Shown here in pieces: positions 1-64,000 of a DNA stretch of 64,000 nt. How positions within the stretch are numbered: the stretch's first letter is position 1; every line of letters starts with the position of its first letter. The notes below the pieces were generated by a model that made no database searches, was not told where the DNA came from, and saw only the letters and a list, made by a program, of their open reading frames with translations. The stretch is from Halocatena salina (GTDB lineage Archaea > Halobacteriota > Halobacteria > Halobacteriales > Haloarculaceae), in the NCBI RefSeq assembly GCF_023115355.1, contig NZ_CP096019.1:1674001-1738000 (forward strand), in the 5' to 3' direction. The translations under genes were made by a program, and so were the position numbers.

Positions 1-756
1 CTCTGCGTCCATCGCGCGGTGAACCGCGCCGTAGCGCTGTTTCATGAACTTCTCGGTGTCGGCGACGGTGACCACGTTGTTCACCGGATCGGCGATGACA
101 ACCCGCTTGTCTGGGTGTTCCATCGCCAGCCCGAGTGGGTGGAACTTCCCTCCACCGACGTAGAGGATCTGATCCGCGTCGATGTCGGCGCTCGCGTAGT
201 TACAGCCAAGCACCTGTCCCTCGTGGGTGAGTCGTTCGTCACCACGCCGGGTGTGCACCGTGTAGCCGCGCTGTTCGAGCCACGATCGCATCTCCTCGAA
301 CCGGTTCATGTGTTGTGCGGTCGTGACCAGTCCTACTTCCTCCTCGGGTAGCTCACCGATCGCCTCTTCCATAATGGGCGCGACGTCGACGTTCGAGAAC
401 AACGGCACGTAGATGATCTTCTCCGATTCTTTCATCGGAGAGTGGCCGAAATGCACGAACACGTCCGTTCGACGCATGAGGTACGTATCTAGATCACACG
501 CCCCGTAACAGGGCTGCCCCGAGATCATCACGTGAACGTCGTCGCCCAGAAGTGAGCGTAAATCGTCGGCGACCGCCGGCCCCCGCCGTTTTAGCCCTTC
601 CGGAAATTGCAGCCCGACCGTCGATGCATCACGTTCGTTGACTGCCGAAACGATCCGATCCAGCTCGTAATCCCACTCGCGGTCGTGTTTGAGTGCCAAC
701 CCTGTTTTTCGGAGATCACCCTCGGAGGTCTCCGTTCCGGACGATCCGTGGCTCAT
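1..756 (-). CDS. dph2: Diphthamide biosynthesis enzyme Dph2 (3' end outside window)
   Basis: Reading the minus strand from the ATG at 756 gives 252 codons that run off the window edge, so the C-terminus is missing. Dph2 transfers the 3-amino-3-carboxypropyl group of SAM to a histidine of elongation factor 2, the first step of diphthamide synthesis, using an unusual [4Fe-4S] radical chemistry. Visible family marks are the N-terminal cluster motif QPCYGACD and a later GCNYAS segment; these carry the first two of the three cluster cysteines, and the third would lie beyond the edge. The downstream neighbour is the phosphotransferase-like gene on the same strand. The start was chosen because a Met-Ser-His start precedes a typical acidic N-terminus. 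Confidence 0.88.
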   Translation of the reverse strand, partial: MSHGSSGTETSEGDLRKTGLALKHDREWDYELDRIVSAVNERDASTVGLQFPEGLKRRGPAVADDLRSLLGDDVHVMISGQPCYGACDLDTYLMRRTDVFVHFGHSPMKESEKIIYVPLFSNVDVAPIMEEAIGELPEEEVGLVTTAQHMNRFEEMRSWLEQRGYTVHTRRGDERLTHEGQVLGCNYASADIDADQILYVGGGKFHPLGLAMEHPDKRVVIADPVNNVVTVADTEKFMKQRYGAVHRAMDAE

Positions 757-805
757 TATCCGTTCCAGTGGATCGGTGCGGATAACCCGTGTGGTTGCGA
801 CCGGG

Positions 806-3511
806 TCACTCGAGGATCTCGACGATCCCGTCTGTACCGTCGATGCGAACCCGCTGGCCGGTGTCGATCCGTCGGGTGGCATTGGGAACCGACACGACCG
901 CCGGAAGCCCGTATTCGCGAGCAACGAGCGCACCGTGGCTCATTCGTCCCCCTACCTCGACGACCATGCCGGCAGCGTTCAAAAACAGCGGCGTCCAGCC
1001 GGGATCGGCAGAGGGGGCGATAAGGATCTCTCCCGTTTCGATCGTCTCCTCCATCGGATCGTGAACCACGCGAGCGACTCCTTCTACGAAACCCGCCGAG
1101 ACGCCGGTGCCGACCAGCGCACCGTCGGGCACCTCCGTTCGATCGCTCTGTGCGCTCGGAGTGTCGCCATCGCTCGTCAGCACGGGCGGCGCGTCCATCT
1201 CTGCGTGGCGCTCGAACTCCGCTCGGCGGGCATCGATATCCACATCGATCGAGTCGCCGTTGAGCGCGGCGAACAGTTCATCTTTCTGAAGAAACCACAC
1301 GTCCGCAGCACGGTCTAACTGTCCGTCGGCGACGAGGGCCTCACCGGTGTCACGGAACACCTCGTGCCACGCGGCGAACATGCGAGCGACGCCGTGCTTC
1401 GGATACTCTCGAGTCCGGATGTAGCCTCGATACGTCCGGAGGAGTTGGTGGACGACGTGTTTCCGAACTGGACCGAACACGCCGTAGTTGGCGTGTGCTT
1501 CGAGCCGTCGTACTGCCGTGTGGGCCGCCCGTTCCATCTGATGAACGTGCTCGCGGTGGCTGCCCGGCTCGTTGTGTTCGAGGTTTGCACGAACCGCTGC
1601 AAGCAGCCCTGATGGGTCATCACGCCACCGTGGTCGACTGACATCCATCTCTCCGGTCGCCCGGTGACCGAACACGTCAAGATACTCATCCAGCGCGTCT
1701 ACGAACGCTTGGCCGCCCGCCCGCGACTCGATCTCATCGAGTGATTCGTCCGACTTGAGCGCCGCAGCGACATCCGGATGCTCGCGGGCCACGTCTGCGA
1801 GATCGCCCAATCCGAGATTGATGCGAGTCACGAGCTCTTCCGGGAATCCTCGTCCGACTGCGGTTACGTCGTCCGCAATGCTCGGCTCGTTGTCTGCCCA
1901 CCGCCGTAACCAGACGTCCACCGCAAACGCGGCGTACAACGGCCCGACTGACGGGAAGTCGGTGATCGACTCCCAGACGTTGAACGCAGCGTGGGCACGC
2001 CCTGCGGGTGTATCGGGATCACGCATTCGCGCGGCAATCTGCTCGCCCCACGCGTTCCATTTTTCCGCTTCCTCTTCAGGGGGAACCGGTGCCCCGATGA
2101 ACGCTCCAACGAAGCCGTCGATCATCATTCGAAGTAACGGGAATCCCGCTTTCGCACCCGTCAAGACCGCGCTCACGATCTGTGGTACTGATGCGAGTGC
2201 TGAGCGCACTGTCCGTCCGTCGCGGAACGCCCAGCCACGGCGAGCCAGCAGCTCATCGAGCGCAGCCCCCACCGAGCCGCTCACACTGCCCATTATCGTC
2301 GGAAGCCGTCGCCGGAGCGGACCGATGGTCAACGGTTTTGTGATGTCCACGTAGATGCGGCCGCCAGCCTCGGCTACCCATCGGGTTGTCGGACTGAGAC
2401 CGAACAGTGACATCGATTTCTGAGCGTACGCTTTCCAGAGATCACACACGAGCGGCGGCATCGCTTCGGCGAACGCCTGCCCGTGGCCCATGCTCATGTA
2501 GACGTGCAGTTGGTCGTCAGCAGGCTTCGGCTCGGGAACAGGAAACAGCGACGTGATCGGGCGGGACTGGACGATGGACACATCACCGTCTACGAGACAC
2601 CACTCGATGTCTTGTGGGCGATCGAACAGCTCTTCGATCTCCGTTCCCAACTCAGTGAGCGTGTGGATCTGTCGTTTCGTGAGCGCGCGGGCAGTGCGTT
2701 CTGCAGCGGGGCGGTCGGCCGTCTCGGTGCCGCCGTCCGGCTGTGATCGCGTCTCGCGTCGTTGCTCGTTGACTTCGTACGCCTGAATTTCACTGGTTCG
2801 TTTGTCGACGCGAACGGTATCCCCCGTCACATCCCCCGACACCAACCCCGTTCCGAGACCGAAGCTTGCTTCGATCGACGCGGTGTGCCGGTTACCCGTC
2901 GTTGGATCGGCGGTGAACAGGACACCCGACACGTCGGCGTCGATCAGCCGCTGGACGACGACCGAGATCGCGCTCTCCGTGTGAGAGACGTCGTTTCTAG
3001 CCCGGTAGGCGATCGCGCGATCGGTGAACAAACTCGCCATACAGTCACGCACACGATCGATGACCGCGTCGCTGGGAACGTTGAGATACGTTTCGTGCTG
3101 GCCTGCAAACGACGTCGTCGGACTGTCTTCGGCCGTTGCACTCGAACGGACGGCGTACCGGTTACCGCTCACGTCGGAAAGTGCGTCCGTGATCGCGTCT
3201 CGAACGGAGACCGGGAACCGCTGCTCGTGGAGTCGATCGCGGAGAGAAGCTCCCGCCACCTCGATCGCGTCGGTGTCCGTTGGATCGATCGCCGAAAGCT
3301 CTCGGATCATCGTTCGCGTTTCCTCGTCGAGCAACTCGCGGTAGGCGACGGTCGTCACACAGAAACCTTCTGGAACCGACAGCCCAGCGTCCACGAGGCG
3401 AGTCAACGCAGCGCCCTTTCCACCGAGGAGTGTCCGGTCGGACGTCCGGTCTTCGGCAGCCGACAACGAAACGATGTACGGCATCTCCGCGGGAGCCGCG
3501 CTCTCACTCAT
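806..3511 (-). CDS. PEP-synthase-like / rifampicin-phosphotransferase-like three-domain enzyme
   Basis: A 901-residue protein with an N-terminal PEP/pyruvate-binding (ATP-grasp) domain: GGKGAALTRLVDAGLSVPEG near residue 30, YAVRSSATAEDSPTTSFAGQ near 120 and WCLVDGDVSIVQSRPITSL near 310. A long central segment follows, then a C-terminal phosphohistidine swivel domain with GGRMSHGALVAREYGLPAVV. It ends right after the swivel domain and lacks the C-terminal TIM barrel of true PEP synthase. The order ATP-grasp, middle domain, swivel His and the length match rifampin phosphotransferases (about 870 residues), which phosphorylate a small molecule with ATP giving AMP and phosphate. The real substrate is unknown. 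Start 3511 (MSESAAP) is preferred over an upstream ATG at 3544 because of its acidic haloarchaeal N-terminus. Confidence 0.8.
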   Translation of the reverse strand: MSESAAPAEMPYIVSLSAAEDRTSDRTLLGGKGAALTRLVDAGLSVPEGFCVTTVAYRELLDEETRTMIRELSAIDPTDTDAIEVAGASLRDRLHEQRFPVSVRDAITDALSDVSGNRYAVRSSATAEDSPTTSFAGQHETYLNVPSDAVIDRVRDCMASLFTDRAIAYRARNDVSHTESAISVVVQRLIDADVSGVLFTADPTTGNRHTASIEASFGLGTGLVSGDVTGDTVRVDKRTSEIQAYEVNEQRRETRSQPDGGTETADRPAAERTARALTKRQIHTLTELGTEIEELFDRPQDIEWCLVDGDVSIVQSRPITSLFPVPEPKPADDQLHVYMSMGHGQAFAEAMPPLVCDLWKAYAQKSMSLFGLSPTTRWVAEAGGRIYVDITKPLTIGPLRRRLPTIMGSVSGSVGAALDELLARRGWAFRDGRTVRSALASVPQIVSAVLTGAKAGFPLLRMMIDGFVGAFIGAPVPPEEEAEKWNAWGEQIAARMRDPDTPAGRAHAAFNVWESITDFPSVGPLYAAFAVDVWLRRWADNEPSIADDVTAVGRGFPEELVTRINLGLGDLADVAREHPDVAAALKSDESLDEIESRAGGQAFVDALDEYLDVFGHRATGEMDVSRPRWRDDPSGLLAAVRANLEHNEPGSHREHVHQMERAAHTAVRRLEAHANYGVFGPVRKHVVHQLLRTYRGYIRTREYPKHGVARMFAAWHEVFRDTGEALVADGQLDRAADVWFLQKDELFAALNGDSIDVDIDARRAEFERHAEMDAPPVLTSDGDTPSAQSDRTEVPDGALVGTGVSAGFVEGVARVVHDPMEETIETGEILIAPSADPGWTPLFLNAAGMVVEVGGRMSHGALVAREYGLPAVVSVPNATRRIDTGQRVRIDGTDGIVEILE

Positions 3512-3712
3512 CGGACTCCACCCATGACGGTGTTTGACTGTCACCTCGATGGACGGACGTCGATCGGACTGCTATCGTGAGCATCGACATTACATGGTGG
3601 GTACGACGAACAAACAATTGAATATTGCGAACAAATAACACGAATGTCGGTTTCCATGAGTGTCGTCTGGTCTTGTCGGTCAGTATAAACCGCTCGATCA
3701 CCAATTGCGGGT

Positions 3713-4111
3713 ATGAGCACCGAGACGACAGCTGACGCCGAGATACCGCAGGCCACGGTAACTGAGTTGGCAAGCGACCTCGGAGAAGCGATCACGCAGC
3801 TTCCGACGTACCAGGAGTTCCTCGAGGCCAAAGAGCGCGTCGAAGAGAGCGAAGAGGCCCAACAGAAGGTCCAACGGTTCGAGCAGTTGCGCGAGGAGTT
3901 CATGCTCGCACGCCAGACCGGCAACGCCACCAACGAGGATCTCCGGGAGCTACAGGCCGCTCAGGAGGAACTCCACGACGTGCCGGTGATGAGCGAGTTT
4001 CTCGAACTGCAATCGGAGCTGGAACTCGAACTTCAGGAACTCAACGAGATGATTTCCGCGCCGCTGGCGGTCGATTTCGGTGAGAAAGCCGGCGGCTGTT
4101 GTCAGGACTGA
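3713..4111 (+). CDS. YlbF-family protein with C-terminal Cys-Cys tail
   Basis: A 132-residue, almost entirely helical and acidic protein. Residues 20-115 have the heptad-rich pattern of the YlbF/YmcA (Com_YlbF) family, with segments such as YQEFLEAKERVEESEEAQQK and VMSEFLELQSELELELQELN. In Bacillus, members of this family form a complex that affects RNase Y and Spo0A phosphorylation and can bind Fe-S clusters. What the haloarchaeal proteins do is unknown. The protein ends GGCCQD, so two adjacent cysteines form a possible metal or redox site. It is transcribed alone, facing the grpB-like gene; the two stop codons are separated by only a base or so. Confidence 0.75.
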   Translation: MSTETTADAEIPQATVTELASDLGEAITQLPTYQEFLEAKERVEESEEAQQKVQRFEQLREEFMLARQTGNATNEDLRELQAAQEELHDVPVMSEFLELQSELELELQELNEMISAPLAVDFGEKAGGCCQD

Positions 4112-4112
4112 C

Positions 4113-4676
4113 TCACACCGACGGCACGGCGAACGCGTACGTCTGACCGTCGTTCTGACGGGCGGTGTCGAGGACCTGTCCGATGAACCGCGTTTTGCCA
4201 CGGGAGTACGCCGTCAGATCCTCGTGTTGCTCCATGAGTTCTCGTTTTAACTGTTCGTACTCTTCGCGGAGTTCCGGATGTCTCCGGAGCACGTCGCGGG
4301 TCACGACGCTGATCTTCCAGCCGTCGTCCGACGCGCCGAACACGTGAGTATTGAACCGCTGGCCGTCGTGCCTTCGGAACAGGGGGTGCCACCCCTCCGT
4401 GTTCTCGACGCGGCTCCCGCCGAGTTCGCGTTCAAGCGTTCGGGAAACGCCGGCCACTGCCTCGTCGGCAACGACGATGTCGAGATCCACGATGTCCTTT
4501 GCTGGGAGGCGTGGGACCGCTGTCGAACCGACGTGTTCGATCCGTTCGAGCCGCGATCCAAGCGAGTTGGCTGATGCGACCGTTCGGATCCGCTCCCGCT
4601 CGGCTCGGTAGCGTTCACACCACGCCTCGTGTCTGGAGGGGACGAGTTCGATCGGATCGTCGTCCACGTTGACCAT
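4113..4676 (-). CDS. GrpB/UPF0157 family nucleotidyltransferase-like protein
   Basis: A 187-residue protein. The segment HVGSTAVPRLPAKDIVDLD (about residues 49-67) is the hallmark of the GrpB/UPF0157 branch of the nucleotidyltransferase fold: a GS motif followed by two carboxylates that would bind metal. A later RFNTHVFGASDDGWK stretch and a helical C-terminus with KRELMEQHEDLTAYSRGKTRF fit the family. Members are often fused to dephospho-CoA kinase or acetyltransferases, but no reaction is established for stand-alone copies. It converges with the YlbF-like gene. Confidence 0.85.
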   Translation of the reverse strand: MVNVDDDPIELVPSRHEAWCERYRAERERIRTVASANSLGSRLERIEHVGSTAVPRLPAKDIVDLDIVVADEAVAGVSRTLERELGGSRVENTEGWHPLFRRHDGQRFNTHVFGASDDGWKISVVTRDVLRRHPELREEYEQLKRELMEQHEDLTAYSRGKTRFIGQVLDTARQNDGQTYAFAVPSV

Positions 4677-4742
4677 TATCTCTCAAAGCGAGCCGAACGG
4701 TTCTGTCTTTTCGGTGAATGTCTAATGGTAGCACACGACAGA

Positions 4743-7421
4743 TCACGATTCTGCCCACTCTAGCATCCGTTCGTAGAACGGATCGCTCCGGAGGGCGTCC
4801 TCGTCACCAACGAGACAGAGCGCCTTTTTCGCCCGCGTGAGCGCCACGTTCACCCGCCTTCGGTCTTCGAAGATCGGACTGTCGAGCGTGTCGGTAGCGA
4901 CAAACGAGACGACGATCACCGCCCGCGCTGAGCCTTGGAACCGATCGACAGTGTCGACATCGATCTCTGAGGGCACACGCCGGGTGATCGCCGCCACTTG
5001 TGCGCGGAAGGGGGCGATGACGCCGATATCGTCCGCAGCCACACCAGCAGACCGGTAAGCGTCGACGATCTCGGCGACGCGGTCGGCCTCCTGTCGATTG
5101 ACGTTTCCCGTCATCGCGCCGTTGGGATCGACGAACGCCACCGCATCCTGTAGCGCGGATGGGAGCGCCTCGGAGGAAACGGCGGACAGCTCAGCGAGCT
5201 GTTGGCCTGCAACGGCTGGCGTCGCTGGCCGAAGCTGGCCGTCGTAAAACGTCTGTGAGGAGAAATACTGGATGCGCTGGGCCATCCGGTACTGCTTATC
5301 GAGCGTCACCGCCGCGTCGGGGTACTGTTCGATGAGCCGCTCGAACAACGAGGTACCTAGCTCCGAGTCGTCGTCTCTGACGACCGGCGGGAGCTGTTCG
5401 TGGTCGCCAACGAGCACGAACCGATCCGCGAGGTTGATGGCTGCTAGCGTGCCCGGTTCGGTGAGCTGGCCCGCCTCATCAACGATCGCCACGTCGAACT
5501 CACACTCTTTCAGTACCGACGATCCACACGTGGCCGCGGTTCCAGCCACGACAGGGGCGTTCCGGAGCGTCGCGGCCCGCTCCTCGGGCTCTCCCCGGTG
5601 TTCGAGCCGAGCGTCCTGCATCGAGTCGCTGACGCCGTGTTCGGTGCCGATCCGGACGAACTCCGAAAAGCCCTGTTCGCGGAGCTGTTCGAGCGCGTTG
5701 TCGACGGCTCGGTTCGTGAACGCCGACAGCAACACCCGTTCACCGCGTTCACAGAGTGCGCGCACCGCGCGCGCTAACGTGTAGGTCTTCCCCGTTCCGG
5801 GTGGGCCATGGATCAGCGCACAGTCGTTTGCGGTCACTGCAAGCTCGACGGCCCGGTTCTGGGCAGTGTTGTTATCGATGAACGTGGCGTTCGTCTCTCC
5901 GAAGGTGGGATCACGCCGACCGAACAGGATATCACGGCGGCGTTGTGAGCCTTTCAACACGGCGTCGTGCATCGCCGTCAACAGCCCGTTAATGCCGTAA
6001 TCGGAGGGGTACACGTCGAGACGACGGAGTTCGATCGGTTCGTCGGCGTGAACGATGATCTCAGTGGTCCCGTCCGCGTCGGTTTCGAGCCGGACGACCC
6101 GCCCAAGCTCGGTGTCTCCCCGCGTCGGATGGCCGTCGCTGGCGAGCACTGTATCTCCCTCGCGGATCTTCGACACAGCCGTGTCGTCGTTCTCCGCTCG
6201 GAGTTCCCACGTTCCATCGACGCGTTGGCTCCGTCCCTGCGGTTGGAGACCGAGGAGCGCCTTGTCGTCGGCCGCGCGTTCGGCCGCGGATTGGGTCCAC
6301 AGCTTCGCGTACTCGCGGTGAATCTCCCGGCGCTCGGTTTCGGTCGCGCGGTACATCCGATCGAAGTACTCGCGTTCTGCGGATGGGAGTGCCCCACCGA
6401 CCGAGCCCGCTTTCGACTCTTGATCGAGTCGTCCCGAGACGACCATACACGTGTCCTGTTCGAAACAGTACTCACAGATCGCGTTGCTCTCGTATCCTGT
6501 CGGCACCGAGATGTCGTACTCCATGGCAGCGAGTTCGTTTCGCGCGCGAACGACGAACTGCAACAGCCCCGGACCGATCGAGAACTCCTTGGCCGGAGAG
6601 AGATCCCCGGTTTCCTCGGTTCGATTGAGCACGGCGTTTTTCGTGTACAACAACGTTCCTGTTTCCGGCGTCTGTCCGTGTTCGCCGAGCAACAGCGCAT
6701 AACAGGTCGCCTGCACCTTGTCCTCGAATCGGGGTTCGGCGTCAGTGTTTTTGCCCGTCTTGAGTTCGACGGGGTCCCCCCGCCTGACGGCATCGGCCCG
6801 GCCTTTGATCCCGAACGTCTCGCTGATCAGCGTCAGCTCCGAGCGCCACTCGTCGTCTTCGGTGAGCGTTCCTTGTTGGAGCCATCTCTCGATGGCTCGT
6901 GCGTTGGACTGAACGTCCTCGGCGACCGCCGTCCGGTCCCGATCGAGCAGACCCAGCTTCAACCCGGCGTCTGCGACCCGTTCCTCGACCGATGTTTCGA
7001 GATCGCGTCCCCTGAGCAGATCGCCGAACACTTCGTGTACCAGCGATCCTTTCACTAACGGATAGGACAGCGACGCGCTTGTGAACTTGCTCAGATAATA
7101 CTGCCGGGAACACTGCACCCACTCACGGATATCGGTCACGTCGACCATGAATTCCGGCTCGACGACGACGTACGATTCCGCGGTGGTCGCATATCGGGCC
7201 TCGCCACGGAACTCCTCTCGGCTCGGCTCGGTCACGAGCAGCGTCATTCCCGTCACGAGCAGCTCGGCCGTTTCGGCCCACGATCCCCACAGGGACACGG
7301 TTACTGGCGGCTCCTCGCCTCGCCCCGGGCGCATCGTGATCTCCGCGACGTCCCGGGTGCCATCGCGCGTATTCACCGTTCTCGGCTCCTCGACAGCCAC
7401 GACAGGACCCCGAAGTTCCAC
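4743..7421 (-). CDS. Dna2-like protein: Cas4-type Fe-S nuclease fused to superfamily 1 helicase
   Basis: An 892-residue fusion. The first third is a RecB/Cas4-type nuclease: Cys104, D210, the E219-L-K221 motif, and Cys316, Cys319 and Cys325, the four cysteines spaced as in Fe-S-binding Cas4/Dna2 nucleases. The last 370 residues are an SF1 helicase: Walker A GPPGTGKT at 539-546, VDEAGQL near 647-653, VGDHEQLPPV near 671-680, then LDKQYRM, VDRFQGSARA and RRVNVALTRAKKA. By homology it cuts and unwinds 5' flaps or resected ends in replication and repair. It has its own promoter side at 7422-7560, and no cas genes are nearby, so a DNA-repair role is favoured over CRISPR adaptation. Confidence 0.9.
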   Translation of the reverse strand: MELRGPVVAVEEPRTVNTRDGTRDVAEITMRPGRGEEPPVTVSLWGSWAETAELLVTGMTLLVTEPSREEFRGEARYATTAESYVVVEPEFMVDVTDIREWVQCSRQYYLSKFTSASLSYPLVKGSLVHEVFGDLLRGRDLETSVEERVADAGLKLGLLDRDRTAVAEDVQSNARAIERWLQQGTLTEDDEWRSELTLISETFGIKGRADAVRRGDPVELKTGKNTDAEPRFEDKVQATCYALLLGEHGQTPETGTLLYTKNAVLNRTEETGDLSPAKEFSIGPGLLQFVVRARNELAAMEYDISVPTGYESNAICEYCFEQDTCMVVSGRLDQESKAGSVGGALPSAEREYFDRMYRATETERREIHREYAKLWTQSAAERAADDKALLGLQPQGRSQRVDGTWELRAENDDTAVSKIREGDTVLASDGHPTRGDTELGRVVRLETDADGTTEIIVHADEPIELRRLDVYPSDYGINGLLTAMHDAVLKGSQRRRDILFGRRDPTFGETNATFIDNNTAQNRAVELAVTANDCALIHGPPGTGKTYTLARAVRALCERGERVLLSAFTNRAVDNALEQLREQGFSEFVRIGTEHGVSDSMQDARLEHRGEPEERAATLRNAPVVAGTAATCGSSVLKECEFDVAIVDEAGQLTEPGTLAAINLADRFVLVGDHEQLPPVVRDDDSELGTSLFERLIEQYPDAAVTLDKQYRMAQRIQYFSSQTFYDGQLRPATPAVAGQQLAELSAVSSEALPSALQDAVAFVDPNGAMTGNVNRQEADRVAEIVDAYRSAGVAADDIGVIAPFRAQVAAITRRVPSEIDVDTVDRFQGSARAVIVVSFVATDTLDSPIFEDRRRVNVALTRAKKALCLVGDEDALRSDPFYERMLEWAES

Positions 7422-7844
7422 GTCCTACATGGAACGATCCCCGGAAATGAGGATGTCGGTCTCCACCCCAACGAGTGTCACTCCTGAGAACAACTCCGCC
7501 CGGACGACAGACCGTTATAATTTATATCAGAATATATACTAATAAGTGGGTTAGGGTGGAAACATAACTATTATGATGGACATAATCTATCATCGGATTA
7601 GTTCAGGCGAGATCACAATACCGGTGTCTGTGGCTCTAAAAAGAGTTCTAACCCGATTTACTCCTATTCACCACTGTTGCAACATCATGATTGTTTACGA
7701 GCTATGATCTTGATATGACATCACAAATCGAAGTGACAACAGACGAAAACATTTACTACAGCTCGAGTTCTTACGTTGAAACGAGCCCGTTCAGGGCACC
7801 CTTCACTTCGAAGCCGTCGGGTACTTTCACTCTCCAACAGAACC
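7422..7844. other. Intergenic region, AT-rich, shared upstream region
   Basis: This 423-bp gap separates the divergent dna2-like gene and the small membrane protein gene. It is distinctly AT-rich around 7515-7560 and 7620-7760 and contains several TATA-like stretches, for example near 7518-7540, that could serve either gene. An open frame starting at 7691 runs into the next gene out of frame and has no coding character. I see no RNA gene or long inverted repeat. Confidence 0.5.
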
Positions 7845-8156
7845 ATGTGGCAAGACATCGTCATCCTCGCCGGGAGTATCGTCGCGATCGCCAGTCTCAT
7901 ACCCACACTGATCGATGAGAACGCACTCGTCCCTCACACGACGAGCATTCCCACGTTGATCGTCCTTTCAGGACAAGGGGTTGCGTTTTACACGCTCGAT
8001 CTGGTGGGATCTGCGCTGGGCGCGGGAGCAGGAATCCTCATTTGGAGCCTCATCGCCTACTACAAGGCACCGGAAGACGCGATGTTGTCCTCGAATCGGC
8101 GTTCGCTTTCACACACGATCGATCGGTTCCGGGCGGTAGTCCCCGGTAAAAAGTAG
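7845..8156 (+). CDS. Small two-to-three-span membrane protein, conserved hypothetical
   Basis: The ATG at 7845 gives 103 residues. Residues 4-24 (IVILAGSIVAIASLIPTLI) and two further hydrophobic runs, about residues 35-50 and 58-78, suggest three membrane segments. A short basic cytoplasmic tail with SSNRRSLSHTIDRF follows. An upstream in-frame ATG at 7776 would add an arginine-rich stretch unlike haloarchaeal proteins, so the shorter form is preferred. Its stop abuts the stop of the convergent polymerase IV gene. I do not recognise a function. Confidence 0.65.
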   Translation: MWQDIVILAGSIVAIASLIPTLIDENALVPHTTSIPTLIVLSGQGVAFYTLDLVGSALGAGAGILIWSLIAYYKAPEDAMLSSNRRSLSHTIDRFRAVVPGKK

Positions 8157-9398
8157 TCAGACGAACTTGAACACCGACGTTTGCCGGCTGCGTTCGTTCT
8201 CGGTGGCTGTTCCACCGTCCGGCTGTACGGGGGTACCGTCGGTGTCGTTCGACTCGGTAGGTGATTGCTCCCAGTCATCGAGACTGGCTTGATCGGCGTC
8301 AACGAACGAGAGATTCGAGACGCGGACTCCGAGTTTCCGGACCGGTCGTTCTTCGAACTCCTCGATCAGATCGAGTACGATGCGTTCGACGAGCGCCGGA
8401 TCGTCGACCGGTCCGGACAAGCTGTGTGACCGTGTGTGCACGTCGAACGGTGGCGTCACGACTTTGATGCCGATCGTTTTGTACAGTACGTTGTGCTGTG
8501 TCGTGCGGGTCGTCACTTGTTTGATCAGCGTGAGGAGTCGGTCACGGATGCGATCGGGGTTCTCGGTCGGTTCGGTGAACGCCGACTCGTTCGAGAGGCT
8601 CTTTGGCTCTCCGACTGGCTCAACCTCGCGATCGTCGTGACCTCGCGCGTAGTCGTGGATGTCCCCACCGCGCGCACCGAATCGATCGACGAGGCGGTGC
8701 CGGTCGGTTTGGGCCAACGCTCCCGCCGTTTCGATCCCCATCGATCGCAACTCACGAGCAGTGACGGGACCGACGCCGTGCAGTCGCTTGACGTCGAGTG
8801 GCGCTAGAAACGGGCGGATTTCATCGGGTGTCACGACGACCAGTCCGTCGGGTTTGTCGTGGTCGCTCGCTATCTTCGCAGTGCTCATGTTCGGTGCGAC
8901 CCCGATGCTCGCCGGCACACCGACCTCCTCGTGGATCCGCGCTTTGAGGTTTCGAGCGAACACTGGTGCCCCGTCCCATCCTAACCGATCGCTCACGTCC
9001 ACGTACGCTTCGTCGATGCTGACTTCCCGAACGGTGTCGGCGACCTCGTGTAACACTGTCTTCACCTCCTCGCTCACCGACTCGTAGTAGGCCATATCTA
9101 CTGGGCGGTAGTGGCCGACCGCTCCATCCGGATCATCGGCGTCTACAGCGCGAGGTAGGTGGTTTAATGCTTGGGAGATGGCTTGTGCGCTCTCGACGCC
9201 GTGCTCGCGTGCCTCGTAGCTCGCCGTCGCCACCGCACCGTGGGCTTCGCCAGCTTCGTATCCCATCCCGACAACGACGGGTTCGTGTCGGAGGGACGGA
9301 TCACGACGGCGCTCACAGGAGGCATAAAAACAGTCCATATCGACGTGTAGAACGATCCGCTCTTCCGAGGGTACTCCCGGAAGGCCTCCATCGTTCAT
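8157..9398 (-). CDS. dinB: DNA polymerase IV (Y family, Dpo4/DinB type)
   Basis: A 413-residue Y-family polymerase for bypass of damaged template bases. The catalytic carboxylates are visible in VDMDCFYASCE (D20) and SIDEAYVDVS (D128, E129). The thumb helix-hairpin-helix GVGPVTARELRSMGI lies near residue 200, and the little-finger domain follows with SHSLSGPVDD. An acidic linker leads to a C-terminal RQTSVFKFV, which resembles a PCNA-interacting peptide (Q, hydrophobic at +3, Phe at +6). Transcribed alone; its 3' end meets the small membrane gene. Confidence 0.95.
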   Translation of the reverse strand: MNDGGLPGVPSEERIVLHVDMDCFYASCERRRDPSLRHEPVVVGMGYEAGEAHGAVATASYEAREHGVESAQAISQALNHLPRAVDADDPDGAVGHYRPVDMAYYESVSEEVKTVLHEVADTVREVSIDEAYVDVSDRLGWDGAPVFARNLKARIHEEVGVPASIGVAPNMSTAKIASDHDKPDGLVVVTPDEIRPFLAPLDVKRLHGVGPVTARELRSMGIETAGALAQTDRHRLVDRFGARGGDIHDYARGHDDREVEPVGEPKSLSNESAFTEPTENPDRIRDRLLTLIKQVTTRTTQHNVLYKTIGIKVVTPPFDVHTRSHSLSGPVDDPALVERIVLDLIEEFEERPVRKLGVRVSNLSFVDADQASLDDWEQSPTESNDTDGTPVQPDGGTATENERSRQTSVFKFV

Positions 9399-9463
9399 AC
9401 GTCCCTCTACACACGGGGGTGATTTGTAGCTGTTCGTGGCGGCGATCGGTCACGCGCTCGCGC

Positions 9464-10390
9464 CTACGAACCGTCGAAACCGTAGGTCACGCCGGTCAGC
9501 TCTTCGGACACCGACCACAGCCGTTCGGCGGTCGCCTCGTCGTACGATCGATCGCTGGAGCGTTGTGGCTCCGGGTGGCCTCGCATGTTTCTGACGCCGT
9601 CGGGACCGACGTATGCACCCCTTACGTCGGTTTCCGTCGCGGCGTACAACATCGGCAGCGCGCCCTGCTCTGGAGACTGGGCGATGAGCGCGTTCGCGGC
9701 TTTCATCAGCCACAGTCGTAGCGCCGATCCGGACTGCTCGGGACCGCGTTTCTGGAGGTTCGTCGCCGCATAGCCCGGGTGACAGGCGACGCTCACGAGA
9801 TCCTCGATATCGGCGCGATCGAGGCGTCGTTGTAGCTCGTAGGCGAACAGGAGGTTCGCCAACTTGCTCTGGCTGTAGGCTGTCCATCTGTTATAGCTGT
9901 CCTCGTGGTGGAGATCCTCGAAATCGATCCGTCCCTGTTCGTGAACCGCGCTGCTCTGGGTCACGATGCGCGTCTCGCCTTCCGTTTCCAGCAGCGTTTC
10001 GAGCAACAGCCCCGTGAGCGCGAAATGCCCGAGGTGGTTCACCCCGAACTGCGTTTCGAAGCCGTCTGCCGTTTCGCTTCGAGGGATTGCCATCACCCCC
10101 GCGTTGTTACATAGCACATCTAGCTCGTCGTGGGCTGTCTCGAACGCTTGCACGAACGCCCGAATCGAGTCGAGATCCGCCAGATCCAGCTCCAACACCG
10201 TCGCGGAGCCATCGGACACATCCGTACGGAGCTGATTCACCGCCGCTTCTCCCCGTTCGATGCTCCGACACGCGAGCACCACGTCGGCACCGCGAGCGAC
10301 GAATGCTTTCGTGGCTGCGTATCCGATTCCGCTGTTGGCCCCCGTGACGACGATCGTTTGTCCGCTCACCGAATCCGTCCACGCTGTCAT
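9464..10390 (-). CDS. Short-chain dehydrogenase/reductase (retinol-dehydrogenase-like)
   Basis: The ATG at 10390 gives 308 residues. The Rossmann motif TGANSGIGYAA lies near residues 16-26, with VLCNNAGVMA near 90, a catalytic Ser in VTQSSAVH, and the Y-x-x-x-K pair in YSQSKLANL. This places it in the classical SDR family that uses NAD(P)H for carbonyl/alcohol interconversion, close to the retinol dehydrogenase/WW-oxidoreductase group common in haloarchaea. The substrate cannot be told. An upstream ATG at 10498 would overlap the next gene and lacks the family's usual short N-terminus. Confidence 0.85.
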   Translation of the reverse strand: MTAWTDSVSGQTIVVTGANSGIGYAATKAFVARGADVVLACRSIERGEAAVNQLRTDVSDGSATVLELDLADLDSIRAFVQAFETAHDELDVLCNNAGVMAIPRSETADGFETQFGVNHLGHFALTGLLLETLLETEGETRIVTQSSAVHEQGRIDFEDLHHEDSYNRWTAYSQSKLANLLFAYELQRRLDRADIEDLVSVACHPGYAATNLQKRGPEQSGSALRLWLMKAANALIAQSPEQGALPMLYAATETDVRGAYVGPDGVRNMRGHPEPQRSSDRSYDEATAERLWSVSEELTGVTYGFDGS

Positions 10391-10451
10391 GAGTGTTGGT
10401 GTGGGCTTATGGTACAGAAGTGTACCGACGGCGATGGGAACAAGGCGATCG

Positions 10452-11087
10452 TTATGGAGTAATTCTCTTCTCGTTTTTCTGCTGGAGCTGGGGACCACAA
10501 CCCTTCCCTAGGATGTAATGAACGACCACATTCATGTAGAAAATGATTAGAATACCAACCAATAGTAGTATGGATATCGTTCCGATGAGTGAAAGTGCGA
10601 ATCCGACGACAACTGCGAGCACCACAGCGGTGAAATATTCGCTGGTGAATGCGGCGTCCGAAATCGTCGACAGATCGAACGCCTTATCGACACTGTCGGT
10701 TACTGCGAAATTTGTCAGTGCAACAGGAAGTAGGTATACGGCTACCAACACGAGGACCGCTGTCATCAACAGACCAACCAATGAATCTCCACCGGCTATC
10801 AACAGTAATATTACTGATAAAATGGTTGGGATGAGGAGGTACACAAGTGCAATACCGACATACGTGATTCCATCGATGAGCATTTCGGTCCACTCATCGA
10901 ACACTGGTGGTGTTTCCTCCTCCATGGCGGCAGCCCGAAGCGTACGGACGTAATACCCCGAGAGCAACAGCCCTCCGATCATTCCGATGAGTGGTATCAT
11001 TGAAAACACGTATAGTCCCCCACCGATCAGGATGATTTTGATCCAATCGTCATGCTGTGTCGGATATTTTATCGCATCACCGATCAT
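10452..11087 (-). CDS. DUF4013-type polytopic membrane protein, AT-rich
   Basis: A 211-residue integral membrane protein that begins MIGDAIKYPTQHDDWIKIIL, the usual N-terminus of DUF4013 proteins, followed by about five or six hydrophobic spans separated by short loops, including GYYVRTLRAAAMEEETPPVF. No function is established for the family. Base composition is clearly more AT-rich than the genes on either side, which, with the AT-rich 180-bp leader at 11088-11268, suggests recent acquisition or relaxed codon use. Transcribed toward the SDR gene with 61 bp between them. Confidence 0.75.
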   Translation of the reverse strand: MIGDAIKYPTQHDDWIKIILIGGGLYVFSMIPLIGMIGGLLLSGYYVRTLRAAAMEEETPPVFDEWTEMLIDGITYVGIALVYLLIPTILSVILLLIAGGDSLVGLLMTAVLVLVAVYLLPVALTNFAVTDSVDKAFDLSTISDAAFTSEYFTAVVLAVVVGFALSLIGTISILLLVGILIIFYMNVVVHYILGKGCGPQLQQKNEKRITP

Positions 11088-11268
11088 TTACATCGAATAT
11101 ATTCCACTCTCATTTATATCTATTCACTTATCATGAAGATGGATGATAAACTGTTACTATCTAGGTAATAATCGGTCAGAACTCCATGATTCATTATATG
11201 GACCATCGAGAGACGAGTACTCGTACAGAACGGCCTGTAGTTTCTCGATCTCTCCGACGGTGTAGCAG

Positions 11269-12558
11269 CTACGCTTCTGCTCGGGCGATGAGCTCTTCGG
11301 CTCGTTTCGTGGCTTCCTCGCGGGCCGTCGCTTCGTCGATGGTGAGAAGCTCGCGCTCACGCATCAGAATCTGACCGTCACAGATAGTGTGGCGTACGTC
11401 CGAACCGGTGGCAGCGTACGCAAGGTGGCTCACGAGATCGTGTGCAGGCGTGAGATGGGGTGCATCGAGTGAGAGCACGGCGAGGTCGGCGGGCGCACCG
11501 GATTCGATCCGACCGCTTTCGAAGCCGACGCAGTCAGCGCTGCCCTGTGTCGCCATCCGAACGACATCCGGTGCAGCGAGGGCGCTGGCGTCCTCGGCAG
11601 CGAGCTTCCCGATCATGGCTGCGTCGCGAATCTCATCGAACATATCGAGATCGTTGTTCGAGGCCACGCCGTCGGTTCCGAGTCCGACCGTGACGCCCGC
11701 ATCGAGCATCGCCTGAACCGGAGCCATCCCGCTTGCCAGTTTCATGTTCGAGGCCGGACAGTGAACGACGCCCGTGCCGGTGTCCGCGAGCCGTTCGATC
11801 TCCTCGGTGTCGATGTGAACCGCGTGGGCGATGAAATCCTCGGGCTGGAGATGACCACATGAGCGCGCGTACTCGACTGGGCGTACGTCGCGCTCTTCGA
11901 TGATCGGTTCGACCTCCGCTGTGGTTTCGCTCACGTGACTGTGAACCGGTACATCCATTTCTCGGGCGCGCTCGATCACGGTGGTGAGTGTGGTCTCGGT
12001 GACGGTGGTGAGGCTGTGGGGCATCAGTGCCGTCGAAACGCGTTCACTACCGAGTTTGCGGGCAACACGGATGCCTTCCTCGACGTCGCTTTCGATCTCC
12101 GCATCGGTTTTTCCGACGGTGATGATCCCGTGGCCCAGCCGAGCACGCATCCCTGCCGCTTCGACGGCATCACCGATGGCGGGCACGTGAAAATACATGT
12201 CGGCGAACCCAGCCGTTCCCGATCGAATCATCTCCGCCATGCCGAGCCGTGCTCCCGCTCGAACGTCTTCGGCGGTGAGTTCGGCTTCAGCCGGCCAGAT
12301 ATCCTCCCGGAGCCACGTTTCGAGCGGCTTGTCGTCCGCATACCCACGGAGTAGCGTCATTGCAACGTGTGTATGGGCGTTGATCAGACCGGGAATGACG
12401 AGCGAATCGGTCGCGTCTAACTGCCGATCACCGCTCATACCGATCTCCGGGTCGACATCGATGATTTCACCCGAGGACTGATCGATGAGTACGTCCGATT
12501 TCGACACGGAAAGATCTGGCTGTAGAACGACTCCGTTGGTGATTCCCAGCGTCGTCAT
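11269..12558 (-). CDS. Amidohydrolase, 5'-methylthioadenosine/S-adenosylhomocysteine deaminase type
   Basis: 429 residues from the ATG at 12558. The metal-binding H62-x-H64 is in [18 protein letters not shown]. Further ligands are in [13 protein letters not shown] and [11 protein letters not shown], and the catalytic Asp is in [16 protein letters not shown]. The [13 protein letters not shown] segment is typical of the MtaD/DadD branch of the ATZ/TRZ family, which deaminates MTA, SAH or 5'-deoxyadenosine to the inosyl forms. This fits SAM-product salvage in archaea that lack SAH nucleosidase. The ORF could start at 12588, but MTTLGITNG is the natural first strand. Divergent from hisG. Confidence 0.85.
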
Positions 12559-12719
12559 TACTGCCGGTTTTCCCCGAAGCTGCGTCAATCCATCGGGTTC
12601 GTTCGATTCAGAAGCCAGCTCCGCCCGCGTGTCCCGTAGTCGCAGGCGAGCTGTCGTCTGTGTGTGGTTCGTCGCCGCAATGCAAAAGCAATTGTTTCGT
12701 GGAGCGTCAACGGTCGATA

Positions 12720-13565
12720 ATGCGTATTGCCGTGCCTAACAAGGGACGCTTGCACCAGCCGACGACCGATCTGTTAGAGCGGGCTGGACTCCATCTCATC
12801 GACGGCGCGGATCGGAAGCTGTATGCGAACACCGTCGATCCGGATGTGACCGTCTTGTTTGCACGTGCGGCGGACATTCCGGAGTATGTCGCTGATGGTG
12901 CGGCTGAAATCGGCATCACCGGGTACGATCAAGCCAAAGAGTCCGAAGCCGAGCTCATAGACCTGCTCGATCTGGAGTTCGGCCGGTGTCGATTGGTGTT
13001 GGCAGCCCCCGAGGACGGACCGATCGAACAGGTGTCTGATCTCGCCGACGGCACCGTTGCCACCGAGTTTCCGGGCATCGCACGAGAGTTCTTCGCGGAT
13101 AAGGATGTTTCCCCGTCTATCGTAGAGGTCTCTGGGGCGACGGAGCTGACTCCGCACGTCGACATCGCCGACGCGATCATCGACATCACGAGCACCGGAA
13201 CGACGCTGCGCATGAACCGCCTTGCAGTCGTTGCGGACGTCCTCGACAGTTCAGTACGGCTGTTTGCCCGTCCGGAGACGGCCGACGACTCGAAGGTCAA
13301 ACAGATCCGAACGGCGCTCCAGTCGGTGCTCACCGCCGCCGACAAACGCTATCTGATGATGAACGTTCCCCGAGAACATCTCGATGACGTTCGGAGCGTC
13401 ATCCCCGGCATGGGTGGCCCGACGGTGATGGACATCGCCGGTGAGGACGCGCTCGCGGTTCATGCCGTGGTCGACGAAACCGAGGTGTTCGAAACCATCG
13501 CCCAACTGCGCGAACACGGCGCGTACGACATCCTCGTGACCGAAATTGAGCGGCTCGTGGAGTAG
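12720..13565 (+). CDS. hisG: ATP phosphoribosyltransferase, long form
   Basis: 281 residues from the ATG at 12720, starting [20 protein letters not shown], the classic HisG N-terminus. It catalyses the first step of histidine synthesis, joining ATP and PRPP. The P-loop-like PRPP site is in [16 protein letters not shown]. Residues 210-281 form the extra regulatory domain (HisG_C) that binds histidine in long-form enzymes, with [20 protein letters not shown]. It stands alone; no other his genes are in the window, as is usual in haloarchaea, where his genes are scattered. Confidence 0.95.
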
Positions 13566-13585
13566 GCCGGTCGTCACTCGGCAAC

Positions 13586-13939
13586 TCACGCCGAAAGCAG
13601 CGTGATGATGTTGAACAGCGCGAAGCCGAAAATGATGGCGATGGTGTAGTGAGCGACCGCAAGCAGTGCCGTTCCCCGTTTCCGCAGCTTGTAGACCACG
13701 TGAATCGCGCCCGCATCGCTCACGAGCGCGAGCACGACAGCCACGAGCGGACTGAACGGCTGCACCGACAACGAAACGACCGCAGGGGCCGCTCCGGCGA
13801 GGGCAGCGCGCTGGTGGGGTGTCTCACCGACGACGTACAGCGCCGCGAGATGCAATGTGACCGCATAAAACATCCACGCGGCCAGAAACGTCACGACGTA
13901 CGCGAACAGTCCACTGCCGATTGGATCGATCTGTAGCAC
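13586..13939 (-). CDS. Small membrane protein, haloarchaeal conserved hypothetical
   Basis: A 117-residue protein with four hydrophobic spans, beginning MLQIDPIGSGLFAYVVTFLA. The pattern and length match a small haloarchaeal membrane family often found near hisG (I believe DUF7473, from memory only). The middle loop VYKLRKRG is the only charged cluster. No catalytic residues stand out. It converges with hisG, leaving about 20 bp. Confidence 0.6.
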   Translation of the reverse strand: MLQIDPIGSGLFAYVVTFLAAWMFYAVTLHLAALYVVGETPHQRAALAGAAPAVVSLSVQPFSPLVAVVLALVSDAGAIHVVYKLRKRGTALLAVAHYTIAIIFGFALFNIITLLSA

Positions 13940-14181
13940 TGAACCACCTTGTTGTGTTCGGGCGAGCGAAGCTCACCACTCTGGCAACAAATCTGCCGCG
14001 CGGGAACAAAGGTCTTGCTGGCTTGCCTTCGCTTCGTTCGCGCGGAGTAACCTCGCATTACTACACTGCTCAAAATGATGGATAAAAATGATCCTGCAAT
14101 ATCATCAGTATTGCCTCGAACAGCGCCATCGCCGAGAGCACTGTGCTGGGTATCGAGCAGTTACGAGTTGTTTGTCTAACA
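13940..14181. other. Intergenic region, possible degenerate left end of module A
   Basis: The first part begins AACCACCTTG at about 13943 and continues with a GAGCGAAGCTC hairpin near 13965-13975. The latter resembles the hairpin unit in the tails of modules A and B. The distance from here to the module's right end at 15249 (about 1.3 kb) is close to the length of module B (1.34 kb). The match is weak, and the rest of the gap shows no gene. Confidence 0.3.
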
Positions 14182-14213
14182 CAACATTACTCGTTGCATC
14201 AGTACCTTTATGT
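14182..14213 (+). promoter_or_regulatory. Conserved promoter block of RNA module A (TATA-like TTTATG)
   Basis: The block from ACATTACT to CAGTACCTTTAT is nearly identical to 61864-61896 in module B, whereas sequence further upstream is not. The TTTATG box at 14207-14212 lies about 24-27 bp before the start of the conserved RNA stem, the normal archaeal TATA-to-start distance. Inference from position and conservation between two copies. Confidence 0.6.
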
Positions 14214-14233
14214 GTGAAGGGGTAAGGAACGAT

Positions 14234-14400
14234 AAATGAGAACGCCAGCACATCACGGCCGCGCGTTCATGGAAACGCGCCGGGTGTAAGAGGCACCCGA
14301 CGCTGGGGTTCTCGCAAGCACTAGAACCCATGATTGGGAACGAAGCAGAGACATGTAACGGTGTCGAATCGTATCAGAAACGTGACCAGCCACCTTTTTT
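14234..14400 (+). ncRNA. Predicted structured non-coding RNA, copy A
   Basis: An outer stem pairs 14238-14248 (GAGAACGCCAG) with 14303-14313 (CTGGGGTTCTC), with one G-G mismatch, enclosing two hairpins: GCGCGTT/AACGCGC near 14261-14280 and CGGGTG/CACCCG near 14281-14299. Downstream is a CCCA-TGAT-TGGG hairpin, then a stretch identical to copy B and a TTTTTT terminator at 14395-14400. Two blocks, 14272-14313 (42 nt) and 14335-14389 (55 nt), are identical in copy B at 61959-62000 and 62023-62077, more conserved than the flanks. There is no open frame across it. I do not recognise SRP RNA, RNase P RNA, tRNA or a C/D-box RNA. Confidence 0.6.
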
Positions 14401-14541
14401 CCGTTCGGGTGCGCGGAGCGCACCCTCACGCAAAAAATCTGCATTGCAAGAGCTTCGCTCTTGCAGGCTCCCAGATGGATTTCGTCCATCTGAGAGGACC
14501 AAAAAAAGCCGCTCGCTCCGCTTCGCTACGCTCGCGGGAAC
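14395..14541. repeat. Hairpin/terminator repeat array (unit 1)
   Basis: Consecutive perfect hairpins: GGGTGCGC-GGA-GCGCACCC flanked by T6 and A6, then GCAAGAGC-TTC-GCTCTTGC, then CAGATGGA-TTTCG-TCCATCTG, then GGACCAAAAAAAGCCGCTCGC leading into a GC-rich arm. The first and last parts match the repeat at 61604-61690, here interrupted by about 55 bp carrying the two extra hairpins. It likely ends the RNA transcript and may also block read-through in the other direction. Confidence 0.65.
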
Positions 14542-14559
14542 TGCGTTCGTGGGGGGAAG

Positions 14560-15111
14560 ATGACGCTACCGGTGTTTCAGTTCTGGGATCGGCTGGGTGA
14601 GTCGGTGAACCTCTCGACGGTCGAGGATCGAGCGACGATCTCGAAAGCGGAGCTGTACCACGTCGTGGACGTGGGGACAGGAACGTGGTGTCGGCCGTGC
14701 CGGAGTACGGGCTGTGCCCACGCCACGCAGATCGAACAGATTCTAGCAACGGCCGGGCTTGGCCGGTCACAGGTGGCGTACGACGATTTGCCCGGCATTG
14801 CGAATATCACGCGCTACGAGGCGGCAAAGGAGCTGGTCGTCACGGGCTGGTTCGAGAACGGCGGCCGGGTGCGGTATCACGAACAGCGCGACGGGACCGT
14901 CGTCCAGTCGGTGTACACACCTGAAAACGATCGGGAACCAGCCGAGGTGACTGAACAGCCCGACGCAACGAGTGCCCCAGCCGCGTTAGTAGATATGCTG
15001 GCGGAGTACTGCCACTATCGCCAACGCGGTGATCTCGATGGCTTGCGGGCCTGTTACCCCGAGATCGCGCGCATTATAGGCGAGTCGTCGGTCGTCCACG
15101 CCGACGACTGA
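14560..15111 (+). CDS. Unknown 183-residue protein with C-X2-C-X4-C-X-H knuckle (module A, intact)
   Basis: The ATG at 14560 gives 183 residues. The N-terminus MTLPVFQFWDRLGESVNLST is followed by a TWCRPCRSTGCAH knuckle near residues 42-54 that could hold zinc. Then come an alpha/beta stretch with DDLPGIANITRYEAAKELVV and GGRVRYHEQRDGTVVQSVY, a variable acidic linker, and a C-terminal helix pair with EYCHYRQRGDLDGL. No homologous family is recognised. It is the downstream partner of the predicted RNA and is repeated, with a frameshift, at 62249-62798. Differences between the copies concentrate in the linker while the core is kept, which argues that it is a real gene. Possible roles are a regulator or an RNA-binding protein; unproven. 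Confidence 0.65.
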   Translation: MTLPVFQFWDRLGESVNLSTVEDRATISKAELYHVVDVGTGTWCRPCRSTGCAHATQIEQILATAGLGRSQVAYDDLPGIANITRYEAAKELVVTGWFENGGRVRYHEQRDGTVVQSVYTPENDREPAEVTEQPDATSAPAALVDMLAEYCHYRQRGDLDGLRACYPEIARIIGESSVVHADD

Positions 15112-15139
15112 GAACACGGAGGCGGCGGAGCGGGGCAGT

Positions 15140-15249
15140 CGCGGAGCGGGAAGGTCACTTCCCGCGAGCGTTAGCGAGCGGCTTTTTTTGGTCCAGATTT
15201 TTTGCGGGAGTGGTGGCCGAAGGCCACCCGAGCGCAAAAAAGGTGGGTG
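15140..15249. repeat. Hairpin/terminator repeat (unit 2, inverted relative to unit 1)
   Basis: Reads GCGAGCGGCTTTTTTTGGTCC at about 15175-15195, the reverse complement of the end of unit 1, then T6, a hairpin with GGTGGCC-GAA-GGCCACC, A6 and GGTGGGTGTTA. The outer end abuts the tbp stop codon at 15250-15252. It can serve as terminator for tbp (minus strand) and for the unknown gene (plus strand). Confidence 0.65.
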
Positions 15250-15810
15250 TTAGTCCAACAGTCCAAGCTCGGACAGTCGCGAGACGATCTTGTCCACGGC
15301 TTCTTCGGCGTCTTGGGGCTGTTTGCCCCCCGTGATGACGAGCTTTCCCGAGCCGAACAGCAACGCGACGACATCGGGATTGTCGAGTCGGTACACCAGC
15401 CCCGGGAACTGCTCGGGTTCGTACTCGATGTTCTCCAGTCCGAGACCGATCGCAATAGCATTGAGATTCAGCGTTCGACCGAGATCGGCGCTAGTGACGA
15501 TGTTTTGGACGACAATCTCCGGATCCTCGTCTACCTGAATATTGAGATCACGAAGCTTATCGAAAACGATACGAAGACTCTCGTGAACGTCGTCGGTCGA
15601 TTTCGCCCCCGTACAGACGATCTTTCCCGACCGGAAGATGAGTGCCGCCGACTTCGGACTCTGTGTCCGGTAGACAAGTCCCGGGAACTGCTCGGGATCG
15701 TAGTCCGCCCCCTCCAAATCCATAGCAACGCTCTGTAGATCAAGCTCCTGGCCGATGCCCGTCGACGCAACGACGTTCTCGATATTGATTGTTTCCTTTG
15801 GATCGGTCAT
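15250..15810 (-). CDS. tbp: TATA-box-binding protein
   Basis: A 186-residue TBP made of two direct repeats of about 90 residues: YDPEQFPGLVYRTQSPKSAA in the first and YEPEQFPGLVYRLDNPDVVA in the second, each followed by FRSGKIVCTGAK or FGSGKLVITGGK. It binds the TATA box and recruits TFB and RNA polymerase. Acidic ends are typical of haloarchaea. Haloarchaea often carry several tbp genes; whether this is the main one cannot be told. A TATA-like box lies 28-35 bp before the ATG. Its 3' end meets the module A repeat. Confidence 0.97.
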   Translation of the reverse strand: MTDPKETINIENVVASTGIGQELDLQSVAMDLEGADYDPEQFPGLVYRTQSPKSAALIFRSGKIVCTGAKSTDDVHESLRIVFDKLRDLNIQVDEDPEIVVQNIVTSADLGRTLNLNAIAIGLGLENIEYEPEQFPGLVYRLDNPDVVALLFGSGKLVITGGKQPQDAEEAVDKIVSRLSELGLLD

Positions 15811-15837
15811 CGTTCGACTTAAAGATCGTATTTAAGG

Positions 15838-15845
15838 CTTATAAA
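15838..15845 (-). promoter_or_regulatory. TATA-like box of tbp
   Basis: On the minus strand this reads TTTATAAG and ends 28 bp before the tbp ATG, implying a leaderless or nearly leaderless transcript. It sits in the roughly 100-bp divergent region shared with the tRNA methyltransferase gene. Confidence 0.5.
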
Positions 15846-15909
15846 GGTACGGGGGTTGTGCTGATAGATCCAGTTGTCGAGAGATCGGTGTGCTCATGCG
15901 GTCCGAGCG

Positions 15910-16920
15910 GTGAGTGTTTGTGTGTACGTCCTGGAGTTCGCCGGTGAGGACGACGCCTTCGCTGCCTGTGAGGCGGGGAGTGGCTGCTCTGGCGTCACTC
16001 GACTGGCACCCGGATTGGCGAGTGCGACCGACATCGATCAGATCGAGTCGTTGGCGTTTACCCGCCGTGCAGGCGCGATGGTTGGTCACACGGATGCCGC
16101 GGTTGAATCCGCACGGCAGCTGTTGACGGAGTCGGTGATCGATCGGCGCGGAACGGTCGCCGTTCGGGCGCGGGACGTTCGCGGGACAACAGATGTTGAT
16201 ACCCAGCGTGCCGAGCGCGAACTCGGTGCAGTGCTCACCCAACGGGGGTTCGAGATCGATCTCGACGATCCCGACCATGAACTGCGAGCGCTGTTTTCGG
16301 ATGACAGTTGTGTGCTAGGCTGGCTCGTTGCGCGCAGCATCCGGGACTTCGGAGACCGGATGCCCTCGAAACGACCGTTCTTCCAGCCGGGCAGTATGGG
16401 ACCGTTGCTCGCCCGTGCACTGGCTAACATCGCGGGTGCACGCCCCGGAGCGCGAGTGCTCGATCCGATGTGTGGCACCGGCGGGCTGCTCATCGAGGCC
16501 GGACTGGCTGGTGCGGACGTGATCGGACTCGACGCCCAGCTCAAGATGACTTGTGGCACCCGAGAGAATCTCACCCGATATCTCGGTTCCGACGCGGGTA
16601 CAGTGCTCACCGGTACCGCGACGCGTCTGCCGTTCGCTGCCGATGCGGTCGACGCCGTCGTCTTCGATGCGCCGTACGGTCGCCAATCGAAGATCGTCGA
16701 CGAACGCTCCGACGGCAGTCTCCCTCGACTCGTCTCCGCGACGCTCGAAGAAGCCAACCGTGTCGCTCCCCGGGCGGTGCTCGTGGCTGACCGACCGTGG
16801 GCGGAGGCAGCCACGTCGGCGGGATGGACCGTCGAAACCTCGTTTACACGGCGCGTCCACGCGTCGCTGACGCGCCACATCCTCGTTCTCACGGCGAACG
16901 ATCGGTCTGGCGGGCGGTAA
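15910..16920 (+). CDS. tRNA (guanine-N2)-methyltransferase with THUMP domain (TrmG10 type)
   Basis: 336 residues from the GTG at 15910 (VSVCVYVLEFAGEDD); a TTG at 15874 is the other candidate start. The first half contains a THUMP RNA-binding domain ending near DRMPSKRPFFQPGSMGPLLA. The second half is a Rossmann methyltransferase with VLDPMCGTGGLLIEAG (motif I) and the catalytic FDAPYGRQ (motif IV, D-P-P-Y type). This matches the archaeal enzymes that make N2-methyl/dimethylguanosine at position 10 of tRNA. Divergent from tbp. Confidence 0.88.
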   Translation: MSVCVYVLEFAGEDDAFAACEAGSGCSGVTRLAPGLASATDIDQIESLAFTRRAGAMVGHTDAAVESARQLLTESVIDRRGTVAVRARDVRGTTDVDTQRAERELGAVLTQRGFEIDLDDPDHELRALFSDDSCVLGWLVARSIRDFGDRMPSKRPFFQPGSMGPLLARALANIAGARPGARVLDPMCGTGGLLIEAGLAGADVIGLDAQLKMTCGTRENLTRYLGSDAGTVLTGTATRLPFAADAVDAVVFDAPYGRQSKIVDERSDGSLPRLVSATLEEANRVAPRAVLVADRPWAEAATSAGWTVETSFTRRVHASLTRHILVLTANDRSGGR

Positions 16921-17079
16921 CGGTTATATACGTTGGATTCATGGTCTAATTATGATCAGTGCTCCCGTCCCACACGGATGGGACGACCGTATCGAGGATA
17001 ATTCGGTGATCTAGTCGTGTTTTCATCGCTGTGCTCCCGTTTCGAAGCCGTTTTGTTCGGTGGTCGGGTGGAGGCTGAT

Positions 17080-17781
17080 ATGCAGCCGTGGGAGGATTGG
17101 GATCACGTCGTCAAGATCGATCCCGATAAAACGCTTCTCGACGATGAATCCGTCGAGGATGTTGGTAAGACAGGGACCGACGCCATCATCGTCGGCGGGA
17201 CGATGGGGATGACCGAAGAGAAGATGACTCGTGTCATCGAGGCGTGTAGCGGCGTTTCTGTCCCCGTGTTCATCGAACCGAGCGGCACAGGTGTGGTCGT
17301 TCATTCGGACGTTCTCGATGGATATCTCATTCCGGTGGTGATCAATGCGGGTGACATATCATGGTTGACGGGTATGCACAAAGAATGGGTGCGCCTCGAC
17401 GACAGCATCGACTGGGCACACACGTTTCCGGAGGCCTACATCGTGTTGAATCCCGATTCGTCGGTTGGGGAGTTGACAACGGCCGACTGCGATCTCGATC
17501 CTGACGACGTTGCCGCCTATGCAGAAGTCGCAGAGCAACTGTTCGGCCAACCGATCGTCTACCTCGAATATTCAGGAATGCTCGGCGAACCATCGTTCGT
17601 GAAAACCGCGGCTGACGCGCTTGATTCGGCGACCCTGTTCTATGGCGGTGGGATTCACGATTACAACTCGGCCTACGAGATGGCACAGTATGCTGATACG
17701 ATCATCGTCGGAGATCTCGTCCACGACCAAGGGATCGAGGCAGTTCGGGAGACTGTTCGAGGCGTCCAGGACGCGAAATAG
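17080..17781 (+). CDS. Geranylgeranylglyceryl phosphate synthase (GGGPS)
   Basis: 233 residues from the ATG at 17080 ([17 protein letters not shown]). It is a TIM-barrel prenyltransferase that forms the first ether bond of archaeal lipids from sn-glycerol-1-phosphate and GGPP. Family marks are [37 protein letters not shown] (G1P binding) and [20 protein letters not shown] plus VGDLVH at the phosphate site. The short group I haloarchaeal form is about this size. A longer frame from 17017 is unlikely. A TATATA-like element lies near 16924-16930. It is followed in the same direction by aspS after 66 bp. Confidence 0.92.
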
Positions 17782-17847
17782 CGCGCGTGGCGTTCTTGGT
17801 GGATCGAAATTGATCGGGCTTAAGACGCCCGACCGCCAGATCCGGAT

Positions 17848-19152
17848 ATGGACGATCGAACGTACACAGTAGACGCCGAGCCGGGCGAGCGCGTCACCGT
17901 CGCCGGGTGGGCACACGAGATCCGTGATCTCGGGGGGATTGCCTTTCTCATCGTTCGAGATCAGACGGGAAAGATTCAGGTCAAGTTCGCTCCCGACGAG
18001 ATGGACGAATCGCTGGTTCAGACCGGAACGAACGTGAGTCGTGAGAGCGTCGTCAGTGTGACCGGTGCCGTCGAGGAAGAGCCACGCGCACCAACCGGCG
18101 TCGAGATCGTGCCGGAATCGGTTGAGGTACTGGCCCCAGCTGATCCCGAACTGCCCCTCGACCCGACGGGGAAGGTCGATGCCGACCTTTCGACGCGGCT
18201 GGACAACCGAACGCTCGATCTCCGCAGCGGGGAGAGCAAGGCGATCTTCGAGATCCGGTCGACAGTGTTGAACGCCGTTCGGGACTACTTCCGATCGGTC
18301 GGCTGCACTGAGATCAACACCCCGAAGATCGTCGCCACCGGGACAGAAGGCGGCACGGAGCTGTTCCCACTCACGTATTTCGGACAGGAGGCGTTCATGA
18401 ACCAGTCGCCACAGCTGTTTAAACAGCTGATGGTCGGCTCCGGACTCGAACGCGTTTTCGAGATCGGTCCGATCTTCCGAGCCGAGGAGCACAACACCCC
18501 TCGGCACCTCAACGAAGCGACGATGATCGACTTCGAGAGCGCGTTCATCGATCATCACGAGGCGATGGACGTGTGTGAGGGGACGCTTCGGGCGGCGTAT
18601 GAGGCCGTCGAGACCGACTGTCACGAACAGCTCGAAACACTCGATCTCACAGATTCGTTTGCGGTGCCCCAGCAGTCATTTCCCCGACTCACCTACGAGG
18701 AGGCGATCGAGCGCATCAACGCCACCGGCGAACTCGACGAACAGCTGGTTTGGGGCGACGATCTCCCGACCGAAGCCGAGAAAGCCCTCGGGGACGACGT
18801 TGGTGGGCACTACTTCATCACCGACTGGCCCAGCGAGATCAAGCCGTTTTACATCCAGGATTACGACGACGATCCCCAGCTCTCGAAAGGGTTCGATCTC
18901 ATGCATCCGCGAATGGAACTCGTTTCCGGTGGCCAGCGCGAACACCGCCACGACGAACTCGTCGCCGGATTCGAACAGCAGGGATTGGATCCGGAGGCGT
19001 TCGAGTACTATACGAAGATGTTTAGATACGGGATGCCCCCCCACGCCGGGTGGGCCTACGGCGTCGAGCGTCTCGTCATGACGATGCTCGGTCTCTCGAA
19101 CATCCGGGAAGCTGTCCTCTTCCCCCGCGATCGCCAACGACTTTCGCCGTAG
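17848..19152 (+). CDS. aspS: Aspartyl-tRNA synthetase (archaeal type, possibly non-discriminating)
   Basis: 434 residues. The N-terminal OB-fold anticodon-binding domain has [20 protein letters not shown], and the class II core has the motif 2 loop [20 protein letters not shown] and motif 3 [17 protein letters not shown] His rather than Trp in the GWAHE segment is the residue seen in archaeal enzymes that also charge tRNA-Asn, to be corrected by the GatCAB amidotransferase. That inference needs checking against the rest of the genome. It probably shares a transcript with the GGGPS gene. Confidence 0.95.
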
Positions 19153-19163
19153 CGACAACAGAG

Positions 19164-19817
19164 TTAGGAAAGTGGGCGCGCGATTCGTCTGGCAGTCCCT
19201 GCAACGATGTTTCGCACGAACGCCCACAGCCCCACGTTCTCTTCTCTGAGCACGTACTGCTGACCGTCGTGAGCGACGACGCCCGACCGTTCCATGTAAT
19301 CGAGCGCCTCCCGAACGCGTGACTCGGTCAGATCACACTCGGCGGCGAGCTGTTCGACGGTGTGGGGCTCATCTTCGAGCACGTTCGCCACGAGGTGACC
19401 GTGGTTCGAGAGGAGCATCACATCCGCAGACGAGAGATCCTCGGACTGTCCGGCGTTTGCACCCTCGCCGCGACGGAAATCGGCGTACACGTCGGCGAGC
19501 AGCCATACGCCACCGATCGACGTGAGTACCGGAAACCACATGGGTCCGGAACTGCCGACCACGAGGGAATAGGCCATGAGGAGACTACCACCAATCACGC
19601 CCACACCGATCACTCCTTTCACGTATCGCTGATCGACCTCCGGTGTGTTCTGAAACACGGTGATGCATTCGGTCACGACGAGCGCAATGGCAAACCCGAT
19701 CAACATCTCTTGGGACGCGTTGAGGACCACTGCGAAAAACCCGAACAGGACGACGATACCAAGGAGGTGTTTGAGCGTGAACTGCTCACGGGCGGTTCGG
19801 TAGAGGGCCGAAAGCAT
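19164..19817 (-). CDS. Membrane protein with C-terminal winged-helix domain
   Basis: 217 residues. Residues 15-100 hold four hydrophobic spans, with a short conserved loop FQNTPEVDQRYVKG. After a linker (FRRGEGANAGQSEDLSS), residues 130-200 form a winged helix: LSNHGHLVANVLEDEPHTVE, QLAAECDLTESRVREALDYM and GVVAHDGQQYVL. This suggests a membrane-anchored regulator or a signal-linked DNA-binding protein. No family name is certain. It converges with aspS. Confidence 0.65.
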   Translation of the reverse strand: MLSALYRTAREQFTLKHLLGIVVLFGFFAVVLNASQEMLIGFAIALVVTECITVFQNTPEVDQRYVKGVIGVGVIGGSLLMAYSLVVGSSGPMWFPVLTSIGGVWLLADVYADFRRGEGANAGQSEDLSSADVMLLSNHGHLVANVLEDEPHTVEQLAAECDLTESRVREALDYMERSGVVAHDGQQYVLREENVGLWAFVRNIVAGTARRIARPLS

Positions 19818-20207
19818 ACCGGTACGTTGTAGCCGACTGCTAATATACGTTCATGTTGCTATACGATGCTATCTCGTGGTAATATGTCTCATTGTAGATA
19901 ACTCCGGGAAAACATGGGGTGGTTGGGATTTGAAACACCATGAATAGAACTTAATTATTTAAATAAAATATTTTTTATAGTTTAGATAGCATCGTCGATG
20001 AGCTGCATCGATTTCTAGCGCGAGCGTTCGATGTGATCCTTGTTACTGGTGATGGTAATTTCGAGAACGTGGATCATCTCCCCGTGGAACGGTACCGTGC
20101 GGTGTGATGAGCAATATCACAAATAATTTATGTGTTTTGGGATCGTCGGGTAATGCACTCACCACGAACTGTAAGGTTCAAGGGAACGACCCCCTGATTC
20201 GGGATCG
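19818..20207. other. Intergenic region, AT-rich
   Basis: A 390-bp gap between divergent genes. The stretch 19945-19985 is almost pure A/T and would supply promoter elements. I find no coding frame, tRNA or repeat shared with the rest of the window. Confidence 0.5.
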
Positions 20208-21065
20208 ATGTCGAGGAGTCCCAGCGCGTTCGTCCCTGGCCACATAACCGGCTTTTTCAGCATCCATCCACACGACGACCCAGAGCGGGCGGGATCACGA
20301 GGTGCAGGACTCGCTCTCTCGGATGGGGTTTCTGTGGACGTCGAGCGTGCTGCGGAGTCCGCTGTGGTGTTAAACGACCAGCGGGTGTCGATGGCGGCCG
20401 TCGAGGGTGTGCTCGATCGATTGGGAGTGACCGCGCGGGTGACTATCCACACTGAGCTGCCGGTGAGTGCTGGCTTTGGCGTCTCGGGGGCGAGTGCGCT
20501 CGGAACGGCTCTGACCGCCAACGCTATCACCGAAGACGACCGGACGGAAAACGAACTGATCGCGATCGCTCACGCCGCAGAGGTTGCGGCGGGAACCGGT
20601 CTCGGTGACGTGGTCGGGCAAGCTCGTGGGGGCGTCCCGATTCGACGCGAACCTGGGGGTCCCCCTCACGGGCAGATCGACGGGCTTTTCGTCCGTGAGC
20701 GGATCGAATACGTTTCCTTCGGCGGCTTGGACACGGCCACGATTCTCGGCGGAGACACTGCTGCGCTCTCACGAGCCGGCGAGGACGCGCTCGCTTGCCT
20801 GCTCGAACAGCCCACGCTCGAGCGGTTCATGACCGAGTCCCGTCGATTCGCCCGCAAAGCTGGACTTCTCACCGAGCGCGTTGAAGAGACCATCACGGCC
20901 GTCCAAAACGCCGGTGGCGAGGCGTCGATGGCGATGCTCGGAGAAACGGTGTTCGCACTCGGTGAGGGACTAACCAAGGCGGGATACGACCCGACTGTCT
21001 GTCACATCGACGGCGGACCGCGAAACGAATGTGGACAACGCACGACTTTTTTGGATGCTCGGTAA
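20208..21065 (+). CDS. Pantoate kinase (GHMP family)
   Basis: 285 residues. It starts MSRSPSAFVPGHITGFFSIH and has the GHMP ATP-binding motif PVSAGFGVSGASALGTAL near residues 88-105, plus the pantoate kinase signature GLGDVVGQARGGVPIRREPG. The enzyme phosphorylates pantoate to 4-phosphopantoate in the archaeal CoA pathway, which replaces pantothenate synthetase and kinase. The next gene, 9 bp downstream, encodes the following enzyme, so the two almost certainly form an operon. Confidence 0.93.
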   Translation: MSRSPSAFVPGHITGFFSIHPHDDPERAGSRGAGLALSDGVSVDVERAAESAVVLNDQRVSMAAVEGVLDRLGVTARVTIHTELPVSAGFGVSGASALGTALTANAITEDDRTENELIAIAHAAEVAAGTGLGDVVGQARGGVPIRREPGGPPHGQIDGLFVRERIEYVSFGGLDTATILGGDTAALSRAGEDALACLLEQPTLERFMTESRRFARKAGLLTERVEETITAVQNAGGEASMAMLGETVFALGEGLTKAGYDPTVCHIDGGPRNECGQRTTFLDAR

Positions 21066-21074
21066 ATCCGACCC

Positions 21075-21821
21075 ATGAGCGATATCGAGGTGCCCGAGAG
21101 CCACCCCCGGTACCAGTCGCTTCTCACCCGTCACCGGATCGAAGACGGGGTGGAAAAAGGTATCACCAGCCCGCAGGGTCTCATCGCCCAAGGGCGCGGC
21201 GAAGCGTTCGATTATCTCCTCGGCGAACGGACGTTACCCAGTGTCGACCGAGCCGAACGTGTCGCCGCTGCCCATCTCCTTCGTGCTCGTCATCCCGTAC
21301 TCTCAGTCAACGGCAACGTTGCCGCGCTCGTTCCCGACGAACTCATCACGCTTGCAGAGGCGACCGGTGCGGATCTCGAAGTAAATCTCTTCAACCGGAC
21401 CGAAGAGCGGATTCACGCCATCGTGGATCACCTCCGGGAACACGGGGCGTGTGAGGTGAAAGGAACCACTGCTGACGAACGCATTCCCGGTCTCGATCAC
21501 GAACGAGCGAAAGTCGACGCTGATGGGATCTACGACGCCGATGTCGTACTCGTTCCACTCGAAGACGGCGATCGCGCCCAAGCGCTCGCAGAGATGGGCA
21601 AAACCGAACTCGTCATCGATCTTAATCCGTTGTCGCGATCGCCACAGACCGCAGCCGTGCCGATCATCGATAACGTCATCAGGGCGCTTCCGAACATTAC
21701 GACCCACGCGCGCGACCTTGCCGACGCGTCTTCTGACCAGTTAGACGACGTCATCGCCGGGTTCGATCCGGAGACGGTGTTGACCGAGACCGAACGAGCC
21801 ATTCGAACCGGCGGCGACTGA
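21075..21821 (+). CDS. 4-phosphopantoate--beta-alanine ligase (phosphopantothenate synthetase)
   Basis: 248 residues. The family pattern is clear: ESHPRYQSLLTRHRIEDGVE at the N-terminus, AQGRGEAFDYLLGE, VSVNGNVAALVPDELI, DLEVNLFNRTEERIHAIVDH and VIDLNPLSRSPQTAAVPIID. It joins 4-phosphopantoate and beta-alanine with ATP to form 4'-phosphopantothenate. It is paired with pantoate kinase just upstream, giving the complete archaeal-specific segment of CoA synthesis. Confidence 0.94.
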   Translation: MSDIEVPESHPRYQSLLTRHRIEDGVEKGITSPQGLIAQGRGEAFDYLLGERTLPSVDRAERVAAAHLLRARHPVLSVNGNVAALVPDELITLAEATGADLEVNLFNRTEERIHAIVDHLREHGACEVKGTTADERIPGLDHERAKVDADGIYDADVVLVPLEDGDRAQALAEMGKTELVIDLNPLSRSPQTAAVPIIDNVIRALPNITTHARDLADASSDQLDDVIAGFDPETVLTETERAIRTGGD

Positions 21822-21951
21822 GCACAACAGCGAGCGAATACGCTCTTTTCACTGTCTCTGTAGCGGATCTGTCCTCGAAACAGGGCTAAAGGCGGCAGGC
21901 GGATTTTCCCCACGCTAAGGTTAACCGGTTGAACGCCGAAGTTTGAACGAT

Positions 21952-24165
21952 ATGGTTCCGACCGAGAACGACTCCGAACTCACACGAGAGCTCGGTCTCG
22001 CTGCGGTTTTCACCACTGCAGCGGGCACTATGATCGGAGCCGGAATCTTCGTCCTGCCAGGACCGGCTGCAGCAGCGGCGGGCCCTTCGTCGGCACTTGC
22101 GTTCGTGTTTGCAGGAACCATCGCCCTGATCGCAACGATGTGTGCCGTCGAACTGGCGACAGCCATGCCCCACGCCGGCGGCCCGTACTTCTTTGTGAGC
22201 CGTGCGATGGGTCCATTGGTCGGAACCGTCATCGGTCTGGGGGCCTGGCTCGCACTCATCCTGAAAGGCTCGTTCGCCCTCGTCGGATTGGGCTGGTACG
22301 TCACGTATTTCTCTTCTGTTTCCATTGTCGCTGTCGCTGCTGTCGGTGGGATCGGCCTCATCCTCGTCAACTGGCTCGGTGCCGAGCAAAGCGGACAGTT
22401 CCAGACGTTGGTGGTGTTGGGACTCGTTATGATCCTCGCGGTGTTCGTCGGAGGAGGAGTATCCGTCATCGACACCCGGAACTTCTCTCCGCTGTTAGAA
22501 CATGGCTGGAGTGGGGTTATCACTGCGACTGGTCTGGTGTTCATCTCCTATCTGGGGGTCGTCAAAGCGACCGCCGTCGCAGGCGAAGTCAGAGACCCGG
22601 GAACGACGTTTCCACGGGCATTGATCGCTGCCGTCGTGTTCGTAACGCTGCTGTATGCGGGAATTATGCTGATCATCACCGGTGTGATGACGCTCCCGGA
22701 GATCGAAGAGAGCACGGCACCGGTCGCTGACGCGGGCGAACTGTTTTTGGGTACCTTGGGTGGCGCTATCATCGCGCTGGCTGGCATTTTTGCCACAGTC
22801 TCGACGGCGAACGCAGCGACGCTGTCGTCGTCCCGGTTTCCGTTTGCCATGTCCCAGGACGGACTCATGACGCCGAAACTCCGCAAATCTTCGGCTCGGT
22901 TTGGAACCCCGACCCGATCGATCTGGCTGACGGGGCTGATCATGATCGGATTGGCGCTTCTGTTCGATGCCGAAGGCTTGGCGAAGCTCGGGGGAACGTT
23001 CGGCATCCTCGTGTTCGCGTTGTTGAACGTGACTGTCGTTTTGCTCCGGGGGGCCCAACCGGAATGGTACGATCCGGACTTTCGGACCCCCTTTTCCCCG
23101 GTGCTTCCCCTCCTTGGGACGGCCGCCGCGTTGCTGCTGATCCCGTTTATGGGATTACTCTCGCAAGTGAGCGCCATCGTCTTGATCGTGCTCGGGATCG
23201 CGTGGTACTACGTCCAGACGCGGATCGGCGAGACGGTTCACCCGGACCACACCATCGGCGATCAGCTCCAACGAGTCCACTACCAGCAAGCGATCGACGA
23301 CAAAGAGGAACGTCTCGGAACCGTGGTTGACACTCATTCGAAGATCGTCGTCGAGATCGTCGAAGAACGGCCCAACAGGGATCTGTTGGCGATCGTCGCC
23401 GCGCTCGCCCGCCGATACGACGCAACTCTCGATATGGTCGTCATCTCCGAGGTGCCTCCACAGCTTCCCCTCTCCGAGTACGATCCCGATTTCGACAAAG
23501 GGTGGATCGATACGCTCGAACACCGATTGGCATCTACCGATTGCGACGTCAACTTCGAGCACATACTCACCCGCGACCGTACCGATGCGCTGTTCGACCA
23601 GATCGACGACCGGACCGAATTGGTGGTCATCGATTGGTACGAGCCGATGGAAAAACAGTATCTTCAGGGAAGCCACGTGGATGAGATCCTTCGTTCTGAT
23701 ATCCCCGTCCAAGTCGCCGTGCTGAAACATCGTGGACTGGAGAAACTGCAAGACATCGTCGTCGCTACAGAAGAAAAGCCGTACGACCGTACTGAGGTCG
23801 AACTTGCGGACGCGATCGCTGTCTCGACGAACAGCTCGCTCACGCTAATGAAGGTCATTCCCGAGGACGCCTCCCAAGAGATGATCACGACGGCACGGGA
23901 GTATCTGGATACCCTTCAGGAGTTGGTGTCGAGTCCCACGGAGACGGAGATCATCCTCGGAGACGACGTACGAACCGCACTGATCGAACGCGGTGACGCC
24001 GCTGATCTGTTGATTCTCGGCTCTTCGTCCCATCCAGCCCCCGATTTCTTCGGCCCAACGACCGACATCGTCGCCGCCGAGACGGAGTCGTCCGTCCTTC
24101 TCGCCAAAGATCCGGAAACGGTGATTCCGTGGTATCGACGGATAAAGCACCGTCTCTTCGGTTGA
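21952..24165 (+). CDS. APC-family amino acid permease fused to two UspA-like domains
   Basis: 737 residues from the ATG at 21952. Residues 1-430 form an APC-superfamily transporter with about 12 spans; the first carries TTAAGTMIGAGIFVLPGPAA, the substrate-binding unwound helix. A cytoplasmic tail of about 300 residues contains two tandem universal-stress-protein folds. The first runs from SKIVVEIVEERPNRDLLAIV to VIDWYEPMEK; the second begins KLQDIVVATEEKPYDRTEVE and contains the nucleotide-binding-like LLILGSSSHP. This architecture occurs in haloarchaeal amino-acid/polyamine transporters, and the tail probably senses nucleotide or energy state. Monocistronic. Confidence 0.9.
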   Translation: MVPTENDSELTRELGLAAVFTTAAGTMIGAGIFVLPGPAAAAAGPSSALAFVFAGTIALIATMCAVELATAMPHAGGPYFFVSRAMGPLVGTVIGLGAWLALILKGSFALVGLGWYVTYFSSVSIVAVAAVGGIGLILVNWLGAEQSGQFQTLVVLGLVMILAVFVGGGVSVIDTRNFSPLLEHGWSGVITATGLVFISYLGVVKATAVAGEVRDPGTTFPRALIAAVVFVTLLYAGIMLIITGVMTLPEIEESTAPVADAGELFLGTLGGAIIALAGIFATVSTANAATLSSSRFPFAMSQDGLMTPKLRKSSARFGTPTRSIWLTGLIMIGLALLFDAEGLAKLGGTFGILVFALLNVTVVLLRGAQPEWYDPDFRTPFSPVLPLLGTAAALLLIPFMGLLSQVSAIVLIVLGIAWYYVQTRIGETVHPDHTIGDQLQRVHYQQAIDDKEERLGTVVDTHSKIVVEIVEERPNRDLLAIVAALARRYDATLDMVVISEVPPQLPLSEYDPDFDKGWIDTLEHRLASTDCDVNFEHILTRDRTDALFDQIDDRTELVVIDWYEPMEKQYLQGSHVDEILRSDIPVQVAVLKHRGLEKLQDIVVATEEKPYDRTEVELADAIAVSTNSSLTLMKVIPEDASQEMITTAREYLDTLQELVSSPTETEIILGDDVRTALIERGDAADLLILGSSSHPAPDFFGPTTDIVAAETESSVLLAKDPETVIPWYRRIKHRLFG

Positions 24166-24298
24166 GTCAGACCGTCTCTTTTGTACAACTGGTCCTGTAG
24201 CTACGTCTATTAGACTATAATATAATAAACAATATGAATGTATTCTATTTATGAATAACCGAAACATCCATTACCACTGGAGGATACCACTGAGTTGT

Positions 24299-25231
24299 AT
24301 GTCCGAATCCGAGTTCGGAACGTTCAGTGAGGTTGGTGAGGCAGATGTGACGCGGGCGATCGGTCAGGAGTGGACCGATGAGTTCATGGATTTCTCCGAC
24401 AGCGACGTGATCATCGTCGGTGGCGGTCCGTCCGGCCTGATGGCGGCGACGGAGTTGGCGTCTCGCGGCGTGAAGACGATGATCGTCGAGAAGAACAACT
24501 ACCTCGGTGGCGGCTTTTGGCTCGGCGGCTTTCTGATGAATAAGGTCACCGTTCGGTCGCCTGCCCAAGCGGTGTTCGACGATTACGACGTCGACTACAA
24601 GCCTGCGGCCGATAGCGAGGGGCTGTACGTGGCGAACGGTCCACACGCCTGCTCCGCGATGATCAAGGCGGCGTGTGACGCGGGCGCGAAGATCCAGAAT
24701 ATGACCGAGTTCACGGACATCGTAATCCGCGAGGACCATCGCATCGGTGGGATCGTGATGAACTGGACGCCGGTGCACGCGTTGCCCCGTGAACTGACGT
24801 GCGTGGATCCGATCGCTGTCGAGGCGGATTTGGTGATCGACGCGACGGGTCACGACGCGATGGCAGTGAAAAAGCTTGACGAGCGCGGCGTGTTGAACGC
24901 ACCGGGGATCGAGGACGCAAAAACGAACGCCGGGATGGACCAGACCGAAGAGGGTCAGTACGGTGCGCCGGGGCACGACTCGCCGGGACACGACTCGATG
25001 TGGGTCGGCAAAAGCGAGGACGCGGTCGTCGAACACACCGGACTGGCTCATGACGGACTCATCGTCACCGGGATGGCCGTTGCCACCACGTACGGTCTAC
25101 CACGCATGGGTCCAACGTTCGGTGCCATGCTGCTCTCGGGCAAACGGGCGGCTCAGATCGCGCTCAAAGAACTCGGTGTCGACGCCGAGCCGGTGGAACT
25201 GACCACCACAACGGCGTCTGCTGACGACTGA
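24299..25231 (+). CDS. thi4: Thiamine thiazole synthase Thi4 with candidate sulfur-donor Cys168
   Basis: 310 residues from the ATG at 24299. The FAD/NAD-binding fold begins [20 protein letters not shown] near residue 37, followed by [20 protein letters not shown]. The enzyme builds ADP-thiazole from NAD and glycine for thiamine synthesis. A cysteine lies in [12 protein letters not shown] (residue 168), at the position where the Haloferax volcanii and yeast enzymes give up their own cysteine sulfur, so a single-turnover enzyme is likely; methanogen homologues have His there and use sulfide. The upstream in-frame ATG at 24251 lies in AT-rich leader sequence. No TPP riboswitch pattern was seen. 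Confidence 0.93.
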
Positions 25232-25237
25232 GACCAC

Positions 25238-26002
25238 ATGGTCGAGCAGATATCACTGTATCGTGCACCCACGACGGTCGCCGACTGCGAGCGTATCGCA
25301 GCGTGGCTCGACGAGCGCGTGGACGCCGACGTGACGGTTCGAGAGCGGTTTCTCGACCAGCACGCCGACGAAGCGCTGCCGTCAGCGTTTGCCACAGCGC
25401 GTGTCCAGTCGCCGTACGAACGCGAGACCGGCTCGGAGATGCTCGGTATCGTCCGGTATGAGGAGCGGGCACTGTCCCAGCCCGAACGAGCCGGTGGGGT
25501 GTTGTACGACGGCCGAGCGCTACAGGACGCGCTCCGAACCCGATTACCGACCGGGTCGCTCGATCACGCCCGTGTCATTCTGCTCGATCGGGTGCTCGGC
25601 ACCTGGGGCGAGCACGACGGACGCTGGCACAAGCGGGTGAGCGTGCTCGGACAGCCAGCGCTCGTTTCCGTGCCCGGTTTGTACGAAGCGCCAGCGAAAC
25701 CCGAGAGCTATTATAAGGCACAACAACGCCACGCGCTGCTTTCCGGTGACACCCCTCCGCGTGAACTGCTCGAAAACGAGGTCGACGGTGCATTTCTCGT
25801 CGAAGACGATCCCCGGACGACCGAAGCGTTACAGGGATACGTGCTGAGTGCGGTCCATTATCTTGCCACCGGTGAAGCGTTCTGTGACGACGAACGGTGT
25901 CGACTCTCTAACCCCCACAGACACCCCGGCGTCATCACTGCTCAGCTCCGCCATCCGGAATTCTGTCCAGAACATGATGCGATGTACGGGAACAGTGAGT
26001 GA
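25238..26002 (+). CDS. Conserved haloarchaeal protein with Cys/His-rich C-terminus (degenerate archaemetzincin-like?)
   Basis: 254 residues, only 6 bp after thi4 and therefore probably co-transcribed. The N-terminal half is alpha/beta, with SAFATARVQSPYERETGSEM. The C-terminal part has VLSAVHYLATGEAFCDDERC followed by NPHRHPG and FCPEH. The cysteine/histidine spacing recalls the zinc-binding end of archaemetzincins, but no H-E-x-x-H is present. It may be one of the putative metallopeptidase-like haloarchaeal families (DUF6775 comes to mind, from memory only). Function unknown. Confidence 0.6.
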   Translation: MVEQISLYRAPTTVADCERIAAWLDERVDADVTVRERFLDQHADEALPSAFATARVQSPYERETGSEMLGIVRYEERALSQPERAGGVLYDGRALQDALRTRLPTGSLDHARVILLDRVLGTWGEHDGRWHKRVSVLGQPALVSVPGLYEAPAKPESYYKAQQRHALLSGDTPPRELLENEVDGAFLVEDDPRTTEALQGYVLSAVHYLATGEAFCDDERCRLSNPHRHPGVITAQLRHPEFCPEHDAMYGNSE

Positions 26003-26072
26003 CCGTCGATTCGTGACATCCTCGCCATCGAGTGCGATAGTAGTCACTCCGAGGGATCGTGGTTAGGACAGT

Positions 26073-26393
26073 TCAGTGGTCGTCTTCTCGCCAACGGTGT
26101 TCGCACTCGGTACAGATGAAAAACCGCGTTTCGGACTCGTCGGCCGATCTGATCTGTTGCATATACCAGTACGCCCGATCGTTCTCACAGTTCGGACAGA
26201 CGACGGACGTCGTAGGAAGCCCTTTATCCTCGGCGTCACTCACATCGACGATACCACCGTCTTCTTGTGCTTGTGTGGTGACCATTGCCTCCTCGGCCTC
26301 GGCGTCACCCCCCGTCTCGTATCCACAGGAGCGACACACCCACGTATCGTCCTCCTTGTGCATGATCGAACCACACTCATCGCAGAACTTCAT
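26073..26393 (-). CDS. tfs: Transcription factor S (TFS, RNA polymerase cleavage factor)
   Basis: 106 residues from the ATG at 26393. The N-terminal zinc ribbon has Cys4, Cys7, Cys20 and Cys23; the C-terminal ribbon has Cys66, Cys69, Cys94 and Cys97. Between the last pairs, QIRSADESETRFF carries the acidic hairpin D85-E86 that enters the polymerase pore and stimulates RNA cleavage in backtracked complexes. The intact DE motif indicates an active TFS1-type factor. Converges with the thi4 operon. Confidence 0.95.
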   Translation of the reverse strand: MKFCDECGSIMHKEDDTWVCRSCGYETGGDAEAEEAMVTTQAQEDGGIVDVSDAEDKGLPTTSVVCPNCENDRAYWYMQQIRSADESETRFFICTECEHRWREDDH

Positions 26394-26426
26394 ACCTTCT
26401 CGGAATAGGTCAGACTGTATAAACAC

Positions 26427-26652
26427 CGGGATTGAATGCGATACGTCACAAACAATATGGCTGATAGGCGTGTTGGATACGTCCGTTAAATAAATAGCCC
26501 CTGTATCGAGCGACCGTTGTGGCGCTATCTGATGGATTGTATACCAATATCGTCAGAAATGACTGTAGATCATACTAAGCCATTACAAACTGATCAGTAA
26601 TCGTAGTGGAAGTATTTATGGAACGGGACCCTAATCACGGTGGGTGGTACCG
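26427..26652. promoter_or_regulatory. Divergent promoter region of tfs and the amphi-Trp gene
   Basis: An AT-rich region. A GTATTTATGG stretch near 26612-26621 lies about 32-40 bp before the ATG at 26653 and is a good TATA-box candidate for the rightward gene. No RNA gene seen. Confidence 0.35.
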
Positions 26653-26901
26653 ATGTCCGAGACGACAGAATTCGAAGCGGAGCTAAGCCGACGGGAGGTT
26701 GCAGAGTATCTCCGCGATCTGGCGGACGAGTTTGTCGATGAAGAGGCACCGATGACGGTGCCCGTCGGGAACAAGGAAGTCACGCTTCGTCCATCACCGA
26801 CAGTTTCGTGTGAGACCACGGTGACCGAACGATCGCCAATGATCGGAACCGACAAAGAGGAAGTGGTGGTGACGTTGTCGTGGTCGCCTCCCAGTGAGTG
26901 A
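26653..26901 (+). CDS. Amphi-Trp domain small protein
   Basis: 82 residues from the ATG at 26653. It has the compact pattern of haloarchaeal amphi-Trp proteins: an N-terminal helix with LSRREVAEYLRDLADEF, then beta strands MTVPVGNKEVTLRPSPTVSC and a C-terminal strand VVVTLSWSPP with the characteristic Trp. These small acidic proteins have no known function. An upstream in-frame start adds only three residues. Confidence 0.7.
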   Translation: MSETTEFEAELSRREVAEYLRDLADEFVDEEAPMTVPVGNKEVTLRPSPTVSCETTVTERSPMIGTDKEEVVVTLSWSPPSE

Positions 26902-26961
26902 CCCGGACGATCATGTTCCGTTTCCCATCTGGTTTTTATCATTCCGATCGTAAGCTGGCGT

Positions 26962-27978
26962 ATGCCAGATCGAGACGACATACTGCATCCGAACAGCACG
27001 GCAACAACCATCGTCCGGTTCGTGTTCGTGTTGCTCGGAACGCTTCTTGGGACCGTAGCCGGTGTGTTCTTGTTCGTATGGGTGCCGTCAGGAACGAGCG
27101 TTTTCGGTGTGTTGTTGGCAGTTATAACGACACTGCTCGGTGCTCGGATCGCTGGCGGACTCACAACCACAGTGCTTCCGACGTACAACGTCGCGGAGGT
27201 TGCCGTTACGGGACCGATCACTCGTGATGGCGATTTCGGTCCGGTTCCGGGGCAGGGCCGTTCGATCCCTGCCGATGACATCGTCGAGCAGATCGAGCGG
27301 GCCGAGGCGGACCGCAACGCGGATGCGCTTCTCGTGAAACTCAACACGCCCGGTGGTGAAGTCGTTCCGAGCGAAGACATCCGAAACGCCGTGGTGTCGT
27401 TCGAAGGACCGACGATCGCGTACGCGACAGATACGTGTGCGAGCGGTGGCTACTGGATTGCCAGCGCTTGTGATGAGATCTGGGCGCGAGAGACGAGCGT
27501 CATCGGGAGCATCGGCGTGATCGGCTCTCGACTCAACGCGAGCACACTCGCCGAGGAACTCGGCCTTTCCTACGAACGGTTTGCTGCTGGTCGGTACAAG
27601 GACGCTGGCACGGCGCTAAAGGAGATCGATGACGACGAACGGGCGTATCTTCAGGGGTTGATCGACGACTACTACGAGCATTTCGTTGAACGCGTCGCTG
27701 ATGGGCGTGACATCGATCCGGACGCGATCCGCGACACCGAAGCGCGCGTGTATCTCGGCAACGACGCGCAAGATATCGATCTCATCGACGCGATCGGTAC
27801 CCATGAAGACGTACTCGACCGCGTGACGGAACTGCTCGACACCGAGGCGGTTCACACCGAATTCGAACCGGAACGGAGCGTACGACAGCGCCTCCAACGC
27901 GGCGCACGGGGACTTGCGTTCGCGTTCGGTGCTGGCGTGTGGAGCCACATTGACGAACGATTCGACGTTCGGCTATAG
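26962..27978 (+). CDS. sppA: Signal peptide peptidase SppA (S49 family)
   Basis: 338 residues. Two N-terminal hydrophobic spans (about residues 15-40 and 48-70) anchor it. The catalytic Ser161 is in TDTCASGGYWIASACDEIWA and the general-base Lys213 is in AAGRYKDAG, spaced 52 residues apart as in Bacillus SppA. It cleaves remnant signal peptides in the membrane. It is followed by a DUF373 membrane protein in the same direction after 32 bp. Confidence 0.93.
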   Translation: MPDRDDILHPNSTATTIVRFVFVLLGTLLGTVAGVFLFVWVPSGTSVFGVLLAVITTLLGARIAGGLTTTVLPTYNVAEVAVTGPITRDGDFGPVPGQGRSIPADDIVEQIERAEADRNADALLVKLNTPGGEVVPSEDIRNAVVSFEGPTIAYATDTCASGGYWIASACDEIWARETSVIGSIGVIGSRLNASTLAEELGLSYERFAAGRYKDAGTALKEIDDDERAYLQGLIDDYYEHFVERVADGRDIDPDAIRDTEARVYLGNDAQDIDLIDAIGTHEDVLDRVTELLDTEAVHTEFEPERSVRQRLQRGARGLAFAFGAGVWSHIDERFDVRL

Positions 27979-28009
27979 ATTTTTATTCCGGTAGAACATC
28001 CGACCCACT

Positions 28010-29128
28010 GTGACCACGCTGGTACTGTGTGTCGACCGCGACGGCGATTTCGACCACGGAACGCCAGTCGTCGGTGAAGCGGCGATCATCGATCTTATCA
28101 CATCGGCTGGTGTCGCTGCTCCCGAGGACAGCCGGGTCAACTGTCTCCTTGAGACGCTCCGGGTCGCACGCAGCCTCCGAGCGGAGTGTACGGACGCGAT
28201 ATCGGTGGTCGTCTCCGGGTCGGGAGACACCGTCAACATCGATCGGGATATCGCAGATCAGATCGATGCGCTGGTCGACGAACACGATCCCCAGTCGGCA
28301 GTCGTCGTCGTCGATAGCGTTGCGGACGAGCAGACCGTTCCGATCATCGAAAGCCGCCTCCGAGTTGATGCTGTCGATCGCGTCATCGTCCAGCAAGCGC
28401 GGGATATCGAGTCGACGTACTACCTCCTGAAACGCCTCCTCGTCGACGAGGAACTTCGTCGCACCCTGTTCATTCCGTTGGGGACCGCATTGCTTGCCAT
28501 TCCTGTGATCGTCTCGCTCACCGATAACGTGACGGCTGTGGTGGCCGTCGTGACCGCCGGCATCGGAGCATTCTTGCTGTACAAAGGTCTCGGGATTGAC
28601 GACGCCGTCGAACAGTTTCCGAGCGTCGTTCGGGCGGCGTTTTACTCCGGTCAGGTGTCGTTCGTCACCTACGTCGTCGGTGCCGGACTGGCGCTCATCG
28701 GCGTGTTCGCCGGGGCTATCGGTATCTCCGGGATGCAGCCCGGCGTGTTGATGGGCATCAAGTTCGTCTTCGTCAGCGTTCCGTGGTTCGCGCTTGCCGC
28801 GCTCGCAGCCAGCACCGGCCGTCTGTTCGACAGGCTTCTCACTGATGACCGAGTGCCCGCTGCGCTTTTCAACGCCCCCTTCGGTATCGTTGCTCTCGGT
28901 CTCATCGTCAGGGGCTTTGGAGCGTTCGTACTGGAAAACGCGGCAGTCATCGGCCCGGTCGAACTTCCAGCGATGTCGGTCGGTCCGATCGCTACCGACG
29001 GACTGGTGTTGCTCACCGGCACTCGGCTCCTCGTGTTCGTGATCGCTGGTGTACTCATCAGCCTGCTCGGCGTGGTAGTTACCTCACGCGTCCGAACGCC
29101 TGCGAAGGACGCCTCGAATCGACAGTGA
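28010..29128 (+). CDS. DUF373 family membrane protein
   Basis: 372 residues starting with GTG. The cytoplasmic N-terminal half has TLVLCVDRDGDFDHGTPVVG and VVVVDSVADEQTVPIIESRL, the pattern of archaeal DUF373 proteins. The C-terminal half has about seven hydrophobic spans. The family is archaea-specific and of unknown function. The N-terminal CVDRDGD resembles a nucleotide- or metal-binding loop, but this is only suggestive. Likely in one transcript with sppA. Confidence 0.85.
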   Translation: MTTLVLCVDRDGDFDHGTPVVGEAAIIDLITSAGVAAPEDSRVNCLLETLRVARSLRAECTDAISVVVSGSGDTVNIDRDIADQIDALVDEHDPQSAVVVVDSVADEQTVPIIESRLRVDAVDRVIVQQARDIESTYYLLKRLLVDEELRRTLFIPLGTALLAIPVIVSLTDNVTAVVAVVTAGIGAFLLYKGLGIDDAVEQFPSVVRAAFYSGQVSFVTYVVGAGLALIGVFAGAIGISGMQPGVLMGIKFVFVSVPWFALAALAASTGRLFDRLLTDDRVPAALFNAPFGIVALGLIVRGFGAFVLENAAVIGPVELPAMSVGPIATDGLVLLTGTRLLVFVIAGVLISLLGVVVTSRVRTPAKDASNRQ

Positions 29129-29391
29129 TCGGATTTTCGGTAGGACTGTGCGTACGGTCGATCTGGACGAACAGGTGAACGTGTCCGTCTGTGATCTCCA
29201 GTGCCGAGAATATCGTGCCCAAAGTGGTTAGAACACCACACGAAGTGATGCTTGCAGGACTGACCGAATGCGCATGACTTCGGCACTCTCCAACCCTGTG
29301 TTTTGATCGATCGGAACGGGTGTCGGTCCGCACTAATGCGATCGTCGTTCCTATCACGTATCCTTATGGTGGGTCGCTTCCGTCCATCGAT

Positions 29392-31542
29392 ATGGACGAC
29401 GCAGCATCACGCGATCGCAGCACACAGCTCGTCGAGAAACTCACCGACGAGGAGCGTTATCGACTGCTCAGCGGAGATGCAGATCCGACTGGAACGGCGA
29501 CGGGATATCTGCCACCAATCGATCGGCTCGGGATCCCCGCGTTTCGACTGGTCGATGGACCGGCTGGTGTACGGATCCCGGGCGAGCCGGCGACTGCGTT
29601 TCCGGCTCCGATCGCGCTGGCGGCCGCGTGGGACCCATCGCTAGCTCACGAACAGGGGGCTGCGATCGCTCGGGAAGCCCTCGCCTACGGACAGGATGCC
29701 GTGTTGGGACCGGGGTTGAACCTCATCCGAACACCTCACTGTGGGCGCAACTTCGAGTACTACAGCGAAGATCCGTATCTCACCAGCCGTCTCGGCGTCG
29801 CCACCGTTGAGGGCATCCAATCGGCTGGAGTGATCGCCACCGCGAAACATTACGTCGCCAACAACCAGGAGACCGAACGGTATTCGATCGATGCTGACGT
29901 GAGCGAGCGAGCGCTCCGGGAGTGTTACCTCCCAGCGTTCCGCGCGGTCGTCGAGGAGGCCGATGTCGGGTCCATCATGACCGCGTACAACCGCGTCAAC
30001 GGATCGTATATGAGCGAACACCGCCGGTTGTTGGCGGACGTTCTGCGCGATGAGTTCGGTTTCGAGGGGTACGTCGTATCCGATTGGTTCGGTACTGAAA
30101 GCGCTGTCGACGCCGCTGGTGCCGGTTTAGACGTCGAGATGCCCGGCGTTGACCCGGAGCTGTTTCTCTCGGCCGTCGAAGGTGATTCGGAGATGGAGGC
30201 AGACGTTGACTTCGACGGTGAGCTGTCGGCGGCGATGGAGGGTCTGCCCTCCATTCCCCCCGAGCCGTGGTTCGGAGAGCCACTGCGCACAGCAGTTACC
30301 GAGGGACGGATCGATTCGGCGACGGTCGATGCGAAACTCCGGCGGCTGCTCGGGACGATCGAACGGTTCGGCGTACTCGACGGCGACAGTGAGGGAGCAC
30401 TCGACACGCCCAGTCACCGCCAGCTTTCCCGTCGTATCGCAACCGAGGGAACGGTGCTGTTGAAAAACGAGGGCGTGCTCCCGCTGTCGGTTGATGCGAC
30501 GATCGCGCTCTGCGGTCCAAACGCTGACAAGACCAAGCGAGGTGGGGGGAGTTCGGAGGTCACTCCCACCGTCGAAACGTCCCCACTCGACGGTCTCCAA
30601 GCGCACGCATCGTCGCTTACGTTCGAGCGCGGCGTCGATCCGGTCCCCGAAACCTCGTTGTTCGATTTCTTCGACACGGATTCCGAGGACACGACGGCCC
30701 AGACGAGCATCACGGCCGCCGTCGACGCCGCAACGACGGCCGACTGTGCGGTCGTCGTCGTCCAAGACGATGCAACGGAGGGGCGAGACCGCGATGATCT
30801 CCGATTGCCCGGCGACCAGAACGATCTCGTCGCGTCGGTGGCCGAGGCAGCATCCCGGACGGTCGTCGTTGTACGCTCGAGCGGACCTGTGGAATTCCCA
30901 TGGATCGACGCCGTCGACGCGGTGCTCGTGACGTGGTATCCCGGTCAAGCCGACGGGGCAGCGCTCGCTGACGTGCTGTACGGTGATTCCGATCCTGGAG
31001 GACGTCTTCCGGTCACGTTCGCCGAGCAAGCACAGTATCCGACGGCACCCACCGAGCGGTTCCCCGGCGAGGAGGGAACCGTCACGTACGGAGAGGGCGT
31101 CTTCGTTGGCTATCGCCACTTCGACCGTGAGTCGATCGAACCGTCGTTCCCGTTCGGTCACGGGTTGAGCTACGCCCAGTTCGAGTATGGTGACGTAACC
31201 CTCGAATCCGACGGCGAGCACGACACCGATGGCCGACCCGTGACCGTCAGCGTTCCCGTCGAGAACGTCTCCGATCGCGCTGGCACGGAGGTTGTCCAAG
31301 CGTATCTGGGGGGCGACACCCTCGACACCGCCGTTGTCCGTCCCGAGCGCGAACTCGCTGCCTTCGAGAAACTTCATCTCGATCCCGGCGAGCGTCGGAC
31401 CGTTTCACTATCGCTCGATGAACGGTCGTTCGCTCAGTACGAGCGGTCAGATGGCTGGACGATCCCTCCCGGCTCGTACACGATCTCAGTCAGGCGATCC
31501 TCGCGTGATCTGCGTGCTCGGACTTCGGTTCCGATCTCGTGA
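29392..31542 (+). CDS. Glycoside hydrolase family 3 beta-glucosidase-like enzyme
   Basis: 716 residues from the ATG at 29392, with no signal peptide, so intracellular. The GH3 N-terminal barrel contains DGPAGVRIPGEPATAFPAPI, GVIATAKHYVANNQET and the nucleophile Asp231 in GYVVSDWFGTESAVDA. The alpha/beta sandwich domain follows, with GVLPLSVDATIALCGPNADK. The C-terminal fibronectin-III-like domain contains VENVSDRAGTEVVQAYLGG. It likely releases terminal sugars from beta-linked oligosaccharides. No sugar transporter or regulator is adjacent. The upstream 263 bp holds no gene. Confidence 0.92.
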   Translation: MDDAASRDRSTQLVEKLTDEERYRLLSGDADPTGTATGYLPPIDRLGIPAFRLVDGPAGVRIPGEPATAFPAPIALAAAWDPSLAHEQGAAIAREALAYGQDAVLGPGLNLIRTPHCGRNFEYYSEDPYLTSRLGVATVEGIQSAGVIATAKHYVANNQETERYSIDADVSERALRECYLPAFRAVVEEADVGSIMTAYNRVNGSYMSEHRRLLADVLRDEFGFEGYVVSDWFGTESAVDAAGAGLDVEMPGVDPELFLSAVEGDSEMEADVDFDGELSAAMEGLPSIPPEPWFGEPLRTAVTEGRIDSATVDAKLRRLLGTIERFGVLDGDSEGALDTPSHRQLSRRIATEGTVLLKNEGVLPLSVDATIALCGPNADKTKRGGGSSEVTPTVETSPLDGLQAHASSLTFERGVDPVPETSLFDFFDTDSEDTTAQTSITAAVDAATTADCAVVVVQDDATEGRDRDDLRLPGDQNDLVASVAEAASRTVVVVRSSGPVEFPWIDAVDAVLVTWYPGQADGAALADVLYGDSDPGGRLPVTFAEQAQYPTAPTERFPGEEGTVTYGEGVFVGYRHFDRESIEPSFPFGHGLSYAQFEYGDVTLESDGEHDTDGRPVTVSVPVENVSDRAGTEVVQAYLGGDTLDTAVVRPERELAAFEKLHLDPGERRTVSLSLDERSFAQYERSDGWTIPPGSYTISVRRSSRDLRARTSVPIS

Positions 31543-31549
31543 CTGCGTG

Positions 31550-31819
31550 TTACCGATCGATCGCCCGCACCTGAAACCGTTCGTAGCCACCATAGGCGAT
31601 CGTGAGCGCACCGATCCACCAGTTCCAGCGGTCGGCGAGCCGATCTTCGGGGGCGTCATGAAGGTTGTCGACGATCACCTCGGCCGTGAGTTCTGTGCCC
31701 GTGTCTTCCTCGAACCGGCCCGAATCGTGCAAGTCGATCGCTTGCCGGGTGACGACCCGTCGTTCACCGGGCGTCGGATCGAACGTATCGAGGGCAGTGC
31801 CGAGCCGTTCACGGTCCAT
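31550..31819 (-). CDS. Small conserved hypothetical protein
   Basis: 89 acidic residues, beginning [20 protein letters not shown], with two helical segments and a Trp-rich centre [19 protein letters not shown]. Its stop lies 8 bp from the stop of the convergent GH3 gene, and its start is divergent from rps6e. No family recognised. Coding character (acidic, clean frame of right composition) makes it probable. Confidence 0.55.
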
Positions 31820-31917
31820 ACGTCAGCTTACCGTCCGTCGGCTTGGCTCTGTCGGCGGGGGAACGTCGAGTGGCTCGTTTCAGTACGCTTTTGCCTGCTG
31901 ACCGACTGACGAAGGAT

Positions 31918-32301
31918 ATGGCCGAGTTTCAGGTTGACGTCGCCGATCCCGAGGACGGGACGACGCACCAGTTCGAAGTCGATGGACAGACAGCGAATCG
32001 ATTCGTCGGGCGTGAAATCGGAACGGAGATCGATGCCGGCGCGTTGGGTCTCTCCGGATACACGATCGAAATCACCGGCGGAACCGACAATGCCGGCCGA
32101 CCGATGCGCTCGGACGTCGCTGGTCAAGATCTGTCGTCGGTGCTTCTGACTGGCGGTGTGGGCTTTAACCCCACCGTCGACGGCGAGCGAAAGCGCGTTA
32201 CCGTTCGTGGTCGAGAGGTCGGGAGTGACGCTCGGCAGATCAACGCGAAGATCGTCGATCGTGGTTCCCAGCCGGTCGAAGAACTGATCGATGAGGAATA
32301 A
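31918..32301 (+). CDS. rps6e: 30S ribosomal protein S6e
   Basis: 127 residues from the ATG at 31918 ([20 protein letters not shown]). The family motifs are evident: [40 protein letters not shown] and [20 protein letters not shown]. It is the short archaeal form without the phosphorylated C-terminal tail of eukaryotic S6. A cluster of small haloarchaeal genes follows. Confidence 0.97.
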
Positions 32302-32333
32302 CAGACACGCCGTTCGTTCGCTCGTTCAGACCT

Positions 32334-32774
32334 GTGTCTGACCGTATTCCTCACGATCATCCGTCGATCGACACCGTCCGCGGGACGATCGATCGTGCGG
32401 GTTCGACGGCCCATCCAAAGCTCGTGCTCGATTCGGAGTCGTCACTGTTCCCCGAGGGTGTCGTTCACCTCACGTTGGACGGCCAGCAGTATCACGCCCG
32501 CATCGAGCGAAGCTTCGATGGCACGCCGGAAATCCGCAGCGTGTACGATAACGCCCGTCTCGCCCGTGAGGGGGCGCGAGAACCGAGCGTAAACCGGCTT
32601 CGGGAATGGTTCGACGAGGGCGATCTGGTTTTCGGCCGGTCGGTCCACGTCGACGTCATCGAACCGGATCACCAGTATGCCATCAGGCGGCCAGGCGCGA
32701 CCGCAGTGTACACGGTTATCCCACGTCCTGATCGGTCGCTGTCCGAGATCGCCGACAGCCTTGAGGATCACTAA
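32334..32774 (+). CDS. Haloarchaeal conserved hypothetical downstream of rps6e
   Basis: 146 residues with a GTG start at 32334, 32 bp after rps6e. It is acidic and mostly beta: HPKLVLDSESSLFPEGVVHL, YHARIERSFDGTPEIRSVYD and SVHVDVIEPDHQYAIRRPG. It resembles a haloarchaea-restricted family (I believe DUF7112). No function known; the position suggests co-transcription with rps6e. Confidence 0.65.
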   Translation: MSDRIPHDHPSIDTVRGTIDRAGSTAHPKLVLDSESSLFPEGVVHLTLDGQQYHARIERSFDGTPEIRSVYDNARLAREGAREPSVNRLREWFDEGDLVFGRSVHVDVIEPDHQYAIRRPGATAVYTVIPRPDRSLSEIADSLEDH

Positions 32775-32830
32775 GGCTCCGACTCCGTTGGAGTAGGTCG
32801 ACTTTTCCGTTCACGGTCGTTATTCGGCGT

Positions 32831-33268
32831 ATGGACCAACAACACCGCGCGTTTCTCTCCGGAGAACGTCCGGAGGACGTGCTCATCTATCTGAGTGACA
32901 CCGTCGTTTCCGACGGCGAGGCGCTCTCCGACCACGGCACTCGCGTCGAGGGGGGTACGGTACTTGTTCTTCCCGGCGACCGCGGTCGAAGCGTGTTCGA
33001 GCAGGCCGTCGGTGTTCCTCCCATGACGTTCGCGGGCACAGCCATGGAGACGGAGGGAACCGTTCTCGACGACTGCACCGGGGGCGAGTGTCCCAACCCG
33101 GACCCAGAGACCGAGCATCAGGTTCAGGTGCTTCTCGCGTTCGCGGAAGAACAAAACGAGGACGCTGGCGGACTGTACGCCGAGGGCGACGTGATCCATG
33201 CCTACGCCGACTGTACCTGTGATACGACGTACTCCGATCGATGGGTGGCCGGAGACTCAAAACCCTAG
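32831..33268 (+). CDS. DUF5807-type haloarchaeal protein
   Basis: 145 acidic residues. It starts MDQQHRAFLSGERPEDVLIY and ends in a Cys-containing segment HAYADCTCDTTYSDRWV. An internal DDCTGGECPNPDPETEH adds two more cysteines, so metal binding or redox sensitivity is conceivable. It matches a small family known from haloarchaea (DUF5807, by memory). Converges with the phosphate permease gene. Confidence 0.65.
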   Translation: MDQQHRAFLSGERPEDVLIYLSDTVVSDGEALSDHGTRVEGGTVLVLPGDRGRSVFEQAVGVPPMTFAGTAMETEGTVLDDCTGGECPNPDPETEHQVQVLLAFAEEQNEDAGGLYAEGDVIHAYADCTCDTTYSDRWVAGDSKP

Positions 33269-33315
33269 CGTCGAGAACGTCCACGAACCGTTCAGACCAC
33301 CGGACCACCGAGGTT

Positions 33316-34506
33316 TCACAAGCCGACGACGAACTCGAACATCAGATAGGCCGCGATCGCTGCAAACGAGGGTGTGAGCATCCAAAGGACGACTACTCGG
33401 GCAGTCGCCGAGGGATCGAACAGCTCCCGCGCCGAAAACGTGTTCGGATCTGGGACGCCGATTTCGGGCACCTCGCCGGGGTTTTCTACGTTTCCCGTCG
33501 CCGACGAGGAGCGCTCCGGGTTCGAGCGGTCGTCCCGATCAGGGCCGACAGCACCGGCGGCCGCGTTCGCCAGCGTCACAGACCGCGTCGCCCGTCCCCA
33601 CCCGAGTCCGACGATACACATCGTTGCGCTGACTGCCAGTGAGGCTGGTATGCCGATCTGAGAGAGAAACGTGATGAGCGATGCGCTCACGATCTCGACG
33701 ATCAGGGCGGCGAGAATCGGAAGATCAGTCAGGTCGTTGCCAACCGTATCGAGGGTCCGGCGGGCGATAGAGAACGCTCCGATCCCGATGGCAACGCTCG
33801 CCAGTACGACTCCTGCGTTCATCCCGATGGCCTCGTTTCCAACGAGCGGCGCAACCGCGTTAGCGGCGTTTGACGCCCCCGCGGCGAACGCCATATAGCA
33901 AGCGACCACAATAACGAGTGCGTTTGCTAGTAGCTCCTTGGTTGTCGTTTCCTCACTGATCGAGATGCGTGGATACGTACTCGTTCTATCGATTTCGAGT
34001 AATGATCCGTCGCTTTGGTCGACCGGAAATCGAACAGCGAGATGTGGGTACAGATATCGACCGACGACGGCACAGATCCAGAAGGCGATGATCGGAGCGA
34101 TCAGCCACCAGACGACGATCCGACCGAGAACATCCCATCGGAGTGTCTTCGACGCCACACCCAATCCAGCGACAGCGCCGACGGCCGTCATCGATGTCGA
34201 GGCCGGAACGCCCGACAGATTCGAGACGAGAAGTGCGAGCCCAACGAACAACAGAACGCCCGCGGCGGCTTCGAGGGTGTAGACGCTCTGGGGCACAACC
34301 TTGACGCTGATCGTTCTGATCACGTTCTTTCCCCACGTGAATCCGCCAGCGAACGCAAACACCGTCATCAGGGCTGCGGCACCGAGCTTCGTGATGGATC
34401 TGCTTCCTACGGCAGGACCGAAGGCGACGCCAGTCGAAGAGCCACCGATGTTAATGCCGACAAACGCCGCTGTTCCCACCGCAAAGAGGAACAAGACACT
34501 GTCCAT
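33316..34506 (-). CDS. Inorganic phosphate transporter (PiT/PHO4 family)
   Basis: 396 residues from the ATG at 34506 (MDSVLFLFAVGTAAFVGINI). PiT proteins have two inverted halves, each with a signature: GINIGGSSTGVAFGPAVGS near the N-terminus and FAAGASNAANAVAPLVGNE in the second half, with about ten membrane spans between and around. They import phosphate (often as a metal complex) with H+ or Na+. A linker around residues 320-360 is hydrophilic. The upstream hypothetical gene is on the same strand with a 20-bp gap. Confidence 0.88.
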   Translation of the reverse strand: MDSVLFLFAVGTAAFVGINIGGSSTGVAFGPAVGSRSITKLGAAALMTVFAFAGGFTWGKNVIRTISVKVVPQSVYTLEAAAGVLLFVGLALLVSNLSGVPASTSMTAVGAVAGLGVASKTLRWDVLGRIVVWWLIAPIIAFWICAVVGRYLYPHLAVRFPVDQSDGSLLEIDRTSTYPRISISEETTTKELLANALVIVVACYMAFAAGASNAANAVAPLVGNEAIGMNAGVVLASVAIGIGAFSIARRTLDTVGNDLTDLPILAALIVEIVSASLITFLSQIGIPASLAVSATMCIVGLGWGRATRSVTLANAAAGAVGPDRDDRSNPERSSSATGNVENPGEVPEIGVPDPNTFSARELFDPSATARVVVLWMLTPSFAAIAAYLMFEFVVGL

Positions 34507-34526
34507 ATGATGACTATAAAACGCTG

Positions 34527-35117
34527 TTACTTCCGTCGTTTGATGACAGCAGCAGCTTCTTCTGCAGCCTGCCGCCAACCGTACCCCCGAACGTAGACGT
34601 GGCGTTTGTTGTCGACGACCGCCTCGGGGGTCGCTTCCTCGAATCCCCCCCGATTCCACGTCCCGGATTCACGGAGCCAGTCTGTGACGTACTCTCGGGT
34701 TTCGCTCCAAGAGAGGCCGACCATCTCATAGTACGCGATGAGCGCAAAGACGGCGTGGTCGTGACAGCCGGGAACGCTTCCCTCCTCGTAGATGAGTCCC
34801 AGCGGCTCTTGGGACGGGACGGCGATCTGCTCTTTGAACGCCACTGGAGTGAGCAACTCCAGTGCACCGCCGGGTGTTTCACGGACGCGTTGATCGTGTC
34901 GGAGCCGACTGAGCGTCGCGGAATGCAGGCGATCCCACCGACCGGGTGACTCCTCGCGGAGTCGGCCTTCACGTTTTGCTCCTTGTGCAAGCGTGCTCAG
35001 AATGTCGATGTACGCCGCCTCGATGTCGGTCCACGGTGTCCCATCGAACCGACAATCGGGCGTGTGAAGGTTCGTCGTCGTTCGACAGTCCGGACACGGA
35101 TACTGAAACTGCGCCAC
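34527..35117 (-). CDS. Conserved haloarchaeal protein with N-terminal zinc motif
   Basis: 196 residues with a GTG start. The N-terminus FQYPCPDCRTTTNLHTPDCR has C-X2-C-X7-H-X3-C, a plausible zinc ribbon. The middle is helical, with a winged-helix-like stretch WDRLHSATLSRLRHDQRVRE. The C-terminal part has LSWSETREYVTDWLRESGTW and VYVRGYGWRQAAEEAAAVIK. It is divergent from priL across a 112-bp promoter region, which recurs in memory as a haloarchaeal arrangement. Function unknown; nucleic-acid binding is a guess. Confidence 0.65.
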   Translation of the reverse strand: MAQFQYPCPDCRTTTNLHTPDCRFDGTPWTDIEAAYIDILSTLAQGAKREGRLREESPGRWDRLHSATLSRLRHDQRVRETPGGALELLTPVAFKEQIAVPSQEPLGLIYEEGSVPGCHDHAVFALIAYYEMVGLSWSETREYVTDWLRESGTWNRGGFEEATPEAVVDNKRHVYVRGYGWRQAAEEAAAVIKRRK

Positions 35118-35229
35118 GAACGCTGGGTTTGCTCTCGGGATACAATATCGTTCGGATCCCGAGTGACGCGGGCTGTGGTGCCCTTCTGTCGACCGCCGTG
35201 CTTATTCGCTGGCACAGCGAAACGGGAGC

Positions 35230-36246
35230 ATGGACGCCTACCACGCCCGCTACCCGTTTCTCGACGCGGCCCGAGACGCCGTTGCCAATGCGGACGTGGA
35301 TCTTGGTTCGCTCGTAAGAACCAACAACGCAGTGGTCGAACGTGGCCGAGAACGGGTGATACGCGCACTCACCGAGGGGACCGTCGAATCCGACCGCCAT
35401 GTGTCTTCTCGAACCGAGCTGCTATCGTACCCCATTGCACGGATGCTGGTTTCCTTGCTGGATACACCCGGTGCGGTGGAGAAGTATGCGGCTGTCGAAG
35501 CCACGACCGCCCGTACACGCATCGATGAGGAGCTAATGACGAGAACAGACCGACAGACTGACCAGTCGTTCTCGCTCGAAACGGTGTTGGCGGAGCTGGG
35601 ATTGGACGGCGATGTCCAACGGCTAGACCGTCAGAAACGCCATGAAACGGTCTCCTATCGCGTCTCAGTCGATCGGTATCTCCAGTTCGCGCCCGGAGAG
35701 GCCGGATGGTCGCTCGTCCAGCGTGAACTGACTGCTGGGTCCGTCTTTGTGAGCCAATCGGAACTCCTCGAAATCCTCGGAAAGGCCATCGAAACACGGG
35801 TGCTCGATGGACTCCCATTCGTGGTTCCTCCCGAGATCGCAGAGCCACTCCGCCCAACCGTTCGGGAAATCCGAACTCAACTCGTAGGTATCGAGTATCC
35901 AGACGTCATCGATCGCTTCGAACCGGACGCATTCCCTGCCTGTATCGCCACGCTGCTCCAACGATCCGGCGACGACGAACTCGGTCAGGTGGAACGATTC
36001 ACGCTCATCACGTTCCTCTCCGGCATCGGCCAGACGCCCGAGACGATTCCCGAGATCTGTGGTATCGACGACGAACAGTTCGTGTACGCGACGGAACGAC
36101 TGGCGGGCCAAGCGGTCCCCTTCTCACCACCGAGCTTTGACACCATGCGCGCACACGGCATCTGTGAGGAAGACCATTCCGACTACGACCATCCTCTTGA
36201 GGCCTACGCCGCGGAACTCTCGGACGTCTCCACGGACAGCGAGTGA
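35230..36246 (+). CDS. priL: DNA primase large subunit PriL with incomplete Fe-S ligand set
   Basis: 338 residues. It supports the catalytic subunit PriS in RNA primer synthesis. The N-terminus MDAYHARYPFLDAARDAVAN and the overall layout match archaeal PriL. The C-terminal domain normally holds one [4Fe-4S] cluster through four cysteines. Here Cys238 (FPACIATLL) and Cys312 (RAHGICEED) are present. The position usually in PPSC is Phe303 (PPSFDTM), and the cysteine normally just before the D/S-HPL segment is absent (DYDHPLEAY). Cys277 is extra. The cluster may be lost or rewired. Confidence 0.88.
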   Translation: MDAYHARYPFLDAARDAVANADVDLGSLVRTNNAVVERGRERVIRALTEGTVESDRHVSSRTELLSYPIARMLVSLLDTPGAVEKYAAVEATTARTRIDEELMTRTDRQTDQSFSLETVLAELGLDGDVQRLDRQKRHETVSYRVSVDRYLQFAPGEAGWSLVQRELTAGSVFVSQSELLEILGKAIETRVLDGLPFVVPPEIAEPLRPTVREIRTQLVGIEYPDVIDRFEPDAFPACIATLLQRSGDDELGQVERFTLITFLSGIGQTPETIPEICGIDDEQFVYATERLAGQAVPFSPPSFDTMRAHGICEEDHSDYDHPLEAYAAELSDVSTDSE

Positions 36247-36323
36247 GCAACTGCCACAACGGGCGTGTGGTTCATACTGCTCGAACACCTACGTTTCGTG
36301 TGGAACCACATTCCCCAAACATC

Positions 36324-36989
36324 ATGACGCATCCAGAACACTCACCAGCGTCATCGGCGGTTGCTCTCGCTCCGGATACCCGTCGTCTTCCACCACGGGC
36401 AGCACGGGCATGGACCGAGAAAATGCGCGCCAGAGCGCTTGGAAACGGAAAATATGTCGTCGTCGGGCAGAGCGAATCGGCGTACGAAGTCGACCTCCAG
36501 TCGGGGTGGTGTACGTGCCCTGACCACCAGTATCGAGGCGAACGATGCAAGCATCTCCGACGAGTTGCACTCGAAATAACGGGGGGTCGTCTTCCAGCTC
36601 CCGATCACCGAGCTGTCACCTGCTTGGCTTGTGGTCGACGCTCGTTCGTCCACACCGAGGAACCGGCGGTTTGTGAGGCGTGTCAGTTCACTCCGGGAAC
36701 TACGGTTCGGGATCGGGAAACCGACGATCTGCTCGTCGTAGTCGAACAGACCGGAGACCGGGCGGACTGCGTGCTGATCGATGACGGAACTGTCGCCGAC
36801 TACCCGACTAACGTCGGCTATCCCCACGGGGATCCCGTCGTTATGTGCGTCTACCCCTTTTCTGGGCCGTCAGACGAACCGTTCGAGCAACGACGACAGT
36901 ACGCGTTTCCACACTCACGGCTCGAACGTGAATGGCGTCCACAGTCCGCGAGACAGGCGCGACTTCCCAACGCCACTAGTAGTCAGTGA
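36324..36989 (+). CDS. SWIM zinc-finger domain protein
   Basis: 221 residues from the ATG at 36324. The SWIM motif C-x-C-x-n-C-x-H is in [20 protein letters not shown], preceded by [21 protein letters not shown] second Cys-rich element has [24 protein letters not shown] domains bind DNA or protein, and archaeal members often sit near repair genes such as hjc. Its 3' end overlaps the 3' end of hjc by 14 bp on opposite strands. An upstream start at 36243 would overlap priL and lacks conservation marks. Confidence 0.8.
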
Positions 36990-37395
36990 GCGCCGTTTTC
37001 GTGGATTCGCCCGTAAGCTCGGTGAGATCCGTCCCCGAGGAAAGTGCTGTTTCGCGTTTCACGCGGTAGTTTCCCCCCTCGGTGACGTACAGATCGCCCG
37101 GATGGAAGAAATACCAGTCTTCGCGGTCGAACCGCACGCCGATACGGGGTTTCGCGCCGAAATTCCGCGCGAAGAAAACGAGACTCTCAACCTCCTCTCC
37201 AGAGAGATAGATCGAGTCGCTACCACTCGATTTCGCTTCGATCGCGTAAAAGACCGATCCGTTGCCCGCGAGCACGTCCGGTAACTCTCGTTCGGTTGCG
37301 CTCCCACTTGCGGGCGCGCGCATCACCGCGAACCCGTGCTCGTCGAGCAGGTTGACAAGCTCTCGTTCTCGCCGTTCTCCCTTGCGATTCGCCAT
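36976..37395 (-). CDS. hjc: Holliday junction resolvase Hjc
   Basis: 139 residues. The N-terminal [20 protein letters not shown] contains the conserved Arg and Glu, followed by [20 protein letters not shown] with catalytic Asp40 and [14 protein letters not shown] with Glu53 and Lys55, the nuclease triad. It cuts four-way junctions in recombination. The tail beyond the core ([20 protein letters not shown]) is longer than in thermophile Hjc. Adjacent to SWIM and near priL, a replication/repair neighbourhood. Confidence 0.95.
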
Positions 37396-37579
37396 CGTAT
37401 CCGTCTCTTGGGGGGATACCTAAAGGGATAGCGGTCGATTGAAGCTTTCAACCCGACCAACTCCCGTTCCGTTTCCTGACGACCCTTTAGGAACCTAGGC
37501 GAGTTTAGTATTATTAATAATTATGTTTATAGTGAATGGCGTCGTTGCACCGATACGCGCCATTCGGTGCAGATCAATC
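37396..37579. other. Intergenic region upstream of a small ORF
   Basis: AT-rich near 37505-37535 with TATA-like elements (TTATTAATAATTATG at about 37511-37525). Nothing else supported. Confidence 0.35.
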
Positions 37580-37693
37580 ATGACACGGTACACTGACATC
37601 GAGAACATAGGAACGCCGACGGTCACACTTCTCTACAGTGACGATAGCACAGAAACGATGGAAGAGTTAGTTTGGAGCCACCGGTTGGAGTGA
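37580..37693 (+). CDS. Possible 37-residue acidic peptide
   Basis: ATG at 37580, stop at 37693. It starts MTRYTDIENIGTPTVTLLYS and ends EELVWSHRLE. The peptide is acidic like other proteins here and lies 55-70 bp after a TATA-like AT stretch. Too short to judge by composition; no family recognised. Confidence 0.3.
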   Translation: MTRYTDIENIGTPTVTLLYSDDSTETMEELVWSHRLE

Positions 37694-37794
37694 ATCGTAC
37701 AACCACGACCTAAGTCACGTTTCTGTACGCCACAACGCAAAGGGCTTGGGTGTTGGGCCGTCAGTTCGGGGTATGGTATCGGAAGGGAGCGTGT

Positions 37795-38034
37795 ATGCCT
37801 GATCCGTTCTCACAATCTCCGGAGTTTCGGAAGTTCGCGCTGTATCGCCACACAGACGCCTCGGGCGTATCCGGCACTGGAATCGTCGCTTACGGCGTGC
37901 AGTTTCCACCGCCCAACGGGAAATGTGTCGTCGCGTGGATCACCGACGTCGGTAGCGTTAGCGTCTACGATGACATCAACGACGTACAAGCCGTCCACGG
38001 CCACGAGGGCGATACCGACGTCATTTGGGAGTAA
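37795..38034 (+). CDS. Small conserved protein of unknown function
   Basis: 79 residues from the ATG at 37795. The core RHTDASGVSGTGIVAYGVQF, then VVAWITDVGSVSVYDDINDV and QAVHGHEGDTDVIWE, matches a small beta-rich family seen widely in bacteria, phages and haloarchaea (SGVSGTG...V..G...W........Y......HGH.G.T...W). Function is unknown. Transcribed toward the convergent BCCT gene. Confidence 0.7.
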   Translation: MPDPFSQSPEFRKFALYRHTDASGVSGTGIVAYGVQFPPPNGKCVVAWITDVGSVSVYDDINDVQAVHGHEGDTDVIWE

Positions 38035-38093
38035 TCGACGTTCGACGGAGATGCCATCGCGACGGTTGTCTGAGCGATGTCGGCCATACTGGC

Positions 38094-39716
38094 CTAGTCG
38101 TCGGTTGTCACTCCCGAATCGGCGTCAGACCGGTGAGAGCGTGGTATTACTGTGGTCGATTCGGCAGTGTCTTCGTCTCCAGTGTACTGTCGAGCGACGC
38201 GGTAGCTGCCATAGAGGATCACGAGGAGGAACAGCGAGAATGGGAGCGCCATCGTCACAGACAGCGATTCGATAGCACTGAACTCTTCGAGTCTGAGCGA
38301 TATCATGCCGAAGACGGCCAGCAGTGCTCCCCACCACGCACGATTTCGTGGGTTGGGTTCTTCGGTGCCGAGCGTGATCGCAGACAGCATGTACACGGCT
38401 GAATCGAGCGAGGTGATGATGTAGCCCGCGATGACGAAACAGAACAACACCGCCAACACCGTTCCGTATGGCGTGATGTTGAGGGCTGTAGCGATCGCAG
38501 CTGGCTCGCTGGTTTCTATCGCCTGAGCGATCGGTTCCTGATTACCGGGTGCGAGCACCCACCCACCGATGAGCGAGTGTTGAATCCACGTGAAAACTGT
38601 AGGAACCACCACGAGTACGGCGAACATCTCCCGCAGTGTTCGACCCTTCGAGACGCGCGCAACGAAGCTCCCCACGAAGATGCTCCATGCGGCCCACCAG
38701 GCCCACCAGAATCCGGTCAGCCCGGCCGCCCCGTTGGCGCTGCCGCTCGGTGCGGTGTACAGCGTCAGTCGGAACATCTCGCTGAGCCAAACCCCCGTTG
38801 CGTCTAGGCCCAACTCGAACATGTAGAGGGTCGGTCCGACCACGACGAGCAGCGCCATTGCAAGCGCGATGCACACGACGGTCACGCGGGCAGCGTTGCG
38901 GATCCCCGAACGAAGCCCGAGCCAGACGTCTAGGAGGAAGATGATCCCGATGAGTCCAAAGACCGCGTAGGTCAAGGCCGCCGCTTCGAACCCGAAGACA
39001 CGCCCAATGATGGCAGACATCGTCTGTGCGCTGAATCCAAGCGTTGTTGCGATCCCGCCGATGATGGCGATGAGTGCCGCCGCATCGATGACCCAATAAA
39101 CAACGGATCTCGAACCCTCTATGTCAGTGAGCCAATCGGGTAGCCACTTCCAGCCACGAATGCCGGTGAGCATCGAGCTGATCTTGTATTCGCTGACACC
39201 GTGCGTGTATACGGTGATCCCGAACGCCATCGCAACGGGGAGATACCACATCGCTAGCCCGGGAAACACTTCGTGGATGAACATGAACGCCAGCGCCATT
39301 GACTCGGTGGTCGCACCTTCAACCGGTGCGGGCGAGGGCGGTGATTTGACGATCTGGATCGGCTCGGCGACGCCCCAGATGAGAATGGACGCGCCAAAGC
39401 CAACCGTAAACACCATCGACACCCATGAAAACAGACCGAATTCCGGTTCGGTGTCCGGGCCACCGATACGGATCTGGCCGTATTTCGAGGCCATAAACAT
39501 CACTGTACCGATCAGTAGCACGAATCCAAGCAGAATGAACCACCACTCGAAATACGTGAGTATCCAGCTTTGAGTGTCGGTGAGTACGTCGCTCAGAAAC
39601 GTCGGAGCGAGCAGCCCGACGGCTCCCAACGCTAGCATCACGGTCATCGTTACACCGAACAGTACTCGTTCAGATCTTGAGGTCTCTTCTAGACCCAAAA
39701 TGTACCACGATCCCAT
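38094..39716 (-). CDS. BCCT-family betaine/choline/carnitine transporter
   Basis: 540 residues with about 12 spans. The tryptophan-rich transport signature is in GFWWAWWAAWSIFVGSFVAR, followed by VSKGRTLREM. An earlier GFGASILIWGVAEPIQI holds the glycine/Trp stretch of the first transport helix. BCCT carriers import compatible solutes such as glycine betaine with Na+ or H+, fitting osmotic adjustment in salt. A short charged C-terminal tail (STTVIPRSHRSDADSG) may act in regulation. Confidence 0.92.
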   Translation of the reverse strand: MGSWYILGLEETSRSERVLFGVTMTVMLALGAVGLLAPTFLSDVLTDTQSWILTYFEWWFILLGFVLLIGTVMFMASKYGQIRIGGPDTEPEFGLFSWVSMVFTVGFGASILIWGVAEPIQIVKSPPSPAPVEGATTESMALAFMFIHEVFPGLAMWYLPVAMAFGITVYTHGVSEYKISSMLTGIRGWKWLPDWLTDIEGSRSVVYWVIDAAALIAIIGGIATTLGFSAQTMSAIIGRVFGFEAAALTYAVFGLIGIIFLLDVWLGLRSGIRNAARVTVVCIALAMALLVVVGPTLYMFELGLDATGVWLSEMFRLTLYTAPSGSANGAAGLTGFWWAWWAAWSIFVGSFVARVSKGRTLREMFAVLVVVPTVFTWIQHSLIGGWVLAPGNQEPIAQAIETSEPAAIATALNITPYGTVLAVLFCFVIAGYIITSLDSAVYMLSAITLGTEEPNPRNRAWWGALLAVFGMISLRLEEFSAIESLSVTMALPFSLFLLVILYGSYRVARQYTGDEDTAESTTVIPRSHRSDADSGVTTDD

Positions 39717-40263
39717 TATCGGTTATTCGTCGAAACCGCTCGCTCACTGCTTCTCGAACGATCACGAACATTGCTGTCGCTACTGCTATCGGTGTTTCGG
39801 TTCATACACCAATGTACATCCAACCCAATCGATTGTCACTGAAAAGCTCGTTGCTCCTATGATCCAAAGTAAGAGCTTTTCTCTCGACGGATGTCAACGT
39901 GTCACCTGATCGGTTCAAGGTACGCTCGGAGGCAAAAAGCGTCCCTCCTCATCGACTCGAAATCTGTATCGCGCCTATCGATCAGATCGACGTTTGTCCC
40001 TTCGATACGTTTTATACTCCACTCCGTGATGTACTGCGATACTGGGGTATCGAACGATACGTCATTCACATCCAATAGTAACAATGGAGAATGTAGGTCC
40101 GATCGACGACGCATCACAACGTAATACTCGCCGAGACAGCCAGAGAGTGGTCTGTCTTCGAGACAACGTTACAAATGAACGTTGATGCACATTGGATACT
40201 GATGACAATAGTGAATGTCGTACATGTTGTTAAGAATTGAGCGTACCTCAGTATAGACTAATC
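39717..40263. other. Long intergenic region, possible gene remnant
   Basis: 547 bp between the BCCT gene and the secreted peptide gene. A minus-strand frame at 39902-40117 (MMRRRSDLHSPLLLLDVNDV start, 71 residues) contains a plausible acidic stretch, EGTNVDLIDRRDTDFESMRR, and may be a truncated gene, but no family is recognised. The last 120 bp are AT-rich and would supply the promoter of 40264. No tRNA or repeat seen. Confidence 0.35.
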
Positions 40264-40497
40264 ATGACATCGAAACTTCGCACGGCATTGACCGCTGTCT
40301 TGTTGTTGAGTCTCGTCGCAGGTGGCATGGGTACCGCTGCGGCCGCAGAGACCGATATCAACAGTGGAGAGACGACGGTCGTCAACGACAATGATCTCGT
40401 CGACATCGACGACACCCTGAACAACATCAGCACGAACGTCTTGGGCGTTCAGGTTGACGACTCCAACATAGCTCTCCTCTCCAGCATCTCTGGGTAG
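40264..40497 (+). CDS. Small secreted acidic peptide
   Basis: 77 residues from the ATG at 40264. A Sec signal peptide is clear: basic start TSKLR, hydrophobic core TALTAVLLLSLVAGGMG and an A-A-A-A cleavage region before ETDINSG. The mature part of about 50 residues is acidic and Asn/Asp-rich (VVNDNDLVDIDDTLNNIS), ending in a more hydrophobic VQVDDSNIALLSSISG. No Cys, lipobox or family recognised. It could be a surface or matrix peptide or a bacteriocin-like product; unproven. Confidence 0.6.
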   Translation: MTSKLRTALTAVLLLSLVAGGMGTAAAAETDINSGETTVVNDNDLVDIDDTLNNISTNVLGVQVDDSNIALLSSISG

Positions 40498-40518
40498 CGT
40501 TACAAGTAGATCCATTTT

Positions 40519-41751
40519 TTACACGACGATCCGATCGTTTAGCGTCGGTGCGCTCGCGTCATAGCCGTCCGTCCGGAGTTCGGTCGCAAACGAGACGCAG
40601 TCGTCGCCGTGATTGAGGAGGACTGTCGTGTTTCGATACGATTCGAGGAATTCGAACAGTCCGTTTCGATCCGCATGTGCCGAGAAATCGAACGATTTCA
40701 CGCGGGCACTCACGGGTAGTACGCGTCCGTCGATCTCTGCTCGTCCGGTTTCGAGTAGCTCCCGGCCCGGCGTTCCCTCGACTTGGTAGCCGGTGAGCGC
40801 GACCGCGTTCGTGGGATCCGACCGGATCGCTGGGAGGTACGTCATCACCGGGCCTCCGGTCACCATGCCAGCAGTCGTGAGTATCGTCGTGTTCGTATCC
40901 GCAATGCGTCTGCGCTGTTCGTCGCCGTCGGAGACAGTTCTGATGGCGGATTTTGCGCGCCGAAACGCGTCCGGATCTCGGAGGTAGTTCGGATACTGGC
41001 TGAACAGCTCCGTCACACGGGTGCCCATTCCATCCACGTGACAGTCGATGTCATTGGCCGTACAGATCATGCTCAGTTCCTGTGTCCGTCCGATCGCAAA
41101 CACCGGGACGACGACCGTTCCGCCGTTCCAGACGGTCGTTCGGACACTTTCGACGAACTGGCGTTCCAGTTCGGTTCGGTCGGTGTGTTTTACGTCGGCG
41201 TACGTGCTCTCACAGATCACTACGTCCGCCTCGGGACGGGCGGTCGTGCCGGCAACCAGCCGTTGGTCGTCGGTGTGAAAATCGCCGGTGTACAGCAGGC
41301 GTGTCTCCCCGTCGTCGACGAGAACGTGGGCACTGCCGGGGATGTGACCCGCGTCGTACAGCGTGATCTCGTGTCCGGCGGCCTCAAACGGCTCTCCATA
41401 CGCATGGGCGGTCGAGACCTCTCGCATTCGGCGGACCTCCTCCTCTGTGAACGGGCAGTCGTACGTTCCGCCGTGGAGTTTCAGCGTGTCTCGGGCGAGC
41501 AGGTGGGTCAGCTCGCGGGTGGGAGGTGTCCAGTGGATCGCGGGGCGGTCGGTGCCCGACAGCAGCGACGGTAGCGCCCCCACGTGATCGAGGTGGCCGT
41601 GGGAGAGCACCACTGCCTCGGGCGCGACCGAGCCGACCGGAAAGCGTGGTGGCGTGTCGTTCATCATCCCATAATCGAGCAACAGCGTGTCGTTGACGAG
41701 CACCGCGCTCCGTCCCACCTCACGAGCACCGCCCAGAAACCGGAGTTCCAT
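40519..41751 (-). CDS. Metallo-beta-lactamase/beta-CASP RNA nuclease-like protein
   Basis: 410 residues from the ATG at 41751. The MBL motif HGHLDH lies at residues 51-56, with further metal ligands in DAGHIPGSAH and LLYTGDFHTDD. The beta-CASP insert is VVPVFAIGRTQELSMI to MGTRVTELFS, and the C-terminal motifs GYQVEGTPGREL, FDFSAHADRNGL and LLNHGDD fit CPSF73-like nucleases. It lacks N-terminal KH domains, so it is the short archaeal aCPSF2-like type acting on RNA ends. Divergent from hsdM with 111 bp between. Confidence 0.9.
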   Translation of the reverse strand: MELRFLGGAREVGRSAVLVNDTLLLDYGMMNDTPPRFPVGSVAPEAVVLSHGHLDHVGALPSLLSGTDRPAIHWTPPTRELTHLLARDTLKLHGGTYDCPFTEEEVRRMREVSTAHAYGEPFEAAGHEITLYDAGHIPGSAHVLVDDGETRLLYTGDFHTDDQRLVAGTTARPEADVVICESTYADVKHTDRTELERQFVESVRTTVWNGGTVVVPVFAIGRTQELSMICTANDIDCHVDGMGTRVTELFSQYPNYLRDPDAFRRAKSAIRTVSDGDEQRRRIADTNTTILTTAGMVTGGPVMTYLPAIRSDPTNAVALTGYQVEGTPGRELLETGRAEIDGRVLPVSARVKSFDFSAHADRNGLFEFLESYRNTTVLLNHGDDCVSFATELRTDGYDASAPTLNDRIVV

Positions 41752-41862
41752 CGTGCGGTGTATCGCACTACAGCCGTTTGCCTCCACCGGCTCGCGGTGC
41801 TCAATCGGTGATGTCGACGTAGTACCGCAGCCTATATCATGATCGCTCGAAACAGGTCGGGT

Positions 41863-43359
41863 ATGACTCTCTCGTTGGATGAACTTGAATCTCATTTATT
41901 TAAGTGTGCCGACATCATCCGTGACGCCGTCGATCCGACGGACTACAAGGAGTACATTCTGCCGCTGGTTTACTACAAGTCGATCTCCGATGAGTTCGAA
42001 ACGCAGTACTCGGAGCACGTCGAGGAGTACGGCAAGGAGTTCGCCGGTCGGGAGAACTTATACGACATTCCCGTCGTTCCGGAGGGGTATCGGTGGGCCG
42101 ATCTCCGGTCGGTCAGCGACAACGTTGATCAAGCGCTGAACGAGGCGTTTGACGCGCTTACCCAACAGAACGCCGAGCTTGCGGGCGTGTTCCGGGCGGA
42201 CTACATCGACGCCGACGCGTTGGATGACGACCGGCTCGGGAAGCTGATCGAGCATCTCTCGAAACACGATCTCGACCGCGAGAGCGTGCCGCCGGACATG
42301 CTCGGGGAGGCGTACATGGATCTGGTGCGCCACTTCGCGGAGGCAGAGGGCAAATCCGGTGGGCAGTTTTTCACACCGCCCCACATCGTCCGCCTCTGCG
42401 TTCGGTTGGTGGACGACTTTGCGGACGGCGATACGGTCCACGATCCGACCGTGGGATCGGGTGGGATGCTCATTGAGGCGGCGGAGTACTACCACAACGA
42501 GCAGGGCGGCGATCCTGCGAAGTTGACGTTCACCGGTCAGGAGATCAACCCCGATATCGCCGCGATCGCTACGATGAATCTCTCGATCCACGGGTTGAAC
42601 GGCACGATCGAGCGCGAGGATTCCTTATCGAATCCCCAATTTACGGACGGGGAGGAACTCACCCGCTTCGATCGCGTGCTGGCGAACTTCCCGTTTTCCT
42701 CCGACTGGGCTAAAAGCGAGCTGCAAGACGATCCGTGGGGGCGATTCGACTGGCATGAGAAGCTCCCCCGCGCGGATCGCGGTGATTACGCCTTCATTAT
42801 GCACATGGCGGAGCAGCTGAAAACGCCCGCGACGGATGGGACGGGGGGCAAGGCGGCGATCGTGATTCCGCATGGTGTGCTGTTCCGCAAGCACGAGAAG
42901 CGGTATCGGAAGCCGATGCTCGAATCGGATCTGGTCGAGGCGATCGTCGGACTGCCCGAGAACCTCTTTCAGAACAACTCGATCCCCTCCGCGATCCTCG
43001 TGTTGAACACCGACAAGCCCGAAGAGCGGGCGGACGAAGTGCAGTTCATCCACGCCGCCGCCGAGGCGTTTTACGATGAACTGTCGAACCAGAACGAGCT
43101 GACTGATGAGGGTGTCGCTCACATCGTCGAGAACTTCCGGGAGTGGACGACCGAGGAGCGGGTGAGTCGGACGGTTCCACTGGAGGAGATCCGGGAGAAT
43201 GATTACAACCTGAACATCGCGCTGTACGTCGATACGACCGAACCCGAAGAGGAGATCGATGTCGAGGAGGAGCTTGGAAAGTTGCGGGAACTGCAAGAGG
43301 AGCGAGCCGAGATCGAGGCGCGGATGGACCAGCACATGGAGGCGTTGAACTATGAGTGA
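41863..43359 (+). CDS. hsdM: Type I restriction-modification methyltransferase subunit HsdM
   Basis: 498 residues from the ATG at 41863 (MTLSLDELESHLFKCADIIR). It methylates adenine at the target site together with HsdS. After the helical N-terminal domain, GKSGGQFFTPPHIVRLCVRL precedes SAM motif I DPTVGSGGMLIEAAEYYH. The catalytic motif IV reads RVLANFPFSSDWAKSEL, that is N-F-P-F rather than the usual N-P-P-F. The C-terminus is acidic and coiled (EERAEIEARMDQHMEAL). A CTATAT box lies about 30 bp upstream. It overlaps hsdS by 8 bp (ATGAGTGA). Confidence 0.94.
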   Translation: MTLSLDELESHLFKCADIIRDAVDPTDYKEYILPLVYYKSISDEFETQYSEHVEEYGKEFAGRENLYDIPVVPEGYRWADLRSVSDNVDQALNEAFDALTQQNAELAGVFRADYIDADALDDDRLGKLIEHLSKHDLDRESVPPDMLGEAYMDLVRHFAEAEGKSGGQFFTPPHIVRLCVRLVDDFADGDTVHDPTVGSGGMLIEAAEYYHNEQGGDPAKLTFTGQEINPDIAAIATMNLSIHGLNGTIEREDSLSNPQFTDGEELTRFDRVLANFPFSSDWAKSELQDDPWGRFDWHEKLPRADRGDYAFIMHMAEQLKTPATDGTGGKAAIVIPHGVLFRKHEKRYRKPMLESDLVEAIVGLPENLFQNNSIPSAILVLNTDKPEERADEVQFIHAAAEAFYDELSNQNELTDEGVAHIVENFREWTTEERVSRTVPLEEIRENDYNLNIALYVDTTEPEEEIDVEEELGKLRELQEERAEIEARMDQHMEALNYE

Positions 43360-44659
43360 GGACGCTACGCTGGATGAGTTTGTCGATGTTGAATACTCTG
43401 TCGACCGGGTAGAAACTCCTATCGGAAAAATTCCTGAAAATTGGGGTGTTGAACGGTTGAATGATGTGGCTGATATCAATCCGGATAGCTTCACTGAAGA
43501 CGATTGGTCATCAGAGACGTTTGAGTATATCTCTCTTTCAGAAGCTTCGAGTGGTAGGCTGTTAGAGAGTAAAACCACTGCTCTTGATGAGGCCCCGAGC
43601 CGGGCACAGCGGCGGGTTCAGAAGGGTGATATTCTTGTTGGCACCGTTCGACCAAAGCAGGAAAGTCATGGCTTTGTCACTGACAAGCATGATGGTAATA
43701 TCTGCTCCTCCGGTTTCGGTGTACTCCGAACAGGTGGCAATCTGAATCCTTTATTCTTAATCCAAGAAATCCTTTCTCATCGGTTTTTCTCTCAAATGGA
43801 TGCTTATGTCGCTGGATCTGGTTATCCAGCGGTGAAAATTGGTGATCTCAAGAAACATCGGATTTCTATCCCAACCCTCGAAGAACAGCGCAAAATCGCC
43901 ACCATACTCCACAACATTGACCAAGCGATTCAGAAGACGGAGGAGGTAATCGAACAAACAAAGTGTGTTGAACAGGGTCTTTCCCAGAGATTGTTTTCAG
44001 GATATCATTTGGACTGTGAGCATGAGGAATCATCAACACTAGGTGAGACTCCTATCCATTGGGATGATCGCCCAATGGGTGAAGCATGTGAAATTACGAT
44101 GGGATCATCACCCAAGTCAGAATATTATAACGAACACGGCCAAGGGCTTCCCTTCTTCCAAGCGAACAATGAATTTGGTCTCCGAAGTCCAACCCATAAC
44201 CGATGGTGTTCTGATCCCATTAAAATCGCTGAAGCTAACGATGTGCTAATGACTGTTAGGGGAACGTATGTTGGACAGGTGAACATAGCCGATAGGGAAT
44301 GCTGTATCGGTCGGGGATTAGCTGGGATATCGGCTGGTGATTCACTTCTCCCCGAATATCTGTATCACCATCTCCGACGACGCGAGCGGTATGTGAAATC
44401 GATCGCTATTGGAAGTACGTTCGATTCTGTAACCAGTAGTGAATTATATAATCTTATGATATCTGTCCCACCGTTAGAAGAACAACGAGGAATATCCAAT
44501 ACACTCAAAAACATACAGAACTATGAGATTCATTCTAATAAATACTTAGAACGACTTCAACGCCTCAAGAAGGCCCTCATGCAGGATCTCCTCTCGGGGA
44601 AAGTCCAAACTGCCGACACATCCATAGCGATACCGGACGAAATACAACGATATGGTTAG
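43352..44659 (+). CDS. hsdS: Type I restriction specificity subunit HsdS
   Basis: 435 residues. It has two target-recognition domains. The first starts after PIGKIPENWGVERLNDVADI and ends in ISIPTLEEQRKIATILHNID plus a coiled spacer. The second starts at GETPIHWDDRPMGEACEITM and ends PPLEEQRGISNTLKNI with a second coil KYLERLQRLKKALMQDLLSG. Each TRD would read one half of a bipartite DNA site. The gene is visibly more AT-rich than hsdM and hsdR, common for specificity genes that recombine or are transferred. It overlaps both neighbours by 8 bp. Confidence 0.94.
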   Translation: MSEDATLDEFVDVEYSVDRVETPIGKIPENWGVERLNDVADINPDSFTEDDWSSETFEYISLSEASSGRLLESKTTALDEAPSRAQRRVQKGDILVGTVRPKQESHGFVTDKHDGNICSSGFGVLRTGGNLNPLFLIQEILSHRFFSQMDAYVAGSGYPAVKIGDLKKHRISIPTLEEQRKIATILHNIDQAIQKTEEVIEQTKCVEQGLSQRLFSGYHLDCEHEESSTLGETPIHWDDRPMGEACEITMGSSPKSEYYNEHGQGLPFFQANNEFGLRSPTHNRWCSDPIKIAEANDVLMTVRGTYVGQVNIADRECCIGRGLAGISAGDSLLPEYLYHHLRRRERYVKSIAIGSTFDSVTSSELYNLMISVPPLEEQRGISNTLKNIQNYEIHSNKYLERLQRLKKALMQDLLSGKVQTADTSIAIPDEIQRYG

Positions 44660-47621
44660 TATTCCTTCCGAAAGTGGTATCGAACGCTCATTACTGCGGT
44701 GGCTCTCTGATCTCGGCTGGGAAACACACGGACAGGACGGCGGCCACGGCGCAACCGTTCTCGATGACGCCTACGGCCGCAAGCGCCACGACGTGATCTA
44801 CTGGGATCTCCTCGAAGAACAGCTCACCATGATCAACGACATTTCCGAGAACGACGCCGAGCGGTTCACCGACTCGCTGAAACGTGACCTCGATACCGAG
44901 CATCTGATGGACGCCAATCGGGCGTTCCACCGCCTGCTCACCAAGGGCAAACCGTTCTCGGTCACGCAAGCGGACGGCACGACGAAAACCGAATACATCG
45001 ACCTGATTGACCACGAAGAGCACGACAACAACCGCTTTCACGCCGTCAATCAGTTCTCGGTCTCCAGAGAAACGACCATCCGCCCGGACGTGAGCCTGTT
45101 CGTCAACGGGATCCCGCTGGTGACGATGGAGCTGAAAGGATTGACACAGGACAACGACTGGCACGACGCGGTGAGCGACCTCCACGACTACGAGACAGAC
45201 GTTCCACGGCTGTTCGTGCCCGGCCTGTTCAACGTCGCCGCCGACACGATGGAACTCAGATACGGCGCGGTCGGGGCACCCAAAGCGTTCTACGAACCGT
45301 GGAACGACGCACCCGAGACCGACACCGTGAACGAGATGAAACAGGCGGTCAACGCCCTGTGTGCCCCCGACACCGTGCTCGACCTGCTGAAGAACTTCGT
45401 CTTCTACGAACGACGATCCGGCGGCGACGCGAAGATCATCCCGCGGTACATGCAGTACAACACGGTCAATGCGATCCTCGACCGCGTCCGGACGGGCGAG
45501 CACAAACGCGGTCTCATCTGGCACACCCAAGGCTCCGGAAAATCCTTTACGATGCTGTACGCTGCTGACAACCTGTTATCAGGAAACGCCGTCGACAACC
45601 CGCAGGTGTTCCTCATCGTGGACACGGAGAAACTCGAAAGACAGATGGAAAACCAACTGGGAAACCTCTCGCTCGAACAGTGGACCAAAGCCGAGAGCAT
45701 CGATCACCTCGAACGCCTCATCGAGGACGGCGAGAGCGAACTCGTCCTCACGACCATCCAAAAGTTCCAAGGCGTTACGCCGGATCAGCAGGACAACGAC
45801 GAGGTGATCGTCATGAGCGATGAGGCCCACCGGTTCATGGAGGCCGACCTCGGCAGCCGTCTCGATGCCGCACTTCCCGACTGCTATCACTTCGGCTTTA
45901 CCGGCACGCCGGTCAGGGAGGGCGAACGCCACGCGGACCGCAACACGTTCCGCGAATTCTCTCCCGAGGGTGAGGACTACCTTCACCGGTACTCGATCAA
46001 GCAGGGCATTGACGACGAGCTGATCCTTCCCGTCTATTTCACACTCCGTCACGAAATGGGATGGAACATCGACGAGTCGGGTCTCGATGAGACGTTCGAA
46101 CAGGCGTTTCAGGGCCTCTCGACCGATGAGAAACACGCGCTCATCCGCGAGGAGGTCACCGCCACCGAACTCGCCGAAATCGGGCCTCGTGTTGACCGCG
46201 TTGTCGAGGAGATCGACCGCCACTACGACGACCACGTCGCACCGAACGGCTGGAAAGGGATGGTCGTCACACCGAGCCGTCGATCGGCGGCCATGTACGG
46301 CAAACGTCTCATCGAACGTCGGAACGAGAACGAGGTGAAAGTACTCTACACGTCGACTAACGACGATCCTGAGTTGATCCAGAAGTTCCACACCGATTCC
46401 GAGGAACGTGACGACATCATCACGGCGTTCAAACAGACGGGCGAGAAGGCAGACGAAGAGACGCCGAAACTGTTGGTGGTCCACGACATGCTGTTGACGG
46501 GGTTCGACGCGCCGATTCTGAAGACGATCTATCTGGACCGCAACATCAAAAACCACACCCTCATGCAGGCGATCGCTCGAACGAACCGCCCCGCCGAGGG
46601 CAAGGGAAACGGCGAGATCGTCGATTTCCAAGGCGTCTTTAAGAACATAGACGAGGCGTTGGATTACGACGCCGAAACGAAAGCCTACGCCGCCCGTGAT
46701 ACGGATGAGCTGTACGATGACCTTGTTGACCAGTTAGCGAGCGTCATGGAGATCTTTGAGGACATCCCGAAAGAGGACACCCAAGAGGTCGCCTCAGCAG
46801 CCGTCGAGCGCATCAGCACCCACCCAGAACGCCGCACGTTCAAACAAGGGTTCCGTCGGCTCCAGAACCTCTATGAGGCCGTTGCACCGGACAAACGACT
46901 CATCAACGAAGGCGTCCAGCGAGAGTACAAGTGGCTCAGCCGGATACACGTCGCGTTCGAACGAACGACGGCGGGCGACGACGCTCCCGAGAAGGACATG
47001 CGGGAGAAGACCCGCGAGATCGTCAGCGAAAACGTCGAGATCGAAAAGATCAAACGAGATTTTCCGACGTACAAACTCGGCGAGGAGTATCTCGAAGACG
47101 TAGAGGGACTGGATAATCCCGGTGTGAAGGCGTCACAGATCGCCCACGCAACCCGCGAACATCTGCATCCACGTGAGAACCAGAACCCACGTTACAAGCG
47201 TCTGAGCGAGCGCGTGACTGACATCGTGGAACGATGGCAAGACGACGACATCGGTGATCCCGAGACGGTTGCGGCGCTAAAATCGGTCGAAGAGGAGGTT
47301 CTCGGTGTAAATGAAGACGCCAAAGAGCAGGGAATGGACGACGCTGAATTCGCTATCTACACGCATTTGACCGAAGAGACGCCCGACGCAATCGACTCCG
47401 AGGAGCAAGCCAAAGCCGTTGCCGAAACGGTCGTCTCACAGTTCCGCGAACGCGTTGACCGGGAGTATCACGGCTGGAAGACCAACCAACAGACGATCGC
47501 GGAAATCGAGCGGATTCTGTTGGACGTACTGGTCAAGGACTACGACCTAGGACACTTGATACGAGACCACGATGGATTCGTGGGGGCGATGCGAAACTAC
47601 TGCATCGAGAACCATGGCTGA
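44652..47621 (+). CDS. hsdR: Type I restriction endonuclease/translocase subunit HsdR
   Basis: 989 residues. The N-terminal PD-(D/E)xK nuclease includes TTIRPDVSLFVNGIPLVTME with the following E-L-K. The SF2 motor follows: Walker A IWHTQGSGKSFTMLYA, motif II VIVMSDEAHRFM, motif III GFTGTPVRE, and later LLTGFDAPILKTIYLD and MQAIARTNRP (motifs V and VI). The C-terminal helical part binds the methylase core. It begins inside hsdS (ATGGTTAG overlap), so translation is coupled. The ORF is complete; the system looks functional. Confidence 0.95.
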   Translation: MVSIPSESGIERSLLRWLSDLGWETHGQDGGHGATVLDDAYGRKRHDVIYWDLLEEQLTMINDISENDAERFTDSLKRDLDTEHLMDANRAFHRLLTKGKPFSVTQADGTTKTEYIDLIDHEEHDNNRFHAVNQFSVSRETTIRPDVSLFVNGIPLVTMELKGLTQDNDWHDAVSDLHDYETDVPRLFVPGLFNVAADTMELRYGAVGAPKAFYEPWNDAPETDTVNEMKQAVNALCAPDTVLDLLKNFVFYERRSGGDAKIIPRYMQYNTVNAILDRVRTGEHKRGLIWHTQGSGKSFTMLYAADNLLSGNAVDNPQVFLIVDTEKLERQMENQLGNLSLEQWTKAESIDHLERLIEDGESELVLTTIQKFQGVTPDQQDNDEVIVMSDEAHRFMEADLGSRLDAALPDCYHFGFTGTPVREGERHADRNTFREFSPEGEDYLHRYSIKQGIDDELILPVYFTLRHEMGWNIDESGLDETFEQAFQGLSTDEKHALIREEVTATELAEIGPRVDRVVEEIDRHYDDHVAPNGWKGMVVTPSRRSAAMYGKRLIERRNENEVKVLYTSTNDDPELIQKFHTDSEERDDIITAFKQTGEKADEETPKLLVVHDMLLTGFDAPILKTIYLDRNIKNHTLMQAIARTNRPAEGKGNGEIVDFQGVFKNIDEALDYDAETKAYAARDTDELYDDLVDQLASVMEIFEDIPKEDTQEVASAAVERISTHPERRTFKQGFRRLQNLYEAVAPDKRLINEGVQREYKWLSRIHVAFERTTAGDDAPEKDMREKTREIVSENVEIEKIKRDFPTYKLGEEYLEDVEGLDNPGVKASQIAHATREHLHPRENQNPRYKRLSERVTDIVERWQDDDIGDPETVAALKSVEEEVLGVNEDAKEQGMDDAEFAIYTHLTEETPDAIDSEEQAKAVAETVVSQFRERVDREYHGWKTNQQTIAEIERILLDVLVKDYDLGHLIRDHDGFVGAMRNYCIENHG

Positions 47622-48336
47622 ATCCCACCGTCGGACGATCGATCTGTTGGGAACCACCGTCGAGTACAACGTGTGTCATAGCGCTGATGCCACAGAACCC
47701 CGGATAGACGTGGATATACACGGGATTACGGTCGTCGTTCCCGTATCAGAGGAGGTTCAGCCGATGGCGTTGCTTGAGGAAAACGCGGCGTGGGTTATCG
47801 ACAAGCAACGACGCTACGACAACTATCGAGAACAGGCTCCTGATCGCACGTTCGAGGCAGGCGAGTGCTTTCCCGTCCTCGGAGATGATCGGGAACTTGT
47901 CATCGAGTCGCGCCAGAGTCACGAACTGACACAGACATCGATTCGACTCCGGGTGAGTGCTGTCGAGCAGTCGTCGGTTGAGCAGGCACTGGAAAACTTC
48001 TATCGAAGCCGAGCGCGTGACTACCTCACAGACCGCGTCGACCAGTACGCAGAACAGATGGACGTTGGCTACGAGACGATCGAACTACGAAACCAGCGCA
48101 CCCGGTGGGGGAGCTGTTCGACGGGAGGCACGATCAGCTTGAACTGGCGGCTCATCATGGCGCCTCCGGCTGTCATCGATTATCTCGTCGTTCACGAACT
48201 CGCGCATCTACTCGAACAGCATCATGGACGGACGTTCTGGCGGACCGTTGAGGAGTACGTTCCGGACTACAAAGCCAAGGCCCACTGGCTCGAAGAGAAC
48301 AGTGCGCAGTTGATTTTTAGCAATGGTGATCTGTGA
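47614..48336 (+). CDS. YgjP-like/DUF45 zinc metallopeptidase linked to the type I system
   Basis: 240 residues from the ATG at 47614, overlapping hsdR by 8 bp (ATGGCTGA), so a fourth coupled gene of the operon. The protein has the WLM/YgjP pattern: RNQRTRWGSCSTGGTISLNW, RLIMAPPAVIDYLVVHELAH and LLEQHHGRTFWRTVEEYVPD. The H-E-L-A-H zinc site and third ligand resemble M48/SprT peptidases. Such genes often follow hsdR, but their role is unknown; turnover of restriction subunits or of DNA-protein crosslinks is possible. Confidence 0.88.
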   Translation: MAESHRRTIDLLGTTVEYNVCHSADATEPRIDVDIHGITVVVPVSEEVQPMALLEENAAWVIDKQRRYDNYREQAPDRTFEAGECFPVLGDDRELVIESRQSHELTQTSIRLRVSAVEQSSVEQALENFYRSRARDYLTDRVDQYAEQMDVGYETIELRNQRTRWGSCSTGGTISLNWRLIMAPPAVIDYLVVHELAHLLEQHHGRTFWRTVEEYVPDYKAKAHWLEENSAQLIFSNGDL

Positions 48337-48386
48337 GGGTTTCGAACCGACATCTCTTTGTCGTACTCCGTTGCTATACCACTACA
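48337..48386 (-). other. tRNA-like remnant at operon end (weak)
   Basis: Reverse-complemented, the stretch carries TAGTGGTATAGC (D-arm-like) and GGTTCGAAACC (T-loop-like) about 33 nt apart, in tRNA order. No 5-bp anticodon stem or acceptor pairing can be drawn. It could be a scar of an integration site or coincidence. Confidence 0.2.
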
Positions 48387-48401
48387 GAATATAATTTGGG
48401 T

Positions 48402-49223
48402 TTAAAATGATTGTAGCTTGGCTTGACTATTAGTAGATTTCTGAACAGACCCATCTGTCATTGATAACAAGACGTCGTGGATCTCTTTGCTCTGCTGCTG
48501 GATATCCAATTTGGATGGGTAGCGGATATTATATTTCCCATTATGGAATATTGTATGAATATTTCCTGAACTATCTTTTCTTCTCACTTCATAAATATCA
48601 AATAATTTAACGAGCTCGTCAATGATGTCTGCTCGTTGGAGGTCCTCATCTTGCTGCTCAGTACTGAATTCAGCTCGAACAGCTACATTACTGGCATTCT
48701 TGACGTGGCTCCCTATATCAGTATCAAGATCTACATCGTCTACAATACCATTTTTTCTTTTCAGTTTCAGCCCACGTACCTTCCATGCCTTATCATAGAA
48801 TTGTTCTATCCGTTTTGGCTCAAATTTGTTTTTACGGCCACACTCAAAGTCAATTTTGAGCGAGTATTTTCCGATAAGATATTCTAGAGCATCGCTATCT
48901 TCAACTTGAGATGTAGACTCACATGCATATTTACCGTCTTGAGTCAGTAAAAATCTCATCATGCGAGCGGGGGTATTTTTACCGATCTGAATCCTTCCTC
49001 CATCAATTTTCGGATGATTTTCAGATACTTCTTGGACATAGCGTACAAAGAAATAATCATCAGATTTATAATATTCATCTCTATCAGATTTTTCCTGTAT
49101 TCCTAATTGCCTTCCCTCTTGTTCGATCAGTCCGCTCTTTTTAACCTGTTCAGCGATAATATCCAGCGGCGGCAGTGATTCATCTGTCTGTATCTCCCCA
49201 AAATACATCTTAATTTCGGCCAT
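48402..49223 (-). CDS. Unknown AT-rich gene next to the restriction operon
   Basis: 273 residues, starting MAEIKMYFGEIQTDESLPPL. Charged and soluble, with DYFFVRYVQEVSENHPKIDG, ARMMRFLLTQDGKYACESTS, DFECGRKNKFEPKRIEQFYD and a C-terminal WKVRGLKLKRKNG. There are no membrane spans or catalytic motifs I can name. Base composition is far more AT-rich than the housekeeping genes, and lysine and isoleucine are frequent, unusual for this genome. It converges with the type I operon and lies before tRNA-Phe, so it is probably acquired and may act in defence. No family recognised. Confidence 0.65.
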   Translation of the reverse strand: MAEIKMYFGEIQTDESLPPLDIIAEQVKKSGLIEQEGRQLGIQEKSDRDEYYKSDDYFFVRYVQEVSENHPKIDGGRIQIGKNTPARMMRFLLTQDGKYACESTSQVEDSDALEYLIGKYSLKIDFECGRKNKFEPKRIEQFYDKAWKVRGLKLKRKNGIVDDVDLDTDIGSHVKNASNVAVRAEFSTEQQDEDLQRADIIDELVKLFDIYEVRRKDSSGNIHTIFHNGKYNIRYPSKLDIQQQSKEIHDVLLSMTDGSVQKSTNSQAKLQSF

Positions 49224-49545
49224 ATGGATAATACATGCTATCTATCCATATAATTTACTGAATCACAAGAAAGTGAATATAGTGGTGTAGTCTGTTTTGC
49301 TGTCTTATCTGTGTCGAGCATAACCCTCGCTTCCGGCGTCTTTCGATTTCCCGCTCGCGGGAACGGGAACAGCTCAATCTTCGGTTGAGTGCCGGTGTCT
49401 CGCGATGAACGAAATGAACTGCGGTTTCACCGGATGCGACCGAAGGGAGCGTCCGGGAGGTTTTTCCCCACGTTTTTACGAGGGGTAGTTCCCGCAGCGA
49501 GCGTAGCGAGCGAGGAACCCCGACGACATAAAAAGTGGAAGCGTA
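49224..49545. other. Intergenic region with GC-rich hairpins before tRNA-Phe
   Basis: Contains TTCCCGC-TCGC-GGGAA near 49347-49365, a GGATGCGACC...GGAGCGTCC inverted pair near 49432-49468 and a GCGAGCG-TA-GCGAGCG-type element near 49496-49515, with T/A tracts around 49470-49490. These are terminator-like but only loosely similar to the module A/B repeats. No gene seen. Confidence 0.4.
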
Positions 49546-49619
49546 TGCCGCCTCCCGGATTTGAACCGGGGACAGCTCGATCTTCAGTCGAGTGCTCTCC
49601 CAGTCTGAGCTAAGGCGGC
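49546..49619 (-). tRNA. tRNA-Phe (GAA)
   Basis: A 74-nt cloverleaf on the minus strand: acceptor GCCGCCT pairs with AGGCGGC, D-arm GCTCAGACTGGGAGAGC, anticodon loop CTGAAGA with anticodon GAA, T-arm CCCGGTTCAAATCCGGG, discriminator A. CCA is not encoded. It marks the right edge of the accessory block. Confidence 0.95.
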
Positions 49620-49710
49620 TCATACTGAGCAACGACGAGGAGTTGAAAAAGCGTTTCGAAACGCTCGGCCAACCCACGGAAGTGGACGGCGCTTTCCCCC
49701 TCAGTACTCA

Positions 49711-49784
49711 TGGGTCCGGGCGGAGTCGAACCACCGATCTCGTCCTTGTAAGGGACGCGTCATAAACCACTAGACCACGGACCC
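49711..49784 (-). tRNA. tRNA-Val (UAC)
   Basis: A 74-nt cloverleaf: acceptor GGGTCCG/CGGACCC, D-arm with TAGTGGTTTATGA, anticodon arm CGTCCCTTACAAGGACG with anticodon UAC, T-arm GGTGGTTCGACTCCGCC, discriminator A. About 90 bp upstream of tRNA-Phe on the same strand, so the two may be co-transcribed. Confidence 0.95.
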
Positions 49785-49896
49785 ACACCCGAACACACAT
49801 CCCCGATCCGAATAACACTTTCCGTTCGCCGGTCGCCCGCTGTTCACTGTGCCCCTGTCGGGACTGTTTAGTTCTTCCCAGTCCAACCTCGCTCGA

Positions 49897-50406
49897 ATGG
49901 TCTCCCGACGGGTCCGGAACTATCTCGGCGTGTTCCTCGTGTGGCTACTCCTCGTCCTTGTCCTCGTAAGCGCTGGCGTGATCTCGCTTCCGATCCCAGC
50001 ACCGTCACCGGACAGCTACGACCACGCCACGGTGACGATCCACGACGAGAACGGGACCCGTCTCGGTAGCGTCGACGCCCGCGTCGCCGACACCACCCAC
50101 AAACGATACATCGGTCTGAGCGACACGGAACACCTTCCCCGAGACGAAGGAATGCTGTTCACCTACGACGCCGCCCAGAACCACACTTACGTGATGCGAG
50201 AGATGAGTTTCCCCATTGACATCGTCTACATCGGGGCGGACGATCGGATCACGTCGATTCACCACGCGCCGAAACCGCCCGAGGGAGCTGACGGCAACGA
50301 GTATCAATACCCCGGCTACGGCCAGTACGTGCTGGAAGTGAACCACCACTGGACGACCGAACGGGACGTCGAGGTCGGCGATCGAGTTCGGATCGAGAAC
50401 GAATAG
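49897..50406 (+). CDS. DUF192 family membrane-anchored/exported protein
   Basis: 169 residues from the ATG at 49897. A single N-terminal span (YLGVFLVWLLLVLVLVSAGV) is followed by the DUF192 core: DARVADTTHKRYIGLSDTEH, DEGMLFTYDA, YVMREMSFPIDIVYIGADDR and YVLEVNHHW. The family is widespread and its biochemical role is unresolved. The globular part would lie outside the cell or at the membrane face. Confidence 0.88.
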   Translation: MVSRRVRNYLGVFLVWLLLVLVLVSAGVISLPIPAPSPDSYDHATVTIHDENGTRLGSVDARVADTTHKRYIGLSDTEHLPRDEGMLFTYDAAQNHTYVMREMSFPIDIVYIGADDRITSIHHAPKPPEGADGNEYQYPGYGQYVLEVNHHWTTERDVEVGDRVRIENE

Positions 50407-50505
50407 AACGAATCCACCGATCGCTGTGAACTGCGAACACGGGTATACGTGGTGTGTTGACAGCTTCCACTAAGTCTTTTGCAGAATCCGATTGTATCGT
50501 AATGA

Positions 50506-52434
50506 ATGGAACATACCGCCGACGAAGATGACCCGTTTGAGGAGCAACGGGAGAACGCGACGAGTCCGATGAGGCGGTTGTTTGCGGAGTATGGCCGTAA
50601 AAACCCGATCGCGTTCGCGAGTGGTGTGAGCGCTAGCATCGTTGCACGGATCCTCGATCTACTTCCGCCGTTGTTGCTCGGTCTTGCGGTCGATGCGATC
50701 TTCTACGACGAGAAGGCGTTTTCCCTCTGGATCGTGCCACAAGCGTGGCTACCGACGACCGAATCCGATCAGCTCGTCCTGTTGGCGTCCCTCATCGCCG
50801 TCTCCTTTTTCGGTGGTGCGGCGTTTCACTGGACGCGCAACTGGGGATGGAACGCGTTCGCCCAGAACATCCAACACGACGTCCGGACGGACACCTACGA
50901 CAAGATGCAGCGGCTGAACATGGACTTTTTCGCGGACAAACAGACCGGTGAACTGATGTCCGTGCTCTCGAACGACGTCAACCGTCTCGAGAAGTTCCTC
51001 AACGACGGCATGAACTCCGTGTTTCGGCTGTCGGTGATGGTCGTCGGGATCGGCGTGATCCTCCTCGCCAGCAACTGGCAACTCGCACTGATCGCACTGC
51101 TCCCGGTGCCCCTCATCGCCGTCTTCACCTACAAGTTCGTACAGACGATCCAACCGAAATACGCTGAGGTACGATCATCGGTCGGGCAGGTCAACTCCCG
51201 GCTCGAAAACAATCTCGGTGGCATTCAGGTGATCAAAACCACTAACACTGAAGGCTACGAATCCGACCGGGTCGATGACGTGTCACAGGACTACTTCGAT
51301 GCGAACTGGGACGCTATCGAAACCCGAATCAAGTTCTTCCCCGGACTGCGGGTGATCGCCGGGATCGGTTTTGTGCTCACGTTCGCCGTCGGGGGATACT
51401 GGGTGTTCTCTTATCAGACGACGGGAACGGCTCCCGGTCCGTTCACCGGAGAACTCCTGGCAGGCGAGTTCGTCGTGTTCATCCTCTACACCCAGCGGTT
51501 CATCTGGCCGATGGCCCAATTCGGACAGATCATCAACATGTACCAGCGCGCGTACGCCTCTTCAGCCCGGATTTTCGGGTTGATGGACGAGCCGAGCCGG
51601 ATCGTTGAGGATCCCGAGGCCGAGGAACTCACCATCTCAGACGGTGCTGTCGAGTACGACGACGTGACGTTCGGCTACGACGAGGAGACGATCGTCGAAG
51701 ACGTTTCGCTCACGGTCGATGGCGGCGAGACGGTCGCGTTGGTCGGACCGACGGGCGCGGGAAAGTCAACCGTGTTGAAGCTCCTACTCCGGATGTACGA
51801 CGTCAACGAGGGTGCGATCCGAATCGACGACCAGGACATTCGGGATGTGACCATCCCGAGTCTCCGCCGACACGTGGGCTATGTGAGTCAGGACACGTTC
51901 CTGTTCTACGGCTCGGTGGGTGAGAACATCGCATATGGAGCGTTCGATGCGAGCGATGAGGAGATCGAGGCGGCCGCAAAGGCCGCAGAAGCCCACGAGT
52001 TCATCACGAACCTTCCGGAGGGCTACGACACCATGGTCGGTGAACGTGGTGTGAAACTCTCGGGCGGCCAGCGCCAGCGCATCTCCATCGCGCGAGCGAT
52101 CCTCAAAGACCCAGAGATACTCGTGCTCGACGAGGCGACCAGCGACGTCGACACCGAAACCGAGATGCTCATCCAGCGCAGCCTCGATCGGCTCACGGCA
52201 GACCGGACCACCTTCGCCATCGCACACCGGCTCTCGACGATCAAAGACGCTGACGGCATTCTCGTCCTCGAAGACGGACGGGTCGTCGAACGAGGCACAC
52301 ACGAGCACCTGATCGACACCGATGGGCTGTACGCCCATCTCTGGGGAGTCCAAGCGGGCGAGATCGACGATCTCCCACAGGAGTTCATCGATCGGGCCAC
52401 GGAGCGACAGGCTCAAACCGGAGCCGACGACTGA
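50506..52434 (+). CDS. ABC exporter (fused membrane and ATPase domains)
   Basis: 642 residues. Residues 30-340 form a six-helix type 1 exporter domain (starting AEYGRKNPIAFASGVSASIV). Residues 370-620 form the ATPase: Walker A LVGPTGAGKSTVLKLLLRM, Q-loop YVSQDTFLF, signature LSGGQRQRISIARAI and Walker B ILVLDEATSDVD, then the H-loop AIAHRLSTI. It works as a dimer like MsbA/LmrA-type lipid or drug exporters. The substrate is unknown. Monocistronic, with the convergent GNAT gene after it. Confidence 0.93.
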   Translation: MEHTADEDDPFEEQRENATSPMRRLFAEYGRKNPIAFASGVSASIVARILDLLPPLLLGLAVDAIFYDEKAFSLWIVPQAWLPTTESDQLVLLASLIAVSFFGGAAFHWTRNWGWNAFAQNIQHDVRTDTYDKMQRLNMDFFADKQTGELMSVLSNDVNRLEKFLNDGMNSVFRLSVMVVGIGVILLASNWQLALIALLPVPLIAVFTYKFVQTIQPKYAEVRSSVGQVNSRLENNLGGIQVIKTTNTEGYESDRVDDVSQDYFDANWDAIETRIKFFPGLRVIAGIGFVLTFAVGGYWVFSYQTTGTAPGPFTGELLAGEFVVFILYTQRFIWPMAQFGQIINMYQRAYASSARIFGLMDEPSRIVEDPEAEELTISDGAVEYDDVTFGYDEETIVEDVSLTVDGGETVALVGPTGAGKSTVLKLLLRMYDVNEGAIRIDDQDIRDVTIPSLRRHVGYVSQDTFLFYGSVGENIAYGAFDASDEEIEAAAKAAEAHEFITNLPEGYDTMVGERGVKLSGGQRQRISIARAILKDPEILVLDEATSDVDTETEMLIQRSLDRLTADRTTFAIAHRLSTIKDADGILVLEDGRVVERGTHEHLIDTDGLYAHLWGVQAGEIDDLPQEFIDRATERQAQTGADD

Positions 52435-52441
52435 CTGATTC

Positions 52442-52876
52442 TCATCGCAACGGCTGTTTGTACACGTAGCTCGCCCGTTCCATGTCGGCCCGCTCTTCGT
52501 AGAACCGGTGTGCATCTGTTCTCTGCACGCCAGAGGACAGCGCGACGAGTTCACACCCTTGCTCGTCGGCCCACTCTTCTACGAACCGCAACAGTGCCAG
52601 TCCGTGGCCCGACGACCGGTGATCACTATCAGTGACGAGTTCACACACCCATACGTGACGACCATAATACATGTTCACTTGGATCTCAATTCCGGCGAGC
52701 GCGACGATCTCGCCGTCTACCAGGCGGGCGAACAGCCGGTAGCCCTCTGCCGTCATCTGTCGTACGTAATCGAGATACGCTTCTTCATCGAGATGGGTCC
52801 GTAGTTGTCGCATCACCGGGAACGCCGATCGCCACTCCGCTTCGGTTACTAGTTCCTGAATGTCCGTTTCGGCCAT
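52442..52876 (-). CDS. GNAT family N-acetyltransferase
   Basis: 144 residues from the ATG at 52876 (MAETDIQELVTEAEWRSAFP). The acetyl-CoA-binding segment is VCELVTDSDHRSSGHGLALL, a form of the Q/R-x-x-G-x-G/A motif, followed by EWADEQGCELVALSSGVQRT and AHRFYEERADMERASYVYKQ. The longer frame from 53188 includes non-coding sequence across the creatininase promoter. Substrate unknown. Confidence 0.85.
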   Translation of the reverse strand: MAETDIQELVTEAEWRSAFPVMRQLRTHLDEEAYLDYVRQMTAEGYRLFARLVDGEIVALAGIEIQVNMYYGRHVWVCELVTDSDHRSSGHGLALLRFVEEWADEQGCELVALSSGVQRTDAHRFYEERADMERASYVYKQPLR

Positions 52877-53072
52877 CCATTGTGCGGAGGGGAGATCGTC
52901 ATTAACCGGTATCGTTCTCCGCAATAGCGACCGACGAACAGCTTTTGGACGCAGGCAAACGATCGATGATCTACCAAGCACACCAAATATATGAAAGATA
53001 CTGTTAGGAAACGACCATTCCGGGGGACGGCTGTCCCGTTCGTTTAAATCTATTGTGCCCCCTTGGGGTGAT

Positions 53073-53801
53073 ATGCAGCTTTCGGAGAGCACCTGGACAG
53101 ATGTCGAGAATGCCGACACCGATCTCGCGTTGCTTCCCGTCGGCTCGACCGAACAGCACGGTCCACACGCACCGCTCGGGACGGACACGGTGATCGCATC
53201 CGCCGTCGCCGAGACCGCGGATGAGCACTACGACGGCGATCTCGTGGTGGGGCCGACGATTCCGGTCGGGGTAGCGGAGGAGCACCGGCATTTCAACGGC
53301 ACACTGTGGGTCACAGAAGAGACGTTCCGGCGATACGTTCGAGAGACGATCGAGAGCCTCATCCATCACGGTTTCAACCGTGTCGTCGTCGTCAACGGCC
53401 ACGGTGGCAATGTGGATGCGCTTCGGGAGTGCTGTGCTGCGATCTCTCGACACAACGCCGCATACGTAGTTCCGTTCACGTGGTTCGAAGCCGTTTCCGG
53501 TCGAATGGGACATGGCGGAACGCTCGAAACCTCTCTCATCAGTCACCTCCAGTCGGAACTCATACACGACGATCGACTTCAGGAAGCGACGGAAAACGGT
53601 ACCGACCACTGGGGTGAGTGGCAGTCCGGAACGAACCTCGCGTACGATTCCGCGGAATTCACTGAAAATGGCGTCGTTGGTGATCCCTCGCGGGGGGATG
53701 GCACACTCGGCGCGGAGCTGTTAGACGAAGCTGCCGACGCGCTCGTCGAACTGATCGAGACGGTATCGGTACGCGGGCTTACTCAGCCCGAACGCTGGTA
53801 A
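53073..53801 (+). CDS. Creatininase-family hydrolase (possibly ArfB-like)
   Basis: 242 residues from the ATG at 53073. The metal-binding motif is in LLPVGSTEQHGPHAPLGTDT (Glu27, His29, Asp38), with later VAEEHRHFNGTLWVTEET and VVVNGHGGNVDALREC, then GHGGTLETSL. In archaea this family includes the formamide hydrolase ArfB of the riboflavin/F420 pathway. That is a reasonable guess, since a pterin gene lies 1.3 kb away, but mycofactocin- and creatininase-type members look alike. Confidence 0.85.
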   Translation: MQLSESTWTDVENADTDLALLPVGSTEQHGPHAPLGTDTVIASAVAETADEHYDGDLVVGPTIPVGVAEEHRHFNGTLWVTEETFRRYVRETIESLIHHGFNRVVVVNGHGGNVDALRECCAAISRHNAAYVVPFTWFEAVSGRMGHGGTLETSLISHLQSELIHDDRLQEATENGTDHWGEWQSGTNLAYDSAEFTENGVVGDPSRGDGTLGAELLDEAADALVELIETVSVRGLTQPERW

Positions 53802-53868
53802 TGGCTCGATCCGCTATGCTCGGGATTTCAGTCGTCCCAGCCGGATCGATCACCCGGCACACTCGTTT

Positions 53869-54285
53869 CTAATCCGACTCGTCGCGTTCCTCGTCGGTAT
53901 CGACCGATTCGAGCATGTTTCGTAACTCCGGAATCGTGCGTGTGAGATCACCGACTTGCTCGTGTGCGGTTTCGAGATCCTCGACGATGGTTTCGAGCTG
54001 TTCGATCTCCGCATCGAGATCGTCAGCGTCGTCGAACGCATTCGCCCGTTTGCCCATCGTATACCACTTCTTGGCGTCTCGTAGGTGTGTCGTGGCGTCA
54101 CCCGTCTCAAGCGATGAGTGAAGGGCATTGAGCACTCCAAGGCTGTTGTCGGCCTCGACGGTCCAGATCGATTCGGTGTCGGGGAGTGCTTCCCGGGCCG
54201 TCGCTAAACTCGACTCCACGTCGGTCCGGATTTCGTTCGCTGCCTCTCCGAACAGCTCGTCGTCGTCGAGGGTCGTTTGACTCAT
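53869..54285 (-). CDS. DUF5790-type haloarchaeal protein
   Basis: 138 residues, very acidic and helical. It starts MSQTTLDDDELFGEAANEIR and contains NSLGVLNALHSSLETGDATT and HLRDAKKWYTMGKRANAF, then a coiled-coil acidic tail LEDLETAHEQVGDL. Matches a haloarchaea-only family I recall as DUF5790. Function unknown. Confidence 0.7.
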   Translation of the reverse strand: MSQTTLDDDELFGEAANEIRTDVESSLATAREALPDTESIWTVEADNSLGVLNALHSSLETGDATTHLRDAKKWYTMGKRANAFDDADDLDAEIEQLETIVEDLETAHEQVGDLTRTIPELRNMLESVDTDEERDESD

Positions 54286-54391
54286 GGTAGGCGGTTTATT
54301 CCGGGTGAGTATAAACGCCCGCCCGAGACCGAAAGTGAAATAAAAGACCGTTCTATCCAGTTGTCGGTAAGTGATCGTGGATCAGGGTCAG

Positions 54392-54727
54392 CTACTCCTC
54401 GACGATGTCGACGACGCGCATGAGGGGGTAGCCGTCTTCCATCTCCATTTCGGCGTGGACGATACAGTCGGCGTACTCGATACGGAGCGTGACGTCCATG
54501 TACTCCCCGGTGAGTTCCGTGTACCCACGGGTGGTTTCGAGCTTGTCGGTGTGAATGTCGACCGACACAGCGCTACAGCCGGGTTGGTTTTCGATGCTTT
54601 CCTCGATCGCGGTTTCAAGACTGTCCGCGTTCTTGGCACTAACCGGGGTGCCGGCGAACTGATGATAGAGCGCCCCGAATTTCACGCCTGCCTCGAAACA
54701 GGCCGTTTCGCGGTCCGTCGGGTCCAT
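54392..54727 (-). CDS. mptD: Dihydroneopterin aldolase, archaeal MptD type (DUF372)
   Basis: 111 residues from the ATG at 54727. The pattern ACFEAGVKFGALYHQFAGTP, then a central region with GCSAVSVDIHTDKLETTRGY and a C-terminal YADCIVHAEMEMEDGYPLMR matches archaeal MptD, which converts dihydroneopterin to 6-hydroxymethyl-dihydropterin in folate/methanopterin synthesis. Shortness and lack of similarity to bacterial FolB are normal for this family. Confidence 0.82.
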   Translation of the reverse strand: MDPTDRETACFEAGVKFGALYHQFAGTPVSAKNADSLETAIEESIENQPGCSAVSVDIHTDKLETTRGYTELTGEYMDVTLRIEYADCIVHAEMEMEDGYPLMRVVDIVEE

Positions 54728-54860
54728 AGGGGGGTTCGTATTCCCGTCACTAAATGCCGCCCGATTTTGATCCACCGGATGCGAGCTTGATTCGAATCAT
54801 ACCCCCCATGTGGCGGTGTATCTCGCAACGGGTTTACGGCTCAAGGTCCTTCTATCATGT

Positions 54861-55478
54861 ATGGATTACGAATCGAGCCTCGATAGAGCCATGGATGCGG
54901 TTCCGGACATCCAATCAGAGGGTGAACGTCTTTCGGTACCCAATGCCAGCGCACAGAAAGACGGTGCGTTCACTCGGTTGACGAATCTCGAAGATATCGC
55001 CGAGACGGTGTCTCGATCGCCGGATCATCTTCACCGGTTCATCCAACGCGATCTCGGGACGAACGGCAAACTCGACGACGGCGTAGGCCGATACAACGGC
55101 ACCTTTTCGGGTTCCGATTTCGATTCGGCGATCGACTCTTATGTCGACGTGTACGTCCTCTGTGCGGAGTGTGGACTACCCGATACCCGTCTCGTGACCG
55201 AGGATGGTACGCCGATGCTCAGGTGTGACGCCTGTGGCGCGTTCCGTCCGGTTTCGAAACGCCGCCGGAGCACAACTCAAACCCAACAGCGCGATGCGAT
55301 CGAGGAAGGCAACACCTACACGCTTGAGATCGTCAGCACTGGACGAAAGGGTGATGGGGTCGCCGAGCGCGGAGAGTATACGGTGTTCGTGCCGGGGGCC
55401 AACGAAGGTGATGTCGTCGATGCCTACATCGAGAACATCTCTGGCTCGCTCGCGTTCGCACGGTTGGTATCGAACTGA
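54861..55478 (+). CDS. Translation initiation factor aIF2-beta with C-terminal TRAM domain
   Basis: 205 residues from the ATG at 54861 (MDYESSLDRAMDAVPDIQSE). The IF2-beta/IF5 fold has SPDHLHRFIQRDLGTNGKLD, then the zinc ribbon VLCAECGLPDTRLV and MLRCDACGAFRPV. A TRAM RNA-binding domain follows from EGNTYTLEIVSTGRKGDGVA to AFARLVSN. The TRAM fusion is common in haloarchaeal aIF2-beta. It is part of the aIF2 heterotrimer that brings Met-tRNAi to the ribosome. Confidence 0.9.
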   Translation: MDYESSLDRAMDAVPDIQSEGERLSVPNASAQKDGAFTRLTNLEDIAETVSRSPDHLHRFIQRDLGTNGKLDDGVGRYNGTFSGSDFDSAIDSYVDVYVLCAECGLPDTRLVTEDGTPMLRCDACGAFRPVSKRRRSTTQTQQRDAIEEGNTYTLEIVSTGRKGDGVAERGEYTVFVPGANEGDVVDAYIENISGSLAFARLVSN

Positions 55479-55584
55479 TATAGCTCGATTCGTTCGCTAC
55501 TGACTCTCTCGTGAATGTTTCACGTTCTGTAGCAGCCACTCAAACCGCACGATTCTTACTGTTAACCCTCCTTTTGTCGTGTGA

Positions 55585-56376
55585 ATGGCTACGTCGGTGT
55601 TGCTCACAGGGGCCGCGGGTCGGGTTGGGGGTGCCATCCTCGGTGGTCTCGGACAGAAGTATGACTGGCGATTGCTCGATCGGGAGCCGCCTCCCACGGA
55701 GACGGGCACTAGTTCCGATCTGGAGTACGACGTTACGAATCACGAGTACATCGCGGCCGATCTCTCCGATGCCAGTCGCGTCCGCGAGTCGATGACCGGT
55801 ATCGATGTCGTGGTTCATCTCGCCGGCGATCCCCGTCCGGAAGCCGCATGGGACAGTGTGCTGACGAACAACATCGATGGAACGCACACCATCTTCGAGG
55901 CTGCACTCGATGCTGGCGTCGAGAAGGTCATTTTCGCCTCTTCGAACCACGTCGTCGGGCATTATGAAACCGAGCGCAAACCCGATATCTACCGGAGTAG
56001 TGATGATTACAGGCTCGATGGGACGGAACTCCCCCGGCCATCGAACCGGTACGGCGTGAGCAAAGCTACGGGTGAGATCATCGGCCGGTTTTTCCACGAT
56101 GAGCACGATCTGAGCGTCATCTGTGTCCGAATCGGCAATCTCACCAAAGATCATCCCCCCATCGACTACGAGCGTGGACAAGCAATGTGGCTCTCCTACC
56201 GGGACTGCGCTCACCTATTTGACTGCTGTATCACTGCTGATGTCGATTATGAGATCGTGTACGGTATCTCCGACAACGACCGCAAATACTACTCGATCGA
56301 TCGCGCTCGCGAACGACTCGGCTACAGCCCTCAGGACAACTCCGCCGACCACGCCGAACTCGAACCCCGGAGTTAA
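55585..56376 (+). CDS. azf: NAD-dependent glucose-6-phosphate dehydrogenase, Azf type
   Basis: 263 residues. Rossmann start VLLTGAAGRVGGAILGGL, VVHLAGDPRPEAAWDSVL, FASSNHVVGHYETERKPDIY, and the catalytic Y-x-x-x-K in SNRYGVSKATGEIIGRF. The C-terminal MWLSYRDCAHLFDCCITADV and YGISDNDRKYYSIDRARERL resemble the Haloferax volcanii Azf enzyme very closely. That enzyme is an unusual NAD+-dependent G6PDH of the extended SDR family that starts the oxidative pentose phosphate pathway. Confidence 0.88.
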   Translation: MATSVLLTGAAGRVGGAILGGLGQKYDWRLLDREPPPTETGTSSDLEYDVTNHEYIAADLSDASRVRESMTGIDVVVHLAGDPRPEAAWDSVLTNNIDGTHTIFEAALDAGVEKVIFASSNHVVGHYETERKPDIYRSSDDYRLDGTELPRPSNRYGVSKATGEIIGRFFHDEHDLSVICVRIGNLTKDHPPIDYERGQAMWLSYRDCAHLFDCCITADVDYEIVYGISDNDRKYYSIDRARERLGYSPQDNSADHAELEPRS

Positions 56377-56382
56377 CCCCTC

Positions 56383-57072
56383 TCACTCGAACAGGCCTTT
56401 CACGTCCGATTCCTTGGTCGTTCGACGACGAACGTGCTCAGATAACCGTTGGCGTGCGGTGTCGCGTGTGATACCGTCGCTCCGAAGGATATCGACAAGA
56501 AGCGTAACGAACGGACTCGTCGCTTGTCCCGCTTCGAGATCGGCCCGACCATACTCGATCGCGCGCTCGATCAGTGTTGTATCCCCCTCGTGCTCTTCTG
56601 TAAGCACGCGCGCCGCGATGGCGAGCGCTCCGAACGGGAGCGCTTCGAGCCGCACTCGTTCACCAGCCACGACGATCTTTGTTGGTGGCTGACGCTCGAT
56701 GCGTTCTGGATCCCGTTCCAACGCCGTGAGGTATTCACGGAGTGGATCGAGTGCCACCGCGTGGTGGGTCGATCCCAGTCCGGTGAGGTACTCGTGTCCG
56801 CTTCGTGCAAGCCCTGTCGTACCCTCCCAGTTGCGTTGATCGGCGTGGTACACCGCCGCGGTGTACTGGATCAGTCCGTTGAGTAGATCTCGGTCGGGAC
56901 CCGACTCTAACCGGAGCCACACCGATTCCCACGCGTCGTGGGCCGCGTGGAACTCCCCGGCGTTGTAGATCGCCGCTCCAGCCCGGAGATGCGCGTCGAA
57001 GTCCTCCGCCAGTTCCGGTCTCGTGTCCGTCGTCCCGTCTAGCTCGTCGTCTACCGTTGAGTCGGGGTCCAT
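56383..57072 (-). CDS. DUF309 domain protein
   Basis: 229 residues from the ATG at 57072. The DUF309 motif is AHLRAGAAIYNAGEFHAAHD followed by AWESVWLRLESGPDRDLLNG, with helices typical of the family. The C-terminal 80 residues are a separate helical part ending RQRLSEHVRRRTTKESDVKG. The family's function is unknown. It converges with azf (about 6 bp between stops). Confidence 0.82.
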   Translation of the reverse strand: MDPDSTVDDELDGTTDTRPELAEDFDAHLRAGAAIYNAGEFHAAHDAWESVWLRLESGPDRDLLNGLIQYTAAVYHADQRNWEGTTGLARSGHEYLTGLGSTHHAVALDPLREYLTALERDPERIERQPPTKIVVAGERVRLEALPFGALAIAARVLTEEHEGDTTLIERAIEYGRADLEAGQATSPFVTLLVDILRSDGITRDTARQRLSEHVRRRTTKESDVKGLFE

Positions 57073-57162
57073 GTGCTCCGATTGGTCTCGTGAACGCAAA
57101 ACCGTCCCGCCGACACGGGATCGACACAGCAGCGTTATCCATTTGCTCACCGGAAATCAGGT

Positions 57163-57603
57163 ATGCTGTCCGGGTATTACGAAGACATCGAGATCGGCAC
57201 AACACGGGAGTTCGGCAGCTACACCGTCGAAAAAGAGGAGATCGTCTCGTTCGCCGAGCAGTACGATCCCCAACCGTTCCACGTTGATGAGTCCGCCGCC
57301 GAAGAGTCGATCTTCGGTGAACTCGTCGCCAGTGGGTGGCACACCGCAGCGATGACGATGCGGATGCTCGTCGATAACAGTCCAGACGATTCGCGCGCGA
57401 TGGGAGCCGTCGGCGTCGATGAGTTGCGATGGAACGAACCCGTTCGTCCCGGAGACACGCTTTCGGTACGGACCGAAGTCATGGATAAAGAGCCGTGGGA
57501 TGATGATCTCGGGCTCATTCGATCACGTACGACTGTCTTCGCTGGCGACACCGAGGTCATGGGCATGACCGGGCGCGTGCTCTATCAGAGGCGAGTGGAG
57601 TAG
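57163..57603 (+). CDS. MaoC-like (R)-specific enoyl-CoA hydratase family protein
   Basis: 146 residues with a single hot-dog fold. The catalytic Asp/His region is SFAEQYDPQPFHVDESAAEE, and VASGWHTAAMTMRMLVDNSP and DELRWNEPVRPGDTLSVRTE follow as in MaoC dehydratases. It would hydrate enoyl-CoA thioesters, for example in fatty acid or PHA metabolism. Followed by a tRNA gene. Confidence 0.88.
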   Translation: MLSGYYEDIEIGTTREFGSYTVEKEEIVSFAEQYDPQPFHVDESAAEESIFGELVASGWHTAAMTMRMLVDNSPDDSRAMGAVGVDELRWNEPVRPGDTLSVRTEVMDKEPWDDDLGLIRSRTTVFAGDTEVMGMTGRVLYQRRVE

Positions 57604-57652
57604 CGCTAGCACCGTAGCGTTAAAGACATCAGACCGAAAACAACCATCCAGA

Positions 57653-57727
57653 GGGCCCTTAGCTTAGTCTGGTCAAAGCGATCCGCTCATAACGGATTGA
57701 TCGCTGGTTCGAATCCGGCAGGGCCCA
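57653..57727 (+). tRNA. tRNA with CAU anticodon (Ile2 or elongator Met)
   Basis: A 75-nt cloverleaf: acceptor GGGCCCT/AGGGCCC, anticodon arm ATCCGCTCATAACGGAT with anticodon CAU, T-arm GCTGGTTCGAATCCGGC, discriminator A, no CCA. CAU genes can be initiator Met, elongator Met or Ile2 (C34 modified to agmatidine). The acceptor differs from the initiator type I know in haloarchaea. I favour Ile2 but cannot settle it. Confidence 0.9.
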
Positions 57728-57867
57728 TTCCCACGGACCCGACGCCGACGCATCTCCCATCTCCCGCCCCCGATTATATTCATTCGTAGCTCCATACGGA
57801 CTGGCACGTAGCGATCGCTGTTTGCGTCCCGTTTATGACTGGCTAAGCAACGATGCGCTGATACGGG

Positions 57868-58593
57868 ATGAGTCCAAAAGGAAACCGAATGAGCCGACGA
57901 CGAGGTCCACGGGGAAGAGAAAGAGACACCACGAGCAACCAGAGTCAACGGATATTACAAGTTGTGCTCATCGGTGCAGGGGTGCTGTTTCTGTTGATCG
58001 GGGCTGTGATCGCAGCAGGGATCAACCTCCCCGGCACTGACGCGTTATCGGACACTGGCGATGAGAGTAGCAGTGCGTCGACGCCTGCTCCGAAGCAAAC
58101 ACCGACGACGACCGAGCAGGTTCCCGACACCACGACACAGACGACGCAGATGACGACCCAAACGACGACACAGCCAACAGAGACAGCAACACCGTCCCCC
58201 ACGCCAACGACGCAAACGACCACGACCACGGAAGCAACCCGGACGGCTGCCTCAGGAGGGTTGAGCATCGTGGATACCACCGATCGGAACGGCAACGGGT
58301 ACGTCTCTGATTTCAACATCACGGTCAAGGCTGATACACGGCTGCCAGACAGAGATCCAGACGGTAACGGAGATCCGTATCTCTCAGTCAAAATCAACGG
58401 GCAACCGTTCGGACAGACGGATGTGCTTACCCCGTCTCCAAACGGGGCATATACGATCGGTATCGAACCATCAGATCTCCAACGGTACAAACAAGGACCA
58501 CTCCAAGTGACCGTCCAACTGATGGACAAAGACTCCGGCCAGGATGAACAGATCAACACCTGGACCAAAACCGTGAAATACGAGTCCGAGTGA
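57868..58593 (+). CDS. Membrane-anchored protein with Thr-rich stalk and beta domain
   Basis: 241 residues. An arginine-rich N-terminus (MSRRRGPRGRERDTTSNQSQ) precedes one hydrophobic span (VVLIGAGVLFLLIGAVIAAG). A low-complexity Thr/Pro/Ser stalk of about 80 residues follows (a likely O-glycosylation zone), then a C-terminal beta domain with DRNGNGYVSDFNITVKADTR and DPDGNGDPYLSVKINGQPFG. The DPDGNGD loop suggests calcium binding. It is a cell-surface protein of unknown role. Confidence 0.7.
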   Translation: MSPKGNRMSRRRGPRGRERDTTSNQSQRILQVVLIGAGVLFLLIGAVIAAGINLPGTDALSDTGDESSSASTPAPKQTPTTTEQVPDTTTQTTQMTTQTTTQPTETATPSPTPTTQTTTTTEATRTAASGGLSIVDTTDRNGNGYVSDFNITVKADTRLPDRDPDGNGDPYLSVKINGQPFGQTDVLTPSPNGAYTIGIEPSDLQRYKQGPLQVTVQLMDKDSGQDEQINTWTKTVKYESE

Positions 58594-58627
58594 ACCGAAT
58601 CGGTGTGGCAGCCCACGTCGTTGGGAG

Positions 58628-59638
58628 CTATCCGTTCCGCCCGAGTTCGGCCAGTAGTCGCGCGAGATGGAGTCGGTCGTTCGTTCCTTCGGTAAGCTCT
58701 GCGTCCACTTCCCCGGCGAGACGGTGGATCTCGGCGCGTTTTTGCCCCGAGTATCGCGAGCGCGCGACCGACAGCACGTCCGACAGCACCTCCGTACCGC
58801 TGTAACCGTCCTCAATGAGGAGGTCATCGAGCGCGTTTCGTGCGTCAGTGAACTGCCCGTCTTCAGCGGCGCTGAGCATTTCTTCGACGGTGTCTGTGAG
58901 TAACACTTCCCCGAGCGCTTCGTAGGCTGCCGTCATGGTTACTTCGCCGTGTTCCTCGAAGGTGGTTTGAGCACCGAGGATGGCCCGGCGAAGATCACCG
59001 CTGGCGTAGCCAGCAACGTACTCGACACCGTCGCCGTCGTATTCGACACCTTCGGCGTCAAGCATCTTGTCCAGCACCGTCACGATCTCGTCGTGTGTCG
59101 GCGCACGCACAGGAACGGTGAAACACCGCGATCGAAGCGGCCCGATCAGCGTTGCGGGCTGACGAGTGGTGATGACGAACTGGGTGGTGCGGTGGTGCTG
59201 TTCCATGATCCGACGCAACGCCTGTTGGAAATCCTCGCGGATCGATTCGGCGTTATCGAGGAGGATCGTCTTGTAGGTTCCCGTGACGGGGGCATACCCT
59301 GCCGACTCTTTGAGCACGTGGTTGATCATCTCCCGTTTCGAGAGTCGGCTTCGTCCGGTGAGAAACGGCGCGAACCGTGGATCGTTTTTGATCTCCGTTT
59401 TCGTCCGAGAGAACACGTCGTCAACGTTGATCTCGATGAGATCGTTGGCAGGATCTTCGTGGGTTTCGGCGGCGAGCGCCCGAACGGCAGCGGTCTTCCC
59501 GGCCCCCTTGGGTCCAGCGAGGATGAGATTCATCGGTTCGTCGACGACACGAGACAGTTCATCACGCACCTGCTGCTGTGGAAGCGATTCGATGGTAGGC
59601 TGGTGGGTCTCGATCCACAGCGGCGCGTCCATATCCAT
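58628..59638 (-). CDS. rfcC: Replication factor C small subunit 2 (RfcC)
   Basis: 336 residues from the ATG at 59638 (a second ATG at 59632 is possible). AAA+ clamp-loader subunit: Walker A LAGPKGAGKTAAVRALAAET, Walker B region TILLDNAESIREDFQQALRR, the S-R-C motif PLRSRCFTVPVRAPTH and sensor 2 GDLRRAIL. It loads PCNA onto primed DNA with the other Rfc subunits. Haloarchaea have this second small subunit in addition to RfcA. Divergent from rnz. Confidence 0.93.
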   Translation of the reverse strand: MDMDAPLWIETHQPTIESLPQQQVRDELSRVVDEPMNLILAGPKGAGKTAAVRALAAETHEDPANDLIEINVDDVFSRTKTEIKNDPRFAPFLTGRSRLSKREMINHVLKESAGYAPVTGTYKTILLDNAESIREDFQQALRRIMEQHHRTTQFVITTRQPATLIGPLRSRCFTVPVRAPTHDEIVTVLDKMLDAEGVEYDGDGVEYVAGYASGDLRRAILGAQTTFEEHGEVTMTAAYEALGEVLLTDTVEEMLSAAEDGQFTDARNALDDLLIEDGYSGTEVLSDVLSVARSRYSGQKRAEIHRLAGEVDAELTEGTNDRLHLARLLAELGRNG

Positions 59639-59746
59639 CCCTCGATCCAAACGGGTAAGAATCGGTCGATTCCTCGATCGCGGGACGGTCGGCGTTCGGT
59701 TTTTGCGTTTCGAAGCGGCTATCCGGCGGGCAGGGCCAGTAGATGT

Positions 59747-60667
59747 ATGTACGTGACGTTTCTCGGGACGAGCGGAGCGATTCCCTCGGCCGAGCGCAAC
59801 ACCAGCGCGATACTGGTTCGACGGTCGGGCGAGCGGTTTCTCTTCGACTGTGGTGAGGGGACCCAGCGCCAGATGATGCGATATCAAACGGGATTCGACG
59901 TGTCACACGTGTTTCTCACGCATCTCCACGGTGATCATATTCTTGGTCTTCCGGGGTTGTGTCAGACGTGGGATTTCAACGACCGTGAATCACCGCTCGC
60001 GGTCCACACGCCGCCCGGAACGAAACCCGCTATCGAGTCGTTGCTCGGGGTTGCTGGCACGGATCCCGCGTATCCGGTGTCCGTCCACGAAGCTCGTCCT
60101 GGATCGGTCGTCGTCCGCGGTGAAGAGTACGAGATCCGTGCGTTCAGAACCAACCACCGCACCCAGTCGGTCGGCTACGCACTGATCGAAGACGAGCGAA
60201 AGGGGCGCTTCGACCGTGAAACGGCGGAAGCGCTCGGCGTGCCCGTCGGCCCGAAGTTCGGGGAACTTCACAGCGGCAACTCGGTCGAACTGGAGGACGG
60301 AACGGTCGTCCATCCTGAACAGGTCGTCGGTCCGCCTCGTCCCGGTCGTCGGCTCGTCTACACGGGGGACACCCGACCGACGGATGTGACTGTTTCGGAG
60401 GCTAGAGACGCCGATCTGTTGATTCACGACGCGACGTTCGCCGACGATAACGCTGCCCGCGCCCAACAGACTCATCACGCCACCGCCCGAGAGGCAGCAG
60501 ACGTAGCTAGCCGAGCCGGCGCGAAACGGCTCGCGCTCGTTCACGTCTCGACCCGCTACGGCGGTGCCGTCGATAGACTCGAACACGAGGCCCGTGAGGC
60601 GTTCGACGGCGAGACGTTCGTTCCCGACGACGGCCAAGAGATCGAGGTTCCGTTTCCCGATGAGTGA
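59747..60667 (+). CDS. rnz: Ribonuclease Z
   Basis: 306 residues. It removes the 3' trailer of tRNA precursors that lack encoded CCA, as the tRNAs in this window do. The zinc motif THLHGDHILGLPG covers residues 58-70, with FRTNHRTQSVGYALIEDERK, LVYTGDTRPT and HVSTRYGG as further ligands. The short (S) form is usual in archaea. The ATG at 59747 gives the standard start MYVTFLGTSGAIPSAERN. Confidence 0.96.
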   Translation: MYVTFLGTSGAIPSAERNTSAILVRRSGERFLFDCGEGTQRQMMRYQTGFDVSHVFLTHLHGDHILGLPGLCQTWDFNDRESPLAVHTPPGTKPAIESLLGVAGTDPAYPVSVHEARPGSVVVRGEEYEIRAFRTNHRTQSVGYALIEDERKGRFDRETAEALGVPVGPKFGELHSGNSVELEDGTVVHPEQVVGPPRPGRRLVYTGDTRPTDVTVSEARDADLLIHDATFADDNAARAQQTHHATAREAADVASRAGAKRLALVHVSTRYGGAVDRLEHEAREAFDGETFVPDDGQEIEVPFPDE

Positions 60668-60745
60668 ATGCTGTCCGGTCGTGGGGTGTGACACTACTTC
60701 CCATTGGCTATCAACGCTTTTCCTGATCCGGTGAGCAATCTTCGT

Positions 60746-61603
60746 ATGCGTTTTCACATCGTAGACGTGTTTACCCAGCGCCGATACGCCGGTAACCAAC
60801 TCGCAGTGGTCGAAAGCCGTGGTGAGCTGTCCAGTAAGACGATGCAACGGATCGCCGCGGAGATGGACTACTCCGAGACCACGTTCATCGAATCGTTTGA
60901 CGCCAACGGTGGGTACGACGTGCGTATTTTCACCCCCACCGAAGAGATCCCCTTTGCTGGCCATCCGACGCTGGGAACGGCAGCCGTTCTCCGAGAGCGA
61001 ACCGCGGAAGATGGTGATCGAGACGCTGAGATCGCCCTTGATCTTCCGGTCGGAACGATTCCGGTTCGGAGCGAGCACGACGGCGAGCGGGAGACGCTCT
61101 GGATGCGCCAACAGCAACCCGAGTTCGGTGAGCAGTTGGATCGAGAACCGGTTGCGGCTGCGTTGTCGCTGTCTACTAACGAGCTGTCGGCTGACCAGCC
61201 TGTTCAGATCGTCTCGACGGGGCTTCCGACGATCGTCGTACCCCTCACCGACCGCAGTGCGCTCGAAGCCGCCACCATCGACCGGTCGGCCTACGACGCA
61301 CTCGTCGAATCGAGGGACGCAAAGAACGTGTTCATCTTCTGTGATGAGCCACGCAACGACGACAACGATCTCGCAGCACGGATGTTCGCTCCCTATCACG
61401 GCGTGCCAGAAGACCCTGCTACGGGTAGTGCAAACGGCTGTCTCGCGGGCTATCTGGTCGAACAGGGGACTGACGACGTGGCGCTCCGCGTCGAACAGGG
61501 CTATGAGATGGGTCGCCCGTCGTTGCTCCATCTGCGCGCGGACGAACACAGCATCGAAGTCGGCGGCTCAGTCGTTCGGGTCGCTACCGGTGAGTTGCTG
61601 TAA
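60746..61603 (+). CDS. PhzF-family isomerase
   Basis: 285 residues from the ATG at 60746 (MRFHIVDVFTQRRYAGNQLA). PhzF-type isomerases consist of two similar halves; the catalytic Glu44 is in MDYSETTFIESF, and the second half has PFAGHPTLGTAA and GVPEDPATGSANGCLAGYL. Members include the phenazine isomerase, but most have unknown substrates, and there is no phenazine cluster here. The stop codon at 61601-61603 is immediately followed by the inverted repeat of module B. Confidence 0.9.
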   Translation: MRFHIVDVFTQRRYAGNQLAVVESRGELSSKTMQRIAAEMDYSETTFIESFDANGGYDVRIFTPTEEIPFAGHPTLGTAAVLRERTAEDGDRDAEIALDLPVGTIPVRSEHDGERETLWMRQQQPEFGEQLDREPVAAALSLSTNELSADQPVQIVSTGLPTIVVPLTDRSALEAATIDRSAYDALVESRDAKNVFIFCDEPRNDDNDLAARMFAPYHGVPEDPATGSANGCLAGYLVEQGTDDVALRVEQGYEMGRPSLLHLRADEHSIEVGGSVVRVATGELL

Positions 61604-61755
61604 ACCCACTTTTTTTACGGGAGGGTGCGCAAGGCGCACCCTCCCGTAAAAAACCTGGACTAAAAAAAGCCGCTCGCTGCGCTCGCGGTGACTACACTTG
61701 CATCTCCCGCCTCCGCACCGCTCCGCGACCGCCTCCGCAACGCTCCGCACCGCTT
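61604..61755. repeat. Inverted repeat / bidirectional terminator at left end of module B
   Basis: 61611-61653 is a perfect 20-bp-arm palindrome (T6-ACGGGAGGGTGCGC, loop AAG, mirror arm and A6). It is followed by CCTGGACTAAAAAAAGCC, a GC-rich hairpin and a CCGCTCCGCGACCGCCTCCG stretch. The whole stretch is the reverse complement of 62800-62939 apart from the palindrome loop, which is in the same orientation in both. It follows the phzF stop directly and probably terminates it. Confidence 0.75.
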
Positions 61756-61863
61756 ACTACCTCTGCTCAGAAACGATTGTGAATTAAGTCGAGGGAACGT
61801 CCGTCCGACGATCGTTTCGAGTGCGACACGACGTAACCGTCGGTGAAACAGTTGTTAGTACAA

Positions 61864-61896
61864 AATAACATTACTGATTCCATCAGTACCTTTATA
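61864..61896 (+). promoter_or_regulatory. Conserved promoter block of RNA module B (TATA-like TTTATA)
   Basis: Nearly identical to 14182-14213, from ACATTACT to CAGTACCTTTAT. The TTTATA box at 61891-61896 sits 24-27 bp before the start of the conserved stem. Conservation stops upstream, which points to a promoter kept for function. Confidence 0.6.
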
Positions 61897-61917
61897 CGTG
61901 ATGGGGTAACGAAGAGT

Positions 61918-62088
61918 AAATGAGAACGCCAGTGCGCCCGTTGGCGTGCGCATTCGTTGAAACGCGCCGGGTGTAAGAGGCACCCGACGCTGGGGTTCTC
62001 AGCGGCAAGAGACACCCATGACTGGGAACGAAGCAGAGACATGTAACGGTGTCGAATCGTATCAGAAACGTGACCAGACACCTATTTT
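61918..62088 (+). ncRNA. Predicted structured non-coding RNA, copy B
   Basis: The outer stem pairs 61922-61932 with 61990-62000 exactly as in copy A. The first inner arm differs in sequence (GTGCGCCCGTTGGCGTGCGC region) but can still pair with the following CGCGCC. The GGGTG-loop-CACCC hairpin and CCCA-TGAC-TGGG hairpin are kept. Blocks 61959-62000 and 62023-62077 are identical to copy A. It ends in CCTATTTT, a weaker T-tract than copy A. No open frame. Confidence 0.6.
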
Positions 62089-62222
62089 CCGCTCGGGTGG
62101 CTGCGCCACCCTCCCGCAAAAAATCTGCATTGCAAGAGCGAAGCTCTTGCAGGCTCCCAGATGGACTTCGTCCATCTGAGAGGACCAAAAAAAGCCGCTC
62201 GCTCCGCTTCGCTACGCTCGCG
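62084..62222. repeat. Hairpin/terminator repeat array in module B (matches unit 1)
   Basis: GGGTGGC-TGC-GCCACCC, A6, GCAAGAGC-GAA-GCTCTTGC, CAGATGGA-CTTCG-TCCATCTG, GGACCAAAAAAAGCCGCTCGC. Compared with 14395-14541 the second hairpin's loop is GAA instead of TTC, meaning the loop is inverted while stem and flanks are not. Confidence 0.65.
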
Positions 62223-62248
62223 GGAACTGCGCTCGTGGGGCAAACGAG

Positions 62249-62798
62249 ATGACGTTGCCGGTATTTCAGTTTTGGGATCGGCTTGGCGAGTCGGTGAACC
62301 TCTCGACCGTGGCGGATCGGGGGAAAATCTCGAAGGCTGAGCTGTACCACGTTGTGGATGTGGAGACAGGAACGTGGTGTCGGCCCTGTCGGAGTACGGG
62401 CTGCGCACGCCACGCAGATCGAGGAGATACTGGCAACGGCCGGGCTTGGCCAGTCACAAATGGAGTACGACGACCTCCCCGGTATTGCGAACGTCACGCG
62501 CTACGACGCGGCAAAGGAGCTGGTCGTCGCTGGCTGGTTCGAGAACGGTGGCCGCGTGCGCTACCACGAACAGCATGACGGCACCATCGTCCAGTCGGTG
62601 TATACACCCAAAAGCGATCGAGAGCCAGCCGAGATGACTGAACAACCGGACGCAACGAGTGCGCCCGCCACGTTCGTCACGACGCTGGCGGCGTACTGTC
62701 ACTATCGCCAGCATGGGGATCTCGATGGCTTGCGCCAGCAGTATCCCGAGGTCGCATGCGTCGTCGGTGAACCGCCAGCTGTCCACGCAGACGACTGA
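62249..62798 (+). pseudogene. Frameshifted copy of the C-X2-C-X4-C-X-H knuckle protein (module B)
   Basis: The ATG at 62249 gives MTLPVFQFWDRLGESVNLST and then WCRPCRSTGCA like copy A. A deletion of 2 nt relative to copy A (TGTGCCCACG there, TGCGCACG here, near 62401-62409) then breaks the frame inside the knuckle. The correct continuation, from HATQIEEILATAGLGQSQME to AVHADD, lies in the +1-shifted frame from about 62410 to 62798. The rest is as well kept as in copy A, so the break is recent, programmed or a sequencing error. Confidence 0.7.
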
Positions 62799-62799
62799 G

Positions 62800-62939
62800 A
62801 ATAACAGAGTCGGCGGAGGCGGTCGCGGAGCGGTGCGGGCAGGTCACTCACCGCGAGCGAAGCTCGCGGCTTTTTTTAGTCCAGGTTTTTTGCGGGAGGG
62901 TGCGCAAGGCGCACCCTCCCGCAAAAAAAGTGGGTGTTG
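62800..62939. repeat. Inverted repeat / bidirectional terminator at right end of module B
   Basis: CCGCGAGC-GAA-GCTCGCGG hairpin near 62852-62870, GGCTTTTTTTAGTCCAGG, then the palindrome 62886-62928 (T6-GCGGGAGGGTGCGC, AAG, mirror arm, A6) and GTGGGTGTT. Reverse complement of 61604-61755. Confidence 0.75.
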
Positions 62940-62984
62940 AACCACAACGCGTAATTGCGACTCGTTCCTACGTCCACAAAATCA

Positions 62985-63896
62985 ATGACCCCGCTGTCCC
63001 TCGCTGTCGCCAGTGGCCTTCGACTTCTGGCTGCTAACCAGAACGCGTTGCATTCTGGTGATGTCGTCGGTCAATCTCTAGCGATGGGACCCGGTGTGCT
63101 TCCCGCGGTGAGCGTTGGCGGAGAATACGATCTTCTCGTGTTCCTTTCGATCGGGTTGTTCGGCGGAGCGCACTGTCTCGGCATGTGTGGCCCGCTCGTG
63201 ACGACGTACGCCGAGCGAATGGAGACGGACGACCGATGGGAGGGCGCGCTCACGTCGTATGAAGTCCGCCAACACGCGTTGTTCAATCTCGGGCGGACGG
63301 TTGGATACGCGACGCTGGGTTTCGTGTTCGGATTGCTCGGCGCGCTGTTGTACGAAACCGTCAGCCTCGCGGGCGTGATCACCCCCGTACAGGGCGGTGT
63401 CGGCGTCCTCGTCGGTGGCATGATCATCGTCATGGGGGCGACACGGCTGGGGGGCTACCGGCAAGGTTCTGTCGAAGCGGTCGTTTCGAAAGCCGGTGTC
63501 GGTTCGCTGTTCGCCCGGAGTTACACGCTCATCTCCACCCGGATCGATCGATGGGTAAACGGCGTCGGTATCGTCGGTCTCGGTGCGCTTCACGGGCTGT
63601 TACCGTGTATGCTGCTGTATCCTGCTTTCCTGTACGCCTTCGCGCAGGGATCACCGGTGTACGGCGCGCTCGCACTCGGTGCGCTCGGTCTCGGCACTGT
63701 CCCCACCGTGTTCCTCTATGGCACACTCATTCAATCAGTGAGCTCCCGGCAGCGACAGGTCGTTCACCGAGGTCTCGGGGTGCTGTTCGTGGCGCTGGGC
63801 TACGTGTTACTCACGATGGGATTCATGCGTTTTGGCATCGAACTCCCGATGCCTGATATCCCGTTCTATCAACCACTCGATCAGATGATGCACTGA
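62985..63896 (+). CDS. UreH/TauE-SafE-like membrane protein linked to copper ATPase
   Basis: 303 residues from the ATG at 62985. The pattern LSIGLFGGAHCLGMCGPLVT is the hallmark of the cytochrome-oxidase/urease-associated sulfite-exporter-like (UreH, DsbD_2-like) family, with a Cys-Met-Cys core that may bind copper. About six spans follow, including GLGALHGLLPCMLLYPAFLY. The next gene, 8 bp downstream, begins a metal P-type ATPase, so the pair likely handles copper for a terminal oxidase. Confidence 0.85.
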   Translation: MTPLSLAVASGLRLLAANQNALHSGDVVGQSLAMGPGVLPAVSVGGEYDLLVFLSIGLFGGAHCLGMCGPLVTTYAERMETDDRWEGALTSYEVRQHALFNLGRTVGYATLGFVFGLLGALLYETVSLAGVITPVQGGVGVLVGGMIIVMGATRLGGYRQGSVEAVVSKAGVGSLFARSYTLISTRIDRWVNGVGIVGLGALHGLLPCMLLYPAFLYAFAQGSPVYGALALGALGLGTVPTVFLYGTLIQSVSSRQRQVVHRGLGVLFVALGYVLLTMGFMRFGIELPMPDIPFYQPLDQMMH

Positions 63897-63904
63897 CACC
63901 AATC

Positions 63905-64000
63905 ATGTCAACCTGTTCACTGTGTGATCTACAAATCGACGGCCAGCCAATCACTGAGGAGACCGCGGACGGAACGGAGCGGTTTTGCTGTCGGGGCTGT
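63905..64000 (+). CDS. Heavy-metal P-type ATPase, N-terminus only (cut by window end)
   Basis: The first 32 codons from the ATG at 63905: MSTCSLCDLQIDGQPITEET, then a FCCRGC end. The paired C-X2-C and C-C-x-x-C cysteines match the N-terminal metal-binding domain of CcoI/CopA-like copper ATPases. Only this part is visible; the call depends on the motif and on the neighbouring UreH-like gene. Confidence 0.7.
   Translation, partial: MSTCSLCDLQIDGQPITEETADGTERFCCRGC

What the first reader, a model, noticed from the sequence alone, without database searches (positions are those of the whole stretch)
14182..15249. Duplicated RNA-protein module (copy A 14.18-15.25 kb, copy B 61.60-62.94 kb) of unknown function
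Two loci 47 kb apart share the same order: conserved promoter-like block, predicted structured RNA of about 165 nt, hairpin array, then a gene for a roughly 183-residue C-X2-C-X4-C-X-H protein, then an inverted terminator repeat. RNA stretches of 42 and 55 nt are identical between copies, while sequence outside is not. I recognise neither partner. Linked RNA and protein kept together in two places suggests a functional pair (regulatory RNA and RNA-binding protein, a toxin-antitoxin-like pair, or cargo of a small mobile element).
Basis: partly seen in the sequence, partly recalled or inferred. Interest (0 to 1): 0.82.

Follow-up and report, generated by a model that had tools for sequence, protein, structure and literature searches.

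The report
New haloarchaeal leader RNA for zinc-protein operons
The two repeats are members of a large, previously uncatalogued family of folded RNAs that sit at the front of messages for small zinc-binding proteins in salt-loving archaea and look built to switch their translation on and off; in this genome the whole cassette is repeated about 15 times.

Summary
The repeat is real and much larger than reported. The window genome (genus Halocatena) holds 15 copies of the RNA, each next to a copy of the protein gene. In window copies A and B a hairpin array replaces the end of ORF1, and ORF2 of copy B is frameshifted. The leader fold (P1 closing P2 and P3) is supported by strong compensatory changes. 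A covariance model found it in 106 of 392 Halobacteriales genomes (41 of 95 genera), with no Rfam match at the gathering cut-offs. Elsewhere ORF1/ORF2 are unrelated, but the order holds: RNA, AUG, small ORF1, ATGA overlap, small Cys-rich protein (39 of 44 loci downstream, 0 of 44 upstream on the same strand). The 3' strand of P1 can also pair with the segment before the AUG, an expression-platform layout. Best reading: a new cis-acting leader, probably a translational switch, for small zinc-protein operons, dispersed as cassettes that also invert in place. Ligand, expression and binding are untested.

The parts
13948..14060 (+). copy A: degenerate left end repeat (weak match to the left arm of copy B)
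   Evidence: read by eye from the sequence; not recovered as an inverted repeat by the repeat finder
14182..14237 (+). copy A: promoter region with TATA-like CTTTATGT about 30 nt upstream of the leader
   Evidence: similar block upstream of the leader in the genome copies
14238..14313 (+). copy A: structured leader RNA (P1, P2, P3)
   Evidence: covariance-model hit G000:C1:1688238-1688313; fold z -5.07; pair counts
14281..14299 (+). copy A: P3 hairpin CGGGTG-TAAGAGG-CACCCG; variable loop 14287-14293
14303..14329 (+). copy A: alternative hairpin, P1 3' strand (GGGTTCTC) with pre-AUG GAACCC
14330..14563 (+). copy A: ORF1 (77-aa frame; original Zn-finger end replaced by array sequence; stop overlaps ORF2 start)
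14390..14556 (+). copy A: hairpin array inside ORF1
   Evidence: absent from intact copies L034, L035, L041
14560..15111 (+). copy A: ORF2, 183 aa, C-X2-C-X4-C-X-H
15112..15249 (+). copy A: right end repeat, ends next to the TBP gene stop (15250)
61604..61691 (+). copy B: left terminal inverted repeat
   Evidence: I1
61922..62000 (+). copy B: structured leader RNA
   Evidence: loop identical to copy A
62018..62179 (+). copy B: ORF1 remnant
62081..62245 (+). copy B: hairpin array
62249..62798 (+). copy B: ORF2 pseudogene, frameshift near 62405
62848..62935 (+). copy B: right terminal inverted repeat
   Evidence: I1

Best explanation
The RNA is a cis-acting 5' leader. P1 closes a multi-branch domain with P2 and P3; the 3' strand of P1 can instead pair with the segment just before the first AUG. 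The two states are exclusive, so whatever stabilises the P1-closed domain (an ion or metabolite, or the encoded zinc protein acting as autoregulator) would change access to that AUG. ORF2 start overlaps ORF1 stop (ATGA), so both proteins would be controlled together. Shown here: fold, position, coupling, alternative complementarity, distribution. Inferred: transcription, switching, trigger, direction of control. In Halocatena the operon has spread as a cassette, later homogenised and inverted in place.
For: Fold: 95.5% of cells paired over 58 sequences, 18 of 24 pairs with changes on both sides, 0/500 shuffles; slid controls 34-47% (that alignment is fitted to the model; the independent MAFFT alignment A3 gives 97.7% and 6 pairs). 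Same-strand linkage: Zn-motif ORF downstream 39/44, upstream same strand 0/44, antisense downstream 4/44. Coupling: ATGA/GTGA overlaps in most parsed loci of both groups. Alternative helix partners change together: GGCTTCC/GGAAGCC, GGTTTC/GAAACC, GGTCTTC/GAAGACC, GGTGTTC/GAACACC, GCTGTTTC/GAAACAGC; observed mean stem 5.71 vs 5.25 sd 0.11 permuted, 0/300. TATA-like box about 30 nt upstream of P1. Hits only in Halobacteriales in a 295-genome phylum sample.
Against: No expression, probing or binding data. The permutation effect for the alternative helix is modest, and in the CDRCGD-type Natrialbaceae group the pre-AUG complement is shorter or needs G-U pairs. The P3 stem is nearly invariant, which also fits a DNA operator. 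Some RNA copies (G238: L266, L268) have no Cys-rich ORF2. ORF1 of Natrialbaceae may be conserved partly as an RNA hairpin (GAGATATAAACGTCTC) rather than as protein.
Confidence: 0.62

Rival explanations
1. The cassette is primarily a mobile element: the RNA and the two zinc proteins serve its own movement (as guide or end-recognition RNA plus partners), and the terminal repeats are its ends.
For: Up to 41 dispersed matches per genome; empty phzF-dsbD site in G001/G003 against occupied in G000/G004/G005; terminal inverted repeats in copy B; in-place inversion at four of six G000/G005 loci with both flanks matched, and hybrid flanks at others.
Against: No recombinase, nuclease or transposase similarity; subfamily-1 copies in G001/G003 lack the terminal repeats; most loci are orthologous between species, so movement is rare; the RNA occurs before unrelated proteins; no target duplication established.
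Confidence: 0.2
2. The RNA is a trans-acting sRNA whose variable 6-7 nt P3 loop is a seed giving each copy its own target.
For: 122 distinct loops among 152; loop lengths almost only 6 or 7; invariant stem; biased composition.
Against: No matching or complementary sequence near the own copy. Loop mismatch (about 46%) is only moderately above four-fold silent sites (17-47%), so relaxed constraint may suffice.
Confidence: 0.06
3. Toxin-antitoxin-like pair (RNA antitoxin, protein toxin).
For: Multi-copy small genes beside a structured RNA.
Against: The RNA is in sense orientation at the 5' end of the message; downstream proteins are unrelated between clades; copy B persists with broken ORF2.
Confidence: 0.05
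4. The invariant CGGGTG-N7-CACCCG is a DNA operator or recombination core; the RNA fold is secondary.
For: P3 stem nearly invariant over 58 sequences; weak sign of loop flipping (reverse-complement match 8/56 against 6.3% expected, p 0.024, pairs not independent).
Against: P1 and P2 covary as RNA; the two P3 exceptions at the second pair are compensated A-U pairs; few sites outside leaders.
Confidence: 0.07

Closest known systems
Translational riboswitches and protein-autoregulated leaders
   Same: closed aptamer-like domain with a P1 whose 3' strand is shared with an alternative helix at the start codon; same-strand 5' leader
   Different: no Rfam match at gathering cut-offs and only far-below-cut-off hits in the relaxed scan; ligand unknown; per PMC8241225 only the fluoride riboswitch was experimentally shown in archaea at that date
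C(P)XCG zinc-finger micro-proteins of haloarchaea (PMC11241148, PMC6562870)
   Same: ORF2 in Natrialbaceae is a small (about 50-110 aa) protein with two C-X1-2-C motifs
   Different: the passages read of PMC11241148 mention no operon or leader RNA; Halocatena ORF2 is larger with C-X2-C-X4-C-X-H
HEARO/IscB omega RNAs and IS110 bridge RNAs (from memory)
   Same: structured RNA upstream of an ORF in dispersed repeats
   Different: no nuclease or recombinase recognised; the RNA precedes unrelated proteins
SWIM zinc finger proteins
   Same: one relative (G272, L243) has the RNA before a SWIM protein with a C-terminal C-X2-C..H-X3-C-P finger like ORF1
   Different: ORF2 to SWIM-protein profile comparison not significant

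Membership tests
Known Rfam family | match at gathering score | tested here: not met
Riboswitch | conserved structured domain in a 5' leader | tested here: met
   structure and position upstream of a coding gene: (transcription itself not shown)
Riboswitch | exclusive alternative structure at the expression platform | tested here: inconclusive
   complementarity and joint changes seen, switching not shown
Riboswitch | direct ligand binding changing expression | not testable with these tools
   needs probing and reporter experiments
Transposon | encoded, recognisable transposase or recombinase | tested here: not met
   Pfam, NCBIfam, PHROGs without significant hits for the Halocatena ORFs
Transposon | empty site in a relative | tested here: met
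   phzF-dsbD in G001/G003
Transposon | target site duplication | not tested
   flanks too diverged at the one empty site found
SWIM zinc finger (for ORF2) | significant profile match | tested here: not met
Toxin-antitoxin (type I/III) | toxic product neutralised by the RNA | not testable with these tools
   needs expression experiments

The most novel reading that the evidence does not exclude
This is a native, widespread haloarchaeal riboswitch class, plausibly sensing zinc or another metal or metabolite and gating translation of coupled zinc-protein operons.
Probability: 0.2. Interest if true: 0.9.

Novelty: new variant of a known kind. Interest (0 to 1): 0.74.

Why it matters
Structured regulatory leaders are barely documented in haloarchaea, where many messages are leaderless (PMC8241225). 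A leader found in about a quarter of the sampled Halobacteriales genomes, often in a dozen or more copies per genome, before otherwise orphan small zinc proteins would give those proteins a shared regulatory logic and a directly testable switch.

Tried and rejected
Directed diversification of the P3 loop: attractive when leaders about 98% identical had different loops, but silent sites of the same copies differ by 17-47%, so the claim was dropped to 'unconstrained or fast'. Gene conversion as source of new loops: only 2 loops are shared within a genome. Loop pairing with own transcript or flanks: no signal. Virus carriage: 16 pattern hits in viral contigs, none a convincing leader by model. 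Structure-based function for ORF2: AlphaFold pLDDT 69, no PDB match at E below 0.001. ORF2 as SWIM: not significant. Rfam near-hit CRISPR-DR29 (18.8 bits, cut-off 39) taken as chance. Literature searches for an earlier description of such a leader found none in the library held.

Full report
WHAT IS THERE. The genome holding the window belongs to Halocatena by kinship (groups G000 with same-genus genomes whose sequences names as H. pleomorpha, Actinarchaeum halophilum YIM 93972, YIM A00010 and A00013; one search gives the genus). The RNA block has 15 copies and the protein 15 copies (copy B being split by its frameshift), one to one and all on contig C1, plus one decayed protein copy. Other species of the genus have 1 to 41 protein matches; 52 genomes outside the genus have none.

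ANATOMY. ORF1 begins at the AUG after CCC and in intact copies encodes a protein of about 48 aa with C-X2-C...H-X3-C-P, its stop overlapping the ORF2 start as ATGA. A second subfamily in G001/G003 has the same plan with a GTG start. Copies A and B belong to a branch in which a hairpin array replaces the end of ORF1; copy A regains an ATGA overlap by reading through the array, copy B has a frameshift in ORF2. Copy B lies between 88-nt inverted repeats, 91% complementary.

THE RNA. Copies fold as P1 (6+5 bp), P2 (7 bp) and P3 (6 bp). On an independent MAFFT alignment of 43 Halocatena-genus leaders 97.7% of cells pair and six pairs change on both sides, 0/500 shuffles. Model R1 found the copies and also weaker hits, some of them before other Cys-rich ORFs in the genus. 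In the order it hit 64 of 392 genomes; the rebuilt model R2 hit 106 of 392, 41 of 95 genera, many Natrialbaceae reaching the 12-per-genome scoring cap. The cross-clade alignment has 18 of 24 pairs changed on both sides. In a 295-genome phylum sample the only hits were Halobacteriales. Named Natrialbaceae plasmids carry it, without annotation under the match. Rfam has no match at its cut-offs.

DOWNSTREAM GENES. Outside Halocatena the RNA is followed by an AUG, a short ORF1 (often M..LLPRxKRLAR), an ATGA overlap and a small ORF2 with CPxCG..PCGC or CDRCGD..C.DC motifs. In 44 loci with enough flank, 39 have such an ORF downstream in sense, none upstream in sense, 4 downstream antisense. One relative has a SWIM protein instead.

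HOW IT MAY WORK. The segment before the AUG resembles the P1 5' strand, so the P1 3' strand has two possible partners. Across clades the two change together (GGCTTCC/GGAAGCC, GGTTTC/GAAACC, GGTCTTC/GAAGACC, GGTGTTC/GAACACC, GCTGTTTC/GAAACAGC); against permuted partners the mean stem is 5.71 vs 5.25 sd 0.11. This is the layout of a translational switch. The trigger is unknown; autoregulation by the zinc protein or metal sensing are the simplest candidates. That part is inference.

MOBILITY. Between G000 and G005 most sites are orthologous; of six loci with both flanks matched to one locus, four carry the cassette inverted and two in the same orientation; others have hybrid flanks, marking rearrangements at the copies. 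The phzF-dsbD site of copy B is empty in G001/G003 and occupied in three species. In G001/G003 conserved sequence of subfamily 1 stops near the promoter and the ORF2 stop without terminal repeats, so the repeats are not required parts of the operon.

THE P3 LOOP. The stem CGGGTG/CACCCG is nearly invariant while the 6-7 nt loop is near saturation even between leaders about 98% identical. Silent sites in the same copies differ by 17-47%, so this is at most a few-fold faster than silent change and does not prove a diversification mechanism. No pairing partner was found.

LIMITS. All evidence is comparative. E-values of R1/R2 are rough, hits per genome were capped, loci used for the downstream-ORF count were high-scoring hits, and sequences are related, so counts are not independent.

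Noticed in passing
window 62999-63062; also inside ORF2 of L080, L090, L104, L069, L073, L107, L109, L111: A dispersed two-hairpin repeat of about 52 nt (TCGCC-hairpin-GGCTGCTAACC-hairpin-GGTGATGTC) occurs in five Halocatena genomes (26 exact pattern hits in G005) and interrupts several ORF2 copies at the same codon.
   Followed up: partly
G000:C1 223662, 262543, 903177, 1271249 (L184-L187): A second leader type in the same genome, with the same P3 hairpin, precedes an 82-aa Cys-containing protein (MDPNDTDVEKSIGCDQN...).
   Followed up: partly
L227-L270 (Natrialbaceae and others): A hairpin GAGA-TATAAACG-TCTC with apparent compensatory changes lies in the first codons of ORF1; it could be RNA structure or a promoter-like palindrome.
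   Followed up: no
G000:C1 inter-copy flanks: Cassette copies sit at breakpoints of chromosome rearrangements between Halocatena species (hybrid flanks L031/L034/L098/L102, L039/L043/L109).
   Followed up: partly
L046, G000:C1:2207070-2207609: A decayed ORF2 copy (43% identity, five stops) without a detected leader.
   Followed up: no
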